Source: Terrimonas sp.
Lineage (GTDB): Bacteria; Bacteroidota; Bacteroidia; Chitinophagales; Chitinophagaceae
Length of the DNA: 64,000 bases
Assembly (NCBI RefSeq): GCF_003075435.1
Contig: NZ_QCZJ01000001.1
Span: 496,001-560,000, forward strand
Reading direction: 5' to 3'
Positions within the stretch are counted from its first letter, which is position 1, and every line of letters begins with the position of its first letter. The position numbers and the translations under genes are program-made. A model generated the notes under the pieces. That model saw nothing but the letters and a program-made list of their open reading frames with translations, was not told the DNA's origin and did not search any database. This document shows positions 1-64,000 of this stretch, piece by piece.

Positions 1-293
1 AGGAGCCCACAGCGGAAAAAGCCAAACCTGCTGCTGAACCCAAAGCTGAAAATCTCATAGCTATTAAAAGCCCGATGATTGGTACTTTTTACAGGCGCCC
101 ATCGCCCGACAAGCCGATTTTTGCGGAAGTTGGCGATGATGTAACGCCCGGTAAAATAGTTTGCATTATTGAGGCAATGAAATTATTTAATGAAATAGAA
201 AGTGAGGTGAGCGGCAAAATAGTTAAGATACTGGTAGATGATGCCAGCCCTGTTGAGTACGACCAGCCGTTATTCCTCGTAGAACCTAATTAA
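1..293 (+). CDS. accB: Biotin carboxyl carrier protein of acetyl-CoA carboxylase (5' truncated)
   Basis: This is the C-terminal part of the biotin carrier of acetyl-CoA carboxylase; the reading frame is open from base 3 and the start lies outside the window. It begins with a Pro/Ala/Lys/Glu-rich linker, as in AccB proteins, followed by the lipoyl/biotinyl domain. The biotin-attachment motif EAMKL is present; the acceptor lysine codon is 180-182. The domain carries CO2 from biotin carboxylase (accC, about 100 bases downstream on the same strand) to the carboxyltransferase, making malonyl-CoA for fatty acid synthesis. accB-accC adjacency supports the call and suggests one operon. Nothing looks broken apart from the window edge. 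Confidence 0.95.
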   Translation, partial: EPTAEKAKPAAEPKAENLIAIKSPMIGTFYRRPSPDKPIFAEVGDDVTPGKIVCIIEAMKLFNEIESEVSGKIVKILVDDASPVEYDQPLFLVEPN

Positions 294-396
294 TTTGAAA
301 ATGTGAAAATGTGTTAATTTGAAAATGAGTAAACCTCATTTAAATTTTTACATATTTTTTTAAGTTTTCAAATTCCTGAATTTTCAAATTGACTAC

Positions 397-1734
397 ATGT
401 TCAAAAAAATACTGATTGCAAATCGTGGCGAAATTGCATTGCGTATTATACGCACCTGCAGGGAAATGGGCATCAAAACCGTTGCCGTTTATTCCACCGC
501 CGACAAAGACAGCCTGCATGTAAAGTTTGCTGACGAGGCGGTTTGTATTGGTCGCCCTCAAAGTGCAGATTCTTATTTGAACATACCGCACCTGATGTCT
601 GCCGCTGAAATTACCAATGCAGATGCTATACATCCCGGGTATGGTTTTTTGGCCGAGAATGCAAGATTTGCCAGGATATGCGGTGAGCATGGTATAAAAT
701 TTATTGGACCTACTCCTGATATGATCAACGCGATGGGCGATAAGATCACCGCGAAAGAAACAATGATCAAAGCCGGCGTGCCTGTAGTACCTGGTGGTGA
801 AGGCTTACTGGGAAGTGTGGATGAAGCTAAAGGCCTTGCAAAAGAAATTGGTTACCCCGTTATATTGAAAGCAACAGCCGGCGGCGGCGGTAAGGGTATG
901 CGTGTGGTTTGGGAAGAAAGTGAGATGGAAAAAGCGTACAGCACCGCTAAGGCAGAGGCTGGTGCATCGTTTAAAAATGACGGGGTGTATATGGAAAAGT
1001 TTGTGGAAGAACCTCGCCATATAGAAATACAAATTGCGGGTGACCGTTACGGTAAGGTTTGCCACATGAGCGAAAGAGATTGTTCCATTCAACGCCGCCA
1101 TCAAAAGCTGGTCGAAGAATCTCCTTCTCCATTTATGACCAATGATCTTCGTGAGAAAATGGGAGAAGCAGCAGTTAAAGCAGCATCTGCTATTAATTAT
1201 GAAAGCGTTGGCACAATAGAATTCCTGGTTGACAAGCACAGGAATTTTTATTTTATGGAGATGAATACGCGTATCCAGGTAGAACATTGTGTAACAGAAG
1301 AAGTGACCAATTTTGATCTTATTAAAGAACAGATAAAAATAGCATCAGGCGAATCTATTTCAGGCAGAAATTATTACCCTGAAATGCATGCTATTGAATG
1401 CCGTATTAATGCTGAAGATCCTTATAATGACTTCAGACCATCACCCGGAAAAATAACGGTATTGCACCAACCGGGTGGGCATGGCGTGAGAATTGACTCG
1501 CATACTTATGCCGGCTATATTATTCCGCCATACTATGATTCCATGATCGCTAAAATTATCGCTGTTGCCCGCACAAGGGAAGAAGCTATAAATACCATGA
1601 GCCGCGCCCTCAGTGAATATGTGATTGAAGGTGTAAAAACCACTATTCCTTTTCACCAGCAACTTATGCGTAATGAAGATTTTATAAAAGGCAACTTTAC
1701 CACGAAGTTCCTTGAAAGTTTTACTATGTTGTAG
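397..1734 (+). CDS. accC: Acetyl-CoA carboxylase, biotin carboxylase subunit
   Basis: ATP-dependent carboxylation of the biotin carried by AccB, the first half-reaction of acetyl-CoA carboxylase in the cytoplasm. The 445-residue length is normal for the family. The N-terminal biotin carboxylase domain opens with [12 protein letters not shown]. The ATP-grasp domain has the lysine and glycine-rich loop [11 protein letters not shown] (Lys158, Gly162-165), and the catalytic motif [10 protein letters not shown] follows. The C-terminal domain runs from about residue 335. The ATG at 397 places the conserved N-terminus exactly. The 103-base gap after accB is filled with a TTTGAAAATG-type word repeat and its inverted copy. 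A strong terminator follows at 1756. Confidence 0.98.
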
Positions 1735-1755
1735 CCACTGCTATCTGTCTTGACT

Positions 1756-1780
1756 ATCCCCCGCTATGCGGGGGATTTTT
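1756..1780 (+). terminator. Rho-independent terminator of accB-accC
   Basis: A perfect 9-bp stem, ATCCCCCGC (1756-1764) with GCGGGGGAT (1768-1776), has a 3-base loop and a T run behind it, 22 bases after the accC stop. It ends the accB-accC transcript. Confidence 0.9.
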
Positions 1781-1916
1781 ATTTCTGTCACTTAGGTGTT
1801 TGACTTTATTGTCCAACTGATCGCCTTTTATAAAGCAACAAACTAACACCATACAAGTTACATTTTTGTATGCAGGCATATCCTGGCTTCGTAAAGAATG
1901 TAAAATCAATTATTAC

Positions 1917-3752
1917 TTATCGCAATCCGTATTGTATCACCTTTTTTCTTTCTCCTATCTGCTGACGCCACATCGCGTAATACAATCCTTTTTCGCTGAG
2001 CAGATTTTCATGTGTGCCGGTTTCAACAACATCACCTTTTTCAAGCACGTATATTCTATCCGCGTGCATAATGGTTGACAGCCTGTGCGCAATGAGTATC
2101 GTTATTTGTGAACCCGTTGAGGAAATATCACGGATGGTATCTGTAATTTCTTCCTCCGTTAAAGAATCCAGCGCTGAGGTTGCTTCATCAAACAATAATA
2201 ATTTGGGCTTACGCAGCAAGGCTCTTGCAATAGATAAACGTTGCTTTTCTCCTCCGGAGAGCTTTAATCCGCCTTCTCCAATCATGGTATCCAACCCTTT
2301 TTCAGCCCTTGCCAGTAAATTCTGGCAGGATGCTTTTTGCAGCGCGTCCATCACATCTTCTACAGTTGCAGAAGGATTTACGAATAGCAGGTTTTCTTTG
2401 ATAGTCCCGCTAAAGAGATTGGTATCCTGCGTTACAAAACCTATTTGTTTTCTTAAATCATCAAAACGGATCTTTGTTTCATCAAGCCCGTTGTATAATA
2501 TTTTGCCCTGCTCCGGCCGGTATAAACCCACAAGTAATTTCATTAAAGTAGATTTACCGCTTCCGCTTGGCCCAACAAATGCTATGGTTTCCCCTATCTT
2601 AACATTAAAGCTGATATTATTAATGGCTTTTTGCGCGGCGGTTTTATGTTTAAAGGCAACCTGTTGAAAAGACAATGTTTCAATATCGCCCAGGTGTTGT
2701 GGATTTGATGGATCGAGCTCCGGCGTTTTCTTCATCAGATCATCAAAATTATTCAATGATGCTTCTGCTTCACGGTAAGAAAGAATGATATTCCCGATTT
2801 CCTGCAATGGGCCGAAAACAAAGAAAGAAAAGATCTGCATGGTAACCAGTTGTCCTGCATCCATCTGGCGTCCGTATATCAACCACATCAAAATAAACAA
2901 TATAACCTGGCGGAGTGTGTTCACAAAAGTGCCCTGTATAAAGCTTATGCTTCTTATTCGCTTTACTTTGGTTAATTCAAGCCCGAGTATTTTGTAGGTA
3001 TTCTTGTTTAAACGTTCTACTTCCTGTGTTGTAAGCCCAAGGCTTTTTACCAGCTCAATATTGCGCAGTGATTCGGTTGTAGAGCCGGCAAGCGCTGTTG
3101 TTTGCCCAACAATATTTTTTTGAATGAGTTTTATTTTTTTACTCAGGAAATTAGTGATAACCGTTAATAATAAAATACCGACCACATAGGTTATCGGAAT
3201 ACTCCAGTGTATATACAACGCGGCATAAAAAAATACAAACACAATACCTACTATAACGCCAAACAGAATGTTGATGAAGTTTATCATAAACCTTTCTACA
3301 TCTGCCCTCACTTTGGTAAGCACAGAAAGTGTTTCACCGCTACGCTGATCTTCAAACTGGTGATAAGGCAATTTCATGGCATGCTGCAATCCGTCTGTAA
3401 AAACCTTAGCGCCAAATTTTTGTATGATAACATTCAAAAAATAATCCTGGAAGTTCTTGGCAATACGGCTGATCATGGCTATTGTAATAGAAGCCAGTAA
3501 AAGCCATACCACACCATACATGCTGTCTGCCTTTCCATTTTTATTAATGAAATTCTCTTTAAGAAACAGGTAGTCATGCCAATCATAATGCTTATCCGGT
3601 GCAGGTAATACCTGTTGCGCATTAGCAAGATTGATAAGCTTGCCAAAAATGATAGGATCAAAAAGAGAAAATCCTGTGTTCATAGCTGATAGCAGCAGCA
3701 CAAGCGCCACCAGCCATTTGAATGGGTTTAAATACCTGAATAATATTTTCAT
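1917..3752 (-). CDS. ABC transporter, fused permease and ATPase (MsbA/lipid-exporter type)
   Basis: A half-transporter with an N-terminal six-helix ABC exporter domain and a C-terminal ATPase. The ATPase shows Walker A GPSGSGKST, signature LSGGEKQRLS, Walker B LLLFDEAT and the switch region AHRLS. I start it at the ATG at 3752 (MKILFRYLNPFKW), giving 611 residues; an upstream ATG at 3794 would add 14 residues. Neither start has a clear Shine-Dalgarno. Family members export lipids, peptides or drugs across the inner membrane, and the substrate cannot be read from sequence. It follows the LolC/E-like permease gene on the same strand with about 80 bases between. A second member lies at 5605. Confidence 0.9.
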   Translation of the reverse strand: MKILFRYLNPFKWLVALVLLLSAMNTGFSLFDPIIFGKLINLANAQQVLPAPDKHYDWHDYLFLKENFINKNGKADSMYGVVWLLLASITIAMISRIAKNFQDYFLNVIIQKFGAKVFTDGLQHAMKLPYHQFEDQRSGETLSVLTKVRADVERFMINFINILFGVIVGIVFVFFYAALYIHWSIPITYVVGILLLTVITNFLSKKIKLIQKNIVGQTTALAGSTTESLRNIELVKSLGLTTQEVERLNKNTYKILGLELTKVKRIRSISFIQGTFVNTLRQVILFILMWLIYGRQMDAGQLVTMQIFSFFVFGPLQEIGNIILSYREAEASLNNFDDLMKKTPELDPSNPQHLGDIETLSFQQVAFKHKTAAQKAINNISFNVKIGETIAFVGPSGSGKSTLMKLLVGLYRPEQGKILYNGLDETKIRFDDLRKQIGFVTQDTNLFSGTIKENLLFVNPSATVEDVMDALQKASCQNLLARAEKGLDTMIGEGGLKLSGGEKQRLSIARALLRKPKLLLFDEATSALDSLTEEEITDTIRDISSTGSQITILIAHRLSTIMHADRIYVLEKGDVVETGTHENLLSEKGLYYAMWRQQIGERKKVIQYGLR

Positions 3753-3832
3753 AAACGAGAGATCAAGTTTCAGAGGAACAAATCCATCAATCAAATTACG
3801 TACAAATTCCGGTTTTATGACAGTATGGCTGC

Positions 3833-5053
3833 TTAGTTCCTTAACTCAAATGGCTGTTGGGCGGCACGCCTGGCAGGAAACCACGAAGCAATTGCAGCGA
3901 TCAGGAAAACAGTTGCAGCTACAATCACAAAATCCATGAAAACCAGCTTAACAGGATAATAATCAATAATAAACGACGCCCCTTCCAATGGTATCATTTT
4001 AAAATTTAACTGTAAGAAGATTAGCAATAATGCGAGCAACATTCCCGCAAATGCACCAATAAAAGCCAGCAATACGCCCTCACTCAAAAAAACGCTCTGT
4101 ATCCAGCTTTTATCTGCACCCATTGATTGAAGAATCTGTATATCCTTCTGCTTTTCCAAAACAAGCATACTCAGTGCGCCTACCATATTGAACGAAGCTA
4201 TAATAAGCACCAGGATAAATATGCCGTAGATCACATATTTTTCTACGCGCATTACAGTATAGAGGCTACTGTTCTGCTCATGCCTTGTTTGCACCTGGTA
4301 TGCCTTGCCCAGCAATTGCTGTATCCTTTTCTTCACAATATTTTCCTCGCCTCCTTTAGTAATCGCAATTTCTGCAGAAGAATATTCATCAGGCTTAAAC
4401 TGCATAGATTGTTTTACAAAATCGATGTTGGTCAACACATATTTATTGTCAAACTCCTGCTGAACTGCAAATGCACCAAAAGGCATGATATGCCCTTCAC
4501 TAAAAGCTGACAAAGGATCGCTGGTAATGGTTGCGCCTTTAACCGGCAGGTAAATAACAAGCTTGCCAACACTTCTGTCGCTTAGTACTGCAACAGCATT
4601 TTCAATACCCACGCCAAGCACCGCGCCGGGATTTTCAGTATCTCCCAAAAAATATTTTCCCCTCACCATTCCCTGCTCAATACTTGTAACATGTGTATAG
4701 CTGGTATCAACTCCTTTAAGATCTACAATAGTGCTGTAATCTTCATTTTGTAACCATGCTTTTTCTTCCGCTGTCAGCGAAATTGTTTTCACACCTTCTA
4801 CATTTTTAAGAGAATGTATTTGTGCGGGAGTGAGCTCAATTGTTTTTCCTGATGCTGCGGATATTTTTACATCTGTATAAAAAGTAGTGTATAACGATTT
4901 TACAAGATCTTCAAAGCCATTAAATGCGCTCCATAATACCAGCAAAGCCGTTGTGGCAAATGCAATAGCCACTACACTCACCCATGCAATAATATTTATA
5001 GCATTGGTTGATTTTTTAGCTTTAAAATAACGCCAGGCAAAGTTGAGATACAA
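3833..5053 (-). CDS. ABC transporter permease, FtsX/MacB family (LolC/LolE-like)
   Basis: A 406-residue inner-membrane protein. One N-terminal helix (about residues 20-45) precedes a large periplasmic domain (about 45-270), and three helices form the C-terminal FtsX domain. The N-terminus (YLNFAWRYFKAKKSTNAINII) resembles LolC/LolE, which release lipoproteins for transport to the outer membrane. This alignment supports the TTG start at 5053; I see no in-frame ATG that fits better. No LolD-type ATPase gene is adjacent, so the partner must be elsewhere. It sits between rbfA and the MsbA-like gene on one strand. Lipoprotein release is the likely role, but FtsX permeases also serve other exporters. 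Confidence 0.88.
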   Translation of the reverse strand: MYLNFAWRYFKAKKSTNAINIIAWVSVVAIAFATTALLVLWSAFNGFEDLVKSLYTTFYTDVKISAASGKTIELTPAQIHSLKNVEGVKTISLTAEEKAWLQNEDYSTIVDLKGVDTSYTHVTSIEQGMVRGKYFLGDTENPGAVLGVGIENAVAVLSDRSVGKLVIYLPVKGATITSDPLSAFSEGHIMPFGAFAVQQEFDNKYVLTNIDFVKQSMQFKPDEYSSAEIAITKGGEENIVKKRIQQLLGKAYQVQTRHEQNSSLYTVMRVEKYVIYGIFILVLIIASFNMVGALSMLVLEKQKDIQILQSMGADKSWIQSVFLSEGVLLAFIGAFAGMLLALLLIFLQLNFKMIPLEGASFIIDYYPVKLVFMDFVIVAATVFLIAAIASWFPARRAAQQPFELRN

Positions 5054-5074
5054 GTGTGTATATTTTATGTGGAA

Positions 5075-5163
5075 GGTTTGTGGTTTGTAGTTTGGGGTTT
5101 GTGGTGTAGGGTGGAAGGTGGAAGGTATTCTTACCCTAAGCCTTATACCTTACGCCATTTACC
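5075..5163. repeat. Low-complexity word repeat (GTTTGTGG / TTACCTTA type)
   Basis: Between rbfA and the LolC-like gene the sequence is built of near-copies of short words: GGTTTGTGG, GTTTGTAGTTTGGGG and GTAGGGTGGAAGGTGG, then CCTTATACC and TTACGCC variants. The same word GTTTGTAGTTT recurs at the end of the PaiB-like gene near 45066. No protein or RNA gene is apparent. Confidence 0.6.
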
Positions 5164-5541
5164 TTATTCCCCGCTTTCTTTCTTTTCGTCTTCTTCCTTT
5201 ATCTTTTTAAATAATGCTTCCATTTTAAAAACATGTTCAAGCGTATCATCTGCAAAAAACTTCAGTTCGGGTATACGGCGCAGTTGGTGCTTCACCCTTT
5301 CTGTTAAAGCTTTTTTAATTTCCCACTGCCTGTCTTCAATCTTTTTCAGCGCAGCTTCCACATCTTTGATCTGGAAAAAGCTAAGATAAATTCTTGCTTC
5401 CAGCAGGTCGGGTGTTACTTTTACGGATGAAATGGATACCATTCCTCCATCCATCATTCCAAGCCCCAATCGTTGAAATATTTCGTTAAATTCTTCATAC
5501 AAAAGCCCGGCTACCTGCTTTTGCCGTTTTCCTTCCATCAT
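5164..5541 (-). CDS. rbfA: Ribosome-binding factor A
   Basis: A 125-residue cytoplasmic factor of the single-KH RbfA family that binds the 30S subunit and helps mature the 5' end of 16S rRNA, important in the cold. Matching features are the N-terminal RQKQVAGLLYEEFNEI helix, SSVKVTPDLLEARIYLS in the central sheet, and the helix ending HQLRRIPELKFFADDT. A charged Lys/Glu tail follows, as in other Bacteroidetes members. Two consecutive ATGs (5541 and 5538) could start it. It is transcribed away from the exporter gene at 5605, with 63 bases between. Confidence 0.95.
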   Translation of the reverse strand: MMEGKRQKQVAGLLYEEFNEIFQRLGLGMMDGGMVSISSVKVTPDLLEARIYLSFFQIKDVEAALKKIEDRQWEIKKALTERVKHQLRRIPELKFFADDTLEHVFKMEALFKKIKEEDEKKESGE

Positions 5542-5604
5542 ATCATTCAGGTTTTGTGGCCGTAAATTTAGTTACTTTGCCGTTTAATTTACGATTAAAC
5601 ACGA

Positions 5605-7428
5605 ATGAAGAAGTTTTCGAGGATTTTTAAATACATAGGCAGGTATTCAGACAAGTTGTTGCTATATTTTATTTTCACCCTGCTGGCTACCGTATTTGGT
5701 GTGGTTTCCATTGCAATGCTCACCCCTTTTTTTGATTTGATATTCAGACCTGAAGCTACCGGCAACCAGATTTTGAGTGATAACAAGGTAATAGCTTATA
5801 TCAACAAAATTCTCTTACATATTATTGAAACAAGAGGAGGAATAGCAGGGCGAATGGCAGCATTAACCGCCATATGTGGCTTTTTAATTGTTGCCATAGT
5901 TTTAAAAAATCTATTTCTGTATTTATCCAACCTGCTGTCGGCGCCTATCCGCAGCGCTGTAATAACAGAACTTAGGGCCGATCTGTACGATAAGATACTC
6001 CTGCTGCCGGTTGGCTATTTTACCGAAAAGAGAAAGGGAGATATCATGTCGAGAATGACAAACGACATCAGTGAAATAGAAGGCTCTATCGTAGGCACAT
6101 TAGAGGGACTTATAAAAGACCCCATTACGGTATTGGGATATCTTATATTCCTGGTCATCATCTCTCCGGCGTTATCGCTTTTTTTACTTATTCTATTGCC
6201 TGTTACAGGTTTCTTAATCGGCAGAATAAGCAGGAAGCTGAAACGTCAGTCGCAGGATGCCGCTATAAAGCTGGGAGAAAGCTTATCTATTTTAGACGAA
6301 ACACTTGGAGGCCTTAGAGTGATTAAAGCCTTTATGGCTGAAAAATTATTGCGCAACAAATTCTTTACCATAAACGATGAGCTTTTCAGGCTCAGGAAGA
6401 ATATGGCTGCGCGGCGTGATTTAGCCAGTCCTTTAACTGAGGTACTGGGAGTGATTGTATTGTGCGTGATATTATATTTTGGCGGACGACTGGTATTGGA
6501 AAGCGGCGGCAAAGGTTTGGCTGCAAGCGAACTATTGGCATATATCGCCTCTTTTGCATTGATCATTAACCCGGCTAAAAATATTTCCACGTCGTTTTTT
6601 AATATACAAAGGGGTGCCGCCGCATTGGAGCGCGTGGAAGATGTGCTAAATGCAAAGATCACTGTATTAGATAAACCTTCAGGCAAACAACTTGATACAT
6701 TTAACAGTAAAATAGAACTGCGCAATGTAAGCTTCAGCTATGATGATATTTCCATTCTTAAAAACATTAATCTTATTATTGAAAAAGGAAAAACACTGGC
6801 ATTGGTTGGCTCTTCCGGCTCTGGCAAATCTACCCTTGCAGATCTTATTCCAAGATTTCACGATGCCACTTCCGGAGAAGTACTGATCGATGGTGTGAAT
6901 ATTAAAGATTATGCACTTTCCTCAGTGCGTCAGCATATAAGCATTGTAACACAGGAACCTATCCTGTTTAATGACACTATCGCAGCCAATATTGCATTAG
7001 GTGCACCTGGCGCAGCTATGGCTGATATTGAGCATGCAGCTAAAATTGCTAATGCGTACGATTTCATCAGCAAGAAGGAAGACGCATTTCAATATAATAT
7101 CGGTGATCGTGGAACAAAACTGAGTGGAGGAGAAAGACAACGATTAACTATAGCAAGAGCTGTTTTAAAAAACCCTCCGATTCTCATTTTAGATGAAGCA
7201 ACTTCATCTTTGGATACCGAAAGCGAACGTTTGGTACAGGATGCTATCAATAATCTGATGGAAGACAGAACTTCTATTGTGATTGCGCACCGGCTTTCAA
7301 CCGTAAGACATGCAGACGAAATAATTGTTTTGCAGAAGGGTGAAATTGCGGAAAGAGGTACACATGATGCACTGATTGCGCTGAATGGCATTTACCGGAA
7401 ACTGGTAGAAATGCAGGAAGTTAAATAA
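5605..7428 (+). CDS. ABC transporter, fused permease and ATPase (MsbA-like lipid exporter)
   Basis: A 607-residue half-transporter: ABC exporter transmembrane domain (about residues 15-320) and ATPase (about 365-600) with Walker A GSSGSGKST, Q-loop, signature LSGGERQRLT, Walker B ILILDEAT and AHRLS. It is a close relative of MsbA, which flips lipid A-core across the inner membrane, though substrate is inference. A -7-like element TTACTTTG (5572-5579, one mismatch to TAnnTTTG) lies about 26 bases before the ATG, with TTTTG at 5552-5556. It is divergent from rbfA and followed by a terminator, so it is probably transcribed alone. Confidence 0.92.
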   Translation: MKKFSRIFKYIGRYSDKLLLYFIFTLLATVFGVVSIAMLTPFFDLIFRPEATGNQILSDNKVIAYINKILLHIIETRGGIAGRMAALTAICGFLIVAIVLKNLFLYLSNLLSAPIRSAVITELRADLYDKILLLPVGYFTEKRKGDIMSRMTNDISEIEGSIVGTLEGLIKDPITVLGYLIFLVIISPALSLFLLILLPVTGFLIGRISRKLKRQSQDAAIKLGESLSILDETLGGLRVIKAFMAEKLLRNKFFTINDELFRLRKNMAARRDLASPLTEVLGVIVLCVILYFGGRLVLESGGKGLAASELLAYIASFALIINPAKNISTSFFNIQRGAAALERVEDVLNAKITVLDKPSGKQLDTFNSKIELRNVSFSYDDISILKNINLIIEKGKTLALVGSSGSGKSTLADLIPRFHDATSGEVLIDGVNIKDYALSSVRQHISIVTQEPILFNDTIAANIALGAPGAAMADIEHAAKIANAYDFISKKEDAFQYNIGDRGTKLSGGERQRLTIARAVLKNPPILILDEATSSLDTESERLVQDAINNLMEDRTSIVIAHRLSTVRHADEIIVLQKGEIAERGTHDALIALNGIYRKLVEMQEVK

Positions 7429-7432
7429 CAAA

Positions 7433-7461
7433 AAACCGGTACTGGTATACCGGTTTAATTA
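7433..7461 (+). terminator. Terminator after the MsbA-like gene
   Basis: Stem AAACCGGTA (7433-7441) with TACCGGTTT (7448-7456), 6-base loop, then an AT-rich tail with a short T run. It starts 5 bases after the stop codon. Confidence 0.75.
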
Positions 7462-7519
7462 TTTTACTATGCATCATTTCTGGTCAGTGGGGTTGTTATT
7501 GCTATACTGCTTGGCCTGT

Positions 7520-7770
7520 TCTGGACTGAGTTCTCATAAATATTGGAATAAAGGTTGTGATGTTCTTCTCATGGATATGGATTTTACTAAAAGGGTAGTT
7601 CAGGGATTAAGGATTTTCAGTTTTCATAGTTATCGGGTACGGATTAAAAGCGGACCAGCTTTCTCAAGGTTGTGATTTGTTTTCCCAGGTTTGGATTTTC
7701 GGGTTCATAGGTGCTTCGTTTTTCAGGATCTGGATTGTGTTATCAACGTTGACAATACAAAGATGTTCAA
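7520..7770. repeat. Degenerate TTTTCAYAGG / CCTRTGAAAA repeat array, copy A
   Basis: The 481-base gap before nadC holds no convincing gene. Short open frames exist but lack family signals and codon bias. Instead the stretch iterates a loose word: TTCTCATAA, TTCTCATGG, GTTTTCATAG, TTTCTCAAGG, TTTTCCCAGG, GGTTCATAGG and TTTTTCAGGA, at irregular distances of roughly 15-35 bases, often followed by GGAT or TTGG. It ends with TTGACAATACAAAGATG (7749-7765), which is identical to a 17-mer in copy C (34193-34209, opposite strand). Function is unknown. Confidence 0.55.
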
Positions 7771-7840
7771 TATTTCAGTCCCTTAAAACTATATTCGGCA
7801 CGTTACAGTTTTTCTTAGATTTTTGGATGAAATTTTTCGA

Positions 7841-7876
7841 TCAGCTGACAGCCGATAGCTGATAGCCCATAGCTAT
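7841..7876. repeat. Low-complexity CAGCTGACAGC / GATAGC word repeat
   Basis: Overlapping near-copies of TCAGCTGACAGC, CGATAGCTGATAGC and CCATAGCTAT lie just before nadC. A related cluster follows nadC at 8779, so the gene is bracketed by the same word family. Confidence 0.55.
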
Positions 7877-7909
7877 TCCTCCTTCCTGTAAATGCATTAG
7901 CTTTACCAA

Positions 7910-8767
7910 ATGATAACTACATACGAACAGGCATTACATAAGCTGATCAAAAATGCATTGGAGGAAGATATAGGCGATGGAGATCATTCAACGCTAAGCT
8001 GTATATCACCAGATACAAAGGGAAAAGCTGTTCTGAAAATTAAGGAAGACGGTATTCTTGCAGGTGTAGAGGTAGCGGAAAAAATATTCCGGTTCATGGA
8101 GCCGGAAGTGACATTCACAGCTTATAAAAAAGATGGTGATACAATGAAGTTTGGCGAGATTGCTTTTGAAGTGGAAGCAAAAGTATACACCATATTGCAA
8201 TGCGAAAGACTTGTGCTGAATTGTATGCAGCGTATGAGCGGCATTGCATCTCTTACCCGGAAATACGTTGATAAGATAAAAGGCTGCCGTACCAGGGTAC
8301 TGGATACCCGGAAAACCACACCTAATTTTCGTTTGCTTGAAAAAGAAGCTGTTCGCATTGGCGGAGGCTTAAATCACCGCATGGGTTTATATGATATGAT
8401 CATGCTCAAGGATAATCATATTGATTACAGCGGTGGTATTGAAAAAGCATTGGATAAAGCTTACAATTATGTGCAGCAAAAAAAACCTGAGTTAAAAATA
8501 GAAGTAGAAACAAGAACGCTTGAAGATGTTAAGAAAGTGGTTGCATCAGGAAAAGCAGACAGGATTATGCTTGATAATTTTAAACCGGAGCAAATAACAG
8601 AAGCATTAAAGATTATTGATGGTAAGTTTGAAACGGAAGCCAGCGGAGGCATTAATCTTGATAATGTAAAAGCTTATGCTGAAACCGGGGTAGACTATGT
8701 GAGTATAGGCGCGGTTATCCATCATGCGGTGAGCGCGGATCTTAGTCTTAAAGCGATGATTGTATAG
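7910..8767 (+). CDS. nadC: Nicotinate-nucleotide pyrophosphorylase (quinolinate phosphoribosyltransferase)
   Basis: Converts quinolinate and PRPP to nicotinate mononucleotide, CO2 and pyrophosphate in de novo NAD synthesis, in the cytoplasm. At 285 residues it has the family's normal length. The N-terminal half-barrel domain carries EEDIGDGDHST. The barrel shows the substrate-binding signatures RVLDTRKTTPNFRLLEK, GGGLNHRMGLYD and KDNHID, then VEVETRTLED and the C-terminal EASGGI. nadA and nadB are not in the window. The gene stands alone between two word-repeat clusters. The TAGCTTTA at 7898 is too close to the ATG to serve as an ordinary promoter. Confidence 0.97.
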   Translation: MITTYEQALHKLIKNALEEDIGDGDHSTLSCISPDTKGKAVLKIKEDGILAGVEVAEKIFRFMEPEVTFTAYKKDGDTMKFGEIAFEVEAKVYTILQCERLVLNCMQRMSGIASLTRKYVDKIKGCRTRVLDTRKTTPNFRLLEKEAVRIGGGLNHRMGLYDMIMLKDNHIDYSGGIEKALDKAYNYVQQKKPELKIEVETRTLEDVKKVVASGKADRIMLDNFKPEQITEALKIIDGKFETEASGGINLDNVKAYAETGVDYVSIGAVIHHAVSADLSLKAMIV

Positions 8768-8778
8768 GCGTATGGACG

Positions 8779-8866
8779 GTTAGCTATTAGCTGTCAGCTA
8801 TCAGCCGTCAGCCGTCAGTAGAACCCGCAACTTGCAACCTGAAACTTGTACCCTGTAACCTAAAAC
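8779..8866. repeat. Low-complexity word repeats (TCAGCYGTCAGC and AACCTGAAACTTG types)
   Basis: First come near-copies of TTAGCTGTCAGC, TATCAGCCGTCAGCCGTCAG, then a second family, CAACTTGCAACCTGAAAC, TTGTACCCTGTAACCTAAAAC. They fill the gap between nadC and the SUI1 gene and leave little room for a normal promoter. Confidence 0.55.
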
Positions 8867-8886
8867 GCCCAACAAAACCATCCACT

Positions 8887-9228
8887 ATGTCTAAAAAAAA
8901 TAAGCCAGATAAACAAGGGTATATATACAGCACAGATCCTTCTTTCTCTTTTGAACAGGAAGAAAAAGATACAGCCACATTACCTCCTGCTCAGCAACCA
9001 TTGCGTGTAATACTTGATACCAAACATCGTGCAGGCAAGGCTGTTACTATTGTATATGGATTTAAAGGTAATGATGATGACCTTGAAGCACTGGGAAAAA
9101 AACTAAAAGGCTATTGTGGCACCGGTGGTTCCGTAAAGGATGAAGAAATTATCATTCAGGGGGATCAGCGGGATAAAGTGTTGCAATGGCTGCAAAAAAA
9201 TGACTACAGAAAAGCTGCAAGGGTATAG
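8887..9228 (+). CDS. SUI1/eIF1-like translation factor (YciH family)
   Basis: A 113-residue protein whose C-terminal part (about residues 38-110) is a SUI1/eIF1 domain: GKAVTIVYGFKGNDDDLEALGKKLKGYCGTGGSVKD, then a strand and GDQRDKVLQWL. Bacterial YciH is homologous to eukaryotic eIF1 and has been linked to fidelity of start-site choice or stress translation; its cellular role is not settled. The N-terminal 35 residues are polar and probably disordered. It is a lone gene with a strong terminator 44 bases after its stop. Confidence 0.9.
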   Translation: MSKKNKPDKQGYIYSTDPSFSFEQEEKDTATLPPAQQPLRVILDTKHRAGKAVTIVYGFKGNDDDLEALGKKLKGYCGTGGSVKDEEIIIQGDQRDKVLQWLQKNDYRKAARV

Positions 9229-9271
9229 GGATATTTTTACCATATTGCACTGCATATAATAACATAAAAAA

Positions 9272-9303
9272 CGGGAAGCATTCTGCTTCCCGAAATTTTT
9301 TTT
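9272..9303 (+). terminator. Terminator of the SUI1 gene
   Basis: A perfect 9-bp stem, CGGGAAGCA (9272-9280) with TGCTTCCCG (9284-9292), 3-base loop, AAA and a run of nine T. Confidence 0.93.
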
Positions 9304-9311
9304 AGAGGACA

Positions 9312-9640
9312 GTCTCGCGTTTTTCACAGGTGGTCTTCATTACATTTTACGGTGTTTTTCATCGTTTGGCTTTCACAGGATCGACTGGTTCTCCACAAGG
9401 AATTGAATTGTTTTTCTTTAGCATACCGGATTAATCATAATACATTTAAAGGATAAGGAAAGGATATAGACTGATCTGGTTTTCATAGATATTGAAACAG
9501 GTTTTCAAGGATGCTAATGGATTATACTTCACAGGTTATTGGTGTTATTCAAAGGATATGCTCTGATCGGTTTTACAGAATTTACATAAGAACTTTCGGC
9601 TTTTCATAGTATCGCGTTTTTCACAGGTGGTTTATTATTA
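9312..9640. repeat. Degenerate TTTTCAYAGG / CCTRTGAAAA repeat array, copy B
   Basis: The array lies directly behind the SUI1 terminator in a 1.15-kb stretch without a supportable gene. It contains GTTTTTCACAGG, GCTTTCACAGG, TTCTCCACAAGG, GGTTTTCATAG, GGTTTTCAAGG, ACTTCACAGG, GGTTTTACAG and CTTTTCATAG. It is framed by two identical 19-mers, CGCGTTTTTCACAGGTGGT, starting near 9316 and 9613. Stop codons occur in all frames. It belongs with copies A and C. From 9640 to 10000 I see only AT-rich DNA with a 64-codon open frame I do not trust. Confidence 0.55.
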
Positions 9641-10002
9641 GTAATGCACGGAGATGTTTATGTAACCTGTTTCAGCAATTTTTTTTCACAACTAGAAATA
9701 CTTTGATGTAGATCAATGCCATGGCGGTTATTTCATGTTATTCTTATATATTGGTTGATATATGATATTGTAAAAGCCGGAAAATTGCTAAAAAAAACAG
9801 GAGAAGGCCTGTTAAAGCACTCTCCTGGTTATGGTATTTTAATGGCAGCCTTGCTTTTTAATCCATCAACTTATGTATCCTGGTTTAATACATGTACAAG
9901 ATGGATATAAAAGTAGAGTTTACAGATTGCAACGGCTTTACGAAAAAAAATTAATCAGGGTAATCACAGGTTGCCGGGCAGCATGCAGTAACGCTTAAAA
10001 TA

Positions 10003-10030
10003 CCAGGCAGCAATAATATTTGCTGCCTGG
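10003..10030. other. Strong hairpin in long intergenic region
   Basis: An 11-bp stem, CCAGGCAGCAA (10003-10013) with TTGCTGCCTGG (10020-10030), 6-base loop. On the minus strand it is followed by TATTTTAAG, so it could be a second terminator for the oxidoreductase gene, about 350 bases past its stop. Alternatively it belongs to an unseen RNA. The rest of 10031-10290 shows nothing I recognise. Confidence 0.5.
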
Positions 10031-10293
10031 TCACAATGCGTTTATTTACATAAAGGTTAAAAGCGCATCGGTCTTCAACGGATTTGGATACTTCAGATCA
10101 GGGGTACGGAAATTAAATTTGTCATTAATAATACGCAGAAACGGCATTTAATGATATAAACCATCATTCGATAATCTCGTACTTTTTTTACTACAGCTTA
10201 TCAAAAATCACTTAATGAAAATAAAGTTTAGCAAGTAAGTGTTTCTTCTTGTATTCAATATTGACAAATAAGGTGGTTCGGAGCCTTTACAAA

Positions 10294-10329
10294 GCAAAAA
10301 GTGCAAAGCATTTTGTAATTGCCTTGCAC
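10294..10329 (-). terminator. Terminator of the Gfo/Idh/MocA gene
   Basis: On the minus strand GTGCAAGGCA (10329-10320) pairs with TGCTTTGCAC (10310-10301), one mismatch, followed by TTTTTGCTTT. It lies 52 bases past the stop at 10381. Confidence 0.8.
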
Positions 10330-10380
10330 CATAAAACGAAGGAATTCAGCAGATAAGTTCTGCAACAAAATGAAAATATC

Positions 10381-11661
10381 TTAAAAATCATTGAAATTCC
10401 AGGGAGCCCGGAAGGGCCGCGAGATCATAATATTTGCGAACTCATCATCGAACTTCTCTTTTGCGGGATCCCATTTCAGGGGTCGTTGTAATTCATAGGC
10501 GATATTTACCGCATTACAAACTGTGGCTGTACGATGACCAATTTCTACATCAGCAACAGGTAATATTCTTTTTTTAATACAATTAATCCAATCCTGGTGA
10601 TGGTTATCACTAAAATATACTTTCTTCTCCGTAGGTTTTATTTGTATTGTTGCGATATTACCAGGTGTGGATCGGATGAAAGATCTTGAGACTTCAATCG
10701 TTCCTTTACTACCTATAAATTGTATGGCATTATTCTCTCCCCAGGATTTATGATTTACAATAACACCATTAGCATACTTATAGGAAAGCCCGTTTGTAGC
10801 ACCCGGGCTAAATGGTGGCGGTATAAAGGCCACTGGACCTGAAGCATCCATATCAAGCGCCCATTGTACTATATCAAACATATGTGCTCCCCAATCTGTA
10901 ATATACCCACCACCAAAACCGCTGTAGCTACGCCACATAGCCCATGACTCATCTTCTATTGGTGGAGATAATTTTGGATGATATCCCCTGTACATCGATG
11001 GGCCAATCCACATGTTCCAATCAAGATAATCCGGAACAGGCATAGCGGGCAGATCGCATTGTTTCACAGGCTCCCCTACTGATACATTAATTTCTCTTAC
11101 ATCCCCTATATACCCGTTACGAACCAATTCGCTTGCCTGCCTGAAATTATATTGCGAACGCTGCATACTGCCGGTTTGCAGAATTCTCTTATACTTTCTT
11201 GTAGCATTTACCATGGCCCTGCCTTCTGCTATAGTTAAAGCAAGCGGCTTTTCGCAATAAATATCTTTCCCTGCTTTGGCAGCGTCAACAGCTACCTGTG
11301 CATGCCAATGATCCGGAGTAGCCACTACAACCGCATCAATATCTTTTCGCTTCAGCAACTCACGGTAATCTGCAAACGCTGTTACTTCAGCAGACTTCTT
11401 TGCAGCATTTTCTGTTTTTGCAAGTCCGGTAAAAAGCTCGAGTTTCTTTTTGTCTACATCACATGCGGCAACCGTTATTGTTTCAGCAAGTTTCGACATA
11501 CCTTTCAACAAGCCCCTGGCCTGCTTGCCAACTCCGATAAATCCGAGATTAATATGATCATTAGGAGCAATATATCCTTTACCTCCTAATACATGCCGGG
11601 GCACAATCGTAAATGCCGCGGCACTTAATAAAGTGGTTTTAATAAAGTCTTTTCTGCGCAT
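10381..11661 (-). CDS. Gfo/Idh/MocA family oxidoreductase with Tat signal
   Basis: A 426-residue NAD(P)-dependent oxidoreductase of the glucose-fructose oxidoreductase/inositol dehydrogenase family. The N-terminus MRRKDFIKTTLLSAAAF is a twin-arginine signal, so it is probably exported folded to the periplasm. The Rossmann fold starts near residue 38 with the nucleotide loop GFIGVGKQARG, and the family motif EKPLALTIAEGR contains the conserved lysine. The C-terminal half is the substrate-binding domain. Related Bacteroidetes proteins act on sugars or glycosides, but the substrate cannot be told. It is a single gene with its own terminator, next to a TPR histidine kinase gene on the same strand. 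Confidence 0.9.
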   Translation of the reverse strand: MRRKDFIKTTLLSAAAFTIVPRHVLGGKGYIAPNDHINLGFIGVGKQARGLLKGMSKLAETITVAACDVDKKKLELFTGLAKTENAAKKSAEVTAFADYRELLKRKDIDAVVVATPDHWHAQVAVDAAKAGKDIYCEKPLALTIAEGRAMVNATRKYKRILQTGSMQRSQYNFRQASELVRNGYIGDVREINVSVGEPVKQCDLPAMPVPDYLDWNMWIGPSMYRGYHPKLSPPIEDESWAMWRSYSGFGGGYITDWGAHMFDIVQWALDMDASGPVAFIPPPFSPGATNGLSYKYANGVIVNHKSWGENNAIQFIGSKGTIEVSRSFIRSTPGNIATIQIKPTEKKVYFSDNHHQDWINCIKKRILPVADVEIGHRTATVCNAVNIAYELQRPLKWDPAKEKFDDEFANIMISRPFRAPWNFNDF

Positions 11662-11795
11662 GAAGAATAATTTGAGATTGAGTATTAAATATAAAGAGAA
11701 TATTCATACTCCTGCAATCCTTATTTTAAAGGTTGTTATACTACAAGAACGATCATCCGAAATGTTGTTGTAATTGAGATATGCCTTACTTACTC

Positions 11796-13637
11796 TTATT
11801 TAGGCAATGAAACGGTAAATGTGCTTCCTGTGTCCAACTTGCTTTCACAGAAAATTTTGCCGTTTAATTCGTCCACCAGTCGCTTTACTATTGATAAGCC
11901 CAGCCCGGTTGAATATTCCCCTTCTGTAGGCATGGAAGAAATTTTCCCATATTTGCTAAACAGGTACGGAATATCCTCTGCAGATATTCCAACGCCTTCA
12001 TCACTAACGCTGATGATAACATGATTATCTGTTTCTTTAAGATTTAACCTGACCTTTTTACCTCTTGGAGAGAACTTTATTGCATTAGAAAGCAGGTTCT
12101 CGCAAATCCTGCGCAGCATATAGCGATCACACATAAACTGTGTTCCACCCGTTTCATTTTCATAAATGATCTCAATTTCCTTTTGCCGGGCTTGTGGCTC
12201 ATACGCACTAACCATATCTTCCAGGAACGCACTTAAATTCAGAAATTCAAGATTCATCGGGCGGTTTATTTCCTGTTTTTCTATATGCAGGATATTATGG
12301 ATAAGAAGTTCTCCATTATCTGCAGAAGACTGGATACGATAAAGCGCTTTTTTTTGCAGTTCGGTAAAATTAGAAATATTTGATTGCAATATCTGGGTCC
12401 ACATTTTGATGCTGGTGAAAGGCCCACTCAAATCATGCGACACAACACTGATCAGCGAATTTTTTTCACTATTGAACTGAGAAAGTTTTTCATTTTGCTT
12501 TTGTATCAATGCATTCCGCTTTTGCAACTGCTCATTTTTTCGCTTCACCAGCCATAAAATAGTTATAGCAAATACAGCAAGCGATGTTACAGCAAGCGCA
12601 ATAAGTAGCATATTCCGTTTCTGAAATTTCTGCCTGTCTAACTCCAATGTCAATAACTTGTTTTCCTGGCTCTTCTGCTTTACATTAAACCGTTCCTGCA
12701 ATTCCGCCACGGCATCTATCTTTTTTTGAGAAACCAGTGCGGTATCAAGCGTATACCATTTTGTAAAGGATTCATATGCAGGTTTATATTCTCCCCTGTG
12801 TGAAAAATATTTTGCGTATAAAGCATAAACATCTGCCTTCTTCCGTTTTGAATCGATTGCATTTGCCAGCTGTTCAGCAGCATGGAGATATATAGCTGCT
12901 GAGTCAAAATTCTTCTTTTCAATATAAACATCAGCAATATTCAAACAATCATACCATTGCATCTCTTTATCTTTATTGGCAAGATTCTTTTTGTAGTTGA
13001 TCGTAAAATATTGCAACGCTTTATTCCACTGTTTTTTATGAAACCATGCATTACCAATATTGTTGTTAACAGAGCTTACATCAAACATGGGTTTAAATTG
13101 CTCTGCTATTTCCTGTGCCTGTTGCAAATATTTTAATGCGCTGTCAGGATAGCCCAGTTTATTATAAATGGAACCGAGATTTGAACTGTTGGTAAAAATA
13201 GAGGAAGCCTCTTTCCTGTTTATGGCAAGCTCAAGGGCTAATTCATACAACTCCTTTGTCTTTTCAAATTGATTAATGTTATAGTATGCTATAGCAAGAT
13301 CGCCTAAAGCAGAAATTTCATATTCCGGCATTTTAAGTTTTCTCGCTTCTTCCAATGACTTGTAATAATAACTGATGGCAGAATCATATTCATTTTTCAA
13401 CTCATTATATATGCCATTAAGGCGTAGCGACAAAACTGCCCCTTTGTTAAAATTCAGTTCACCCGAGCTTTGCTGGATATACCTGGCATAAAATAATACG
13501 GAATCGGATTTTGCTTCATCAAAATCCAGCACCCTGTCATACAAAGCTTTAAGATGAGCAGTATCTTCCTGGGAAAAACTCCTGGAAAATGAGCATAAGA
13601 ATATTAAAAACAATAAGCCTGTAAATGAACTTTTCAT
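11796..13637 (-). CDS. Sensor histidine kinase with periplasmic TPR repeats
   Basis: A 613-residue membrane kinase. A signal peptide (about 1-22, ending SFSRSFSQ) precedes a tetratricopeptide region (about 30-320; for example DSALKYLQQAQEIAEQF). One membrane helix lies at about residues 340-362, followed by a short coiled coil, a HisKA domain with phospho-acceptor His401 in SVVSHDLSGPF, and an HATPase_c domain with NLLSNAIKFS (N box), DEGVGIS (G1) and GLGLSIVK (G2). No response regulator gene adjoins it, so its partner is unknown. A TATCTTTA element (13695-13702, minus strand) lies 58 bases upstream. A kinase of similar build is at 50460. Confidence 0.92.
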   Translation of the reverse strand: MKSSFTGLLFLIFLCSFSRSFSQEDTAHLKALYDRVLDFDEAKSDSVLFYARYIQQSSGELNFNKGAVLSLRLNGIYNELKNEYDSAISYYYKSLEEARKLKMPEYEISALGDLAIAYYNINQFEKTKELYELALELAINRKEASSIFTNSSNLGSIYNKLGYPDSALKYLQQAQEIAEQFKPMFDVSSVNNNIGNAWFHKKQWNKALQYFTINYKKNLANKDKEMQWYDCLNIADVYIEKKNFDSAAIYLHAAEQLANAIDSKRKKADVYALYAKYFSHRGEYKPAYESFTKWYTLDTALVSQKKIDAVAELQERFNVKQKSQENKLLTLELDRQKFQKRNMLLIALAVTSLAVFAITILWLVKRKNEQLQKRNALIQKQNEKLSQFNSEKNSLISVVSHDLSGPFTSIKMWTQILQSNISNFTELQKKALYRIQSSADNGELLIHNILHIEKQEINRPMNLEFLNLSAFLEDMVSAYEPQARQKEIEIIYENETGGTQFMCDRYMLRRICENLLSNAIKFSPRGKKVRLNLKETDNHVIISVSDEGVGISAEDIPYLFSKYGKISSMPTEGEYSTGLGLSIVKRLVDELNGKIFCESKLDTGSTFTVSLPK

Positions 13638-13763
13638 AAGAAAGTTTTAAACCAGGCCTGCTGTTATGCCGGTAACATTTGTGTACATATTGCATAAAGA
13701 TAAAGAAATGACGATATTAACCTTAATGCAAGGCAACAAAATATAAGATCGATACAGGTATAT

Positions 13764-15341
13764 TTATTTTACTTTCAATATTGGCTTCACCTGCTGCAAT
13801 GGTCCATTTTGCAATCTGAGGTAGTATACTCCCGGAGCCAATCCTGTACTGTTAAATGGCAAAGTATAAGTGTTCCCGATTTGATCCTTATCTACCAGCA
13901 CAGTTACTACCCTTCCCATACAATCTATAACCTGCACCAATGTATGCCCTCCCTGTGTAATATACTTAACCGATGTTTGTGAAGTAAATGGATTAGGATA
14001 GTTTGATATTAAATTTACACCGGCTTTTTTATTAAGTTCATTTATTCCATTACATGAGCCGTCCTGTATGATTGGCAGTGATTGAAAATTTTTCAGCAGG
14101 ATTGATTGTAATGCCGATGAATCAGCACAGAACCATTTTTCTAAAACAGAGGCATAAATACTTCTGTAATCATATTGATGAGGAATATTATCATTAACAG
14201 AAACATTAGCTGATATGGAAGGGTTACTGCCTAACACTCCGGGCTGTACTTTACTGCCAAAAACAAGCATTGGCGCTGCAACACCGTGGTCTGTTCCCAT
14301 GCTGTAATTAGATTTAATACGCCTGCCGAATTCAGAAAACGTAAATGAAATCACGCGGTCTTCAATACCTAAAAATGCCAGGTCATCCTGGAACGCTTTT
14401 ACAGCATCGGATAATTGTTTAAGCAACAATGCATGCTTCCCGGTGGTGGTATCCATTTCTTCTGCCTGCATGGAATGTGTATCAAAACCGGTATAGCTAA
14501 CCATATATACTCTTGTTTTCAATCCCCCTTTTATAAGCCTTGCAACAATTTTAAGTTGTGCAGCCAGGATATTTCCGTCGGGATAAGGCAATTGCTGCGA
14601 AGATTTTGATGCCGCATTTTTTATAGCGCCTGCAAACAATTCTGTTTGTCTCGCTATTTCTCTTATATAGGTTAATTCCTTACCTGCTCTTGTAGCCGGC
14701 GCCGGGTCTTTAATATCATCTACTATATTATAAAATGATGTCGGGTTAGAAATACTCATTGCCATACCCATGCCAGGTCCCTGGAAAGTAAGCGATGATA
14801 CAGAACCAATTTGTATTGCTAAAGGATCAGGCATGGTGGCATTAGGATAGCCACTGGGAAAGTTGGGAAATTCATAGTTGAGATATCGTCCTACCCAACC
14901 GCTATCAATAACCTCATCACTATCTGAAGCACTCATCCATATATCAGTTGATCTGAAGTGAGATAAATTGGGCTCAGGATAGCCCGCTGCCTGCACTATA
15001 GTAGCCTTACCATTGTTAAATAATTCCTGGATGCCTGTCATTGCCGGATGCAACCCTGTAGCTGCATTGCCCTGGAGTGTAAGTATTTTATTTTCCGGGA
15101 TTGCAATGTTGGTTCTGGCTTTGTAGTAATTCGAATAATTGTCCCTGGGTATAATCATGTTCAACCCGTCATTACCTCCATTCATTTGTATAATCACCAA
15201 TACATGATCTGTTTCTGTAGCAAAATTAGTTAAAGAGGTAAGCCACGGGCTTGGTGAAAGTGCTGTAACCGTATGGCCATTTACGAACGAAGGTAAAATG
15301 GTTGCTGGTATTGTATTGCGTAAAAAATCTCTGCGTTTCAT
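13764..15341 (-). CDS. DUF1501 protein with Tat signal and type IX secretion sorting domain
   Basis: The protein starts at the ATG at 15341 (MKRRDFLRNTIPATILPSF), a twin-arginine-type signal, giving 525 residues; a longer open frame upstream overlaps the preceding gene and is unlikely. The body (about 40-430) is a DUF1501 domain, a family of the alkaline-phosphatase/sulfatase-like fold, with QMNGGNDGLNMI, FSEFGRRI and GTDHG motifs. The last 80 residues (SNYPNPFTSQTSVKY to GVYYLRLQNG) are a type A sorting tail for the type IX secretion system, predicting surface attachment or release. It lies 34 bases after the DUF1800 gene, its usual partner. Biochemical role is unknown. Confidence 0.9.
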   Translation of the reverse strand: MKRRDFLRNTIPATILPSFVNGHTVTALSPSPWLTSLTNFATETDHVLVIIQMNGGNDGLNMIIPRDNYSNYYKARTNIAIPENKILTLQGNAATGLHPAMTGIQELFNNGKATIVQAAGYPEPNLSHFRSTDIWMSASDSDEVIDSGWVGRYLNYEFPNFPSGYPNATMPDPLAIQIGSVSSLTFQGPGMGMAMSISNPTSFYNIVDDIKDPAPATRAGKELTYIREIARQTELFAGAIKNAASKSSQQLPYPDGNILAAQLKIVARLIKGGLKTRVYMVSYTGFDTHSMQAEEMDTTTGKHALLLKQLSDAVKAFQDDLAFLGIEDRVISFTFSEFGRRIKSNYSMGTDHGVAAPMLVFGSKVQPGVLGSNPSISANVSVNDNIPHQYDYRSIYASVLEKWFCADSSALQSILLKNFQSLPIIQDGSCNGINELNKKAGVNLISNYPNPFTSQTSVKYITQGGHTLVQVIDCMGRVVTVLVDKDQIGNTYTLPFNSTGLAPGVYYLRLQNGPLQQVKPILKVK

Positions 15342-15375
15342 AGTATTGGATTTTGTATCGGAAAGATCAATGATT

Positions 15376-17046
15376 TTATGAAAGTTGATATTCAGGCAGC
15401 GCCAATAAATATTTATAGAGCTCACTTAAACGGGTATGCACCGTTTGATACGCCATCATATCTGTTGGATTAGCAATATAGGTATTCCATGCATTGGTCC
15501 AGTAATAATCATTTGTTTGACCGGTTAAAAGAATTTCTTTCTTTAATTGCTCTTTGATAGTATCAGACAATTGTATCCTGTAAAGCACTGCCAGTGAATC
15601 TTCAACCAGCATTTTTGGATCGCCCGGGTTATTTAAAGACCTGGCGAAGGCAACTGAGTCAACCTGCAGAAGAAAATTATTTAAAGTATAACCCGTATTT
15701 ATCAGCGTATCAGTAAACTGGTTTCGCTTGGGATAAGTGTCATTGTTGATCCACATTTCATGAAATGTGGGTATCTGGTAATATGCCGGCCATCCTGAAA
15801 CGCTTGGCGGGTCACCCAACTCCTGCTGCATAAGACTGCTAAGCCAGAGAAGTTCGCCACATGCTGCATAGGCAGTAGTATAGTCACTGCCGGGAGGTAG
15901 CGCTACCTTCATTTCCCTGCAGGTGCCAACAACAAAATCTACAGGGCTTTTTATAAAACACCCCTGGTTCATTACATCAAAAAAATGTTCACTCTTCAGT
16001 AATGCAGACAGTACCGGTGCAATATCCCAGTTATAATTTTGAAGCATTTGTGCAAGCGGAGCGATCACATTTTCTTCAGCAGCCTGGTCTATTTCATAAT
16101 ATACAAACCATTTATACAGTTCCTTCACAATGTATACGGATGCTTCAGCACCTTTACTGAAGATCATGTTGATTAATTCATCCAGCTCTTCCTCTCCCGC
16201 TGTACTGCCGCTTTTGCCCTGTATCGTTTTATTATTATAGAAAGAAGAAAAGGTTTTATTACCTGTATCATGGCTGCTTCCGTCAAAGTATGAAGTATTG
16301 GAAAGCTCGTCATTTCTCCACCCGGTTAAAACTCTTGCAGCTGCTTTAACATCATCTTCTGTATAGTTAGGATTATTTTCTTTTCCGAGTGTAAACAATT
16401 CCTGTAGTTCCCTGGCAAAATTTTCATCCGGTGCATACTTACTGTTATGTTCTCCATTTTGATATACCAGCATTAACGGATCAATAGCTATAGACCTGGC
16501 AAGGGCTTTAAAATTACCAAGACAGTTTTGCCTGAGCAAAGTATGATGTTTGTATGCAAAACGCGCATTCTGGGAAGATGCCATCTCCGTAGCAAAATGA
16601 TTGTGCCAGAACAAGGTCATTTTCTCCCTTATATTCCTTGGTTGATTCAGCAGTATCCCTATCCACCATTTTTTTAGTGATTGTTTTCTTTTTTCTCCAA
16701 CATCGCTATCCTCGTTATTACTATAAATCCAGGTTGTTCCGGCATCTACATCCGAATCAGGATTTTGCGCGTCACCCGTATCATAATCTTTAAGCGGTGG
16801 ATCAGGCATAGGAGAAGTAATGGTAAGTAACTCATCAACACATTGCTCCATTGTTTTTTGAGAGAAATATTCAATATCAGGTAAGGTGGCGCCAAACATT
16901 GTTCTTTTAAGCAGATGCGCAACTTCGTTTTTTGTCCATGACCCGCTATACTGGTTTAGCCCGGTTGAAGTTCTGCCACTAACTGTATAAGTTGAAACAA
17001 TATTTTTTTTTGCACGACGCGCCTTTAAAAATGAACGCCTGTCCAT
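15376..17046 (-). CDS. DUF1800 domain protein
   Basis: A 556-residue member of DUF1800, with the signature KNEVAHLLKRTMFGATLPDIEYF near the N-terminus, then WHNHFATE, NFARELQELFTLG and AARVLTGW. DUF1800 genes are typically paired with DUF1501 genes, as here (first gene of a two-gene unit). The family's function is not known. The N-terminus (MDRRSFLKARRAKKN) has an RR motif but no clear hydrophobic stretch after it, so export by Tat is doubtful. It is transcribed alone upstream; 193 bases separate it from the thiolase stop. Confidence 0.9.
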   Translation of the reverse strand: MDRRSFLKARRAKKNIVSTYTVSGRTSTGLNQYSGSWTKNEVAHLLKRTMFGATLPDIEYFSQKTMEQCVDELLTITSPMPDPPLKDYDTGDAQNPDSDVDAGTTWIYSNNEDSDVGEKRKQSLKKWWIGILLNQPRNIREKMTLFWHNHFATEMASSQNARFAYKHHTLLRQNCLGNFKALARSIAIDPLMLVYQNGEHNSKYAPDENFARELQELFTLGKENNPNYTEDDVKAAARVLTGWRNDELSNTSYFDGSSHDTGNKTFSSFYNNKTIQGKSGSTAGEEELDELINMIFSKGAEASVYIVKELYKWFVYYEIDQAAEENVIAPLAQMLQNYNWDIAPVLSALLKSEHFFDVMNQGCFIKSPVDFVVGTCREMKVALPPGSDYTTAYAACGELLWLSSLMQQELGDPPSVSGWPAYYQIPTFHEMWINNDTYPKRNQFTDTLINTGYTLNNFLLQVDSVAFARSLNNPGDPKMLVEDSLAVLYRIQLSDTIKEQLKKEILLTGQTNDYYWTNAWNTYIANPTDMMAYQTVHTRLSELYKYLLALPEYQLS

Positions 17047-17182
17047 AGGATAAGTATTGAATTTAAGTTTTAGCGTTAACCGGTTTCAAAATCACAAAAA
17101 CGCTGCCAGTAGTTCTATAAAATACAGATCGTTGACATTTGTCAACTGTATACTATCATATTTTGATATTAGTTATCTGCAA

Positions 17183-17207
17183 TAAAAAAAACCGGGCGGG
17201 CCCGGTT
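17183..17207 (-). terminator. Terminator of the thiolase gene
   Basis: On the minus strand AACCGGGC (17207-17200) and GCCCGGTT (17197-17190) form an 8-bp GC-rich stem followed by TTTTTTTATT, 33 bases past the thiolase stop. Confidence 0.92.
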
Positions 17208-17239
17208 ATACAACTTGATATATGTTTATTTAGTATTTT

Positions 17240-18418
17240 CTAACCTATGTTTTCGATGATTCCCGCGATCCCCTGTCCACCACCTACGCAGGCGGTTACA
17301 ATGCCATATTTTTTATTGAGCCTTTTCATATCGTTTACTATCTGAATAGTGAGCTTGCAGCCGGTGCATCCAAGCGGATGTCCTAATGCGATAGCTCCGC
17401 CATTAATGTTTACTATCCCAGGGTCTAAATCAAGCTTTCTTATTACAGCAATTGACTGCGATGCGAAAGCTTCATTCAATTCGATCAAATCAATCTGCCC
17501 CAGGTTCATGCCTGCCTGTTTCAAAACTTTTGGCACCGCTTCTATAGGACCTATACCCATAACACGCGGAGGCACTCCTGCAGATGCACAGGCGATTAAT
17601 CTTGCAATAGGTTTTAACCCCAGTTCATTCATCATTTTTTCACCCATCACAATTACAAAAGCGGCGCCATCACTGGTTTGGGAAGAATTACCCGCGGTAA
17701 CGCTGCCACCGGCAGCAAATACAGGTTTCAATTTTGCCAATACTTCAATGGAGGTGTCAGCACGTGGCCCTTCATCGGTATCAACCACAAAACTTTTGGT
17801 TTGCTTCTTCCCTTTATTATCTACATAAACTTCGTCTACGGTTACGGGTAAGATACCGGATTTAAAATATCCATTCTTTATAGCATTAATCGCTTTCTGA
17901 TGCGAATGATACGAAAACACATCCTGGTCTTCTCGACTCACATTATATTCTTTGGCTACCGCCTCGGCGGTAAGTCCCATGCTCAAATAATAATCAGGGT
18001 CATCTTTTGCAATAGAATAAGCCGGTACTGTTTTCCACCCTGCTGTAGGCACAAGGCTCATGCTTTCTGTACCTCCTGCAACTATACAATCTGCCTGGCC
18101 AGTTCGTATTTTGGCGGTGGCAATAGCAATGGTCTCTAATCCTGACGCACAATACCTGTTTACTGTCATACCCGGCACTTCAAAACCCAGAGCCCTTGCA
18201 GCAATAATCCTACCTACCTGTAAGCCCTGCTCTGCCTCAGGCACAGCGTTCCCCACTATTACATCATCTATTCTTTTAGCCTCTAATTGAGGCACAGAGG
18301 CTAACAATCCCTGGATTACTTCTATAGCAAGATCATCCGGGCGGGTAAACCTGAAATTACCTTTCTTGGATTTTCCAACCGCGGTTCTGTAACCGGCAAT
18401 AATATATGCTTCCTGCAT
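17240..18418 (-). CDS. Thiolase (acetyl-CoA C-acyltransferase)
   Basis: A 392-residue cytoplasmic thiolase that condenses or cleaves acyl-CoA with acetyl-CoA. Nucleophile Cys90 lies in VNRYCASGLET. The C-terminal catalytic elements are NEAFASQ, GGAIALGHPLGCTG (His) and CVGGGQG (second Cys). Length and motifs fit both FadA-type beta-oxidation thiolase and acetoacetyl-CoA thiolase. A 3-hydroxybutyryl-CoA dehydrogenase gene at 41494 could act in the same pathway but is far away. The gene has its own promoter (18455-18485) and terminator, so it is probably monocistronic. It diverges from pyrD. Confidence 0.95.
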   Translation of the reverse strand: MQEAYIIAGYRTAVGKSKKGNFRFTRPDDLAIEVIQGLLASVPQLEAKRIDDVIVGNAVPEAEQGLQVGRIIAARALGFEVPGMTVNRYCASGLETIAIATAKIRTGQADCIVAGGTESMSLVPTAGWKTVPAYSIAKDDPDYYLSMGLTAEAVAKEYNVSREDQDVFSYHSHQKAINAIKNGYFKSGILPVTVDEVYVDNKGKKQTKSFVVDTDEGPRADTSIEVLAKLKPVFAAGGSVTAGNSSQTSDGAAFVIVMGEKMMNELGLKPIARLIACASAGVPPRVMGIGPIEAVPKVLKQAGMNLGQIDLIELNEAFASQSIAVIRKLDLDPGIVNINGGAIALGHPLGCTGCKLTIQIVNDMKRLNKKYGIVTACVGGGQGIAGIIENIG

Positions 18419-18454
18419 GTGTAAAAATTTAGTTGTTTATGCAACTTTATATCC

Positions 18455-18485
18455 CAAAGTTAACTATCCCATTTTGCAAAGCAAA
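18455..18485 (-). promoter_or_regulatory. Bacteroidetes-type promoter of the thiolase gene
   Basis: On the minus strand TTTG (18485-18482), 19 bases, then TAACTTTG (18462-18455) match the Bacteroidetes consensus TTTG-N19-21-TAnnTTTG exactly, about 37 bases before the thiolase ATG. On the plus strand TACCTTCG (18511-18518) is a weaker -7 candidate for pyrD. Confidence 0.75.
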
Positions 18486-18526
18486 ATCTGGTAAACATTC
18501 GCGCTATTATTACCTTCGCGCCGCAT

Positions 18527-19582
18527 ATGTATCAATTACTACGACAAATCCTCTTTTTATTTTCTCCTGAGCGTGCGCATTACTTTTCAATGAACGTATT
18601 AAAAGCTGTATGCAGCGTGGGGATATTCAAAAAAATTATCAAAAGTTATTTCAAACCTGCAGGCAATTTAGAAAAGAAGTTGTTTTTTTCTTCTGCCAAC
18701 AGCACGATCACTTTTTTAAACCCGGTTGGGCTGGGAGCAGGCTTTGACAAAAATGCGAAATATTTAAGAGAGCTGGAAACGCTTGGTTTCGGATTTGTGG
18801 AGATAGGAACGGTTACGCCTAAGCCACAAGCCGGAAATGATAAACCCCGGTTATTCAGGCTGCCCAAGGATAAGGCTTTAATTAATCGTATGGGATTTAA
18901 TAATGATGGTGCTGAAGCTATTGCAGAAAGACTTTCGGAGTGGAGAAGAAAACAATCTTCATCTACGCTTATTATAGGAGGTAATATCGGTAAAAATAAA
19001 GTTACTCCTAATGAGGATGCATGGAAAGATTATGAAACCTGTTTTTATGCCCTGTTTGATTATGTAGATTATTTTGTGGTTAATGTGAGCTCTCCCAACA
19101 CACCCGGATTGCGTGAGCTACAGGAAAAAGATTCATTAAAAAAGATTCTTGTAAACCTGCAATCAATCAACAAAACGAAAAATACACCCAAACCTATTTT
19201 ATTAAAGATAGCGCCTGATTTAACCACAGAACAGATTGATGATGTAGTTGATCTTGCCATAGAAATTCAATTAGATGGTCTGGTAGCAACAAACACCACC
19301 ATTAGCCGTGATAATTTAAAAACACCTCAAAGTATTATTACGGAAACAGGAAATGGCGGATTGAGTGGAAAGCCTGTTAAAGCAATGTCTACAGCAATTG
19401 TGCAATACATTGTGCAAAAAACAGGAAATAAAATACCTGTTATAGGAAGTGGCGGCATATTTAACGGGACAGATGCTGAAGAAAAGCTGCAGGCCGGAGC
19501 CTCGTTAATACAGGTATGGACGGGATTTATTTATGAAGGACCGGGAATTGTAAAACAGATCTGCAAACAATTAGCTGGCTAA
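18527..19582 (+). CDS. pyrD: Dihydroorotate dehydrogenase (quinone), class 2
   Basis: Oxidises dihydroorotate to orotate with membrane quinone as acceptor, in pyrimidine synthesis. At 351 residues it has the class 2 length, including the N-terminal amphipathic extension (about 1-45) that docks on the inner membrane. The FMN barrel shows NPVGLGAGFDKNA, GFGFVEIGTVTPKPQ, NRMGFNNDG and the catalytic serine region VVNVSSPNTPGL, then KIAPDL, TNTT and GSGGI. The ATG lies only 8 bases after TACCTTCG, so the leader would be nearly absent. pyrF is in the window at 45179 but not linked. Confidence 0.97.
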   Translation: MYQLLRQILFLFSPERAHYFSMNVLKAVCSVGIFKKIIKSYFKPAGNLEKKLFFSSANSTITFLNPVGLGAGFDKNAKYLRELETLGFGFVEIGTVTPKPQAGNDKPRLFRLPKDKALINRMGFNNDGAEAIAERLSEWRRKQSSSTLIIGGNIGKNKVTPNEDAWKDYETCFYALFDYVDYFVVNVSSPNTPGLRELQEKDSLKKILVNLQSINKTKNTPKPILLKIAPDLTTEQIDDVVDLAIEIQLDGLVATNTTISRDNLKTPQSIITETGNGGLSGKPVKAMSTAIVQYIVQKTGNKIPVIGSGGIFNGTDAEEKLQAGASLIQVWTGFIYEGPGIVKQICKQLAG

Positions 19583-19720
19583 GGTTTTCTTAATTACTGC
19601 CGCTTCAACAGGAGGTTTTGCACTATTCTTTTTTTGAAAACTTTGCAGAGTATGCAGTATGGCAATAGCAGAAATTACCAACAATAAGGTTATCACATTT
19701 TTTGTCAAAATACGCTTCAT
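19571..19720 (-). CDS. Predicted small membrane protein (49 residues)
   Basis: An ATG-started frame of 49 codons (MKRILTKNVITLLLVIS...) encodes a basic N-terminus, one hydrophobic helix (about residues 8-25) and a polar Lys/Pro tail. Its stop overlaps the last 12 bases of pyrD, convergently. The start-and-helix layout is typical of a real small inner-membrane protein, and the 275-base gap would otherwise be empty. I do not recognise a family. It could still be a chance frame, since no promoter or homologue can be shown from the sequence. Confidence 0.45.
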   Translation of the reverse strand: MKRILTKNVITLLLVISAIAILHTLQSFQKKNSAKPPVEAAVIKKTLAS

Positions 19721-19857
19721 GCCTGTATAGATTGTGAGTTCCTGAAAGCAAATATCGGACTTGTTGCAATACCAATCCCGATATTTATATAAAATTTATT
19801 TTAACAATCTTATTCTTTAAAACAAAAAGTCAATCCAGGCGTATTTTCAATAAATCA

Positions 19858-20370
19858 TCAAAGTTCCAGAAGTCCATCCGGTAGGGTAACGTAAATTTTT
19901 TTTGTTTTATTATCAATACGCTCTAAAGTTTGTTCGTGCAGCGGTATCAGCTTTTCTTCTCCTTGCATATTTATTTTGCATAATACCTGGTGCGGCATTT
20001 CTATTACCTCTATTATCGTTCCAATATTTTTACCGCCATCAATAATCTGGTATCCCAAAAAAGAAATGGGGGCAGATTTTGCTGCGAATTTTTTAAAATC
20101 TTCGCTGCTCAACCATACTTCCTTTTGAACAAATTTTCGTGCAGATTCACGTGTATTAATCTGTTCAAGCTGAATATAGGTTTCAGCATCGCTTTTTATA
20201 CGGGCAGATGAAACAAAATAAGGAAGGAAGGAATCGCCGGCGTCTTCTATAAAAAGCGCTTCTATGCCTTTTAACGATGTTTTTTTACCAAGGCTGTGCT
20301 GCAAAATAAGTTCTCCGCTAAGGCTGAAAACAGAAACAAATTTTCCTATTTTGAAATATTCAGATCCCAC
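19858..20370 (-). CDS. rimM: 16S rRNA processing protein RimM
   Basis: A 170-residue cytoplasmic factor that binds ribosomal protein S19 and assists 30S head assembly. The N-terminal RimM barrel begins YFKIGKFVSVFSLSGELILQ, the variant of the family's GxIxxxhGhkGE motif. The C-terminal PRC barrel contains FLGYQIIDGGKNIGTIIEV and ends near LLEL. The start codon appears to be GTG at 20370. It follows rpsP at 76 bases, with a strong hairpin terminator or attenuator in that gap. rpsP-rimM linkage is common in bacteria and supports the call. Confidence 0.93.
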   Translation of the reverse strand: MGSEYFKIGKFVSVFSLSGELILQHSLGKKTSLKGIEALFIEDAGDSFLPYFVSSARIKSDAETYIQLEQINTRESARKFVQKEVWLSSEDFKKFAAKSAPISFLGYQIIDGGKNIGTIIEVIEMPHQVLCKINMQGEEKLIPLHEQTLERIDNKTKKIYVTLPDGLLEL

Positions 20371-20390
20371 TGCTTGAATGATTGCTCAAC

Positions 20391-20422
20391 AAAAATGCCT
20401 TGTGAAAATACTTTCACAAGGC
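20391..20422 (-). terminator. Terminator/attenuator between rpsP and rimM
   Basis: On the minus strand GCCTTGTGAAA (20422-20412) pairs perfectly with TTTCACAAGGC (20407-20397) around a 4-base loop, followed by ATTTTTG. It is 25 bases past the rpsP stop and only 21 bases before the rimM GTG start. Confidence 0.85.
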
Positions 20423-20446
20423 AAATCAGTTGAAGAAATACTATGT

Positions 20447-20878
20447 TTAGTTACCTTCTTCTTTTTGTTCAGTCCTTCTTGGAGCCATAGGCTTACGCGG
20501 TCTTCTTGCTCTTGCCGCTTCTTCCTGTTTTTTCCTGATGCTGCCTTCATGTTCTTCATGCCATTTCTGGAATTTAGACATTGCAGTAGCTTCATCAAAC
20601 AAACCGAGGCTTACACCGCGCAATAAATGCTTAAGGTATAATACTCCTTTGTAAGATAAAATCTTACGTACAGTATCAGTTGGCTGGGCTCCTTTTTGCA
20701 ACCAATCCAATGCTTTTTGTCTGTCTAACTGTACAGCAGTTGGTTGGCCTAATGGATTATAGGTTCCGATCTTCTGGATGAATTTTCCATCCCTTGGCGC
20801 ACGGGCATCGGCTACCACTATAAAGTAGAAGGGTCTCTTCTTACTCCCGTGACGTTGCAGTCTGATTTTAACAGCCAT
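20447..20878 (-). CDS. rpsP: 30S ribosomal protein S16
   Basis: The true start is the ATG at 20878 ([18 protein letters not shown]), giving 143 residues; the open frame extends further upstream without family similarity. The S16 domain covers about residues 1-80 ([22 protein letters not shown] is typical). A Lys/Arg/Glu-rich extension of about 60 residues follows, including [17 protein letters not shown]; long S16 tails occur in Bacteroidetes. It lies 104 bases after ffh and before rimM, a familiar ribosome and secretion cluster. Confidence 0.96.
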
Positions 20879-20982
20879 AAAAAATAAACATTTTAAATGG
20901 GTGATTGATAAATTTTTATTCTTTCTAAAGGTTTGCGAAGATATGCCTTGCAAACTATAAATCAAAGTAAAAGTACAAAAAA

Positions 20983-22302
20983 TCAACGTTTTCCAAAACC
21001 CATTCTTCCCATCGGCATCTTATTCATCATTTTCATCATTTGTTTCATCTGCTCGAATTGCTTCATAAACTGGTTAACATCTGTCAAATCTTTGCCCGAT
21101 CCTTTTGCTATCCTGTTTCTGCGGCTTGGGTTTATCACATCCGGGTTTGCCCTTTCATAAGGCGTCATAGAATTGATCATCGCTTCTATTCCTTTAAAAG
21201 AGTCATCGCTTACATCAACGTCCTTTATAGCCTTTCCCATACCCGGTATCATACCCATCAGGTCTTTCAGGTTGCCCATTTTCTTTATCTGCTGCAACTG
21301 GTCCAGAAAATCCTGGAAATCAAACTGGTTTTTGCGCATTTTCTTCTGCAACCTGGCAGCCTGCGCCTCATCAAACTGCGCCTGGGCTTTTTCTACAAGG
21401 GTTGTAATATCACCCATACCCAGAATACGCTGCGCCATCCTTTCGGGATAAAACACATCCAGCGTATCTAATTTTTCGCCGCTACTGATAAACTTAATAG
21501 GCTTTTGAACCGTGTATTTAATAGATAATGCTGCCCCGCCACGCGTATCACCATCTAACTTGGTAAGTACAACACCGCTAAAATCCAGTCTTTCATTAAA
21601 CGCTTTTGCCGTATTCACAGCGTCCTGCCCTGTCATTGAATCCACCACAAAAAGAATTTCCTGTGGCTTAACCGCGGCCTTAATATCAGCTACTTCTGTC
21701 ATCATCACCTCATCTATAGCCAACCTTCCCGCAGTATCGATGATAACAATGTTTTTGTTTTTGCTCCTTGCTTCTTTAATCGCATTCTGTGCTATTTCAA
21801 CAGCATTTTTATTGTCAGGCTCGCTATATACATCAACATTGATCTGCCCGCCCAAAACTTTTAGCTGATCAATCGCCGCAGGACGATAAATATCAGCCGC
21901 AACCAGCAGCGGCGATTTTCCTTTCTTGTTTTTGAGGTAATTAGCCAGCTTGCCGCTGAAGGTAGTTTTACCACTACCCTGCAGTCCTGCAATAAGCATC
22001 ACCGCAGGATTGCCTGTTATATTAAATTCGCTCTCCGTACCACCCATCAGTTCCGCCAGTTCATCCTTCACTATCTTAACCATTAACTGACCAGGGCTTA
22101 CAGCGGTCAGCACCTTTTCGCCCAAAGCTTTGGACTTAACCGTATCTGTAAAATCTTTGGCTATTTTGTAGTTTACGTCCGCATCTACCAGGGCACGCCT
22201 GATATCCTTTACCGTATTCGCAATATTCAGTTCATTGATCCTGCCTTCGCCTTTTATCTGCTTAAAGGCCGAATCTAACCGCTCTGACAATGATTCAAAC
22301 AT
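20983..22302 (-). CDS. ffh: Signal recognition particle protein Ffh
   Basis: The 439-residue GTPase of the signal recognition particle, which binds 4.5S RNA and signal sequences of nascent membrane proteins. The N domain starts [22 protein letters not shown]. The G domain has the P-loop [21 protein letters not shown] and [14 protein letters not shown]. The methionine-rich M domain runs from about 325 and ends [13 protein letters not shown]. The gene is upstream of rpsP on the same strand and separated from the sigma factor gene by a terminator. Confidence 0.98.
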
Positions 22303-22333
22303 AGACTTGTTTGTTTATCCGTATTTAAAATAA

Positions 22334-22364
22334 AAAAGTGAACAAAGGTAAATTGTTCACTTTT
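22334..22364 (-). terminator. Terminator between rpoD and ffh
   Basis: AAAAGTGAACAA (22334-22345) and TTGTTCACTTTT (22353-22364) form a perfect 12-bp stem with a 7-base loop. The minus-strand reading continues into TTTATTTT, 42 bases past the sigma factor stop. Confidence 0.88.
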
Positions 22365-22405
22365 AAAATCGTCAGGAAATTATGTAAGGAAAAGAAGCGC
22401 AGCGT

Positions 22406-23275
22406 TTATGTTCCTAAATAGGTTTTAAGCAACTTAGATCTTGACGCTGTTCTTAATTTGGTTATTGCTTTGTCTTTAATCTGCCTTACTCTTTCGCGGG
22501 TAAGGTTAAAACGTTCCCCAATATCCTCAAGGCTCATCGGGTTATCTAAACCAATCCCAAAGAAAAACCTGAGCACATCCTGCTGGCGGTCCGTTAATGT
22601 ATGTAGTGATCTTTCTATTTCCTTTTTTAATGATTCATGATGCGCTATTCTTTCATCAACACTGTCTGCATTGGGATTTGCCATTATATCAACCAATGTT
22701 CCATCTTCACCTTCAGACAACGGTGTATCCATACTCACATGTCTTGCAGCAACACCTAATGTAGCTGCAATTTCTTCCGTATCAATTTCAAGCATTTCTG
22801 CCAATTCTTCTGCCGAAGGCTCTCTTTCATATTCCTGCTCTAATTGCTGAAATGCTTTATTAATCCTGTTGGTAAGCCCAACCTTATTTAAAGGCAAACG
22901 TACAATACGTGATTGTTCTGCCAAAGCCTGCAAAATGCTTTGACGTATCCACCAAACAGCGTATGATATAAACTTAAAGCCTCGTGTTTCATCAAAACGC
23001 TGAGCAGCTTTAATAAGACCGAAATTTCCTTCATTAATAAGATCTGGCAGAGACAGCCCCTGGTTTTGATACTGCTTAGCCACAGATACCACAAATCTCA
23101 GGTTTGCTTTTGTCAGCCTGTCAAGTGCTTTTTGGTCGCCTTGTTTTATTAATTCTGCCAATCTTACCTCTTCTTCTGAACCAATCAACTCTACACGTCC
23201 AATTTCCTGCAGGTACTTTTCCAGACTTTGAGACTCACGATTCGTAATCGATTTCGTGATTTTGAGCTGACGCAT
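22406..23275 (-). CDS. rpoD: Primary RNA polymerase sigma factor (RpoD/SigA, short Bacteroidetes type)
   Basis: The start is probably the ATG at 23275 ([22 protein letters not shown]), the usual Bacteroidetes N-terminus; an ATG two codons earlier is possible. The 289-residue protein lacks region 1.1 and the large spacer seen in E. coli RpoD. Region 1.2 is [15 protein letters not shown]. Region 2 contains [33 protein letters not shown] and [15 protein letters not shown]. Region 3 and then region 4 follow, with a helix-turn-helix ending [20 protein letters not shown]. It directs transcription from the TTTG/TAnnTTTG promoters seen in this window. Confidence 0.97.
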
Positions 23276-23565
23276 ACTCATAAAAGAGAATATTTAAGGG
23301 GTTTTAAAGAAATCTATAAAGCACGGATTTCAAGCTCTAAAACGCTGGCTACCATTAGATATTGTACCTTAAGCAATTTAAGGAAATAGCAGGTATTAGA
23401 AAAAAATATTATTATCTGTGCCTCAACCAGTTTAAAAAAATAAAAGCCCGTGGACTTTTGTTACCTGCTTTTTAGGAAAAAATATTTTATAAAAAACTTT
23501 GATGCTTCTATTATTTTTATATTATTGCAAGCCAGCTTAAGCTAGGATAAATTGATTTTTGACAA

Positions 23566-23946
23566 ATGAGTAAGAAACAATTATATACATTAGAATATCC
23601 TGTACGTTGCTCGCCTACAATATTATACGAGTTTTTGTCTACCCCGGCGGGTTTACAGGAATGGTTTGCCGATAAAGTGGACGAAAGGGATATGATTTTC
23701 AGTTTTACCTGGAAAGATTCTACCGATAAAGCGGAGGTTTTAGAGGGAGAAGAAGACAAGTTTATTCGCTTTCACTGGGAACATGCCCCTAAAGACGAAT
23801 ATTTTGAATTTGGCATTGAAAAATCAGAGGTAACCAACCAAACTATACTGGTAATTAAAGATTTTGCGGAAAAAAGAGATATTGCGGATCAAAGCCGCTT
23901 GTGGGATTCGCAGGTTAAAGATTTGTTCCACAGGCTTGGTAACTAA
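23566..23946 (+). CDS. START-like (SRPBCC superfamily) domain protein
   Basis: A 126-residue cytoplasmic protein of the START/Bet v1-like fold, of a form conserved in Bacteroidetes. N-terminal strand and helix KQLYTLEYPVRCSPTILYEFLSTPAGLQEWFADKV is the typical AHSA1-like opening, and the C-terminal helix is DSQVKDLFHRLG. The fold binds hydrophobic ligands, but this subgroup has no known ligand. It diverges from the sigma factor gene across 290 bases with a 10-base palindrome (23534-23543) and otherwise nothing I recognise, and converges with the gene at 23952 (5 bases between stops). Confidence 0.85.
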   Translation: MSKKQLYTLEYPVRCSPTILYEFLSTPAGLQEWFADKVDERDMIFSFTWKDSTDKAEVLEGEEDKFIRFHWEHAPKDEYFEFGIEKSEVTNQTILVIKDFAEKRDIADQSRLWDSQVKDLFHRLGN

Positions 23947-23951
23947 CCCGC

Positions 23952-24548
23952 TCACAAGTTCTGTATGAGGCTGCTGAAGCTTTTTTCAAAGAATTTATCT
24001 GCATTACACCACTGCTGTAAGGGATAAAAACGGGCTATTTTCACAAACGGTGTTTTTCTTATCATAAGATTATTCATTTCCCCGGATGTGAGATCAATTA
24101 CACGCTTATGAGATATTGCTGTTTTGTGATGCAGCCATTCGTCATCGCTTAACTGCAGGTACCAGCTTGAAGGATCACTTTCATTAAGCTTAAAAAACAT
24201 TGCGGGATCAGCTGGTTTAAATTTCCCTTTCAGGTGAAGGGTTATGCTCAGATCATTTCCCCACCAAAACATAGTTCTTATAGCTAAAACATCTTCCCTG
24301 GTAAAAAAACGCGGGTAATCGAGCATAACATAAGGAAGCCCTTTGTAATTTTCGCCGCGTGATATTTTGGGTGAATTTGATGCCGTTTCCTGAGGTAATA
24401 AATCTTTGCCGAGCTTCACATAGGTACCGGCAAGTAGCCCAAAAAGACTATAAACCTTTTCAATTATACGGTTCTTTGTTAAAATAAAATCTATATCGGC
24501 AGCTAAATTCAGTTCGTTTTCTGAAAACTGTATTTTTGCATCTATCAT
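23952..24548 (-). CDS. Hypothetical protein
   Basis: A 198-residue protein I do not recognise. It has no signal peptide or membrane helix, and is rich in aromatic residues (for example AIRTMFWWGNDLSITLHL and SSWYLQLSDDEWLHH). The opening DAKIQFSENELNLAADIDFI and absence of low-complexity stretches look like a real soluble protein. The ATG at 24548 lies 40 bases from the divergent LptF/G gene, so the two may share control. Codon use looks like the neighbours. Confidence 0.7.
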   Translation of the reverse strand: MIDAKIQFSENELNLAADIDFILTKNRIIEKVYSLFGLLAGTYVKLGKDLLPQETASNSPKISRGENYKGLPYVMLDYPRFFTREDVLAIRTMFWWGNDLSITLHLKGKFKPADPAMFFKLNESDPSSWYLQLSDDEWLHHKTAISHKRVIDLTSGEMNNLMIRKTPFVKIARFYPLQQWCNADKFFEKSFSSLIQNL

Positions 24549-24588
24549 TGGGTAAAGTTATTACAGCACAAAATAGTAAACCTGGAAA

Positions 24589-26157
24589 GTGATTAAAAAA
24601 TTAGACAAGCTTGTTATAAAAGCATTCGTGGGTCCCTTCATTGCCACTTTTTTCATAACCTTATTTGTGCTGGTGCTTCAATTTTTCTGGAAATATATTG
24701 ATGACCTTGTAGGAAAAGGACTTGACACCATAACCATACTGCAGCTTACCAGCTATGTTACGGCAACTGCGGTCCCCCTGGCTTTACCGCTCGCCGTACT
24801 GCTTTCATCAATAATGACCTTTGGAAAACTGGGCGAAAGCTTCGAAACAGTTGCCATTAAATCAGCAGGGATTCCTTTGTTACGATTCATGCGGCCTTTG
24901 TTCATTTTCTCTGTTATCATTTCAATGGTTGCATTTCTTTTTTCAAATTATATTATCCCGGTTGCACAGCTAAAGTTTCAAACTTTATTATATGATATTA
25001 CAGTAGCTAAACCGGCATTCAATCTTAAGGAGGGCGTTTTTTTTAAAGAGTTTGACGGCTATACCATCAAAATCGGTAAAAAGGAAAAGGATAATGTCAC
25101 TATACATAATATCATCATTTTTGAAAGGAATTACAGCCTGCAGGATAATATAATTGTGGCAGAGCATGGACAAATGAAAATGAGTGATGATAAAAAATTC
25201 CTGGAGTTTTACTTACAAAACGGTTGGCGCAATGAAGAAAGAGGACCTTCTTATACTGTAAATACCGACTATTTACGCCTGGGCTTTAAAGAATATAAAA
25301 AAGTATTTGACCTTAGCTCCTTTGCTATGATGCGCACCCCCGACAGCCTGTTTAAAGACAATTTCAGAATGCTGAATGTGCGGCAGTTAAATAATGCTAT
25401 TGACTCTCTTAAAGTGCAGGCCGGAGGCAGAATGTCGAAAAGAATAGAAAGAGAAGTCAGCCTTAATTACACTTTTGTAAAAGATGCTAAGGACTCTTTG
25501 AAAAAGCCGCTGCCCCACCCTGTAATTCCCCCGGCGGAAATGGTTGTATACGAAAAAGTTCCGCTCTCCACGCCAATCATTCCCGCAAGATATGATCAGC
25601 AAAGAAATGCTATAGGACTGGCATTACAGGCTCCCCCACCCGCTACGTACGATCAGTTGCTGCCAGATTCCGTAAGAAAATCGATAGTAACAAGAGTAAT
25701 TGATAAAGTAAACAGCTCAAAAAATGCGCTGGATATTATTGCGGCAGACACACAGGCAAAACAAAAAGACCTGCGCTTCCACCTGATTGAATGGCACAGG
25801 AAATTTTCGCTTTCATTTGCCTGCGTAGTGCTGTTCCTTATAGGCGCCCCACTCGGCTCTATCATAAGAAAAGGCGGTTTGGGTATGCCGCTGGTTATCG
25901 CTGTTATTTTCTTTCTCATTTTTCACCTGCTGAATATGTTTGGAGAAAAATTTGTCAGAGAAGATATTACATCAGCATTTGTGGGAATGTGGTTGTCTAC
26001 ATTGGCATTGTTACCTGTCGGCTTTTTCCTTACATATAAAGCCATGCACGATTCACAATTATTTAATAAAGAATTTTATTACCGCACATTTAAGAAACTA
26101 CGCTTACTTATTCAAAAATTCAGGAGTAAAAAAGAAGCAACTGCGGCAATGGCTTAA
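24589..26157 (+). CDS. LptF/LptG family permease (YjgP/YjgQ)
   Basis: A 522-residue inner-membrane protein of the LptF/LptG family, which with the ATPase LptB extracts lipopolysaccharide for transport to the outer membrane. Three N-terminal helices (about residues 12-120) are followed by a periplasmic beta-jellyroll domain of about 250 residues, then three C-terminal helices (from about 405, FACVVLFLIGAPLGSII). The start is a GTG at 24589 preceded by GGAAA. The partner permease and LptB are not in the window. Whether it corresponds to LptF or LptG cannot be told. Confidence 0.92.
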   Translation: MIKKLDKLVIKAFVGPFIATFFITLFVLVLQFFWKYIDDLVGKGLDTITILQLTSYVTATAVPLALPLAVLLSSIMTFGKLGESFETVAIKSAGIPLLRFMRPLFIFSVIISMVAFLFSNYIIPVAQLKFQTLLYDITVAKPAFNLKEGVFFKEFDGYTIKIGKKEKDNVTIHNIIIFERNYSLQDNIIVAEHGQMKMSDDKKFLEFYLQNGWRNEERGPSYTVNTDYLRLGFKEYKKVFDLSSFAMMRTPDSLFKDNFRMLNVRQLNNAIDSLKVQAGGRMSKRIEREVSLNYTFVKDAKDSLKKPLPHPVIPPAEMVVYEKVPLSTPIIPARYDQQRNAIGLALQAPPPATYDQLLPDSVRKSIVTRVIDKVNSSKNALDIIAADTQAKQKDLRFHLIEWHRKFSLSFACVVLFLIGAPLGSIIRKGGLGMPLVIAVIFFLIFHLLNMFGEKFVREDITSAFVGMWLSTLALLPVGFFLTYKAMHDSQLFNKEFYYRTFKKLRLLIQKFRSKKEATAAMA

Positions 26158-26670
26158 ATTGACTCAGCCTTTGTCAGAACCTTCCATAATTTCTATAACG
26201 GTCGGACCAACAAAGGCTGATTATGACTTGCAATCGGGAGCAAATATACAGTTCAATATTACATACAACAACATAATTTTTTAAAGAAATGATAAAATAA
26301 AAACTGCCCCTCATTTTATGTTTAAACTATATAACAGCGGAAGCTCAGCATCAGGATAAATTTTCAACAATTATAATTATAGTTCAGCATAAATTTCACA
26401 GCCCGTGGAGCGGTTCCGGAAAGAAGGTTTATGCCTTATGCAAGACGTATTTTACGATACAAAAATTGAAATATACCCTCTGCAAACTCCTGTTATCTTT
26501 AGAACAAAGCCTGTCCTGTACAAGTTAGCTTCTTATGTTCAGGCACATTGCGGAAGGAGAATGTTGTGGGAAAATTATTTGAAATAAGTCCATTTAAAAT
26601 ATACAAAGTTGAGTTTATAAAAAACTGCCTATTTTCGTTTCCCTCAATCTTCACTGAAAATATAAAAGCT
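26158..26670. other. Intergenic region with a long-range inverted repeat
   Basis: This 513-base gap contains no supportable gene. Just after the LptF/G stop an 11-base perfect inverted repeat, TCAGCCTTTGT (26164-26174) and ACAAAGGCTGA (26210-26220), encloses 35 bases that can pair partly; there is no T run. Upstream of the dipeptidase ATG, TTG (26609-26611) and TATTTTCG (26630-26637) form a weak promoter candidate. The 60-codon frame at 26405 has no protein-like features. Confidence 0.5.
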
Positions 26671-28050
26671 ATGCAGACCTGGCAGGAATATCAAACAAAA
26701 AATAAAGATAGATTTCTTAATGAATTGCTTGAACTATTACGCATTCCATCAGTTAGTGCACGAAGCGAACACAAAGCAGACATGATTGCCTGCGCGGAAG
26801 CAGTTAAGAACAGGCTGCTTGAAGCCGGTGCAGATAAAGCCGAAGTGTATTCCACTGAAGGACATCCTGTGGTGTATGCTGAAAAAATAATTGATCCATC
26901 GAAGCCTACAGTATTAGTATATGGTCACTACGATGTGCAGCCTGCCGACCCGCTTAATTTATGGAACAGCGGGCCTTTTGAACCTGTAATAAAAGACGGA
27001 AAAATATTTGCCCGTGGTTCATGTGATGATAAGGGCCAATTTTACATGCATGTAAAAGCACTGGAAACACTTGTAAATACCAACTCGCTTTCAACCAATA
27101 TTAAATTTATTATTGAGGGTGAGGAAGAAATAGGATCGCCTAATCTTGCAAAATTTGTTTCCTCACATAATGATCTGCTGAAAGCTGATGTAATACTGAT
27201 CAGTGATACCGCTATGATCAGCATGGATACGCCGTCAATTGATATCGGTGTTCGCGGGCTTTCTTATATAGAAGTTGAAGTAACCGGCCCTAACAGGGAT
27301 TTACACAGCGGTGTGTATGGCGGCGCTGTTGCTAACCCCGTTACTATGCTTGCAAAAATGATCGCATCCTGTCATGATGAGCATAATCATATTACCATTC
27401 CCGGGTTTTATGACGATGTGGTAGAACCATCAGCGGCAGAAAGAAAGCTGATGGCTGAAGCGCCCTATGATGAAGAAGCGTATAAAGAAGATTTAGGGGT
27501 GAATGCGCTATGGGGTGAAAAAGGATATACTACCAATGAAAGAACAGGCATCAGACCAACGCTTGAACTGAACGGTATTTGGGGAGGCTATACAGGAGAA
27601 GGCGCTAAAACGGTATTACCTTCAAAAGCATTTGCAAAAATTTCCGCACGTTTGGTACCGAACCAATCCTCTGTAAAAATTACAGAGAAATTGCTTAACT
27701 ATTTTAAAAGCATCGCTCCTCCGGGCGTTACGGTAAAGGCGGAAGAGCATCATGGCGGCGAACCTTATATGACGCCAATAGACTCTACAGGATATAAAGC
27801 TGCCGCAAAAGCTATTGAAACCACATTCGGCAAATCACCTATTCCTGTTCGCGGCGGCGGAAGCATTCCTATTTGTTCTCTTTTTGAAAAGGAGCTGGGC
27901 GTTAAAATAGTTTTTCTTGGCTTTGGTTTAGACAGCGACAATCTTCATTCGCCCAATGAGAAATTTGACCTGTTCAACTTTTACAAAGGCATTGAAACCA
28001 TTCCTTATTTCCATAAGTATTTTGCGGAGATGGGGGAATTTGAAAAATAG
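26671..28050 (+). CDS. M20 family dipeptidase
   Basis: A 459-residue cytoplasmic zinc dipeptidase of family M20. I start it at the ATG at 26671 (MQTWQEYQTKNKDRFLNELLELLRIPSVSA), where family similarity begins; the frame is open 41 codons further upstream. The metal and catalytic motifs are VYGHYDVQPADP (His and Asp), GSCDDKGQ, and EGEEEIGSPN (catalytic and metal Glu). A dimerisation domain sits in the middle. The last codons and the following bases carry two copies of GAATTTGAAAA (28036 and 28053), one on each side of the stop codon, so the C-terminal residues EFEK come from a word repeat. Confidence 0.93.
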   Translation: MQTWQEYQTKNKDRFLNELLELLRIPSVSARSEHKADMIACAEAVKNRLLEAGADKAEVYSTEGHPVVYAEKIIDPSKPTVLVYGHYDVQPADPLNLWNSGPFEPVIKDGKIFARGSCDDKGQFYMHVKALETLVNTNSLSTNIKFIIEGEEEIGSPNLAKFVSSHNDLLKADVILISDTAMISMDTPSIDIGVRGLSYIEVEVTGPNRDLHSGVYGGAVANPVTMLAKMIASCHDEHNHITIPGFYDDVVEPSAAERKLMAEAPYDEEAYKEDLGVNALWGEKGYTTNERTGIRPTLELNGIWGGYTGEGAKTVLPSKAFAKISARLVPNQSSVKITEKLLNYFKSIAPPGVTVKAEEHHGGEPYMTPIDSTGYKAAAKAIETTFGKSPIPVRGGGSIPICSLFEKELGVKIVFLGFGLDSDNLHSPNEKFDLFNFYKGIETIPYFHKYFAEMGEFEK

Positions 28051-28155
28051 AGGAATTTGAAAACGAGAAGATGTGGTAGTGTGGAAATGCTTTGTCCGGA
28101 ATTTATTTGATAGATGATGTGGTAGTGATGTAGTTTGTAAATATTCTACAGCACC

Positions 28156-28179
28156 ATCGCTCTCCTTGCGGAGAGCGAT
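28156..28179. repeat. REP-like palindrome
   Basis: A perfect 10-bp stem, ATCGCTCTCC (28156-28165) with GGAGAGCGAT (28170-28179) and TTGC loop, is followed by AATAGGGCGAGGTTG. It lies between the convergent dipeptidase and adenine deaminase genes. No T run follows on either strand, so it is not a classic terminator. Its CTCTCC-loop-GGAGAG plus RGGGNGAGGT layout looks like a dispersed palindromic element. Confidence 0.55.
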
Positions 28180-28219
28180 AATAGGGCGAGGTTGCTTTGA
28201 CGGGATGGGCTGCTACTCT

Positions 28220-29848
28220 TCATTTCACAAACTCAAACCTGTCTCCATCAAACAATCCCTTATCACTTAATTTCAAATGAGGTATAACGAGCAATGCCAT
28301 AAATGATAATGTCATGAAAGGAGAAGACAATGTTGAGCCGACAGATTTTGCCGCTTTATCAATGGCTGAATATTTTTCAGCTACCGTATAGCCATCTTCA
28401 TCACTCATTAAACCGGCTACCGGTAAAGGAAGTATTATAGACTGATCCGGGGAATACAGGCTGACGCCTCCTTTTTGTTCAATGATCATATTTACCGCTT
28501 CACAAATGCTTTCATCGCTTGTTCCTACTACTACTATATTATGACTATCATGCGCAACCGAAGATGCAATCGCGCCCTGTTTTAATCCAAAATTTTTAAT
28601 AAAGGCAACAGCTGCAGGCGTGTCTGCATACCGGTTAACCACCGCAATTTTTAAAATATCATTATCAATATCTATTGCCGCCGGTGCCTGCATTTTTAAT
28701 ATATTGGTGATGAGTTGCCCGTCAAGCGCTTCTATCACAAAAAATTCTTTACCAGATCCACCCGCTACTGCAAAATCAGCCGGTATTTTTTTATCACAGG
28801 AAAAATTATTGATCCGGCTTTTAGTATCCGGTACGGTAAATCCGATCAGAGTTTTTCCATTTTCCGCTACAAGCTCACCTCGTATATATGTCTGTAATAC
28901 TTTAAAATTTACCAGGTCTTTTACAACTATAAAATCAGCATTATCCCCTTCTTTCAAAAGCCCTGTTTCCAGTTTGTAATGAAGTGCAGGGTTTATGCAG
29001 GCTGCCCGCAATACGTTAAACACATCAATACCTTTTGCAACAGCTCTTGCACACAGTTGATCAATATGTCCTTCTACCAGACTATCCGGGTGTTTGTCAT
29101 CGCTGCAAAACATTATCCGTTCAGGATAATCATTCAGCAAATCAATCAGTGCTTCAAAATTTTTAGCAGCGCTTCCTTCTCTTATTAAAATATGCATTCC
29201 AAACTTCAATTTATCAAGCGCTTCTTGTTTTGTAAAACATTCATGGTCTGTTGATATGCCAGCGTTAATATATTGCTTTGCCAATTCACCTGTTAACCCC
29301 GGTGCATGGCCATCAACAGGCTTGTGTAATTTATGGGCTGCCGCGATCTTTGCCATTACCTCCCTGTCTTTATGCAACACTCCCGGAAAATTCATCATCT
29401 CACTCAGGTATTTGATCTCATCCATTTCCAGCAGCTTTGTAATATCCGCTGCATTCAGTTCCGCGCCTGCCGTTTCAAATACAGTAGCAGGCACACAGCT
29501 CGGTGCTCCAAAATAAAATTTTAAAGGAACTTTCCTTCCATCTTCAATCATAAACTGCACACCGGCCATACCGCATACATTGGCGATCTCATGCGGGTCG
29601 CTCACCGTAGCAACAGTGCCATGCACAACAGCAAGCCGGGCAAATTGCGACGGGATCAGCATTGAACTTTCGACATGCACATGAGCATCAATAAACCCGG
29701 GAATTATAAAGGGTAAAGCATCAACATCTTCAGGTATCTTACCTAAGGGCTGTATTGATAGTATTTTACCCTCGCTGCAAAGGATAATACCAGCATATAT
29801 TTTTTTTTGCAGAATATCTACAATCCGGCCCCTGATTTGCTTATTCAT
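28220..29848 (-). CDS. ade: Adenine deaminase
   Basis: Deaminates adenine to hypoxanthine for purine salvage. The 542 residues form a metal-dependent amidohydrolase barrel: HVHVESSM (metal-binding His pair), [26 protein letters not shown] and FCSDDKHPD. The C-terminal adenine deaminase domain contains [13 protein letters not shown] and a repeated substrate motif region ending [18 protein letters not shown]. The length fits the bacterial Ade family rather than the adenosine-deaminase-like ADE. It is a lone gene, convergent with the dipeptidase and divergent from the exported protein gene at 29941. Confidence 0.96.
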
Positions 29849-29908
29849 GATGCACTCATTACATTTAAGTTATCTGGCTACCTGAAAATTATGAATAAAG
29901 GAAAGCCT

Positions 29909-29916
29909 TATTTTTG
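29909..29916 (+). promoter_or_regulatory. -7 promoter element
   Basis: TATTTTTG matches TAnnTTTG exactly, 24 bases before the ATG at 29941. No convincing TTTG lies at -33. Confidence 0.5.
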
Positions 29917-29940
29917 GTACACAAAATAAAAAACAAAGAA

Positions 29941-30663
29941 ATGACACAATCAAAAATGATTAAATTGCTGACCTTTTTTTGCATGATAATATCGTTTTCT
30001 CATGCTCAAACCGTTGATGAAATTCAACAAAAATATATTACAGCTTTAGGAGGCAAATCCAAACTTTCTACACTTAAAAATATTTACCAGGAAGCTGACA
30101 TGGAAGTTATGGGCATGGTAATGCCTGCAAAATTATGGGTAGTATACAAAACCGCCATGCGCCAGGAAATTGACATACAAGGACAGAAAATAGCAACCTT
30201 TGTAGGCAAAAATAGTGGATGGACAATTAACCCTATGATGGGCTCTACAGAAGCACAACCCCTGCCAGAGGATGCCATTAAAGGCTATTTAGGCATGCTT
30301 GATCCCGGTGGTGAACTAAGTTCCTTTAAAGACTATGGCTATGCTGCTACATTTGAAGGGAAAGAAGCCGTAAATGCCAGCGATGCATATAAAATTAAAC
30401 TGGCAAAAGATTCATCTGAGACTATTCTTTATATAGATGTAAAAACCAACCTCCTTACCAAAAGCATTACCAAAGGTAATGCCGGCGGTCAATCTGTTGA
30501 GATAACTACGCTTTTCTCAGATTACAAAACAAGCCCTGAAGGCTACGTATTTCCCTATTCCCTTACCATCAATAATCCAATGATCGGGGAGATTAAATCT
30601 ACCATTACAAAACTTGATATTAATAAACCTGTAGATATAGCTGAACTGGAAAAGAAAAATTGA
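29941..30663 (+). CDS. Exported LolA/LppX-like protein of unknown function
   Basis: A 240-residue protein with a signal peptide (about 1-22, ending FSHAQ) and a body of alternating strands. The pattern TVDEIQQKYITALGGKSKLSTLKNI followed by extended strands, KLWVVYKTAMRQEI and late EITTLFSDYK, resembles the outer-membrane lipoprotein-sorting (LolA/LolB-like) fold of Bacteroidetes periplasmic proteins. There is no lipobox. I start at the ATG at 29941; a TTG nine codons earlier gives a poor signal peptide. It could bind a lipid-like ligand, but this is inference from fold only. Confidence 0.7.
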   Translation: MTQSKMIKLLTFFCMIISFSHAQTVDEIQQKYITALGGKSKLSTLKNIYQEADMEVMGMVMPAKLWVVYKTAMRQEIDIQGQKIATFVGKNSGWTINPMMGSTEAQPLPEDAIKGYLGMLDPGGELSSFKDYGYAATFEGKEAVNASDAYKIKLAKDSSETILYIDVKTNLLTKSITKGNAGGQSVEITTLFSDYKTSPEGYVFPYSLTINNPMIGEIKSTITKLDINKPVDIAELEKKN

Positions 30664-30683
30664 TCTGTTTATGCAAGCAATAT

Positions 30684-30719
30684 AAAGCGTGCAGCATTAA
30701 AGTTGATGCTGCACGCTTT
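30684..30719. terminator. Bidirectional terminator
   Basis: AAAGCGTGCAGCAT (30684-30697) and ATGCTGCACGCTTT (30706-30719) make a perfect 14-bp stem with an 8-base loop, between the convergent exported-protein and hybrid-kinase genes. TATTTTA follows on the plus strand, so both transcripts can end here. Confidence 0.9.
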
Positions 30720-30723
30720 TATT

Positions 30724-32880
30724 TTATGATGCCTGCCTGTGCTGGTTTGTATTATCGGTGTATTGAACCAGTTTTTTGTGTAACTCTTCCGGCTTAAAGG
30801 GTTTTGGCATATAATCATTAAAACCTTTACTCAATAAATCTTCTTTTATATTTTCATAAGTTGCCGCAGTAAATGCTATAATGGGTATTTCCTGGTGCGT
30901 TTTCCGGATAGCAGCTACTGTTTGAGCGCCATCCATTTCCGGCATTTCAAGGTCTACGAGTAAAATATCCGGTTTATTTTCTTTACCATAGAACAGTTCA
31001 ACAGCCCTCGCTCCATTTTCAGCTTCAATTACCTCTATATTCCATTTTTGCAAAAACCGTTTTGCTACAATCATATTAATCGGGTTGTCTTCTGCAAGTA
31101 AAACGGTAATGCCATCAAGACCGGAAAGTGATTTAAGTCTGTCTTCATCAACATAAGACTTTTGCTTTCTCGTCATTTTAAAACTTAACGTAAAATAGAA
31201 ACAGCTTCCGGCGCCAATATTGCTGTCAACGTGCAGCTCTCCGCCCATCTGGTCAATAATTTTTTTACTGATAGCCAGGCCAAGACCTGTGCCTCCAAAC
31301 TTTCTTGTAGTTTCTATGTCAGCCTGCATAAAACTTTCAAATATCTGCCGGATCTTATTTTGGGGAATACCAATTCCGGTATCAGTAATGGCAAAATAAA
31401 TATCTGTACTATTACTTTTTGTGTTTTTCAATTTCACTTCAATACCTATTGTGCCTTTATCAGTAAATTTTATAGCATTAGCCAGCAAATTGTTCATTAC
31501 CTGGTGCAGGCGTGTCTCATCTCCATATATCTCAATATCAGACAGCTGATCGATATCAATATTAAATCCAAGATTTTTTGATGAAACAGGCGCGGTGAAA
31601 GAGCTCACAATTTTTTGCATAAACGCTTTAAGATTAAAAGGAGCATTTTCAATTTCCATCTTACCAGCCTCTATCTTGCTGAAATCAAGAATATCATTTA
31701 CCAACTGCATCATATGTTCAGAAGAGTATTTAAGCACTTCAAAACTTTGACGCTGGCTTGGCAGGTATTCTTCCTGCAAAACAAGATTGGTTGTACCGAT
31801 AATCGCGTTAAGCGGCGTTCGTAATTCATGGCTCATATTCGACAAGAACCTCGATTTTACCTGTGCTGCCTTCTCCGCTTTTTCTTTCGCCTTCAGGATT
31901 TCAAACTCTGCAATTTTAATCTCAGTTATATCAAGAATACTGATCTTACAATAATTGAACTCACTGTGCGAGAAAGGCACAATATTTACGTAGGCGAAAA
32001 AGGGTGTGTTATCATTCCTGAAAAAATCCATATTACCATACCAGGGCGATTTTTGGGTAAACTGTTGTTTTGCCTGAACCATAATATGCTCTTCCATTTT
32101 ATCGCCAAGCAGATCCTTTGCAGGAGTTCCGATAATTTCATCTTTTTTCTTATAGCTAAATATCTCTATCGCTCTTTTGTTACAGTCTGTTATAATCAGG
32201 CTGTTCACATCCACAATAAACAACCCATCCAGCGACGTATCATACATCGTATCTTTAAACCGTTTTTCGTCCAGGATTTTATATTCGTTCTTTTCAAGTG
32301 TTTTTAATATATAATATGTAAACGAAGCAGTAAGCACAAGAGACAAGCTCAGGTTAAGGCTGAATAATCCGCTGTATTGTTCATTGCTTATGGTTTGAAT
32401 AGTGCTTACATAGGGAGCCAGGATAAATATCATAGCCGCAGTAATAAAAGTTACAATGGCTGTCATGACGAGCTCTTCATAATCCTGCCGTATATCAATA
32501 ACAAAAATTAATGCCAGCAGAAACGGAAAGTAATACATATGCTCTCCGGCCCGCAATCCTTCAACATAACTTATACCAAACAAATATAGATTAAGCGTAA
32601 TAATACCCAGCGCTTTGGCAAAACCTCTTTTACCGTCTTTATTGAGAAAATAACTTACTGCCAGCAGTAAAATGGAGGTAAGATTTAAAGAAACACTTAT
32701 ATAAAGCCCATGAAGGCAGTTAAGCAATACCGAAATAAGGTTGACACCAATACCAAAAAAGATAAAGATTATGAGCCTTTGAACACTTTTATTTTCCTCG
32801 TGGCTCTTGGCAGGATCTATGCCACTATTGAAAATACCATAGAAAAAAGATACTAATCTGTCTAAAATGTTCGTTTTCAT
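30724..32880 (-). CDS. Hybrid sensor histidine kinase/response regulator with PAS domain
   Basis: A 718-residue inner-membrane hybrid kinase, started at the ATG at 32880 (MKTNILDRLVSFFYG). About six membrane helices occupy residues 30-190. A PAS domain (about 210-320, SLDGLFIVDVNSLIITDCNKRAIE) is followed by HisKA with His351 in NMSHELRTPLNAI, HATPase_c with NNLLANAIKFT, DTGIGIP and GGTGLGLAIS, and a C-terminal receiver with phospho-acceptor Asp643 in LLVDLEMPEMDG. A receiver on the kinase usually needs an Hpt protein next, and one is encoded divergently 79 bases away together with a LytTR regulator. The signal sensed is unknown. Confidence 0.94.
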   Translation of the reverse strand: MKTNILDRLVSFFYGIFNSGIDPAKSHEENKSVQRLIIFIFFGIGVNLISVLLNCLHGLYISVSLNLTSILLLAVSYFLNKDGKRGFAKALGIITLNLYLFGISYVEGLRAGEHMYYFPFLLALIFVIDIRQDYEELVMTAIVTFITAAMIFILAPYVSTIQTISNEQYSGLFSLNLSLSLVLTASFTYYILKTLEKNEYKILDEKRFKDTMYDTSLDGLFIVDVNSLIITDCNKRAIEIFSYKKKDEIIGTPAKDLLGDKMEEHIMVQAKQQFTQKSPWYGNMDFFRNDNTPFFAYVNIVPFSHSEFNYCKISILDITEIKIAEFEILKAKEKAEKAAQVKSRFLSNMSHELRTPLNAIIGTTNLVLQEEYLPSQRQSFEVLKYSSEHMMQLVNDILDFSKIEAGKMEIENAPFNLKAFMQKIVSSFTAPVSSKNLGFNIDIDQLSDIEIYGDETRLHQVMNNLLANAIKFTDKGTIGIEVKLKNTKSNSTDIYFAITDTGIGIPQNKIRQIFESFMQADIETTRKFGGTGLGLAISKKIIDQMGGELHVDSNIGAGSCFYFTLSFKMTRKQKSYVDEDRLKSLSGLDGITVLLAEDNPINMIVAKRFLQKWNIEVIEAENGARAVELFYGKENKPDILLVDLEMPEMDGAQTVAAIRKTHQEIPIIAFTAATYENIKEDLLSKGFNDYMPKPFKPEELHKKLVQYTDNTNQHRQAS

Positions 32881-32959
32881 AACCGAGATATTGGTTTGGT
32901 TACATATAATATGCAATCAAATAGAGGATAAAACGACTTAGTTTATTACAAATTGTGAT

Positions 32960-33364
32960 ATGCACAATACAGAAAATAAAATAATGTTTGCCTTTTCCGA
33001 AGAACTGGATACAGCTTTTCTCTATGACTTGTATGGAGATGATTTACAACAAGCTGAAATGGTTTTTGAATCGTCTGCCCAGCAAATAAAAACAGAGATT
33101 GTACTTGCACAGGCAAGGTTTTATGATAGTGATTTACAGGGATTGAAAAAGGTTATTCATAAAATGAAACCATTGTTTGGTTATATAGGTATGAATGAAG
33201 CAATGGAAGAATTTGCTGCTTTTGAAAAAGTATGCCAGGAAGAAAAAACAGCAGCAGATATTGAACAAAAATTTCAATACATACTTATTACCACACAACA
33301 GAGTTTATTAAAAGCAGAAAAAGAAGTAAAGCGTTTGAAACAATTCAATACCCAATATCTATGA
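32960..33364 (+). CDS. Histidine phosphotransfer (Hpt) domain protein
   Basis: A 134-residue helical cytoplasmic protein. The segment LKKVIHKMKPLFGYIGM fits the Hpt motif HxxKxxxxxxG, with His67 as the probable phospho-acceptor. It would shuttle phosphate from the receiver of the divergent hybrid kinase to the LytTR regulator. Its stop overlaps the regulator's ATG in ATGA (33361-33364), implying translational coupling. Sequence similarity is weak outside the His helix, as is normal for Hpt domains. Confidence 0.82.
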   Translation: MHNTENKIMFAFSEELDTAFLYDLYGDDLQQAEMVFESSAQQIKTEIVLAQARFYDSDLQGLKKVIHKMKPLFGYIGMNEAMEEFAAFEKVCQEEKTAADIEQKFQYILITTQQSLLKAEKEVKRLKQFNTQYL

Positions 33365-34050
33365 AGTATCAAAGTATCATCGTTGAAGACCTCCAGGTTG
33401 CAGCGGAGTTTCTAAGGAAGTTCTGCGAAAAATCCGGGGTGATAGATGTAGTTCAACATTTTCTTAATGCGGAAGATGCATTACAATTTTTAAAAGACAA
33501 TGTTGTAGACCTTATATTCCTTGACGTGGAAATGCCGGGAGCCAGCGGATTTGAACTACTGGATCAATTGGTATACACACCACAGGTAATACTTACTACT
33601 TCAAAAACAGAATACGCTTACAGCGCCTTTCAATATAACGTTACCGACTACCTGAAGAAGCCTTTTACGTATCAGCGTTTTCTTGAAGCTGTACAAAAAG
33701 TAAGTAAAAAATCAGAGCAGGCGAACGGGAATTCAGAGCAGGATCACCTGTTTATAAAATCAGATGGTAAGCTTATCCGCTTGCACAATGATGATATTTT
33801 GTTTATTGAAAGCATGGGCGACTACGTAAAGTTTATTACCCCTGCAAAAAAGTATATCACCCACAATACTATAAAGAACCTTGAAACCAAGGTGAATCCA
33901 CAGGTTTTTATGAAAGTGCATCGCTCCTATATTGTAAACTTCACCAAGATCAACGATATACAGGAAAATGTACTGTTTATCAATGGGAATATGATACCCA
34001 TCAGCAAAACGCACAAATCAGGCGTAATGCAAAAGATCAATATTATATAG
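33361..34050 (+). CDS. LytTR-family response regulator
   Basis: A 229-residue response regulator. The receiver (about 1-118) has the acidic pair Glu9-Asp10, phospho-acceptor Asp55 in LIFLDVEMPG, a TTS switch and the KP motif LKKPF. The LytTR DNA-binding domain (about 130-228) has LFIKSDGKLIRLHNDDILFIESMGDYV and FMKVHRSYIVN. LytTR proteins bind two 9-base direct repeats about one to two helical turns apart. It is coupled to the Hpt gene and, with the hybrid kinase, forms a complete four-step phosphorelay. Targets are not known. Confidence 0.95.
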   Translation: MKYQSIIVEDLQVAAEFLRKFCEKSGVIDVVQHFLNAEDALQFLKDNVVDLIFLDVEMPGASGFELLDQLVYTPQVILTTSKTEYAYSAFQYNVTDYLKKPFTYQRFLEAVQKVSKKSEQANGNSEQDHLFIKSDGKLIRLHNDDILFIESMGDYVKFITPAKKYITHNTIKNLETKVNPQVFMKVHRSYIVNFTKINDIQENVLFINGNMIPISKTHKSGVMQKINII

Positions 34051-34089
34051 CATAATTCACAATCTCTGTTATCATTTATCAACTGTTGT

Positions 34090-34440
34090 ATAATGGCTGG
34101 TAAATGATTTTTTTATTTATCGAAGATATATTTCCGGAAATCGAAGGAAAAAGTATTACTGTCGAAATAAGTTTAAAAGCAGCAATATCCGGTGCATCTT
34201 TGTATTGTCAAACGCGATGATCCAATCCTGCTGAAAGATCAGAAAACCCAATACCTTTTGAAAGCTGAAATCCGGATCTTATAAAACCAGTTATTCATCC
34301 AATATTCAGAAAAGCAGCAAACCGGTATCCGTTAAAACCGAAACCAATCCTTTGAAAAAGCTAACCCCCGAAAACAGAAGTTATTCCGTAATTTTTAAGC
34401 CTAACCTTCCCCATTGCATTAACCTCTGAAGAAAGTCAAA
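34090..34440. repeat. Degenerate CCTRTGAAAA repeat array, copy C
   Basis: The 420-base gap between the LytTR gene and the GDYXXLXY gene holds no gene I can support. On the plus strand it iterates CCTGCTGAAAG, TCAGAAAACC, CCTTTTGAAAGC, GCTGAAATCC, CTTATAAAACC, TTCAGAAAAGC, CCGTTAAAACC, CCTTTGAAAAAGC and CCCGAAAAC. CATCTTTGTATTGTCAA (34193-34209) is the exact complement of the 17-mer that ends copy A. Read on the minus strand, the array follows the GDYXXLXY gene terminator, as A and B follow genes. Confidence 0.55.
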
Positions 34441-34446
34441 ACATTC

Positions 34447-34471
34447 AAAGCCACGTCAAAAGCGTGGCTTT
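34447..34471 (-). terminator. Terminator of the DUF2157-GDYXXLXY unit
   Basis: AAAGCCACG (34447-34455) and CGTGGCTTT (34463-34471) form a perfect 9-bp stem. It begins inside the stop codon of the minus-strand gene; the following minus-strand T stretch is interrupted (TTTGAATGTTTTG). Confidence 0.7.
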
Positions 34472-35061
34472 CATTTCTTTATACCATTATTCATTTCTTT
34501 CACTACCTCTCTTATCGGTTTATTATTGATCATTACATCTTTAACAACAGCATCACCATTTAAGACGCTAACCACAGCATATGTTCTTTGTGTAGAATCA
34601 ATCGTGCTTTCCCTGTATGCGCCCTCTGCTTTTATTGCTTTAAATTCATCCATATAAAACTCGGTAAACGGATAATCTATCATCACCATGGCAGAGTCAT
34701 GTTCCATCCTGTTGATATAATTAACGCTTGCTTTCACATAATCAGCGGCATTTACCGGCTTATGCTTAACCAGTTGCCGCACTTTAGCAAAACCGTCTTT
34801 ATCCACATCAAGCAATACATAAACCTCCGGATCATAATTTTCTATGGCAGAGTCAAGATGAACAGTTGTAAAACTACCTGCTTCAAAATTCAGTGTAATA
34901 TATCTTCCTTTAAACGGATGCGCAGGATCAACAGGCTGAGTACGGAAATTAAAAAGCTTACCGCTTCTCAAAACGTTTTCCTTTTGCCAGATCATTTTTG
35001 CAGGCACAGCCCATTGAGCTATTAAAGTGATTATGCATATTATCAACAGTAACTTCTTCAT
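34471..35061 (-). CDS. GDYXXLXY domain protein
   Basis: A 196-residue protein with an N-terminal hydrophobic segment (LLLIICIITLIAQWAVP) that is a signal peptide or anchor, and the domain hallmark FKGRYITLNFE, a variant of GDYxxLxY. The rest is predicted periplasmic strands. Genes of this family are usually next to DUF2157 membrane protein genes, and one lies 23 bases upstream here, so they probably form one complex or pathway. Function is unknown. Confidence 0.85.
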   Translation of the reverse strand: MKKLLLIICIITLIAQWAVPAKMIWQKENVLRSGKLFNFRTQPVDPAHPFKGRYITLNFEAGSFTTVHLDSAIENYDPEVYVLLDVDKDGFAKVRQLVKHKPVNAADYVKASVNYINRMEHDSAMVMIDYPFTEFYMDEFKAIKAEGAYRESTIDSTQRTYAVVSVLNGDAVVKDVMINNKPIREVVKEMNNGIKK

Positions 35062-35084
35062 AGTTTTATTTTAACCTGTAATTA

Positions 35085-36404
35085 TTATCCTTTCAGTTCC
35101 TTTCGCTTTTTCACCATCAGGTAATTGGCAACAAAAAAACCAATGCCGGTAGCAAGGAAGAATAGTCCCCGCCATACAAAAGGAATCTGGTCATCAAAAA
35201 ACCTGAACAGCGCCAGCAAGGCTATTATGGTTAACCCAAAATTTAAAATACCCAGGTGGTCTGTTATTGCCCCTTTTCTTATAAAGAATACAGCTACAAA
35301 CAATATCCAGGCATTTATGATCAGTGTAGCAAACAGCGGATTATTTCCTGCCACCAGCAGCAACAGGAAAAGCAACAAACCGGAAAACCCCATTGGATCA
35401 AAAATAACTTTATTCACACGCCTGTAATCCACAACAATCAACCATATTGCCACCAGCAACATTGCAAAACTGAGATAGAAAAAAGGAACATAAAAAAAAT
35501 CAGATCTTTCTGTATTACCATAATAGGGATGTAACATATTGCTCCATATTCCTTCAAAGCTCCAGAAGAAAAGGAGAAACAATATACCTAAAGCGCCTAT
35601 GCTTAAAAAAGGATTTGCAAATAAGCGGTTATTCTCAAATGCTTCCGACCTGCCTGCCAGGTAAAAAATGCAAAACATTGCTATATAAGCACAGGATACC
35701 CATTCAGGGCTGTTAAAACTACTTTCCGAAAATGCACCGAGTGCAATGGTTAAAGAAAGAGTAATCATCCATGCAAGCAGGATGAAACGGTTACTATCTT
35801 TTTTATTTTTCCAGTATTGATAAATATGCGGCACTATCAAAACAAGCAATCCTATATAGTAATATGGAATATGGCTGGCACGTGAATATCCAAAATACCC
35901 GACCTCACACACATACCAGGTAATACCACCAACGTATAGCAATGCGGTTACAGCAGACGGCATAATATATACCAGCGGTATGACCAGCAACATCCATGTG
36001 AGCAAAAAGTCGCTCAACTCCCCTGAAATATTATAGGTTTGAGCAATAAGAGATATACACGCGGCAACTCCAAAAAATAAAACAACTGCGCTTGTTTCTT
36101 TCCATACTATACTATTTTTTTGTTTGAACAATGCAAATACGCATAACCCCTGCCCTAACAGCAATGGCAGAAAAGCAATAATTGTTTTTGAGAGTCGCCC
36201 AAGCTCATCCCAGTTATGTGCTATTACCAGTATTATACCCAGACTTGCAAGCAAAGCGCCAAGCACATTTACAATAATGGGAAAACGGTTGGGCTTTTCA
36301 GCAGCCTTATGCTGATAATAGTGAAGAATATCCTGCGCGGTTCCGGCAGATATAATATTTGCCTGCACCAGCTCGTCAAGATCTTTTACAACGGGTTTAC
36401 TCAT
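35085..36404 (-). CDS. DUF2157 domain membrane protein
   Basis: A 439-residue polytopic inner-membrane protein. A short cytoplasmic helical N-terminus (residues 1-40, DLDELVQANIISAGTAQDIL) is followed by about 12 membrane helices, beginning VNVLGALLASLGIILVIAHNWDELGR, the typical DUF2157 opening with its conserved Asn-Trp. It is co-transcribed with the GDYXXLXY gene. A role in envelope function is possible, but nothing in the sequence points to a substrate. Confidence 0.88.
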   Translation of the reverse strand: MSKPVVKDLDELVQANIISAGTAQDILHYYQHKAAEKPNRFPIIVNVLGALLASLGIILVIAHNWDELGRLSKTIIAFLPLLLGQGLCVFALFKQKNSIVWKETSAVVLFFGVAACISLIAQTYNISGELSDFLLTWMLLVIPLVYIMPSAVTALLYVGGITWYVCEVGYFGYSRASHIPYYYIGLLVLIVPHIYQYWKNKKDSNRFILLAWMITLSLTIALGAFSESSFNSPEWVSCAYIAMFCIFYLAGRSEAFENNRLFANPFLSIGALGILFLLFFWSFEGIWSNMLHPYYGNTERSDFFYVPFFYLSFAMLLVAIWLIVVDYRRVNKVIFDPMGFSGLLLFLLLLVAGNNPLFATLIINAWILFVAVFFIRKGAITDHLGILNFGLTIIALLALFRFFDDQIPFVWRGLFFLATGIGFFVANYLMVKKRKELKG

Positions 36405-36507
36405 ACATGGAGATAATGTTATATAAACCTACAAAAAATTATATAACGGCAGTTTAAATTAAGGATTGCCTTACTCCATGCATTATCTTTAAAGAAACAA
36501 GTACGCA

Positions 36508-38415
36508 ATGAAATATGCCATTATTACTTCAGCAATGCTTTTGCATAGTATATGCGGTATAGGTCAGTCAACACAAAAACCACCATTGCATGGCAAACAC
36601 TGGATGGCAATTACGGGCAAACCATTAGCCGCAACAGCCGGCGCAGCTATTTTTCAAAAAGGCGGCAATGCAGTTGATGCCGCATGCGCAATGCTTGCAG
36701 CCACATGCACCATGTGGGATGTGCTGAGTTGGGGAGGAGAAACACAAGCGCTTATTTATAATCCAAAAACAGGTCAGGTAATCGGCATTAATGCACTTGG
36801 CGTTGCCCCAACAGGAGCAACAACCGCATTCTTTAAAAATAAAGGAATGAATTTCCCGCCTGAATATGGTCCGCTTGCTGCAGTTACACCAGGTACGCCG
36901 GGCGGATTATGCACCATGCTTGCAGAATATGGTACAATGAGTTTGAAAGAAGTATTGGCGCCTGCCATACAAATGGCAGCGGGTTATGCTATTGACGCGC
37001 AAACCGCTAACAGTATTGAGCGTAATAAAAAACTGATAAAGGACTGGCCTTATTCCACTAAAGTTTTGTTACCTCATTTGGGTGAGCACCGTGAAGCTGC
37101 TGAGCCCGGAGAAATATTTGTGCAACATGACCTGTTGCAAACTTTACAAAAAATGGTTGAGGCGGAACAGCAGGCGCTGAAGCAAAAGAAAAACCGTAAA
37201 GAAGCGATATATGCCGCATACAACAGGTTTTACAAAGGTGATATAGCACAGGAATTTGTAAGAGGTTGCCAGGAACAGGGAGGGTTAATTACCATGAATG
37301 ATCTTGCACAATGGAATGTAAAAACAGAAGAACCGCTTAAAGTAAATTACAAAGGCATTGATATATATAAATTGTCGCAATGGACTCAAGGCCCTGCCAT
37401 GTTACAGGCACTTAACATTCTTGAAAATTTTGACCTGAAAAGCATGGGTTATAATTCTGCGAATTATATACACACCGTTTGCCAGGCAATGCATTATGCT
37501 TTTGCCGACAGGGATTTTTATTATGGCGATCCGGCTTTTCCTCCACAGGAACCTATGGCAGGTTTACTTTCCAAAGCGTATGCAAAAACAAGAGCCGGTT
37601 TAATCTCTCCTCTTAGAAATGATGCAACAGCTGGTCCCGGAGATCCATATCCTTTTGAAGGAAAAACAAATCCTTACCTGCAGCTATTAAAGCAACGTGG
37701 TTTTACATCGGATTCCTCTAATAAAAAATCGCCCGGCGTATTGCCGGCTCATGATGCATTGAGTGCTTCATTTTTAAATGATGCCTTAATTGATAATGCA
37801 TATATGGACAGGATGTGGAGGGGCACTACTTCTGTTGAGGCTGCCGATGAAGAGGGCTGGGTAGTATCCATTACACCGAGCGGTGGATGGATACCTGCCT
37901 GCATTGCCGGCAACACAGGTATTGGCATGAGCCAGCGGATGCAGAGCTTTGTCTGCGACAGCACACTCAATCCTTTTAATGTAGTGGAGCCGGGCAAACG
38001 ACCCAGGGTAACGTTAACACCTACCCTAGCTTTGAAAGACGGTAAACCATTCTTATCTTTTGCCGTGCAGGGTGGCGATACGCAGGATCAGAATTTATTA
38101 CAGTTCTTTTTGAACATAGTAGAGTTTGGGATGACAGTACAGGAGGCAACCGAAGCGGCTAATGTAAATACCAACCAGCTATGGCTATCATTAGGTGGTA
38201 CAACCAATGCCGACAGAAGCCCCAGAGCTGGCAGTATTATTTTAAGCGCTGATATACCGGACTGGGTGAGAAAAGAATTGATACAAAAAGGATATAAAAT
38301 CACCAACGGGCAAAGAACCTCCGGTCCTATTAATGCTATATATTTCGACTGGAAACACAAAACACTGTGGGGCGGCAGCAGTAATAATGGAGAAGATTAT
38401 GGAATTGGATGGTGA
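36508..38415 (+). CDS. Gamma-glutamyltransferase family protein (N-terminal nucleophile hydrolase)
   Basis: A 635-residue exported protein with a signal peptide (about 1-20). The heavy-chain part starts with GKHWMAITGKPLAATAGAAIFQKGGNAVDAACA, the GGT signature. Autocleavage would expose Thr440 in RGTTSVEAADEEGW as the nucleophile, and the light chain continues with a PRVTLTPTLALKDGKP segment. Typical members hydrolyse glutathione or other gamma-glutamyl compounds, or cephalosporin analogues. It is longer than E. coli GGT by about 55 residues, so the substrate may differ. TATCTTTA (36484-36491) is a possible -7 element. Confidence 0.9.
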   Translation: MKYAIITSAMLLHSICGIGQSTQKPPLHGKHWMAITGKPLAATAGAAIFQKGGNAVDAACAMLAATCTMWDVLSWGGETQALIYNPKTGQVIGINALGVAPTGATTAFFKNKGMNFPPEYGPLAAVTPGTPGGLCTMLAEYGTMSLKEVLAPAIQMAAGYAIDAQTANSIERNKKLIKDWPYSTKVLLPHLGEHREAAEPGEIFVQHDLLQTLQKMVEAEQQALKQKKNRKEAIYAAYNRFYKGDIAQEFVRGCQEQGGLITMNDLAQWNVKTEEPLKVNYKGIDIYKLSQWTQGPAMLQALNILENFDLKSMGYNSANYIHTVCQAMHYAFADRDFYYGDPAFPPQEPMAGLLSKAYAKTRAGLISPLRNDATAGPGDPYPFEGKTNPYLQLLKQRGFTSDSSNKKSPGVLPAHDALSASFLNDALIDNAYMDRMWRGTTSVEAADEEGWVVSITPSGGWIPACIAGNTGIGMSQRMQSFVCDSTLNPFNVVEPGKRPRVTLTPTLALKDGKPFLSFAVQGGDTQDQNLLQFFLNIVEFGMTVQEATEAANVNTNQLWLSLGGTTNADRSPRAGSIILSADIPDWVRKELIQKGYKITNGQRTSGPINAIYFDWKHKTLWGGSSNNGEDYGIGW

Positions 38416-38635
38416 AGGGTGAATGGGCAATAGTGAATGGTGAGTTATTCTGCAATCCTTCTATGTATAGATCAATTGGGCTTTGAATATCACTCTGAGG
38501 TTATTGTTCTTTGTTTCAGGCAATGAATAATAACACGTGAAGTTTGTGAAGAGAGCTTATTCTTTGTATATCAAAATTAGAAACCCTAAGCATCAACGAA
38601 TATTCACTATTGACTATTCCCTATTGCGTATTGCC
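38411..38635. repeat. Word repeat forming an 11-base inverted repeat
   Basis: CAATAGTGAAT (38428-38438) and its exact complement ATTCACTATTG (38602-38612) sit inside related words (GGTGAATGGTGAG; TGACTATTCCCTATTGCGTATTGCC). The right copy runs through the stop codon and last codons of the minus-strand TonB receptor gene. No gene lies between. Confidence 0.6.
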
Positions 38636-40542
38636 TTCCCAAACTGGTACCTCACTCCTCCCATAAACCATCTGCCGGGCATAACTGATCCAAGCAGATC
38701 GCTATACTGCCGGTTAAATACATTATCCATTTGCACGAATACAGAAAAACGGCGGTTAGAAAGATCATATCCCATTTTTGCATTCATTAAAAAATAATCT
38801 GGCGATACCGCTGTATTGATGGAAGAAGCAATACGCTCATTTCTCTTTTTGTATAAGCCATTTACACTAAAAGAAAAATTATGGTATTGATATATCACTG
38901 AAAAATTAGTAAGAAATTTTGCATGAGAGGAAATATAAAAAGAAGGAATACTATCACTGCTTTTACTATCGAGCCATACCAGTCCTATGCTACCTGAAAG
39001 ATGTTGTTTATCGTTGATGGCATGTGTATACTGTATATCTGTTTCAAAACCTGTTGTATTTACTTCAGCAATATTTTTTGCCAGCGCGTATACACCATTG
39101 GGAACCAGGTTATCTTTACGCGGCATGTCCTCATAAGGTGTAGTATTGAAATCAACCAGGCGGCGATGAAAACGCTGGAAGAAAGTAGAAGATATCTTTA
39201 AATGCTCTTTTACAAACCAATCAAAACCTGCTTCGTAGCTAAATGATCTTTCTGCTTTCAGGTCAGGATTCCCGATTGAGCCCGACCGCACGATCTCTTT
39301 ATTGTAGTTATTATACCGCTCTGTAAAATCAGCATCCCGGATCGTTTTGCCGGCACTTGCCCTGAATTGAAATTGCTTTGTTTTATAAGAGAGATCAAGC
39401 TGGGGCACCAGCTCAGCATTTATCTTCTGGAAGAAAACCCATTGCAATGATGGCCTTACCAAAAAATGAATTCCTATTCTTTGAGAAAATGAAATAAAAG
39501 GTGAAGCCCAAAATAACGAATGGTTTCCCCTGTCATTGGAGCAAATCCTTTTTTGTTGATAATTGATGCCGGCAACTAAAGATGTACTGACAGACAACTG
39601 GTTTTGATATTGAGCCAATACCTGGAATAACTCCGATTTATTTGAGTTGGGAACAGACGCCGGTGCAAAACGATATTCGTCATTTACTTTTTTAAATCCT
39701 GCATCTACAATAAAACTTTGCTTTTGTGTTTGATATGCCAACCGCGCCTGGTTCCATAAGAAAGATACTTTTTCTGTAGCTGTATCAAAAGAATAAGTTG
39801 TATAAAAATTCTGAGCGGCAAAGTCACGGTTATCATACGCGATCCGGTAAGCAATATTCCAGTTATTAGTGAAATGATAATTGGCAGACAAAGAAGCTGT
39901 AGTATTATGGAAGTATCCCCGAATGCCACGTTGCTGAAAGCCATCCGCATTATTGGTGATAACACCGCCACCAATACTCAGTTTTTTACTGCTCACAAAA
40001 AAGCCTGCGTCAGCGCTTAAAAAACCATATTCCCCGGCTGCAATACCTGCGTTTATATTTACATTTTCCCGGTGTTCTTTCGCAGCAAAGCTTTTGGTAA
40101 TTACATTAATTACGCCCCCAACCGCATCAGCGCCATATATAGCGGAAGAAGCGCCTTTTAATATCTCTATTCTTTCTATTTCAGCAGGAGCGATTGGTAT
40201 ATAACTGCTGAAATGACCAGTGTTAGGATCATTCAGCCGCATACCATCCAATATTACCAACACCTGCTGGTATGTGCCTCCGCGTAATACAATATCACTC
40301 TGTGCGCCCATCGGGCCACGTGCCTGCATTTCAACACCGGGAACATAGCGTAGTAGCTCATCTAAAGAATGTATCGGCAGATTTTTGAATTTATCACCCT
40401 TTATTATAGTTATGTTTCTTCCTGTCTCAGATGATCTCTTCTGGCTTAGTGTAGCCGTAACTGTGATAGGGTCTAATTCAATTTCCTGCGCGTAGCCTGA
40501 GTAGCCAAATATCAACAGCAGTATTGGCAAAAAATATTTCAT
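38614..40542 (-). CDS. TonB-dependent outer-membrane receptor (BtuB-like)
   Basis: I start it at the ATG at 40542 (MKYFLPILLLIFGYSGYAQ, signal peptide), giving 642 residues. The TonB box region ELDPITVTA is followed by the plug domain (LPIHSLDELLRYVPGVEMQARGP, VLRGGTYQQVLVILDGMRLND, ILKGASSAIYGADAVGGVINV) and a 22-strand barrel. The closest functional class is BtuB/FepA-like import of cobalamin, siderophores or similar compounds; I see no riboswitch upstream, so the ligand is open. Barrels normally end in a terminal aromatic residue; here VRYQF is followed by GKAIRNRE, encoded by a word repeat. Confidence 0.93.
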   Translation of the reverse strand: MKYFLPILLLIFGYSGYAQEIELDPITVTATLSQKRSSETGRNITIIKGDKFKNLPIHSLDELLRYVPGVEMQARGPMGAQSDIVLRGGTYQQVLVILDGMRLNDPNTGHFSSYIPIAPAEIERIEILKGASSAIYGADAVGGVINVITKSFAAKEHRENVNINAGIAAGEYGFLSADAGFFVSSKKLSIGGGVITNNADGFQQRGIRGYFHNTTASLSANYHFTNNWNIAYRIAYDNRDFAAQNFYTTYSFDTATEKVSFLWNQARLAYQTQKQSFIVDAGFKKVNDEYRFAPASVPNSNKSELFQVLAQYQNQLSVSTSLVAGINYQQKRICSNDRGNHSLFWASPFISFSQRIGIHFLVRPSLQWVFFQKINAELVPQLDLSYKTKQFQFRASAGKTIRDADFTERYNNYNKEIVRSGSIGNPDLKAERSFSYEAGFDWFVKEHLKISSTFFQRFHRRLVDFNTTPYEDMPRKDNLVPNGVYALAKNIAEVNTTGFETDIQYTHAINDKQHLSGSIGLVWLDSKSSDSIPSFYISSHAKFLTNFSVIYQYHNFSFSVNGLYKKRNERIASSINTAVSPDYFLMNAKMGYDLSNRRFSVFVQMDNVFNRQYSDLLGSVMPGRWFMGGVRYQFGKAIRNRE

Positions 40543-40559
40543 AACAAATGTAATGGCGG

Positions 40560-40567
40560 CAAAAGTA
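40560..40567 (-). promoter_or_regulatory. -7 promoter element of the BtuB-like receptor
   Basis: TACTTTTG on the minus strand matches TAnnTTTG exactly, 17 bases before the ATG. No good TTTG is at the usual distance, so an activator may be needed. Confidence 0.5.
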
Positions 40568-40689
40568 GGGAACTTAAAACAAATGAATAGTGTTAAGCTG
40601 ATCATGAAAAGTCAGGCGGTAACCGGGAATTCCACATCCCACATTTCACTTTTCACGAATGCATGCTATATAATAGGCTCAACATGATA

Positions 40690-41454
40690 TTATCCTCTTC
40701 CTAAAACCTTATACATTAATAAACCAACAGCTTCTTTCAAATAAATATTCCAGTTGCGTAAAGCAACGGCTGAAGGAATAAGATACTCATCAACTGCGTA
40801 TTTTTCAAATGGTGTTACACTATATGCACAAGGGTAAGGTTTAATATTTAAACCAGCTTTTGAAAATGTTCTTTTTGCACGTGGCATATGCATAGCAGAA
40901 GTAATAAGCAGGTATGGACCGGGTAAACCTAATGAATCAATGATTCTTTTTGAGTTGACCGCGTTTTCGGCAGTATTGCGTGAATTCCTGTCGATAAAAA
41001 TATCTGAAGCAGGTATACCAAGTTGCATCAACTGATCTTGCGCAAAATCAGCTTCCCGGAAATCATTTTTATTTATAATAGAAGCATCACCTGCCGCAAT
41101 TACTATTTTTTTGATATGCCCTCCTTTATACAATAAAGCTGTCTGCAAAAACCTGTCGGCACTTTCATTAAAATATGTTTTCCGGTCTGCTTTATTCATG
41201 CCTGCAAAACCACCTAATACAATGCCGGCGTTATATACTTCACCATTTTGCATGGTGTATTTTTCAGGCTGATATGCCAGCATTAATTTTTTAATAATAT
41301 AGGGATTGCTGAAAAAGAAAAGCATCAACAGTGCTCCTGTAAAGCATCTTCTCTTTCTTATTTCTTTTTTGGTGAATAAACCCCATAGAAAAATAATAAT
41401 GATCCACAAAAGCGGGCTTAGCAGAATAGTAATCAGCCTGGAAAGGATATGCAT
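40690..41454 (-). CDS. YdcF/DUF218 family membrane protein (ElyC-like)
   Basis: A 254-residue protein with two N-terminal membrane helices (about 5-25 and 36-52) and a DUF218 domain (about 76-235) with AGIVLGG, ADRFLQTALLYKGGHIKKIVIAAG, the RNTAENAVNSKRII signature and LLITSAMHMPRAKRTFSKAG. ElyC in E. coli affects envelope and lipid-carrier homeostasis; other members are SanA-like. The exact reaction of the family is not known. It lies 39 bases after the 3-hydroxybutyryl-CoA dehydrogenase gene on the same strand. Confidence 0.9.
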   Translation of the reverse strand: MHILSRLITILLSPLLWIIIIFLWGLFTKKEIRKRRCFTGALLMLFFFSNPYIIKKLMLAYQPEKYTMQNGEVYNAGIVLGGFAGMNKADRKTYFNESADRFLQTALLYKGGHIKKIVIAAGDASIINKNDFREADFAQDQLMQLGIPASDIFIDRNSRNTAENAVNSKRIIDSLGLPGPYLLITSAMHMPRAKRTFSKAGLNIKPYPCAYSVTPFEKYAVDEYLIPSAVALRNWNIYLKEAVGLLMYKVLGRG

Positions 41455-41493
41455 GTTGGTACAAATATAAGAAGCCTGACATTCCCCACATTC

Positions 41494-42390
41494 TCACATT
41501 CTCACCTTCACCGGTTTCATCTCTTTTGTTCCGGGCGTATATATATAAAATCCTTCGCCGCTTTTTACGCCCAGCTTACCTGATGTTACCATATTAACCA
41601 ATAGCGGACAAGGAGCATATTTGGGATTTCCAAAACCATCATACAAAACTTTCATAATATTCAGGCAAACATCCAACCCAATAAAATCAGCCAGTTGTAA
41701 AGGCCCCATTGGATGAGCCATTCCAAATTTCATAATCTTATCAATCTCTTCAATACCTGCAACACCTTCATATAAGCTATAGATTGCTTCATTGATCATC
41801 GGCATCAAAATACGGTTGGCTATAAACCCGGGATAGTCGTTTACAACGCAGGGAACTTTTTCCAACTGCCTGCTCAAACCAAATATTGTTTCAGTTATTT
41901 CAGCAGAAGTAGCATAACCCTTAATAATTTCTACCAGCTTCATTACCGGCACAGGATTCATAAAATGCATACCAATAACTTTATCAGGCTTTTTCGTAAC
42001 TGCTGCAATTGCTGTTATTGAAATAGAAGATGTGTTGGTTGCAAGAATGGTATGTGGTTGAGTAAGCTTATCCAGTTGTTTAAATATCTGTAGTTTTATT
42101 TCCTTGCGCTCTGTTGCGGCTTCTATTACCAGGTCTGCATTTTCTACAGACGTTGATAGATCTGTTGATGCCCGGAGATTAGAAAAAATGCTTTGCTTTA
42201 CAGCTTCAGTTATTGCACCCTTTGCCAACTGCCTGTCGGTATTTTTGGTAATGGTTTGCATTGCTTTTGTAAGCGCGGCTTCATTAATATCAGTAAGCGT
42301 TACAGCAAAACCATATTGTGCAAATACATGAGCAATGCCATTACCCATTGTGCCGGCGCCAATAACGGTTACATTTTTTATAGCATTCAT
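41494..42390 (-). CDS. 3-hydroxybutyryl-CoA dehydrogenase
   Basis: A 298-residue NAD(P)-dependent dehydrogenase that interconverts acetoacetyl-CoA and 3-hydroxybutyryl-CoA. The Rossmann domain starts VTVIGAGTMGNGIAHVFAQYG. The catalytic region has TNTSSISIT, GMHFMNPVPVMKLVEII (His-Glu pair) and the C-terminal domain FIANRILMPMINEAIY, GLDVCLNIM. The single-domain length separates it from FadB-type fusions. The C-terminal PVKVRM and its stop codon lie in a repeated ATTCTCAC word (41489-41504). A short poly-Cys frame precedes it on the same strand (42435). Confidence 0.95.
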   Translation of the reverse strand: MNAIKNVTVIGAGTMGNGIAHVFAQYGFAVTLTDINEAALTKAMQTITKNTDRQLAKGAITEAVKQSIFSNLRASTDLSTSVENADLVIEAATERKEIKLQIFKQLDKLTQPHTILATNTSSISITAIAAVTKKPDKVIGMHFMNPVPVMKLVEIIKGYATSAEITETIFGLSRQLEKVPCVVNDYPGFIANRILMPMINEAIYSLYEGVAGIEEIDKIMKFGMAHPMGPLQLADFIGLDVCLNIMKVLYDGFGNPKYAPCPLLVNMVTSGKLGVKSGEGFYIYTPGTKEMKPVKVRM

Positions 42391-42434
42391 GTTTTAAAGA
42401 TAAATGGATAAAGGAAAAGCTGAGCATTAAAGTT

Positions 42435-42491
42435 TTAACAGCAGCAACAGCAAGCTTCTTCTTTTTGTAACACACAAGCCGACTGTTTCAA
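42435..42491 (-). CDS. Possible poly-cysteine leader peptide
   Basis: On the minus strand a short frame reads KQSACVLQKEEACCCCC followed by a TAA stop, ending 44 bases before the dehydrogenase ATG. The only available starts are TTG codons (42491, or 42500 three codons earlier). Five consecutive Cys codons before a stop look like an attenuation-type leader. They also come from a GCA/ACA triplet repeat, so chance is a serious alternative. No ribosome-binding site is evident. Confidence 0.25.
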   Translation of the reverse strand: MKQSACVLQKEEACCCCC

Positions 42492-42513
42492 TTCAAACAA
42501 CCCCAGCTATGCC

Positions 42514-42570
42514 GCCATGAAAATATACAGATGAAAGGAGCGTCGCAAGGAACGATGCCATGAAAATATA
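42514..42570. repeat. Direct repeat GCCATGAAAATATA flanking a short core
   Basis: Two identical 14-mers (42514-42527 and 42557-42570) bracket CAGATGAAAGGAGCG and TCGCAAGGAACGAT. It could be a small dispersed element between the dehydrogenase and the gene at 42601. Confidence 0.5.
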
Positions 42571-42600
42571 TCACTGGTAAATATAACCCTTGATTAACCG

Positions 42601-43236
42601 CTAGTTCTTTTTCTTAAAATCGCCACGCTTCCAGGCTTTTATAAATTCATTCCAGGCAAACGGATTAAAGATGTTCATGGGGGGAGACTGCCCATTATAG
42701 TAATAGCTCTGAGCGCTTTTGGTAAGCGCATAATTTGCAGCTTCCGTTCCATCCCGCGGTAATATACGGGCCAATGCTGCCCGTTTGGATTCGCTAAGGT
42801 TTTGCCGTGCTATTTCAATACCATCATCAGGCACTTCATTGTTTACAAAATCACGCTCAAACTGTTCGCGGGTTGGGCGTGGTTTAATAATAGCAGTTGG
42901 GAGATATACGGTATCCTCTGTCATGAGTTTTACCATGTTATAATGATTGCCCGGCAAATCAGTAGGGATCCTGGTTGATTCTGTTCTGTACGATACGTGG
43001 GTAAACTTTACCTCATCGCCCTTTAATACCACGATGGAAAACACGCCCTGTTCATTGGTAACTGTTCCGCGGCCGTTTACCATAACGGAAACACCGGCAA
43101 TACCTTTAAGACTGTCGTGTGTCATCACGATACCATATAGCTGAACCACAGAGTCTTTTAATGATTCAAACTGTGCTTTGGCAGCCACGGGTAAAAGAAA
43201 GGCAATAAAAAAAACGTATCGTAAAAAATATTTCAT
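42601..43236 (-). CDS. Exported protein with carboxypeptidase-like regulatory domain
   Basis: A 211-residue protein started at the ATG at 43236 (a GTG two codons earlier is the alternative). It has a signal peptide (about 1-22, ending VAAKAQ). A beta-sandwich of the CarboxypepD_reg-like type follows (about 33-105): LYGIVMTHDSLKGIAGVSVMVNGRGTVTNEQGVFSIVV. The C-terminal 90 residues are polar and helical with no recognised domain. Such domains usually mediate surface or periplasmic interactions in Bacteroidetes. TTACTTTG (43291-43284, minus strand) is a possible -7 element. Confidence 0.8.
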   Translation of the reverse strand: MKYFLRYVFFIAFLLPVAAKAQFESLKDSVVQLYGIVMTHDSLKGIAGVSVMVNGRGTVTNEQGVFSIVVLKGDEVKFTHVSYRTESTRIPTDLPGNHYNMVKLMTEDTVYLPTAIIKPRPTREQFERDFVNNEVPDDGIEIARQNLSESKRAALARILPRDGTEAANYALTKSAQSYYYNGQSPPMNIFNPFAWNEFIKAWKRGDFKKKN

Positions 43237-43304
43237 TCTCACACTTAATGGGTTTGCAATAATACTTGAACTTACTAAAAAAACAAAGTAAGGATTTATG
43301 GGGT

Positions 43305-43312
43305 TAACTTTG
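43305..43312 (+). promoter_or_regulatory. -7 promoter element of the Mrp gene
   Basis: TAACTTTG matches TAnnTTTG exactly and lies 36 bases before the ATG at 43349. The -33 position has no TTTG. Confidence 0.5.
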
Positions 43313-43348
43313 CCGCCAACTAATATCTTTTAACAAAAAGTTCGGTAG

Positions 43349-44443
43349 ATGACAGAAAGTGATATACTTAAAGCGCTCAGTAATGTTATTGAGCCTGATC
43401 TTGGCAAAGACCTGGTTACCCTTAATATGGTAAAAGACATTGTAATTGAAGGAGATAAAGTGTCTTTTACCGTAGTGCTTACCACGCCGGCCTGCCCCCT
43501 GAAGGATGTGATCAAAAATGCCTGCATAAACGCTGTTCGCCTGCTGGTGAATAAAAACGCCGACGTTCATATAAAGTTTACCGCTAATACCAATAGCGCC
43601 CGCAAGGGTAATGACGCGGTTCTGCCAGGGGTAAAAAATATCATTGTGGTAGTGAGCGGTAAGGGAGGTGTAGGTAAATCAACCGTGGCAACCAATCTTG
43701 CATTGGCACTGGCAGAAGGTGGTGCAAGTGTTGGGCTGATGGACGCGGATATTTACGGACCCAGCGCTCCTATTATGTTTGGTGTAAGAGGTGAGCGCCC
43801 CTTAATGAAGGATAATAATGGCAAGGGAATGATCATTCCGCTTGAAAAGTTCGGCATTAAGCTGATGAGTATTGGTTTGCTGGTTGATGAAAAGCAGGCC
43901 ATTGTTTGGCGCGGGCCGATGGCAAGCAGTGCTATACGCCAGTTTGTAACGGATGTGGAATGGGGTAATCTTGATTATTTGGTGATTGACATGCCTCCGG
44001 GTACCGGCGATATTCATTTAACACTGGTGCAAACGGTGCCGGTAACAGGCGCAGTAGTGGTAACCACTCCCCAGCCGGTTGCTTTGGCTGATGCAAAAAA
44101 AGCCATTGCCATGTTTGGGCAGGCGCAGATAAAAGTGCCGATAATAGGCATAGTAGAAAATATGAGCTGGTTTACGCCTGCCGAATTACCGGAAAACAAA
44201 TATTATATTTTTGGTAAAGAAGGTGGTAAAAAAATGGCTGATGAATTTGATATTCCTTTTCTGGGGCAAATACCCATTGTTCAGAGTATAAGAGAAGGTG
44301 GAGATATCGGTGTGCCGGTAATGATGAGTGATGATGAAATTACAAAGAAGGCATTCTGGGATTTTGCAGGTCATACCGTGCGCAGTATAGCCATGCGCAA
44401 CGCCAGCATAAGCCCTACAAAAATTGTTGAAGTGGTTGTTTAA
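43349..44443 (+). CDS. Mrp/NBP35-family P-loop ATPase (iron-sulfur carrier)
   Basis: A 364-residue cytoplasmic ATPase that helps load iron-sulfur clusters on target proteins. The N-terminal MIP18/DUF59 domain (about 1-80) contains LVTLNMVKDIVIEGDKV and TTPACPLKD. The MRP domain has the deviant Walker A SGKGGVGKST (about residue 107), DADIYGPS and VIDMPPGTGDIHL. The usual CxxC near the C-terminus is absent: the region reads ENMSWFTPAELPENKYY. It leads a plus-strand run with the PaiB-like gene 9 bases downstream. Confidence 0.93.
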   Translation: MTESDILKALSNVIEPDLGKDLVTLNMVKDIVIEGDKVSFTVVLTTPACPLKDVIKNACINAVRLLVNKNADVHIKFTANTNSARKGNDAVLPGVKNIIVVVSGKGGVGKSTVATNLALALAEGGASVGLMDADIYGPSAPIMFGVRGERPLMKDNNGKGMIIPLEKFGIKLMSIGLLVDEKQAIVWRGPMASSAIRQFVTDVEWGNLDYLVIDMPPGTGDIHLTLVQTVPVTGAVVVTTPQPVALADAKKAIAMFGQAQIKVPIIGIVENMSWFTPAELPENKYYIFGKEGGKKMADEFDIPFLGQIPIVQSIREGGDIGVPVMMSDDEITKKAFWDFAGHTVRSIAMRNASISPTKIVEVVV

Positions 44444-44452
44444 TGTTTACTT

Positions 44453-45073
44453 ATGTATAGTCCCAACTATTTCCGGGAAAATGATACCGCGGTAGTAATG
44501 GATTTTATCAGGCAAAATTCATTTGCTGTGTTGTGCGCTTGCGGTGCGGATAACCAGCCTGTTGCAACACAGGTTCCTTTTTTAATTGAGGAAAGGAATG
44601 GCAGCCTTATACTGATAGGGCATATACAACGCAAAACCGATCATCACCTCGCATTGGAACAAAATCCCAATGTGCTGGTGCTGTTTACCGGGGCGCATAC
44701 TTATGTTAGTGCCAGCTGGTATACTAACCCGCAGGTAGCGTCTACATGGAATTATATGAGTGTACAGGCAAAAGGAAAAATCAGTTTTTTAGATGAAGAC
44801 AGCCTTCGCAATATATTGCAACGTACAACAACACAGTATGAAAACAATCCTCATTCTACGGCATTGTATGAAAAAATGCCGGAAGAATATATAGCGAAAC
44901 AAATAAAAGCTATTATAGGATTTGAGATTGAAGTAACTGAATTACAAAATACCTTTAAGCTGAGCCAGAACAGGGAAGAAACATCTTATAAAAATATTAT
45001 TCACCAGCTTAAAGAAAGTAATGAACCCGGGGCAACCAGGATAGCGGAAGAAATGGAGAAGAGGGGTTTGTAG
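44453..45073 (+). CDS. FMN-binding split-barrel protein, PaiB family
   Basis: A 206-residue protein of the PaiB/FMN-binding negative regulator family. Family motifs are the N-terminal MYSPNYFREND, QVPFLIEE, GHIQRKTDHHLAL, VLFTGAHTYVSASWY and TWNYMSVQAKGKI. B. subtilis PaiB is linked to protease and sporulation control, but most members are known only by their flavin-binding fold. It starts 9 bases after the Mrp stop, so is probably co-transcribed. Its TAG stop lies in GGTTTGTAGTTTTGGG, a word repeat. Confidence 0.9.
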   Translation: MYSPNYFRENDTAVVMDFIRQNSFAVLCACGADNQPVATQVPFLIEERNGSLILIGHIQRKTDHHLALEQNPNVLVLFTGAHTYVSASWYTNPQVASTWNYMSVQAKGKISFLDEDSLRNILQRTTTQYENNPHSTALYEKMPEEYIAKQIKAIIGFEIEVTELQNTFKLSQNREETSYKNIIHQLKESNEPGATRIAEEMEKRGL

Positions 45074-45178
45074 TTTTGGGTTTGTGGTTTGTGCACGCAG
45101 TTTAAACAAACCCTACACCTTACACACTAAACCATAAACTATAAACCACAAACATCAAACAACAAACCATAAACAATC
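45066..45178. repeat. Low-complexity word repeat (GGTTTGTGG / AAACCATAAAC)
   Basis: From the stop of the PaiB-like gene to the pyrF ATG, the sequence is GTTTGTAGTTTTGGG and GTTTGTGGTTTGTG followed by inverted-sense words AAACCCTACACC, CTAAACCATAAAC and TATAAACCACAAAC. The second half complements the first, so a long imperfect hairpin is possible. It matches the word at 5081-5096. Confidence 0.6.
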
Positions 45179-45982
45179 ATGACCAGAAAAGAACTTATAG
45201 CGCAAATCAAAAGAAAGGGATCTTATTTATGTGTTGGGCTGGACAGTGATATCACCAAAATACCAAAACATCTTTTATCGGTTGCTGACCCTGTGTTTGA
45301 ATTCAACAGGCAGATTATAGATGCCACCAAAGATTTTTGTGTGAGCTATAAGATTAATACAGCCTTTTATGAAAGTCTTGGTGTAAGGGGCTGGGAAACG
45401 ATGGAAAAAACCGTTAACTATATACCTCCAACGCATTTTAAAATTGCTGACGCCAAGCGGGGTGATATCGGCAATACCTCTTCACAATATGCAAAAGCAT
45501 TTTTTGAAACGCTGAACTTTGATGCCATTACCGTAGCGCCATATATGGGTGAAGATAGTGTACGTCCTTTCCTGGAATATACGGATAAATGGACGATCGT
45601 ACTCGGTCTTACTTCCAACAAAGGCGCGGCTGATTTTGAATTGCAGGAAACAGCGGGCGAAAAATTATATGAGAAAGTTTTAAAAACCGTTTCCAGATGG
45701 GGAACCCCCGATAATCTTATGTTTGTTGTTGGTGCTACGCAGGCAGATGAATTTATCAATGTAAGGCGAATATTACCTGACCATTTTTTCCTTGTACCCG
45801 GTGTAGGTTTCCAGGGGGGCAGTTTAAGAGAAATTTCTGAAAAAGCGATGAATACTGATTGCGGCATACTGGTGAATGCTTCAAGGGCAGTGATATTTGC
45901 AGGCGAAGATGAAAATTTCGCCGAAGAAGCAAAAGCTATTGCGGAGCAATATAAGGTAGAAATGAGTGGCTATCTTAAGTAA
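45179..45982 (+). CDS. pyrF: Orotidine-5'-phosphate decarboxylase
   Basis: Decarboxylates OMP to UMP, the last step of pyrimidine nucleotide synthesis. The 267-residue barrel starts LCVGLDSDITKIPKHL and has the catalytic Asp-Lys-x-x-Asp set in KIADAKRGDIGNTS, followed by VAPYMGEDSVRPFL, and the phosphate-binding end VPGVGFQGG and GILVNASRAVIFA. The length and motifs place it in the longer (type 2) OMP decarboxylases. It starts directly after a word-repeat region that leaves no clear promoter. Confidence 0.97.
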   Translation: MTRKELIAQIKRKGSYLCVGLDSDITKIPKHLLSVADPVFEFNRQIIDATKDFCVSYKINTAFYESLGVRGWETMEKTVNYIPPTHFKIADAKRGDIGNTSSQYAKAFFETLNFDAITVAPYMGEDSVRPFLEYTDKWTIVLGLTSNKGAADFELQETAGEKLYEKVLKTVSRWGTPDNLMFVVGATQADEFINVRRILPDHFFLVPGVGFQGGSLREISEKAMNTDCGILVNASRAVIFAGEDENFAEEAKAIAEQYKVEMSGYLK

Positions 45983-46011
45983 ATTAATACTTTCAGCAAC
46001 AAATAAAATGT

Positions 46012-46935
46012 ATGGGTATCGATTCACAAAATGTATTGGATTATTCAAACAACAATACTATCTTTCTTGCCTGGAACTTTAAAGATGGGGTTGAAATCAA
46101 AGAAGTCTTTAAGAAAGTTTGCGCATTAATTATCAACATCAATAATTCCGCCAACACCCGTTTTCCCAATTCCAAAGCAAGTGTGGTTATGGGCATTGGT
46201 TATGAGGCCTGGCACATGCTTGATCTTCCGAAACCCCTGCCTGTAGAATTTGAAAAATTTGTTCCTATTGCCGGGTCCAAACATACCGCAGTGTCAACAA
46301 AAGCCGACCTCCATTTTCATATACGGGCAGATGAGCCTAGTTTTTGTATTGATGCAGCATCCGCTATTTCGGATATATTAAACAAGGCAGCAGAAAGTAT
46401 AGTAGAAATACATGGATTCAGATACTGGGATAGCCGCAGCATTTTGGGATTTGTTGATGGTACTGAAAATCCGCATGGTACTGACAGGGAATATTTTGGA
46501 ATAATTGGTGATGAAGACCCTGATTATAAAGGTGCGAGTTACCTGTTTGTACAAAAATACATGCACAACATCAGCGCCTGGAAATCTTTACCTGTAAGTG
46601 AACAGGAAAAAGTGATCGGCAGATCAAAGGTTGATGACATTGAAATGCCTGATGATATTAAACCGTCCAATGCTCACTCTGCACTTGCCAATGTTGGAGA
46701 TGATTTAAAAATCATTCGCGACAATATGCCATTTGGAAATATCTCTACTAATGAAATGGGAACTTATTTTATAGCTTATGCAAGCTCCTTTACCACTGTA
46801 AAAAAAATGCTTACAAACATGTTTGTAGGAGTTCCGGAGGGCAATTATGACCGGATATTAGATTTCAGCACTCCTGAAACAGGCACACTTTTTTTTGTGC
46901 CCACCTTTGACATGCTGAATGATTTTGCAGGGTAG
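46012..46935 (+). CDS. Dye-decolourising (DyP-type) heme peroxidase
   Basis: A 307-residue heme peroxidase. The distal motif GFVDGTENP (Asp149) is the DyP hallmark. His222 in NAHSAL is the likely proximal heme ligand, and an arginine follows in IIRDNMPFG. There is no Tat or Sec signal, so it is probably cytoplasmic or encapsulin-loaded; no encapsulin gene is present here. It lies 29 bases after pyrF and may be read through from it. Substrate is not predictable. Confidence 0.93.
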   Translation: MGIDSQNVLDYSNNNTIFLAWNFKDGVEIKEVFKKVCALIININNSANTRFPNSKASVVMGIGYEAWHMLDLPKPLPVEFEKFVPIAGSKHTAVSTKADLHFHIRADEPSFCIDAASAISDILNKAAESIVEIHGFRYWDSRSILGFVDGTENPHGTDREYFGIIGDEDPDYKGASYLFVQKYMHNISAWKSLPVSEQEKVIGRSKVDDIEMPDDIKPSNAHSALANVGDDLKIIRDNMPFGNISTNEMGTYFIAYASSFTTVKKMLTNMFVGVPEGNYDRILDFSTPETGTLFFVPTFDMLNDFAG

Positions 46936-47011
46936 CACAATGCTTTTGCTCCTGTTTTCTACCCGGGTATAACAGTTGCACCGGCTATCAACTCATTCGC
47001 AGAAGGGTATA

Positions 47012-47040
47012 TAAAAAGCGTAACTATATAGCTACGCTTT
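47012..47040 (-). terminator. Terminator of the histone-like gene
   Basis: AAAGCGTA (47015-47022) and TACGCTTT (47033-47040), with CTATATAG pairing inside. On the minus strand CTTTTTATATA follows, 34 bases past the stop at 47074. It could also stop the DyP transcript. Confidence 0.8.
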
Positions 47041-47073
47041 CATTATTGAGAAACATTATTATCTGAAAACAGT

Positions 47074-47601
47074 TTAGCTAAATAACAAACCACTGTTGTT
47101 ATCTCCTTCGTCTGTCGATGGGGTATCATCTTCTACGATTGGAGGTTCAATAACAGCCTCTTCTGTAACTATTATTTCTTCTACCACTATTACATCAGGT
47201 GTAATCACTTCCTGCGGAGCTGATTTTGGTGGAGTTGATTTCTTTTTAGGTGCCGCTTTTTTAACAGGGGCTTTTTTTACTGTTGCTTTTTTTGCCGGTG
47301 CTTTTTTGGCTGGCACTTTTTTAGCTGGAGCCTTTTTTGTCGGTGCCTTTTTTGCCAGTGCTTTCTTTTTGGGAGCTACTTTTTTTGCTACTTTTTTTAC
47401 CACCTTCTTAGCCGCTTTTTTTGCTGCCTTCTTAGCTACTTTTTTTGCAGGCGCCTTTTTCTTAGGAACTGCTTTTTTTACAGCTTTTTTTACCACCTTC
47501 TTAGCTGCTTTTTTTGCTGCCTTCTTAGCTACTTTTTTAGGCGCGGCCTTCTTTTTTGGAGCAGCCTTTTTAGGAGCACTTTTTTTCTTTGCTTTAGCCA
47601 T
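47074..47601 (-). CDS. Histone H1-like Lys/Ala/Pro-rich protein
   Basis: A 175-residue low-complexity protein. Residues 1-125 are near-perfect repeats of PKKKA, AKK and KAPAKK units, lysine every second or third position, resembling the eukaryotic H1 tail and bacterial H1-like proteins that bind and compact DNA. Residues 130-175 switch to an acidic, Ile/Val/Thr-rich tail (VVEEIIVTEEAVIEPPIVEDD) with no Lys. The repeats are also direct repeats in DNA, so copy number may vary between strains. An AAGCTTTG element (47684-47677, minus strand) with TTG 17 bases before it may be the promoter. Confidence 0.88.
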   Translation of the reverse strand: MAKAKKKSAPKKAAPKKKAAPKKVAKKAAKKAAKKVVKKAVKKAVPKKKAPAKKVAKKAAKKAAKKVVKKVAKKVAPKKKALAKKAPTKKAPAKKVPAKKAPAKKATVKKAPVKKAAPKKKSTPPKSAPQEVITPDVIVVEEIIVTEEAVIEPPIVEDDTPSTDEGDNNSGLLFS

Positions 47602-47708
47602 GATTGTTGGAATTTATTGTGTTTGTAGAAGAGATGTTTTGATGTAGAAAATTAGGAATAATATTTAGAATATGTACAAAGCTTACTTATTTTTTTTCAT
47701 TCAATAAC

Positions 47709-47744
47709 AAAAACCCCTCAGGTATTACTACCAAAGGGGTTTTT
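47709..47744 (-). terminator. Terminator of the peroxiredoxin gene
   Basis: AAAAACCCCT (47709-47718) pairs with AGGGGTTTTT (47735-47744), with GGTA/TACC pairing in the loop. It lies 30 bases past the stop at 47774. Confidence 0.9.
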
Positions 47745-47773
47745 ATAAAGAAAAATCAACGATTCCGCTGATC

Positions 47774-48409
47774 TTACAAATTAGGTTGAGGTGTATAACG
47801 CAGGTATGGTTTTACCACCTTAACACCTTTAGGGAACTTTTTGATAGCATCTTCTGTTGATACAGCAGGAACTATTATAACATCTTCTGTTGGCTTCCAG
47901 TCTGCAGGGGTAGCTACGCTGTAATTAGCGGTTAATTGCAATGAATCAATTACACGCAATACTTCATAGAAATTTCTTCCTGTAGATGCCGGGTAAGTAA
48001 TGGTGAGCTTTACCTTTTTATCAGGCCCTATTACAAATAAAGAACGAACAGTAAAGTTCTCAGATGCATTAGGATGGATCATACCGTATGCAGTGGCTAC
48101 CTTCCTTTCAGGATCTGCTATGATAGGGAATTTTACATCCGTATTCTGTGTTTCATTAATATCTTTTATCCAACCAGTATGCCTGTCGAGAGAATCAACA
48201 CTTACAGCAAGCACTTTCACATTGCGTTTAGCAAATTCTTCCTGTAATAATGCTGTTTTGCCAAGTTCGGTAGTACATACCGGCGTATAATCAGCAGGAT
48301 GAGAAAAAAGAACACCCCAGCCATCGCCAAGATATTCGTAAAAATCAATTTTTCCAGCGCTGGTTTCAGCGGTAAAATTTGGTGCTATATCACCTAAACG
48401 CAAACTCAT
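47774..48409 (-). CDS. 1-Cys peroxiredoxin (Prx6 type)
   Basis: A 211-residue thiol peroxidase that reduces hydrogen peroxide and organic peroxides. The peroxidatic Cys45 sits in HPADYTPVCTTE; it is the only cysteine, as expected for 1-Cys enzymes. The long C-terminal arm (about 160-211, ATPADWKPTEDVIIVP) is the Prx6-type dimerisation extension. TATATTTG (48450-48443, minus strand) matches the -7 consensus and lies 33 bases before the ATG. It is flanked by terminators on one side and so is probably monocistronic. Confidence 0.96.
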   Translation of the reverse strand: MSLRLGDIAPNFTAETSAGKIDFYEYLGDGWGVLFSHPADYTPVCTTELGKTALLQEEFAKRNVKVLAVSVDSLDRHTGWIKDINETQNTDVKFPIIADPERKVATAYGMIHPNASENFTVRSLFVIGPDKKVKLTITYPASTGRNFYEVLRVIDSLQLTANYSVATPADWKPTEDVIIVPAVSTEDAIKKFPKGVKVVKPYLRYTPQPNL

Positions 48410-48493
48410 AATACTTCTGTTTAAAAGTTAAAAATTGGATTGCAAATATATTGTTTTCCTACTAACCTTGTAGACTATTTGTATAAAAAAAAT

Positions 48494-49642
48494 TTAAATT
48501 GTTCTCCCCCTCACTATTGCGCCCTTACCAAACCGGTCTTTCACCGCGTCAATCGCTTTATACAAGCCTGCCTTTTTCTCCGTATTCTCAAACAGGTTCG
48601 TCTGCAGGGCTTCATTGGTTAACTCACTCAGCCTCACTCCTATAAGCCGCACAGGCTGCCCTTTACGGTACAGCTTATCAAACAGGTCTTTGGCTACCGG
48701 AATCAACTCATCATCATAAAATGTGTAGGGAATACTAGTTTGCCTGGAAGTAGTCTCAAAATCAGGGTACCTGATCTTTACGGCTATACAGCCGGCCATT
48801 TTATTATCCTGCCTTAGCTCAAAAGCTATCTTTTCCGTCATGCGCACCAGTTGCGAAAGCAGGAATTCCACGCTTGTTTTGTTTGAATCGAATGTGTTTT
48901 CTGTAGATACTGATTTTGCTTCGTGATAAGGAATTACTTCACTGTTATGCATACCCTGTGCCCGGCTCCATAACTCAACGCCATAGTTGCCCAGCCAAAG
49001 TTCAAGTTCAGCAGGTGTTCTGCTGCCGATATCACCCAGGGTTTTAATGCCCATGGTCAGCAGCTGCTGGTAGGTTTGCGTTCCTATACCCGGCATTCTG
49101 TCGGCAGACAAGGGCGCCAGGTATTCTTTTTCCATACCGGCGGGCACCTGCATATAGCCATTGGGTTTTGCTTCATTAGTGGCTATTTTAGCAACAAGTT
49201 TATTTGAAGCCAGTGCAAAAGAAATAGGAAGCCCGGTTTTATCAATGATCTCCTGCCGCAGGTCAATTGTCCATTGCCAGGGATTAAAATACTTATGCAT
49301 GCCCGTAAGATCAAGATAAAATTCATCTATGGAGGCTTTTTCAAACAGCGGCGCTTTCGCGGCTATGATTTCCGTTACCCATCGGGAATATTTGCTATAC
49401 TCACCTCTTGTACCTTTTACAACCGCTGCATCAGGGCATAGCTTCATTGCTTTAGCCATAGGCATGGCTGAGTGTATACCATATTTTCTTGCCTCGTAAC
49501 TACAGGCTGCCACCACTCCCCGCTCCTTACTACCACCCACAATCAAAGGTTTTCCTTTTAATGAAGGGTTGTTAATACATTCCACCGACACAAAAAATGC
49601 ATCAAGATCAAAATGAGCGATTATTCGTTGGGGAGATGGCAT
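48494..49642 (-). CDS. dinB: DNA polymerase IV (Y family)
   Basis: A 382-residue translesion polymerase. Catalytic carboxylates are Asp12 in HFDLDAFFVSVE and Asp106-Glu107 in SIDEFYLDLTG (many homologues read SIDEAY). A helix-hairpin-helix region (MPGIGTQTYQQLLTMGIKTLGDI) and the little-finger domain (from about 240) follow. The C-terminus lacks a clear clamp-binding peptide of the QxxLF type, though QTNLF at about residue 352 may serve. It begins 14 bases after the rsmE stop, so the two are probably co-transcribed. Confidence 0.96.
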   Translation of the reverse strand: MPSPQRIIAHFDLDAFFVSVECINNPSLKGKPLIVGGSKERGVVAACSYEARKYGIHSAMPMAKAMKLCPDAAVVKGTRGEYSKYSRWVTEIIAAKAPLFEKASIDEFYLDLTGMHKYFNPWQWTIDLRQEIIDKTGLPISFALASNKLVAKIATNEAKPNGYMQVPAGMEKEYLAPLSADRMPGIGTQTYQQLLTMGIKTLGDIGSRTPAELELWLGNYGVELWSRAQGMHNSEVIPYHEAKSVSTENTFDSNKTSVEFLLSQLVRMTEKIAFELRQDNKMAGCIAVKIRYPDFETTSRQTSIPYTFYDDELIPVAKDLFDKLYRKGQPVRLIGVRLSELTNEALQTNLFENTEKKAGLYKAIDAVKDRFGKGAIVRGRTI

Positions 49643-49656
49643 AATATAAAGGCAAT

Positions 49657-50361
49657 TTACTTAATAGCCAGTAAAACCGCGGCAGCTATACCGGCAGTTT
49701 CTGTACGAAGCCTTGTATTACCCAGGCTCACAGGCTTAAATGCATGCTGCAGGGCTAATGTTATTTCCTGTTCCGTAAAATCGCCCTCGGGTCCTATGCA
49801 GATGGTTATATCATCATTGCTATCTGTAATTTGCCGGAAAGATTGCTTTGCTTCGTCAATACAATGGGCTATGCATTTTACAGTATTGTTGTGCGCAGGT
49901 AACCAGTCTTTAAATTTTACCGGTTCCGCAAGTACAGGCAGCCATGCCTGCCGGCTTTGCAGCATGGCGCTTATCATGATCTGCTGCATGCGGTCATAGC
50001 GGAAATGCGCTTTTTCAGTACGTTCACATAATAATGGCACTATATTACTTATGCCGGTTTCAACAGCTTTCTCCAGAAACCATTCAAAACGCGCCGCGTT
50101 TTTTACCAGTGAAATGGCAATGGTTGATGTACGGGAAGAAGATGGTTGAAAAGCATGTTCCTGTATAGTTACCACACAGGCTTTTTTATGTTCATCAAAT
50201 ATATTACCAATAAAAACATTTCCCTTTCCGTCTGTAAGGCTCAGGGCATCACCCTTCCTCATGCGCAGCACCTGTATAATATGTTTGGAGTTGCCCTCAT
50301 CAAGCGTAACCCGCGGAGCATTTATAGCTATATTTTCTGCAAAAAAAAGAGGGAGCGGCAT
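49657..50361 (-). CDS. rsmE: 16S rRNA (uracil-1498-N3)-methyltransferase
   Basis: A 234-residue SPOUT-class methyltransferase that uses S-adenosylmethionine to methylate U1498 of 16S rRNA. The N-terminal PUA-like domain starts MPLPLFFAENI and includes HIIQVLRMRKGDALSLTDG. The knot region has CIGPEGDFTEQEI and VSLGNTRLRTETAGIAA, the classic RsmE end motif. It lies upstream of dinB on the same strand and about 100 bases after the TPR kinase gene. Confidence 0.96.
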   Translation of the reverse strand: MPLPLFFAENIAINAPRVTLDEGNSKHIIQVLRMRKGDALSLTDGKGNVFIGNIFDEHKKACVVTIQEHAFQPSSSRTSTIAISLVKNAARFEWFLEKAVETGISNIVPLLCERTEKAHFRYDRMQQIMISAMLQSRQAWLPVLAEPVKFKDWLPAHNNTVKCIAHCIDEAKQSFRQITDSNDDITICIGPEGDFTEQEITLALQHAFKPVSLGNTRLRTETAGIAAAVLLAIK

Positions 50362-50459
50362 GTATAATTGTTATTGCCTGCAAATAAAAGAAACTTTTAT
50401 CCAATCGGGTCAATTGGCGACTTGCAGATTTTTTGCAGGCAGCACACAAAATGCCTGCT

Positions 50460-52559
50460 TTACGCCGCAATCGGAAGTGAAACATAAAATACAGTGCCCT
50501 TATCTTCCATACTTTCAAACCATATATCTCCACCATGATTTGCAATAATTTGTTTACAGATAGCCAAACCAAAACCAAAAGACGATTCACCCAATGTTCC
50601 CTTGCGTTTTATATCGGGATCCATTTTGAAAATCTTTTCCCTAAATCCTTCCGGTATACCAATGCCATTATCCTTAATACCAATTACGACATGCTTATCT
50701 TTAACGGTAGTGCTAATTTCAATATGCTCATTTTGCGGGCTGAACTTAACCGCGTTGCCCAGCAGGTTGGTAAAAACACGCCAAAGCTTTTCCCTGTCGC
50801 CAATCACCTTTACGGCAGCTATATCAGCCTTTATTGTTTGCGATTTTTTATCTGCTTTTATCTGCAGCATTTCTATACAATAGTTGATCAGCACATACAG
50901 GTCGATCGGTTCTTTCTTTAAATCGTTTACATTACTGTTTACATTCAAAAGCTCCTGGATAAGCTCGATAGAATGATAACTCGACTCCCGGATCATTTCG
51001 AGCATTTTCCGTTCCAGGTCACCATAGCTGTTTTCCTTGAGCAAAAAATCGCTCACTCCTGCTATGCCTGCTATAGGGTTGCGGAGGTCATGCGCCACTA
51101 TCTTCATCAGCTTGCTGTTATCATCATGACTGGATTGCAATGCAACGAGCGTTTTCTCCAGGTGATTTTGCTTTATATGTAAACGCTCATTTAATTCTCC
51201 CAAAGTTTTTACGTGCTTTTTTGATTGCTTGTAGTTCCCCCAGATAAGTAAAGACACAACCACAACCGCAATAACAGCTAACCCAAGCAGGGAAATATAA
51301 AATCTTTTACGCTCATCATCCTGCTTAAAAAAGTATAGCTCATTCTGACTCTTCAGGAAACTAAATGTCTGATTAATATCTATAGCCAGCCTTTCCCGTT
51401 CAATGGCATTAAGAGAGTCTTTTATAGTGATAAATTTTGAGAGATAATTATTAGCCGTTGAATAATCTTTTCCGGCAGAAGCATATTTTGCTTTAAGATT
51501 ATACCATCGCTGCAACAATTCTGCGTTGGGCATAATATCCAGCAGTTGTTTTAATGAATCAAGCACAACATGCGCCTCGTTTAAACGCAACTGTGTGATA
51601 TACAGATCTGCCAGTTTGGATTGTGAATAAGGAACATCTTCTGTAGCACGATGTGGTTCGCTATTGATAGCAATACTTGCTCTCAGCAATCGCTCTGTGG
51701 CAGTATCATTTCCAACAGCCCTTAAATCTGTAGCCATGTTTCCATATACAACACCTATTGCACTCTGCACAAAATCGGTATCATTTATTTTCTTATTGTT
51801 TTTATCGTACTTAATAGCTTTAAACCGGTTAAGTTCAATATACCTTAACGTACTGTCAAAATAATAAATAGCGGAATCATGTATTCCCAGCCGGCTGTAG
51901 CATAAGCCTATGTTATCAAGGTTACTTTGATGATTGGCAAAGAGTACATAATCGTTATCTATATTATCGTCCTCTTTACAAGCTGTTTTTTGTTTAGCAG
52001 CCTGTTTAAAGTATTCAATAGCTTCCTTATACTGCCTGTGCCTGTAAGAAACCATTCCCAGTTTTGCACTGTAATCTGCGTATAAACACTCATTTCCTGA
52101 TTTATAAATGGCTTCTCTTGCAAGATAATAGTAAGTAAAGGCTTCGCTGTATCTTTTTAATGCATGCAGGTCATCTGCCTTTAACGATAAAGCCCGCGGA
52201 TACCATAGTGTATATTCCGGCGTATTCTTATACTCGTTCAATAACAAAAGCGAACTATCAGCATAGAGCAGCGCTTTTTCACGATCTCTTTTATAGGTAT
52301 AAAAATACCCCCGCCTGTTGTTATAAATCTGGTATGCCCGTTTTAATGGCGGAAGATCATCATAAACAGAATCTATCGCCTTAAAATAATGTGCGCTGTC
52401 GTCTATAAAAGACTGAATTTTTTTAAACCGGAAATCATCAGTATCAATATCCTTAATTACTGTTTTTTCATTGCAGGCATGTAGAAAAAGCAGTGCAGGC
52501 AGTAAGAGCAGTTCAATGAACCGCAACAAAAGATTTAAGTTAGTTTTTGAACACATCAT
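50460..52559 (-). CDS. Sensor histidine kinase with TPR repeats and predicted lipoprotein signal
   Basis: A 699-residue kinase from the ATG at 52559 (a second ATG follows directly; a TTG five codons earlier is less likely). The N-terminus FIELLLLPALLFLHAC ends in a lipobox-like HAC|N. TPR repeats (about 100-390) follow, then one membrane helix (about 425-445, LGLAVIAVVVVSLLIW), a coiled coil, HisKA with the His in KIVAHDLRNPIAGIAG (residue 490), and HATPase_c with NLLGNAVKFS, DNGIGIP and FGFGLAICK. No response regulator is adjacent. Both a lipid anchor and a membrane helix would tether the sensor domain. Confidence 0.9.
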   Translation of the reverse strand: MMCSKTNLNLLLRFIELLLLPALLFLHACNEKTVIKDIDTDDFRFKKIQSFIDDSAHYFKAIDSVYDDLPPLKRAYQIYNNRRGYFYTYKRDREKALLYADSSLLLLNEYKNTPEYTLWYPRALSLKADDLHALKRYSEAFTYYYLAREAIYKSGNECLYADYSAKLGMVSYRHRQYKEAIEYFKQAAKQKTACKEDDNIDNDYVLFANHQSNLDNIGLCYSRLGIHDSAIYYFDSTLRYIELNRFKAIKYDKNNKKINDTDFVQSAIGVVYGNMATDLRAVGNDTATERLLRASIAINSEPHRATEDVPYSQSKLADLYITQLRLNEAHVVLDSLKQLLDIMPNAELLQRWYNLKAKYASAGKDYSTANNYLSKFITIKDSLNAIERERLAIDINQTFSFLKSQNELYFFKQDDERKRFYISLLGLAVIAVVVVSLLIWGNYKQSKKHVKTLGELNERLHIKQNHLEKTLVALQSSHDDNSKLMKIVAHDLRNPIAGIAGVSDFLLKENSYGDLERKMLEMIRESSYHSIELIQELLNVNSNVNDLKKEPIDLYVLINYCIEMLQIKADKKSQTIKADIAAVKVIGDREKLWRVFTNLLGNAVKFSPQNEHIEISTTVKDKHVVIGIKDNGIGIPEGFREKIFKMDPDIKRKGTLGESSFGFGLAICKQIIANHGGDIWFESMEDKGTVFYVSLPIAA

Positions 52560-52633
52560 CTGGCGTACATTCAAAAATAGTATTTATATAACGTCAGAGA
52601 TTTGCAAATTTTAACTAATACGGCATAAAAATT

Positions 52634-52660
52634 AAAAAAAGCCTTTCATCGCTGAAAGGC
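52634..52660 (-). terminator. Terminator of dnaB
   Basis: On the minus strand GCCTTTCA (52660-52653) pairs with TGAAAGGC (52648-52641), 4-base loop, followed by TTTTTTTAATTTTT, 35 bases past the dnaB stop. Confidence 0.92.
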
Positions 52661-52694
52661 TCAATGCCAGATCCCGTGGCAACCTCAAAATATA

Positions 52695-54257
52695 TTAAAA
52701 CGGAGCATCTTCATCAAATCTGCTATCATTCATCCTGCTCCCTTTCTGTATAAACAATCTTGCCGCATCGTCTCCCGAATCACCGGGTAAGGGTTTCCAA
52801 TTACTACCCGGCTGTGCTATTCCTCCAAAATCATCAGATTCCATCTCAACGAACTTTTGAATATGCAGCAAAGCGCGGAGCTTTATTGTTTCCAGAGAAC
52901 CATTACGATGCTTGGCAATTCTCACATGGGTTTCCCCTTTATTGCTTTCACCCATTTCATTTGCGGTGATATTATAGTATTCCGGGCGGTAGAGGAACAT
53001 CACCATATCGGCATCCTGCTCAATAGCGCCGGATTCTCTCAAATCACTTAACTGGGGCATCTTATCGCCATCTTTTCTTTTCTCTACTTCGCGGCTCAGC
53101 TGGCTTAATGCGATAATCGGTATCCCTAATTCTTTAGCGAGCCCTTTCAGGTTTCTTGAAATCGTACTGATCTCCTGCTCCCTGTTTGAGCTGCGTTTAT
53201 CACCAGTGCCACTCATCAGCTGGAGATAGTCAATAATTACCAATCCAACATTATGCTTATTTTTTAGCCTACGGCATTTCGCTCTTAATTCAAATATGTT
53301 TAAGGCAGGCGTATCGTCAATAAAGATGGGGGCATTTTGCAGGCGCTGTATACCATTGCGGTATAGCTGTTCCATTTCATGCTGCTCCATCTTACCTCTT
53401 GCAATTTTTTCGAGCCATATTTCGCTTTCGGCACTTAATATACGTTGCACAAGCTGGGCGGAGCTCATTTCAAGACTAAAAAAGGCGATGGGTGTAGGCT
53501 TGGTAGGATGCAATGCGGCATTACGGGCAAGGTTAAGTGCAAAGGCTGTTTTACCCACGGCAGGGCGGGCGGCAAGAATAACCAGGTCGGTAGGCTGCCA
53601 TCCATAAGTAACCCTGTCGAGCGAAGGAAAGCCACTTGGCGCACCGGTTATATCTTCCTGGCGGTTGCGCATATCTTCAATGCGCTGAATGGTTTTTACC
53701 AATACAGCATCAATACTGTCAAAGTTTTTGCGCAGGTGATTATTGGTGATGTCGAAAAGCTTGCTTTCCGCTTCATCAAGCAAATCAAACACATCTGTAG
53801 AATCTTCATACGCATCGCTGATGATCTCTCCGCTTATGCGGATAAGGTCGCGCTGGATAAATTTTTGCAGAATAATACGGGCATGCGTTTCAATATTAGC
53901 CGCAGAAACTACAACGCTGGTAAGTTTGGTAACATAGTATGGGCCGCCAATCAGCTCCAGTTCTTCTTTTACCTTCAATTCCTCTACTACGGTTAAAAGA
54001 TCTATAGGCATACTTTTTTGTGCCAGGCTTTGCATAGCACGGAAAATACGCTGATGGGCGTCTACATAAAAACACTCTGGCTTTAAAATTTCAACAACCG
54101 TGTCAAAAGCTGTTTTTTCAAGCATAATCGCACCAAGTACCGCTTCTTCCAGATCTCTTGCCTGTGGAGGCACTTTGCCATATACCATAGTACTGAGATC
54201 AAGGGTACTTTTTCTGCGGGCTTTCCGATCTTTGTTCAGATTAGTAAGGGGGTCCAT
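52695..54257 (-). CDS. dnaB: Replicative DNA helicase DnaB
   Basis: The 520-residue hexameric helicase of the replication fork. The N-terminal domain (about 30-135) has PPQARDLEEAVLGAIMLEKTAFD. The RecA-like domain has Walker A ARPAVGKTAFALN, Walker B-type LVIIDYLQLMSG, and LSQLSREVEKRKDGDKMPQLSDLRESGAIEQDAD with the arginine finger region. The C-terminal tail is acidic. No intein interrupts it. It is transcribed leftward from a 467-base region that carries the 11-base repeat array and DnaA-like boxes, so its expression may be linked to replication control. Confidence 0.98.
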   Translation of the reverse strand: MDPLTNLNKDRKARRKSTLDLSTMVYGKVPPQARDLEEAVLGAIMLEKTAFDTVVEILKPECFYVDAHQRIFRAMQSLAQKSMPIDLLTVVEELKVKEELELIGGPYYVTKLTSVVVSAANIETHARIILQKFIQRDLIRISGEIISDAYEDSTDVFDLLDEAESKLFDITNNHLRKNFDSIDAVLVKTIQRIEDMRNRQEDITGAPSGFPSLDRVTYGWQPTDLVILAARPAVGKTAFALNLARNAALHPTKPTPIAFFSLEMSSAQLVQRILSAESEIWLEKIARGKMEQHEMEQLYRNGIQRLQNAPIFIDDTPALNIFELRAKCRRLKNKHNVGLVIIDYLQLMSGTGDKRSSNREQEISTISRNLKGLAKELGIPIIALSQLSREVEKRKDGDKMPQLSDLRESGAIEQDADMVMFLYRPEYYNITANEMGESNKGETHVRIAKHRNGSLETIKLRALLHIQKFVEMESDDFGGIAQPGSNWKPLPGDSGDDAARLFIQKGSRMNDSRFDEDAPF

Positions 54258-54347
54258 TAAAAAAATTTATATATAGAGTAATTATTTTAAATCTTGTGTT
54301 CCCAAGGTTAATCTCAAATCCATTATTTCACTGCCCGCTGCGCTTTG

Positions 54348-54402
54348 TTACCGGAATATTAAAATAACATTACCGGAATGTTACCAAAACTTTGTTGGGA
54401 CG
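54348..54402. promoter_or_regulatory. 11-base-phased TTACCGGAATA direct-repeat array, copy 2
   Basis: Five consecutive 11-base units all begin TTA or TTG: TTACCGGAATA, TTAAAATAACA, TTACCGGAATG, TTACCAAAACT and TTGTTGGGACG. The full core recurs at 22-base spacing. The same layout is found at 62633-62698 beside the phosphate-transport genes. Eleven-base phasing is typical of OmpR/PhoB-family binding sites. It is 91 bases upstream of dnaB and left of the DnaA-like boxes. Confidence 0.65.
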
Positions 54403-54420
54403 GCGAATTTAAGCTCAATG

Positions 54421-54577
54421 ATTTTTGATAACCAAATTTACTTAGCCTATTTTTTTATTAATAGATGTAAACAATAATTTACAGCTTTTTCACAGATTTT
54501 TGGGTATTATCCACTGTATAAAATTATTTATACACAGACCGGCAGAAAAATACGCCTGTTTCTCTTTGCTATCCACA
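54421..54577. other. Candidate replication origin or DnaA-controlled region
   Basis: A stretch about 80 percent A+T (54421-54490) is followed by four DnaA-box-like 9-mers on the plus strand: TTTTTCACA (54486-54494), TTATCCACT (54507-54515), TTATACACA (54528-54536) and CTATCCACA (54569-54577). Spacings are 21, 21 and 41 bases, nearly two and four helical turns. Two fit TTWTNCACA exactly; the others differ at one base from TTATCCACA. Gene direction flips here: about 7 kb of minus-strand genes to the left and pheT to the right. dnaA is not in the window. Origin function is inference. Confidence 0.45.
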
Positions 54578-54674
54578 TCCTTTGTTAGTAATAAATGCCG
54601 CTTGATTTTTTGGTTTCAAACAAGAAATAACAGTATGGCATTTCAGCGATTTTATATGCTCTGATCAATTTAAT

Positions 54675-54708
54675 TATCTTTGCCCGCGCTCATTTAAGCG
54701 CTAAATGA
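54675..54708 (+). promoter_or_regulatory. pheT -7 element and leader palindrome
   Basis: TATCTTTG (54675-54682) matches TAnnTTTG. Just behind it TCATTTAAGCGCTAAATGA (54690-54708) is a near-perfect palindrome, 16 bases before the pheT ATG, so it would lie in the 5' leader. A -33 TTTG is not evident. Confidence 0.5.
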
Positions 54709-54724
54709 AACAGTATTAAATATT

Positions 54725-57154
54725 ATGACAATCAGCTATAATTGGCTTTCCACGTATTTACCGGTAAAAATTGAACCAGAAAGGCTCTCCATTATATTAA
54801 CCTCTCTCGGGCTTGAGGTAGAAAGCTTTGAACCTTATGAAGAAATCAAAGGCAACCTGGAAGGATTGGTGACAGGATATGTTACAGAAGTAGAAAAACA
54901 CCCTAACGCGGATAAACTGAGGGTTACAAAAGTAGATACCGGGAAAGGTGAGCTGCTGCAGATTGTATGCGGCGCGCCTAATGTTGCAGCAGGACAAAAA
55001 GTGATAGTTGCACCTGTTGGCACAACCATTTACCCTCTTAAAGGTAACCCGGTTACCATGAAAGTAGCCACTATCCGTGGCGTGGAAAGCTTCGGCATGA
55101 TCTGCGCTGAAGATGAAGTAGGCATCAGTGATAATCATGCGGGCATAATGATACTGAACGATGATGCGGTACAGGGCATCCCGGTAGCCGATTATATAAA
55201 GCCGCAAAAAGACTGGGTTTATGAAATAGGGTTAACACCCAACCGCATGGATGCCATGAGCCATCTTGGTGTTGCCAAAGATGTTTGCGCTTATTTAACG
55301 GTGCATGATCATCAAAATCATTTTGTACAATACCCGTATAAAGATGATTTTAAAAAAGATACCAACGCGCCTGCATTTGATATAACTATACAAAATACCG
55401 AAGCCTGCCAACGCTACAGCGGGGTGTATATTGAAAACGTAACTATTAAAGAAAGCCCGGATTGGCTGAAACAGCGGTTGAAATCTATAGGTATACGTTC
55501 TATCAATAATATAGTAGATATCACGAATTTTATTTTGCATGAAACAGGGCAGCCCTTACATGCATTTGACGCGGATAAGATTAAGGAGCGAAAAGTGATC
55601 GTGCAAAACCTTCCGGCAGGAACAACATTTATTACGCTGGATGAAAAAGAACGAAAACTGAATGGGGAAGATTTAATGATATGTGACGGAAACGGAACGC
55701 CTATGTGCTTTGGCGGTGTATTTGGCGGATTGGATAGCGGTGTAACAGCCAGCACAAAAAACATATTTCTTGAAAGCGCATGGTTTAATCCTGTTGTAAT
55801 ACGCAAAACATCTTTCAGGCATAATTTGCGCACCGATGCCGCGGCGCGTTTTGAAAAGGGGGTTGATATCAGCAATACAGTTAGCGTATTGAAACGGGCT
55901 GCCATGCTCATTAAGGAGCTATCCGGCGGTGTAATTGCATCAGATATTATTGATGTTTATCCGGATCCCCAGCCTCAAAAACGCATTACGCTCACGTATG
56001 CTTACCTGAAAAAATTAAGCGGAAAAGTATATAATCCTGGCACAGTTGAAAATATTCTTACCGTATCAGGATTTAAAATAGTAAGCAATACAGCCGAAGC
56101 CATTGTGGTTGACGCGCCTTACAGCAAGCCTGATATTGAATTACCTGCTGATGTGGTGGAAGAAGTGATGCGTATAGATGGATACGACAATGTTGAGATT
56201 CCGCAAAGCATATTCATCAGTCCTTCTGTTGAAGCGCTGGGTTTTCAAAACGCTTTTAAAGAGAAGATAGCCAACTATCTTTCCGGTAATGGCTTCTATG
56301 AAATTTTTACCAACTCTATTACCAACAGTGGGTATTTTTCGGAGGAAGTACTGCAAACAAGCGTGAAAATGCTGAACAGCCTCAGCGCTAACCTGAATAT
56401 TATGCGCCCTTCTATGCTGGAAACAGGGTTAGAGTGCATACTGCATAACCTTAACCGCAAGAACAATAATCTCAGGCTGTATGAATTTGGAAAAGTATAT
56501 TCCACATCGGGTGTTGGCAGGTATAGCGAAACTGAAAAACTGAGCTTATATATTACCGGCTTAACGCAGGAATCGTCCTGGAAACACAAAGATGAAAAAA
56601 GTGATATTTACTACCTGAAAGGCATAGCCGAAAGCATTTTGCAACTCGCCGGCGTTGAAAGATACTCCATCACTATAGTTAAAGCCAGGCAAATGCAGTA
56701 CGCACTGGAAATAAAGCAGGGAAATACAGTATTAATATCATTAGGTCTGGTAGAAAATGCTGTTACCAAAAAGTTTGACATAAAACAGCCGGTTTATTAT
56801 GGTGAAATTGAATGGGAGGCATTATGCGGTTTGGCTGCAAAACAAAAATCAGGCTATAAAGAAATACCACGTTTTCCGGCAGTGCAAAGAGATTTGGCAA
56901 TCGTGATTGATAAAAATCTTTCTTATGAAAAAGTGGAGCAATCTGTTGCAAAAGCCGGCATTAAGAAACTACAATCCTTAAAGCTGTTTGATTTATTTGA
57001 AAGCGACAAACTGGGGAAAGACAAAAAATCATTTGCAATAAACTTTACCTTTATTGATACGGAGAAAACATTGACAGATGCAGAGATTGACGGCATGATG
57101 CAAAAGATCATGAAAACATTTGAGCAGGATCTGTCGGCTGAAATAAGGAAATAA
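54725..57154 (+). CDS. pheT: Phenylalanine--tRNA ligase, beta subunit
   Basis: The 809-residue beta subunit pairs with PheS to charge tRNA-Phe. The N-terminus MTISYNWLSTYLP is typical. A tRNA-binding OB fold (about 40-155), B3/B4 editing domain (about 210-390; GQPLHAFDADKI), B5 domain (about 400-475), catalytic-like core and C-terminal ferredoxin-like anticodon-binding domain (about 715-809; FPAVQRDLAIVID) occur in order. pheS is not adjacent. It is followed at 18 bases by a coiled-coil gene and then zapA. Confidence 0.98.
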   Translation: MTISYNWLSTYLPVKIEPERLSIILTSLGLEVESFEPYEEIKGNLEGLVTGYVTEVEKHPNADKLRVTKVDTGKGELLQIVCGAPNVAAGQKVIVAPVGTTIYPLKGNPVTMKVATIRGVESFGMICAEDEVGISDNHAGIMILNDDAVQGIPVADYIKPQKDWVYEIGLTPNRMDAMSHLGVAKDVCAYLTVHDHQNHFVQYPYKDDFKKDTNAPAFDITIQNTEACQRYSGVYIENVTIKESPDWLKQRLKSIGIRSINNIVDITNFILHETGQPLHAFDADKIKERKVIVQNLPAGTTFITLDEKERKLNGEDLMICDGNGTPMCFGGVFGGLDSGVTASTKNIFLESAWFNPVVIRKTSFRHNLRTDAAARFEKGVDISNTVSVLKRAAMLIKELSGGVIASDIIDVYPDPQPQKRITLTYAYLKKLSGKVYNPGTVENILTVSGFKIVSNTAEAIVVDAPYSKPDIELPADVVEEVMRIDGYDNVEIPQSIFISPSVEALGFQNAFKEKIANYLSGNGFYEIFTNSITNSGYFSEEVLQTSVKMLNSLSANLNIMRPSMLETGLECILHNLNRKNNNLRLYEFGKVYSTSGVGRYSETEKLSLYITGLTQESSWKHKDEKSDIYYLKGIAESILQLAGVERYSITIVKARQMQYALEIKQGNTVLISLGLVENAVTKKFDIKQPVYYGEIEWEALCGLAAKQKSGYKEIPRFPAVQRDLAIVIDKNLSYEKVEQSVAKAGIKKLQSLKLFDLFESDKLGKDKKSFAINFTFIDTEKTLTDAEIDGMMQKIMKTFEQDLSAEIRK

Positions 57155-57172
57155 CGATAATATGCATGCAAT

Positions 57173-57463
57173 ATGAGCAATATTGAAGCACATATAAGCC
57201 GGGTAAATGATAAGCTGCAGGTGCTGATGAAGCTATACGACAAGCTTGAAAAAGAAAATGAAAAACTTAAGCAGCAGCTTGAGCAAAAGGAACGCACGGA
57301 AAAAGATACACAGGAAAAGGTAAAGCAGTTGCAGCAGCAGGCTGAGATAGCAGCAGCGGTTTCAGGGGTGCCGGATGAAAAAAACAAAAATGAGCTGGAG
57401 AAAAGGCTTAACGCATATATAAAAGAGATAGATCAATGCATTGCAATGTTACAGCACCAATAA
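57173..57463 (+). CDS. Small coiled-coil protein (possible cell-division factor)
   Basis: A 96-residue protein almost wholly coiled coil: heptads from about residue 8 to 65 (KLYDKLEKENEKLKQQLEQKE), then a short Pro-containing break and a final helix KRLNAYIKEIDQCIAML. The position between pheT and zapA and the ZapB-like build suggest a divisome or ZapA-partner role, but this is inference from context. It starts 18 bases after pheT and is probably co-transcribed. Its stop is directly next to the stop of the opposite-strand gene at 57464. Confidence 0.75.
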   Translation: MSNIEAHISRVNDKLQVLMKLYDKLEKENEKLKQQLEQKERTEKDTQEKVKQLQQQAEIAAAVSGVPDEKNKNELEKRLNAYIKEIDQCIAMLQHQ

Positions 57464-57718
57464 TCATATTCTTTTAACGAGCCGCATTCTTAATGCTTCT
57501 TTATCATTGGAAATTTCCAGGATATATACACCATAAGGAAGATCATTCAAACCCTTCCAGGAGAATGTTTTTTGATCAGGAGAGATTTTGGTTTCGAGCA
57601 TGCTGCATACTTTTCCGGTCTCATCCTTAAGTATGGCCTTCAGGTATACAGAAGGTTCATCACCCAGTTCAAAAACCAGGGTGTCGATAAACACCAGCGA
57701 TCTTAGTTTTGCGGGCAT
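57464..57718 (-). CDS. Short protein resembling a free-standing secretion C-terminal domain
   Basis: An 84-residue protein made of predicted strands: SVYLKAILKDETGKVCSMLETKISPDQKTFSWKGL then LPYGVYILEISNDKEALRMRLVKRI. The second half matches the pattern of type IX secretion sorting tails (LPxGVYIL...., final Lys-rich strand). Yet there is no cargo domain and no signal peptide, so a normal role as an export tail is excluded. It could be a remnant of a larger gene or a stand-alone sandwich domain. It is on the strand opposite to pheT-zapA. Confidence 0.6.
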   Translation of the reverse strand: MPAKLRSLVFIDTLVFELGDEPSVYLKAILKDETGKVCSMLETKISPDQKTFSWKGLNDLPYGVYILEISNDKEALRMRLVKRI

Positions 57719-57765
57719 ACAATCAGGTTTTCATGTACGGATATTTATACCTAATATGAAAAAGC

Positions 57766-57773
57766 TACTTTTG
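57766..57773 (+). promoter_or_regulatory. -7 promoter element of zapA
   Basis: TACTTTTG matches TAnnTTTG, 64 bases before the zapA ATG and inside the gap after the opposite-strand gene, so zapA can be transcribed independently of pheT. Confidence 0.45.
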
Positions 57774-57837
57774 ATAAACGTAAAATATTCAATTTTATGT
57801 TGACAAATTGTTTATAACGTCATACAATAACCGAAAT

Positions 57838-58125
57838 ATGGATCAACTCATTGCCATAAACGTACCAATAGGAGACAGAACATATCGGATTAAGATAGCT
57901 CCCAATGACGAAGGACAGGTAAGGAAAACCCTGAAGATCATTAATGATAAAATCATTGAATTTAAGACAGAGTTTGCAGGAAAAGATATGCAGGATTATA
58001 TTTCAATGGTATTGCTGTGGTATGCCACCCAGTTGCAAAGTGGTAAAGCCAATGTACTGGAAAATGATTTTTCCGAAGCATTAAAAAAGATGGAAAAGCA
58101 GTTAGATAAGGCGCTGGGTATTTAA
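57838..58125 (+). CDS. zapA: Cell division protein ZapA
   Basis: A 95-residue protein started at the ATG at 57838 (MDQLIAINVPIGDRTYRIKI). The ZapA pattern of a short N-terminal strand domain and a long C-terminal helix is clear: APNDEGQVRKTLKIINDKIIEF, then DYISMVLLWYATQL and a coiled-coil end. ZapA binds FtsZ and bundles filaments at the division ring. In many Bacteroidetes zapA follows pheT and a coiled-coil gene, as here. A strong bidirectional terminator stands 125 bases downstream. Confidence 0.9.
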   Translation: MDQLIAINVPIGDRTYRIKIAPNDEGQVRKTLKIINDKIIEFKTEFAGKDMQDYISMVLLWYATQLQSGKANVLENDFSEALKKMEKQLDKALGI

Positions 58126-58250
58126 CAAATATCAACCAGGAATGCCTTTTTATCAGGGTAACATTTAGAGGTTAGTTTCATTGGTTATGCAGCAGGGTAA
58201 AATAATGCCATAGCTACAAAGGATAGTGAGTTGCAGGAATCAAAACGCTG

Positions 58251-58290
58251 AATAAATAAGCATCGCCTTTTTTGACGATGCTTATTTATT
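58251..58290. terminator. Bidirectional terminator between zapA and the lipoprotein gene
   Basis: A perfect 15-bp stem, AATAAATAAGCATCG (58251-58265) with CGATGCTTATTTATT (58276-58290), 10-base loop. It lies 17 bases past the stop of the minus-strand gene and 125 past zapA. Confidence 0.85.
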
Positions 58291-58307
58291 AAAATTTACA
58301 TACAGGA

Positions 58308-59777
58308 TCAGTTATTCGCGAATTTTGTCCAGCCTTTGTGCCAGCCTGCATATTCGCCGGCAGGTGCAATCGCTCCCAGGAAATTCACCTTTGTTATAAA
58401 CGTTCTTGCAGTAATAATCGGATCGTCAAAATAAGTATATGAGTCTTTATCTTTTTGATCTACCAGGATTGAAGAAGCATTACCGAAAGGAATAAAATCA
58501 GGTGTTGAATAATCAAACGGACGGGTATATAAATTGTCGGCAACATCCAACTTCCTGTTTTTATATTTAGCATCCAAAAACCAGTTATAAATATCATCTG
58601 TGGTTTTACCCGTAACATCAGAATTACTTCCTTTAGTATAGCTGACAGGAGTTTTACATCCGGCAACAATCACCCCTCCTATTCTTAATGTGTTATCATC
58701 AAATATATTTCTATCAGTTGCCCTTCCTGTACTTGCATCAATAAGAATACCAGTAGGCCAGCCAAGAAACACTGAATTTACAATAGATATAGAAGAATTT
58801 CTCCTGATCTGCGCGCCAGCAAGATAGTTGCTGTTGCCCACATTGCTCAATGTAGCCAACGGCCCTACAGAAGTGACATTAGAGAATACAGCCCTGGTTT
58901 GTGGCGTTACAGTAGAACCGGCAGCATTGTTATCACTTTCAAATGATTCTGATTTTGAAATATCAGCAATCAGAGAATCTCTAACGATCAAACCAAATTG
59001 TACACTGCCGCTATAACCGTTATCCGTATCAAAATCGTCATCCTGTGTTTTATATGCAATAAGATATTTGCAGTTCACCGTACCGCCGAACCACTCAAAC
59101 GCATCATCTTTTGCATAAGAAACCTGCACGTGATCAATTGTTGTGCCGCTACCTACTGCTGCCAGGGTAAGGCTGTTTACTTCTTTATCAGGCTGGTACG
59201 CATAGCCTGCATATTCAATTCTTACATACTGTAATGTTCCGCTGTTGTCAGCGTCATCAGGTGTAGCACCGCCACCTGCAAGCCCGTCGCCATTAGCGTT
59301 ATTAATTCCACCTTCTACCTCAAGTATACCTTTACCGCCACCGGTGCCGGTAAACTCTGTATTAATGCTTGCCTTTCCGCAAATTACTATACCGCCCCAA
59401 TCCCCGGAACGGGGGTCAGGTGAGGAGCTGGTGAACACAATCGGCTCATCCTGTGTACCCTTTGCTTCAATTTTAGATCCACGCGTAATTACAAGTGCTG
59501 CTACGTTTGTTCCTTTATAATCCCCCTTAACTGTAGCGCCGGCTTCCACCGTTAATGTAGCACCATTGGCTATATAAACAATACCAGACAAAATATTTTC
59601 ATCGCCCTTCTTTAATGTAATATTTTCAGTAATACGTCCAGTTAACGTAACAGTAGAGCCATTGCCATTGCCATTACCGTTACCATTTCCACTTCCGCTA
59701 CCATCCATTTCAATTTTACGGCAACTGGCTGTCATCAATATTATCGCCACTGCAGCCGATAGTGTAAATTGTTTCAT
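58308..59777 (-). CDS. Surface or periplasmic lipoprotein with beta-helix-like repeats
   Basis: A 489-residue lipoprotein: signal MKQFTLSAAVAIILMTASC with Cys19 as the lipid site, then a flexible Gly/Ser/Asn linker (GSGSGNGNGNGNGNG) encoded by a hexanucleotide repeat. The body consists of short strands typical of right-handed beta helices (VYIANGATLTVEAGATVKGDY, VITRGSKIEAKGTQDEPIVF, SGDWGGIVICGKASI) and many Asp/Asn clusters suited to calcium or phosphate binding. It is 29 bases after the TonB receptor gene, so the two form an operon, as surface lipoproteins and receptors often do. No catalytic motif is recognised. Confidence 0.8.
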   Translation of the reverse strand: MKQFTLSAAVAIILMTASCRKIEMDGSGSGNGNGNGNGNGSTVTLTGRITENITLKKGDENILSGIVYIANGATLTVEAGATVKGDYKGTNVAALVITRGSKIEAKGTQDEPIVFTSSSPDPRSGDWGGIVICGKASINTEFTGTGGGKGILEVEGGINNANGDGLAGGGATPDDADNSGTLQYVRIEYAGYAYQPDKEVNSLTLAAVGSGTTIDHVQVSYAKDDAFEWFGGTVNCKYLIAYKTQDDDFDTDNGYSGSVQFGLIVRDSLIADISKSESFESDNNAAGSTVTPQTRAVFSNVTSVGPLATLSNVGNSNYLAGAQIRRNSSISIVNSVFLGWPTGILIDASTGRATDRNIFDDNTLRIGGVIVAGCKTPVSYTKGSNSDVTGKTTDDIYNWFLDAKYKNRKLDVADNLYTRPFDYSTPDFIPFGNASSILVDQKDKDSYTYFDDPIITARTFITKVNFLGAIAPAGEYAGWHKGWTKFANN

Positions 59778-59806
59778 GTATTTTTTGTTTGTTTTGTGTG
59801 ATTGTT

Positions 59807-62599
59807 TTATAAACTGTAATTGAATGTTATACTAAAGGTTGTTCCCCATTTGCGTGAAAAACGGATGGGGTCTTTATCTTTCTGAAAGCTTGTTTTATCA
59901 TCAGTATTCTGGTAGAAGTACTGTGTTTGATTTAAGATGTCTGAAATATTCAATCGTATTTCCGCTTTATTCTTAATAAGCTTTTTTGCTAACTGAAAGT
60001 CAAGAATGGGTCTTGCGGCTTCATATATATCAGGCGAGCCCGCGCCGGCAGATATATCTCCTACAAGGTATATGCGCTCTCCGATCTGGTTAAATAAAAC
60101 AGTTGCTGTAATACCTGATTTCTCCAAATCATACATCAAACCAAGGTTAACAGTGTAGGGAGATTGCCCCTGCAAAGATCTTTTCAGGTTAAGTCCTTTA
60201 TCTTCTACCCTGCTGTATATGTATGCCGCATTTGCCTGGAATGTGAAGTTTTTAAGCGCGTTTACGAAATCAAGCTTTTGGCGTATTTCCAATTCTGCAC
60301 CGTATGATTTTGCTTTCTCCGGGTTTTGATAATTGAAAGTACTGGCGCCACCGCTGCCGGCGTTAAATATCTGCTCAATAGGATCAGCGAAGTATTTATA
60401 AAAAACTCCAATAGAAAATATTTCACCGGCGCGTGGATAAAACTCATACCTGATATCAGCATTAGAAACCTTTGTGCGTTTTAATGCAGGATTGCCCTGT
60501 ATGGAAGCATTCAATTCAAAATCGTAGAGGTTTAAGAATGCCAGCTCTCTCAACTCCGGCCTGATAACGGTTTGCGAACCTGACAAACGAAGATTGGTTT
60601 TACTGTTTAATTTCAGTGTTGCATTCAAGCCCGGCAAAAAGTCATTTACTTTTGAATATGTATATCTCGGGTCGCTTGTTTTTGTACTGCCTACCAACTG
60701 ATCATAATTTTCTACACGCAATCCCCAAACTACACGCAGCAACGGCGAAAATTGATTATCAAACTGAATATAACCTGCATTGAGAATTGTATTAGCGAGA
60801 TAACGGAAATTGGTTCCTTTAATAATATCAAAAGCGAATTTGTTACTGTTGCCGGCACCGTCTCCAAAATTTCCAGGTGCAAAAACCTGGTCAGCGGGCA
60901 ACTGGCGCAATGCTGCATTATCTACAGGCAAATACACTGAAAAAGGTTTTGCATCGTACAAACGGTCTTTTACCTGCAGCATATAACCGCCCTTAACGGT
61001 TTGCTTTTGATTAAAGAGATTGAAATTATAGTTCAGATCGCCGCCCGCAGTGTATATATAATCATTGAGTGTTTGATATATCCTGCTGCCACTTTCCTGC
61101 GAAAGTGAGTTTCCTATAGCAAGCAGATAGGGATCCTGTGAGCCGATGGTTTGTGTATATAATATCCGGCGCTGATCAGGAGTATATGCATCCAAAATAT
61201 TAAATGAACCATACCATTTTAATTTTAACGGAGCAGCTAAACTATGCTCACCAATTGCCTGCACAGTAAAAAAAGTATTCTGCCTGAATTTTATTTCAGC
61301 GCCATAAATATTATCATTACGGACATTGCTTATACCTGAGCGGTTAGTGATGAAGTTGGTAGTATTAACATTTAAAACAGACTTAACAGAAATTTTGTTG
61401 AGTGAATTAAGCTGCATGGTCAGGCTGCCCAAAGCACCCCAGCTTACATCCTGCGAATATTTATCGTCATTATAATTATAATCAATTGAAACATTCTGCT
61501 GATCTATAGAATTCACCCTGTTCAGTAATTTCTGGTAACGGTTGATTTTATTATATACTACACTTATTACGCCACCGGTTTTTTTACCAAATAATGTAGT
61601 ATTCATTCCCCCGTTTACCTGGAAGGAAGTATTAAGCGGTGCTTTTCCTTTTACACCGGTCCAGGAATTTTTCATGGATTTACCAATAGCGGCTTTATCA
61701 GCGGCAGATAATTCATCAAACTGTGATTTAGTGGTATACGTTGCCGGTAAACTGCGATAACCATCATCAACACCAAGCCAGTCAAATTTGCCTCCGGGCA
61801 CTTTATAAAAATCTTTACCTACTGTTTGGGAATTAAAGCCGGTGCCCACCTGCACATTAAAAAAATTCTTCGCCGGCACATCTTTGGTATTGATCTGTAT
61901 CAACCCGCCTGCCCACTCGCCGGGAAACTCCGGAACAAAGGCTTTATTGATAACGATATTATCAACGATCTGCGCCGGGAACATATCAAAAGAGAACGCT
62001 TTACGATCAGGCTCAGTGCTGGTAAGTAAAATTCCATTCAGCATTGCCTGGTTGTACCTGTCTGCCAATCCTCTCACTACCACAAATTTATTTTCCTGCA
62101 GGCTCACTCCGGGTATGCGTTTCAATACTTCTCCGGTATTTCTGTCCGGGCTTCTGCGTATACTTTCGGCTGAAATAACAGAAGCAACGGTATTTGTATT
62201 TTTTTGAAATTGTATAGCAGAAGAAACCGTTTCCATTCTTGCACTGGATTTCTTTGCTGTTACAACAATGCCTTCCAGGTCTTTTGCTTTTACATTGATT
62301 ACTACGTTCAATTCATTAACCTGCCCGCTGCTCACCTCCACATCCGTAATAGTTTTATTTTCATAGCCAACTGCAGAAAATTCAAGTTCATATTTCTTAC
62401 CAATGCTAAGAGATAATGTATATATACCCCCGATATCCGTTACTGTTCCTGAAGCTCCGGTTACTTTTACCGTAACGCCGGAAACCGGTTCGTTTTTTTC
62501 ATTTATTACCTTACCAGACAACTTAACTGTTTGAGCCTGAACAAATGAGAAAGAAAATAAAAGCATGAATACCGCACAACTTTTTAGCTTGATCTGCAT
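59807..62599 (-). CDS. TonB-dependent receptor with carboxypeptidase-like N-terminal domain
   Basis: A 930-residue outer-membrane receptor. The signal peptide (about 1-23, ending FVQAQ) precedes a carboxypeptidase-regulatory-like domain (about 25-110, KVINEKNEPVSGVTVKV), the plug (about 120-240; RRSPDRNTGEVLKRIPGVSLQENKFVVVRGLADRY) and a barrel ending GTTFSITFNYSL. It is co-transcribed with the beta-helix lipoprotein and diverges from the DUF47-Pit genes. TTCCTTTG (62621-62614, minus strand) is its probable -7 element, and the 11-base repeat array covers the -33 position, which suggests activator dependence. Phosphate or phospho-ester uptake is inferred from context only. Confidence 0.93.
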   Translation of the reverse strand: MQIKLKSCAVFMLLFSFSFVQAQTVKLSGKVINEKNEPVSGVTVKVTGASGTVTDIGGIYTLSLSIGKKYELEFSAVGYENKTITDVEVSSGQVNELNVVINVKAKDLEGIVVTAKKSSARMETVSSAIQFQKNTNTVASVISAESIRRSPDRNTGEVLKRIPGVSLQENKFVVVRGLADRYNQAMLNGILLTSTEPDRKAFSFDMFPAQIVDNIVINKAFVPEFPGEWAGGLIQINTKDVPAKNFFNVQVGTGFNSQTVGKDFYKVPGGKFDWLGVDDGYRSLPATYTTKSQFDELSAADKAAIGKSMKNSWTGVKGKAPLNTSFQVNGGMNTTLFGKKTGGVISVVYNKINRYQKLLNRVNSIDQQNVSIDYNYNDDKYSQDVSWGALGSLTMQLNSLNKISVKSVLNVNTTNFITNRSGISNVRNDNIYGAEIKFRQNTFFTVQAIGEHSLAAPLKLKWYGSFNILDAYTPDQRRILYTQTIGSQDPYLLAIGNSLSQESGSRIYQTLNDYIYTAGGDLNYNFNLFNQKQTVKGGYMLQVKDRLYDAKPFSVYLPVDNAALRQLPADQVFAPGNFGDGAGNSNKFAFDIIKGTNFRYLANTILNAGYIQFDNQFSPLLRVVWGLRVENYDQLVGSTKTSDPRYTYSKVNDFLPGLNATLKLNSKTNLRLSGSQTVIRPELRELAFLNLYDFELNASIQGNPALKRTKVSNADIRYEFYPRAGEIFSIGVFYKYFADPIEQIFNAGSGGASTFNYQNPEKAKSYGAELEIRQKLDFVNALKNFTFQANAAYIYSRVEDKGLNLKRSLQGQSPYTVNLGLMYDLEKSGITATVLFNQIGERIYLVGDISAGAGSPDIYEAARPILDFQLAKKLIKNKAEIRLNISDILNQTQYFYQNTDDKTSFQKDKDPIRFSRKWGTTFSITFNYSL

Positions 62600-62613
62600 A
62601 CCAGAATTTTCGG

Positions 62614-62621
62614 CAAAGGAA
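62614..62621 (-). promoter_or_regulatory. -7 element of the TonB receptor operon
   Basis: TTCCTTTG on the minus strand (one mismatch to TAnnTTTG), 14 bases before the ATG. No TTTG occurs 19-21 bases further up; that place is taken by the repeat array, as in activator-dependent promoters. Confidence 0.5.
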
Positions 62622-62632
62622 TACAGGTACTG

Positions 62633-62698
62633 TTACCGAATGGTTACCGGAATATTAATAGTAGATTACCGGAATATTATGCAAACATTACCCCGGTG
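62633..62698. promoter_or_regulatory. 11-base-phased TTACCGGAATA direct-repeat array, copy 1 (candidate Pho box)
   Basis: Six consecutive 11-base units all begin TTA: TTACCGAATGG, TTACCGGAATA, TTAATAGTAGA, TTACCGGAATA, TTATGCAAACA and TTACCCCGGTG. They lie between the divergent TonB receptor and DUF47-Pit operons and end about 57 bases before the -33 of the latter. Direct repeats with 11-base phasing are the form of E. coli and Bacillus PhoB/PhoP boxes. Next to a phosphate transporter a Pho box is the simplest reading. A shorter copy is at 54348. Confidence 0.65.
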
Positions 62699-62755
62699 TA
62701 GAAAATGTGCATTTTAAAAATTTCCAATGTTAAGAAATCATTAAGTATAAAAATA

Positions 62756-62788
62756 TTTGGCCGACCGCAAATGATAAAACTATTTTTG
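62756..62788 (+). promoter_or_regulatory. Promoter of the DUF47-Pit operon
   Basis: TTTG (62756-62759), 21 bases, TATTTTTG (62781-62788) match the Bacteroidetes promoter consensus fully. The ATG at 62805 is about 16 bases further. Confidence 0.75.
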
Positions 62789-62804
62789 TCCAAATTTTTT
62801 GTTC

Positions 62805-63449
62805 ATGCTTAATTCTATAATGAAGCTTTTTCTACCTAAAGACAGGATCTTTTACCAGTTATTTGAAGAGGTAGCATCCAAAGTATTAGAAATGGCCAGG
62901 AAGCTGAGGGAATTGATGCATGAACCTGATCATGATAAAAGATCTGCCATTGCTTCGCAAATTGAAGAGCTGGAACATGTGAATGACGATCTTACCCATA
63001 AAATTTTTACCGAATTAGGCAGGAACTTTATTACCCCTTTTGACAGGGAGGATATTCACTACCTCGCGTCCGCGCTGGATGATATCGCGGATTACATCCA
63101 TGCTTCTTCCAAAAAAATAAAATTCTACAAGGTTAATCCCAATGAACAGGGTATGCAAAAATTTGCAGACCTGATTGTTGCCGGCGCCGAACATATAAAT
63201 ATCGCGGTGCATGAACTGCGCAACATGAAAAATCTGCGCCAGATCACGGAGTCATTGGTAAAAATCAATAGTATAGAAAACCAGGCTGATGATATTTTTG
63301 ACATGAGCATAGAACGCTTATTTGAAATGGAGCCTGATGCCAAAGAAGTAATAAAGAAAAGGGAAATATACCAGGTGCTTGAAATTGCTACAGATAAATG
63401 TGAAGATGCTGCCAATGTAATTGAATCTATTATTGTTAAATACGCATAA
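62805..63449 (+). CDS. DUF47 family (PhoU-like) protein, Pit accessory factor
   Basis: A 214-residue all-helical cytoplasmic protein of the DUF47/YkaA family. I start at the ATG at 62805 (MLNSIMKLFLPKDRIFYQLFEEVA), which matches the usual N-terminus; the ATG at 62820 is second choice. PhoU-like metal-binding helices carry acidic patches (ELEHVNDDLTHKIFTELGRNFITPFDREDIH and SIENQADDIFDMSIE). DUF47 genes are nearly always next to pit genes and are thought to control the transporter. The Pit gene follows 70 bases downstream. Confidence 0.93.
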   Translation: MLNSIMKLFLPKDRIFYQLFEEVASKVLEMARKLRELMHEPDHDKRSAIASQIEELEHVNDDLTHKIFTELGRNFITPFDREDIHYLASALDDIADYIHASSKKIKFYKVNPNEQGMQKFADLIVAGAEHINIAVHELRNMKNLRQITESLVKINSIENQADDIFDMSIERLFEMEPDAKEVIKKREIYQVLEIATDKCEDAANVIESIIVKYA

Positions 63450-63519
63450 TGTTTGAAAGCCTGATAACATTATCACCATATTACAATCGTATCATTATCA
63501 GATTTTCAAACCTGTTTGT

Positions 63520-64000
63520 ATGACCCTGTTAGTAATCATCATAGTTCTTGCGCTTATTTTCGATTATATTAACGGATTTCATGATGCCGCTAACTCCATA
63601 GCCACCATCGTATCTACAAAAGTGCTTACGCCTTTCCAGGCTGTGCTATGGGCCGCATTATTCAACTTTATCGCCTTTTTTATTTTTAAAGATCATGGTG
63701 TAGCTAACACTATTGCCAAAACCGTTAAAGAAAGTTATATAACATTACAGGTAATTTTAGCCGGGCTTTCTGCAGCCATTATATGGAACCTGCTTACCTG
63801 GTGGTTTGGTATTCCTTCATCTTCTTCGCATACACTCATTGGTGGTTTTGCAGGTGCGGCCATAGCGCATGCCGGTTTTGAATCGATTAATATAACCCCG
63901 GTTTTGCAGATCGTAGCCTTCATACTTCTTGCGCCACTCATTGGTATGATCATGGCTTTTATTATATCGCTCTGGTTTATTAACTCTTTCAGAAAAAGTA
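63520..64000 (+). CDS. Inorganic phosphate transporter, Pit family (3' truncated)
   Basis: The first 160 codons of a Pit-type low-affinity phosphate:cation symporter; the gene runs off the window. The N-terminal family signature is clear: IFDYINGFHDAANSIATIVSTKVLTP, then WAALFNFIAFF and the second-repeat-like motif GIPSSSSHTLIGGFAGAAIA. Four to five membrane helices are visible. It is co-transcribed with the DUF47 gene under the promoter at 62756, beside a candidate Pho box. Confidence 0.95.
   Translation, partial: MTLLVIIIVLALIFDYINGFHDAANSIATIVSTKVLTPFQAVLWAALFNFIAFFIFKDHGVANTIAKTVKESYITLQVILAGLSAAIIWNLLTWWFGIPSSSSHTLIGGFAGAAIAHAGFESINITPVLQIVAFILLAPLIGMIMAFIISLWFINSFRKS

Follow-up and report, generated by a model that had tools for sequence, protein, structure and literature searches.

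The PhoP box of Bacillus consists of TTAACA repeats at 11 bp, and its consensus is alike in core and period to the array that we describe here. The cyanobacterial Pho box (SphR) is made of CTTAACCT repeats with a 3-bp linker (PMC1906773), and the PhoB box of E. coli is composed of 11-nt direct repeats with the core CTGTCAT (PMC4415409) and sits 10 bp upstream of the -10 element (PMC1906773). Among Bacteroidetes, PhoB of Bacteroides fragilis binds a 512-bp fragment of the pst promoter (PMC3547664); the accessible part of that article contains none of the terms 'consensus', 'binding site' and 'direct repeat'. The PhoBR cluster of Flavobacterium johnsoniae includes a receptor, Fjoh_0545 (PF07715, PF13715, PF14905), and a pectin-lyase-fold lipoprotein FII, Fjoh_0546 (PMC8115612). 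Upon phosphate depletion, Fjoh_0545, Fjoh_0546 and PlcP are induced, with transcript changes of 8.02, 9.91 and 8.59, respectively (assumed to be log2), and the porin OprP of the cluster is not induced (-1.3) (PMC8115612). The words 'motif' and 'pho box' do not occur in the accessible text of this study, which gives no promoter box, and we found no Bacteroidetes Pho-box sequence in the open-licence literature.

The locus that we compare with these systems lies in a window of 64,000 nucleotides from Terrimonas sp. (the whole stretch of DNA that was analysed), whose features are collected in Table 1. Positions 62633-62698 can be read directly on the plus strand as TTACCGAATGG TTACCGGAATA TTAATAGTAGA TTACCGGAATA TTATGCAAACA TTACCCCGGTG, that is, as six 11-bp units with TTA at each start, including two full copies of TTACCGGAATA at 62644 and 62666. 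This array is real: shuffling the 199-bp gap 20,000 times (dinucleotide shuffles) never gave six in-phase TTA, nor four in-phase TTAC, and its score of 32.0, obtained with a matrix trained on the receptor promoters of relatives (window excluded), compares with a shuffle maximum of 20.1 (0/5,000 shuffles reach the score). The sequence-only reading had described these six units and had placed them between a divergent receptor/lipoprotein operon and a DUF47-Pit operon, and both observations hold, the gene coordinates agreeing with this location. It had also called the core unlike the boxes of E. coli or Bacillus, which has to be revised. The plus-strand core TTACCGGAATA (or TTACCG) is the complement, i.e., the antisense, of a single local variant. 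Read on the minus strand, which codes for the receptor, the units of the window follow [GTA]TAA[CT]NNNNNN, and the core, [GT]TAAC-A-T, is near the cyanobacterial CTTAACCT with its 3-bp linker as published (PMC1906773). In the register common to the relatives the same array runs from 62691 to 62626. A search with Rfam at gathering scores gave no match within the window.

Table 1. Features of the receptor/DUF47 region and of the dnaB region in the window, and of the candidate regulator locus elsewhere in the same genome.
Feature	Position	Strand	Remark
Second array, four units, upstream of dnaB	54341..54384	-	On dnaB strand; TTTG at phase 8 absent
Lipoprotein-like protein, second gene of the proposed operon	58308..59777	-	Without Pfam match
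TonB-dependent receptor, proposed target gene	59807..62599	-	Pfam: PF13620/PF13715, PF07715, PF00593/PF14905
Receptor promoter -7 element TTCCTTTG	62614..62621	-	TTTG starts 8 bp past the last unit
Pho-box-like array, six 11-bp units: GTAATGTTTGC ATAATATTCCG GTAATCTACTA TTAATATTCCG GTAACCATTCG GTAACAGTACC	62626..62691	-	Register common to relatives
Possible seventh unit, degenerate, TCTACACCGGG	62692..62702	-	By-eye reading
-33/-7-like pair for DUF47-pit, TTTG-N21-TATTTTTG	62756..62788	+	Outside the array
DUF47 (PhoU_div) gene, divergent neighbour of the receptor	62799..63449	+	
Pit gene	from 63520	+	
Regulator G000:C40, best NF053854 match of the genome	L248 7245-7943		Receiver and Trans_reg_C domains
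Kinase behind the C40 regulator	L248 7960-9009		

The receptor/lipoprotein pair agrees with Fjoh_0545/Fjoh_0546 in domain set and gene order, a receptor being followed by a lipoprotein without Pfam match, a likeness in make-up only (PMC8115612); unlike the F. johnsoniae cluster, the window has no adjacent phoBR. The structural model of the lipoprotein-like protein is beta-rich (mean pLDDT 77), and its fold matches are weak, none having an E-value below 0.001, the best-ranked ones being largely beta-helix proteins (epimerases, tailspikes, pectate lyases). In the promoter of the receptor, the TTTG of TTCCTTTG (62617-62614) starts exactly 8 bp past the last unit of the array, and direct reading reveals no TTTG 19-21 bp upstream of TTCCTTTG. 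This element differs by one base from the flavobacterial -7 box TAnnTTTG (PMC9723704).

Homologues of the receptor were obtained at 59 loci from one scan of named genome contigs, many of them from Chitinophagaceae. Spacing was tested in the upstream regions of 52 of these loci and of the window, 53 in all. Pairs of TAA[CT] peak there at distances of 11, 22, 33, 44 and 55 bp (128, 90, 69, 57 and 35 pairs, respectively), other distances having mostly fewer than 15 counts, with the exceptions of 30 bp (20) and 52 bp (25), and 35/53 regions did better than 300 shuffles at p<0.05. The unit consensus in the related receptor promoters, trained on 34 loci, is [GT]TAA[CT]ATTNSS. An array over the threshold is present in 34/52 receptor promoters, 31 of them with an in-phase TTTG, and these promoters constitute no test of the matrix; seven of the 59 loci were left out of this count, six because their upstream sequence was too short and L131 because its match was weak. 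The remaining 18 have no array by matrix score; among these misses are contigs of Fluviicola, of Ignavibacteria/Kapabacteria and of some others, as well as L094 and L108 from the training set.

An out-of-sample test was offered by pstS and phoX loci, which were collected by protein family in 147 genomes of the same family and scored with the matrix from receptor promoters alone. PF12849 matched at 1e-26 in 88/147 genomes, and 30 pstS loci, among the matches listed, were used; PhoX matched in 8/147 genomes, and all nine loci were used. In the genus, PF12849 matches are mostly a protein of ~315-345 residues whose loci all lie below the array threshold (12/12), and therefore strong matches alone were counted as PstS. 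A narrow test, restricted to at most 480 bp from the domain, gave p<0.05 at 3/30 pstS and 3/9 phoX loci and p<0.01 at none, and its eight top 'controls' turned out to be arrays before the gene preceding pstS, or before phoX. The search zone was extended upstream, past the gene preceding pstS, after the narrow result was known; strand bias and TTTG phase had no part in this choice. With the wider zone, arrays scoring at least 15 were found at 20/30 pstS loci (among the matches listed) and 4/9 phoX loci, all 24 on the gene strand versus none on the opposite one (116,706 bases per strand), and an in-phase TTTG accompanies 19/20 of the pstS arrays. Arrays were missing from 10/30 pstS loci, two of which are truncated where their contigs stop (L202, L203), and from 5/9 phoX loci. 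The background at the same threshold amounts to 26 matches in 1,896,454 strand-bases (8 with an in-phase TTTG), a count that includes both arrays of the window, further dnaB arrays and a pstS array of G009.

After 18/20 pstS arrays, an open frame of 393-486 residues comes next. From their common N-terminal part we infer that these frames encode porin-like proteins; among the ten searched with Pfam, two match Porin_O_P and eight match no family. Elsewhere in the class, outside the family, a gene-strand array with in-phase TTTG is found in 4/6 pstS stretches from 5 genomes (G235, G288, G265, G318), that of G288 with one antisense match too (15.6), and no array is found in those of G239 and in the second one of G265. 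Beyond the class, 28 loci of 1,560 bases each gave two matches, neither with an in-phase TTTG.

Overall, in 31/35 receptor, 18/20 pstS and 3/4 phoX arrays the TTTG that comes first after the array has phase 8 in the 11-bp register. Phase 8 thus provides the fixed spacing to a core promoter element that is expected of a Pho box replacing the upstream element, and the replacement of the -33 contact by an activator would explain why the phase between array and TTTG is so rigid.

Within the genus, a strict pattern of three units plus in-phase TTTG, with no mismatch, has 14 sites in 12 genomes versus 2 for the reversed pattern used as control; six of these sites precede the receptor and eight precede a gene for a PlcP-like phosphoesterase. 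No excess was seen when one mismatch was permitted (53 versus 57 in the control), and a genus search for four TAAC with at most two mismatches gave fewer matches than its control (61 versus 101), though it did reveal that G002 and G005 have the dnaB array. The PlcP-like proteins have 277-281 residues and a common N-terminus, and the three of eight that were scanned all contain PF00149 and PF12850, the latter domain being carried by PlcP of F. johnsoniae (PMC8115612). LpxH-type NCBIfam models stay under their cut-offs with the Terrimonas protein, and therefore 'PlcP-like' is a working name, given from domain and size. The Terrimonas genome itself has two strict sites, the one in the window and one before its PlcP-like gene, behind which lies a family 1 glycosyltransferase (PF13528); this region (L318 5225-7259, G000:C47) contains a pair that suggests membrane-lipid remodelling.

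These comparisons lend support to the earlier proposal of an 11-base Bacteroidetes Pho box, a predicted activator site over the -33 of the receptor, the same phased array being found before porin-like/pstS, phoX and PlcP-like genes. The search that had been suggested along with it, for TTACCG repeats in relatives, succeeds for the corrected motif, which does lie before phosphate genes, and is weak for the motif as first written: TTACCG occurring twice, 22 bp apart and without mismatch, has 64 matches (in 25/38 relatives) versus 40 for the reversed pattern, and the TTACCGGAATATTA repeat occurs among these matches only in the two arrays of the window genome, so that this version would hardly pass the proposed test.

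By its period, core and target genes, the array is, judging from sequence, a Pho box, with a core closest to the CTTAACCT repeats published for cyanobacteria. It consists of 11-bp direct repeats and is situated before genes of phosphate starvation in the same lineage (pstS, phoX, PlcP-like), and [GT]TAA[CT]ATTNSS compares well by eye with CTTAACCT plus 3 bp as published. Like the described cyanobacterial box, it has an 11-bp period, at least three tandem units, a TTAAC core and a place before pst and phosphatase genes; it is unlike it in the exact unit, in having a Bacteroidetes -7 TTTG at a constant phase and in the regulator lineage. It shares with the E. coli PhoB box, as described, the replacement of an upstream promoter element by 11-bp direct repeats at a fixed distance, and is distinguished from it by another core, by up to six or more units and by a -7 TTTG instead of a sigma-70 -10. 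The report on B. fragilis PhoB concerns binding to a Bacteroidetes pst promoter, in a different species from that of the window. Two points are new: the array is phased to the -7 element, and its probable regulator lies outside the current model.

We therefore consider it highly probable, from comparative sequence evidence, that the array is a PhoB-type activator site that replaces the -33 of the receptor operon and acts as a phosphate-starvation switch. Points that speak against it are the outcome of the narrow pstS/phoX test, the receptor, pstS and phoX loci that have no array, the relaxed patterns that do not exceed their controls, the naming of PlcP from domain and size, and, in the Terrimonas genome, the sub-cut-off PhoB score and the lack of PF12849 and PhoX matches at the thresholds given below. 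In phosphate starvation, a phosphorylated response regulator of the OmpR/PhoB family would bind the 11-bp repeats head-to-tail, one per helical turn, so as to cover the -33 region on the receptor strand and to place its last subunit directly upstream of the -7 element. RNA polymerase, having no -33 contact, would then be recruited by the regulator, and the TonB receptor/lipoprotein operon, a putative outer-membrane pair for phosphorus scavenging, would be switched on. Binding, phosphorylation, activation and the role of C40 (G000:C40) as the reader are all presumed steps of this scheme. Expression studies have documented phosphorus acquisition by soil and aquatic Bacteroidetes; a defined box with a fixed promoter phase would allow the phosphate regulon to be predicted in genomes of the class, would assign a likely role to receptors and lipoproteins not yet characterised, and would make the regulator directly testable.

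As to this regulator, the Bacteroidetes PhoB model of NCBIfam (NF053854) reaches at best 206.8 bits in the Terrimonas genome, below its cut-off of 270. The cut-off is passed in 2/12 genus genomes, G009 and G010 (L184, L319), in both cases with PhoR, and in none of the other ten. G009 has the gene order pstSCAB-phoU-phoB-phoR, and its pstS is preceded by an array (score 17.7) with an in-phase TTTG. The Terrimonas genome has no PF12849 match at 1e-26 (weaker ones have 2.9e-23 and 1.2e-10) and no PhoX match at 1e-20. The array is likely to be read by a regulator of the OmpR/PhoB type other than the annotated Bacteroidetes PhoB, and C40 would be the best, if unproven, candidate for this reader. 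Relatives of the C40 regulator (49-70% identity) and/or of its kinase are found near the receptor at 9/58 loci, within 6-kb flanks, and beside pst in 3/20 stretches, both counts being limited by the flanks (L328 with both, L323 with the kinase, L202 with a partial regulator). A C40-type regulator is kept in G010 (L251), and no match above 45% was found for G009 among the loci fetched.

The second array of the window, upstream of dnaB, contains near-perfect copies of TTACCGGAATA at 54348 and 54370. The same array is present in G002, G003, G004, G005, G006 and G008 (7/11 genus genomes examined, the window genome included) and absent from the dnaB-pheT regions of G001, G009, G010 and G011; the stretch from G007 held neither gene. 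The seven genomes with the dnaB array are exactly those in which the receptor lies beside DUF47. Tentatively, we envisage a second, C40-type PhoBR lineage in Chitinophagaceae that is outside the current PhoB model, has its own TTTG-phased box and also acts on the array, lacking an in-phase promoter, before the replicative helicase gene dnaB, which might tie chromosome replication to phosphorus supply.

The array before dnaB would also fit another regulator of the OmpR family (YycF/WalR-, MtrA- or RpaB-like) that governs an envelope or cell-cycle programme and has phosphate genes as only part of its targets. Such a regulator would be in line with MtrA and RegX3 being the best solved-structure matches of C40, and with the YycF sites predicted in S. 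epidermidis, which include TTAACAAAAAATTTACA before pstS, a like sequence with 11-bp spacing (PMC5405149). Yet all 14 strict sites of the genus precede the receptor or the PlcP-like gene, and the arrays of the wider family precede pstS operons and phoX, which makes this explanation unlikely.

It is very improbable that the array controls DUF47-pit, the divergent operon, and not the receptor, even though it lies in their common intergenic region and Pit is a phosphate importer: both the units and the in-phase TTTG belong to the receptor strand, a score of -19.9 is obtained on the DUF47 strand, and arrays stay with receptors whose DUF47 is ~1.3-3.9 kb off or did not turn up in the locus. We assign the site to the receptor operon and not to DUF47-pit, which in the window has its own -33/-7-like pair. 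The TTTG-N21 pattern of this pair is seen at 2/12 DUF47 loci of the genus, the window's own counted, and is therefore not generally kept in the genus. The 22-bp distance between the full TTACCGGAATA copies of the window, recurring between the near-perfect ones of the dnaB array, could point to a LytTR-type or other regulator using that spacing; with 128 pairs at 11 bp against 90 at 22 bp in relatives, and an alternation of strong and weak units that is not kept among them, we regard this as extremely improbable. Chance or a low-complexity repeat, for which one could invoke the short units and the A+T-rich gap, is a negligible explanation in view of the shuffles, of the phase and core kept in diverged relatives and of the arrays before unrelated phosphate genes.

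Returning to the receptor loci, the upstream regions of the Fluviicola-type and related receptors (L107, L109, L114, L126, L127, L130), which have no array by matrix, show by eye units like TTCATAATTTG TTTACACAAGC CTTACAATCCA, which may represent an 11-bp box that has diverged. In relatives, more arrays with an in-phase TTTG lie downstream of the receptor/lipoprotein operon (L096 3049-3092 and 6470-6513, L091 10265-10308), and presumably mark further members of the regulon.
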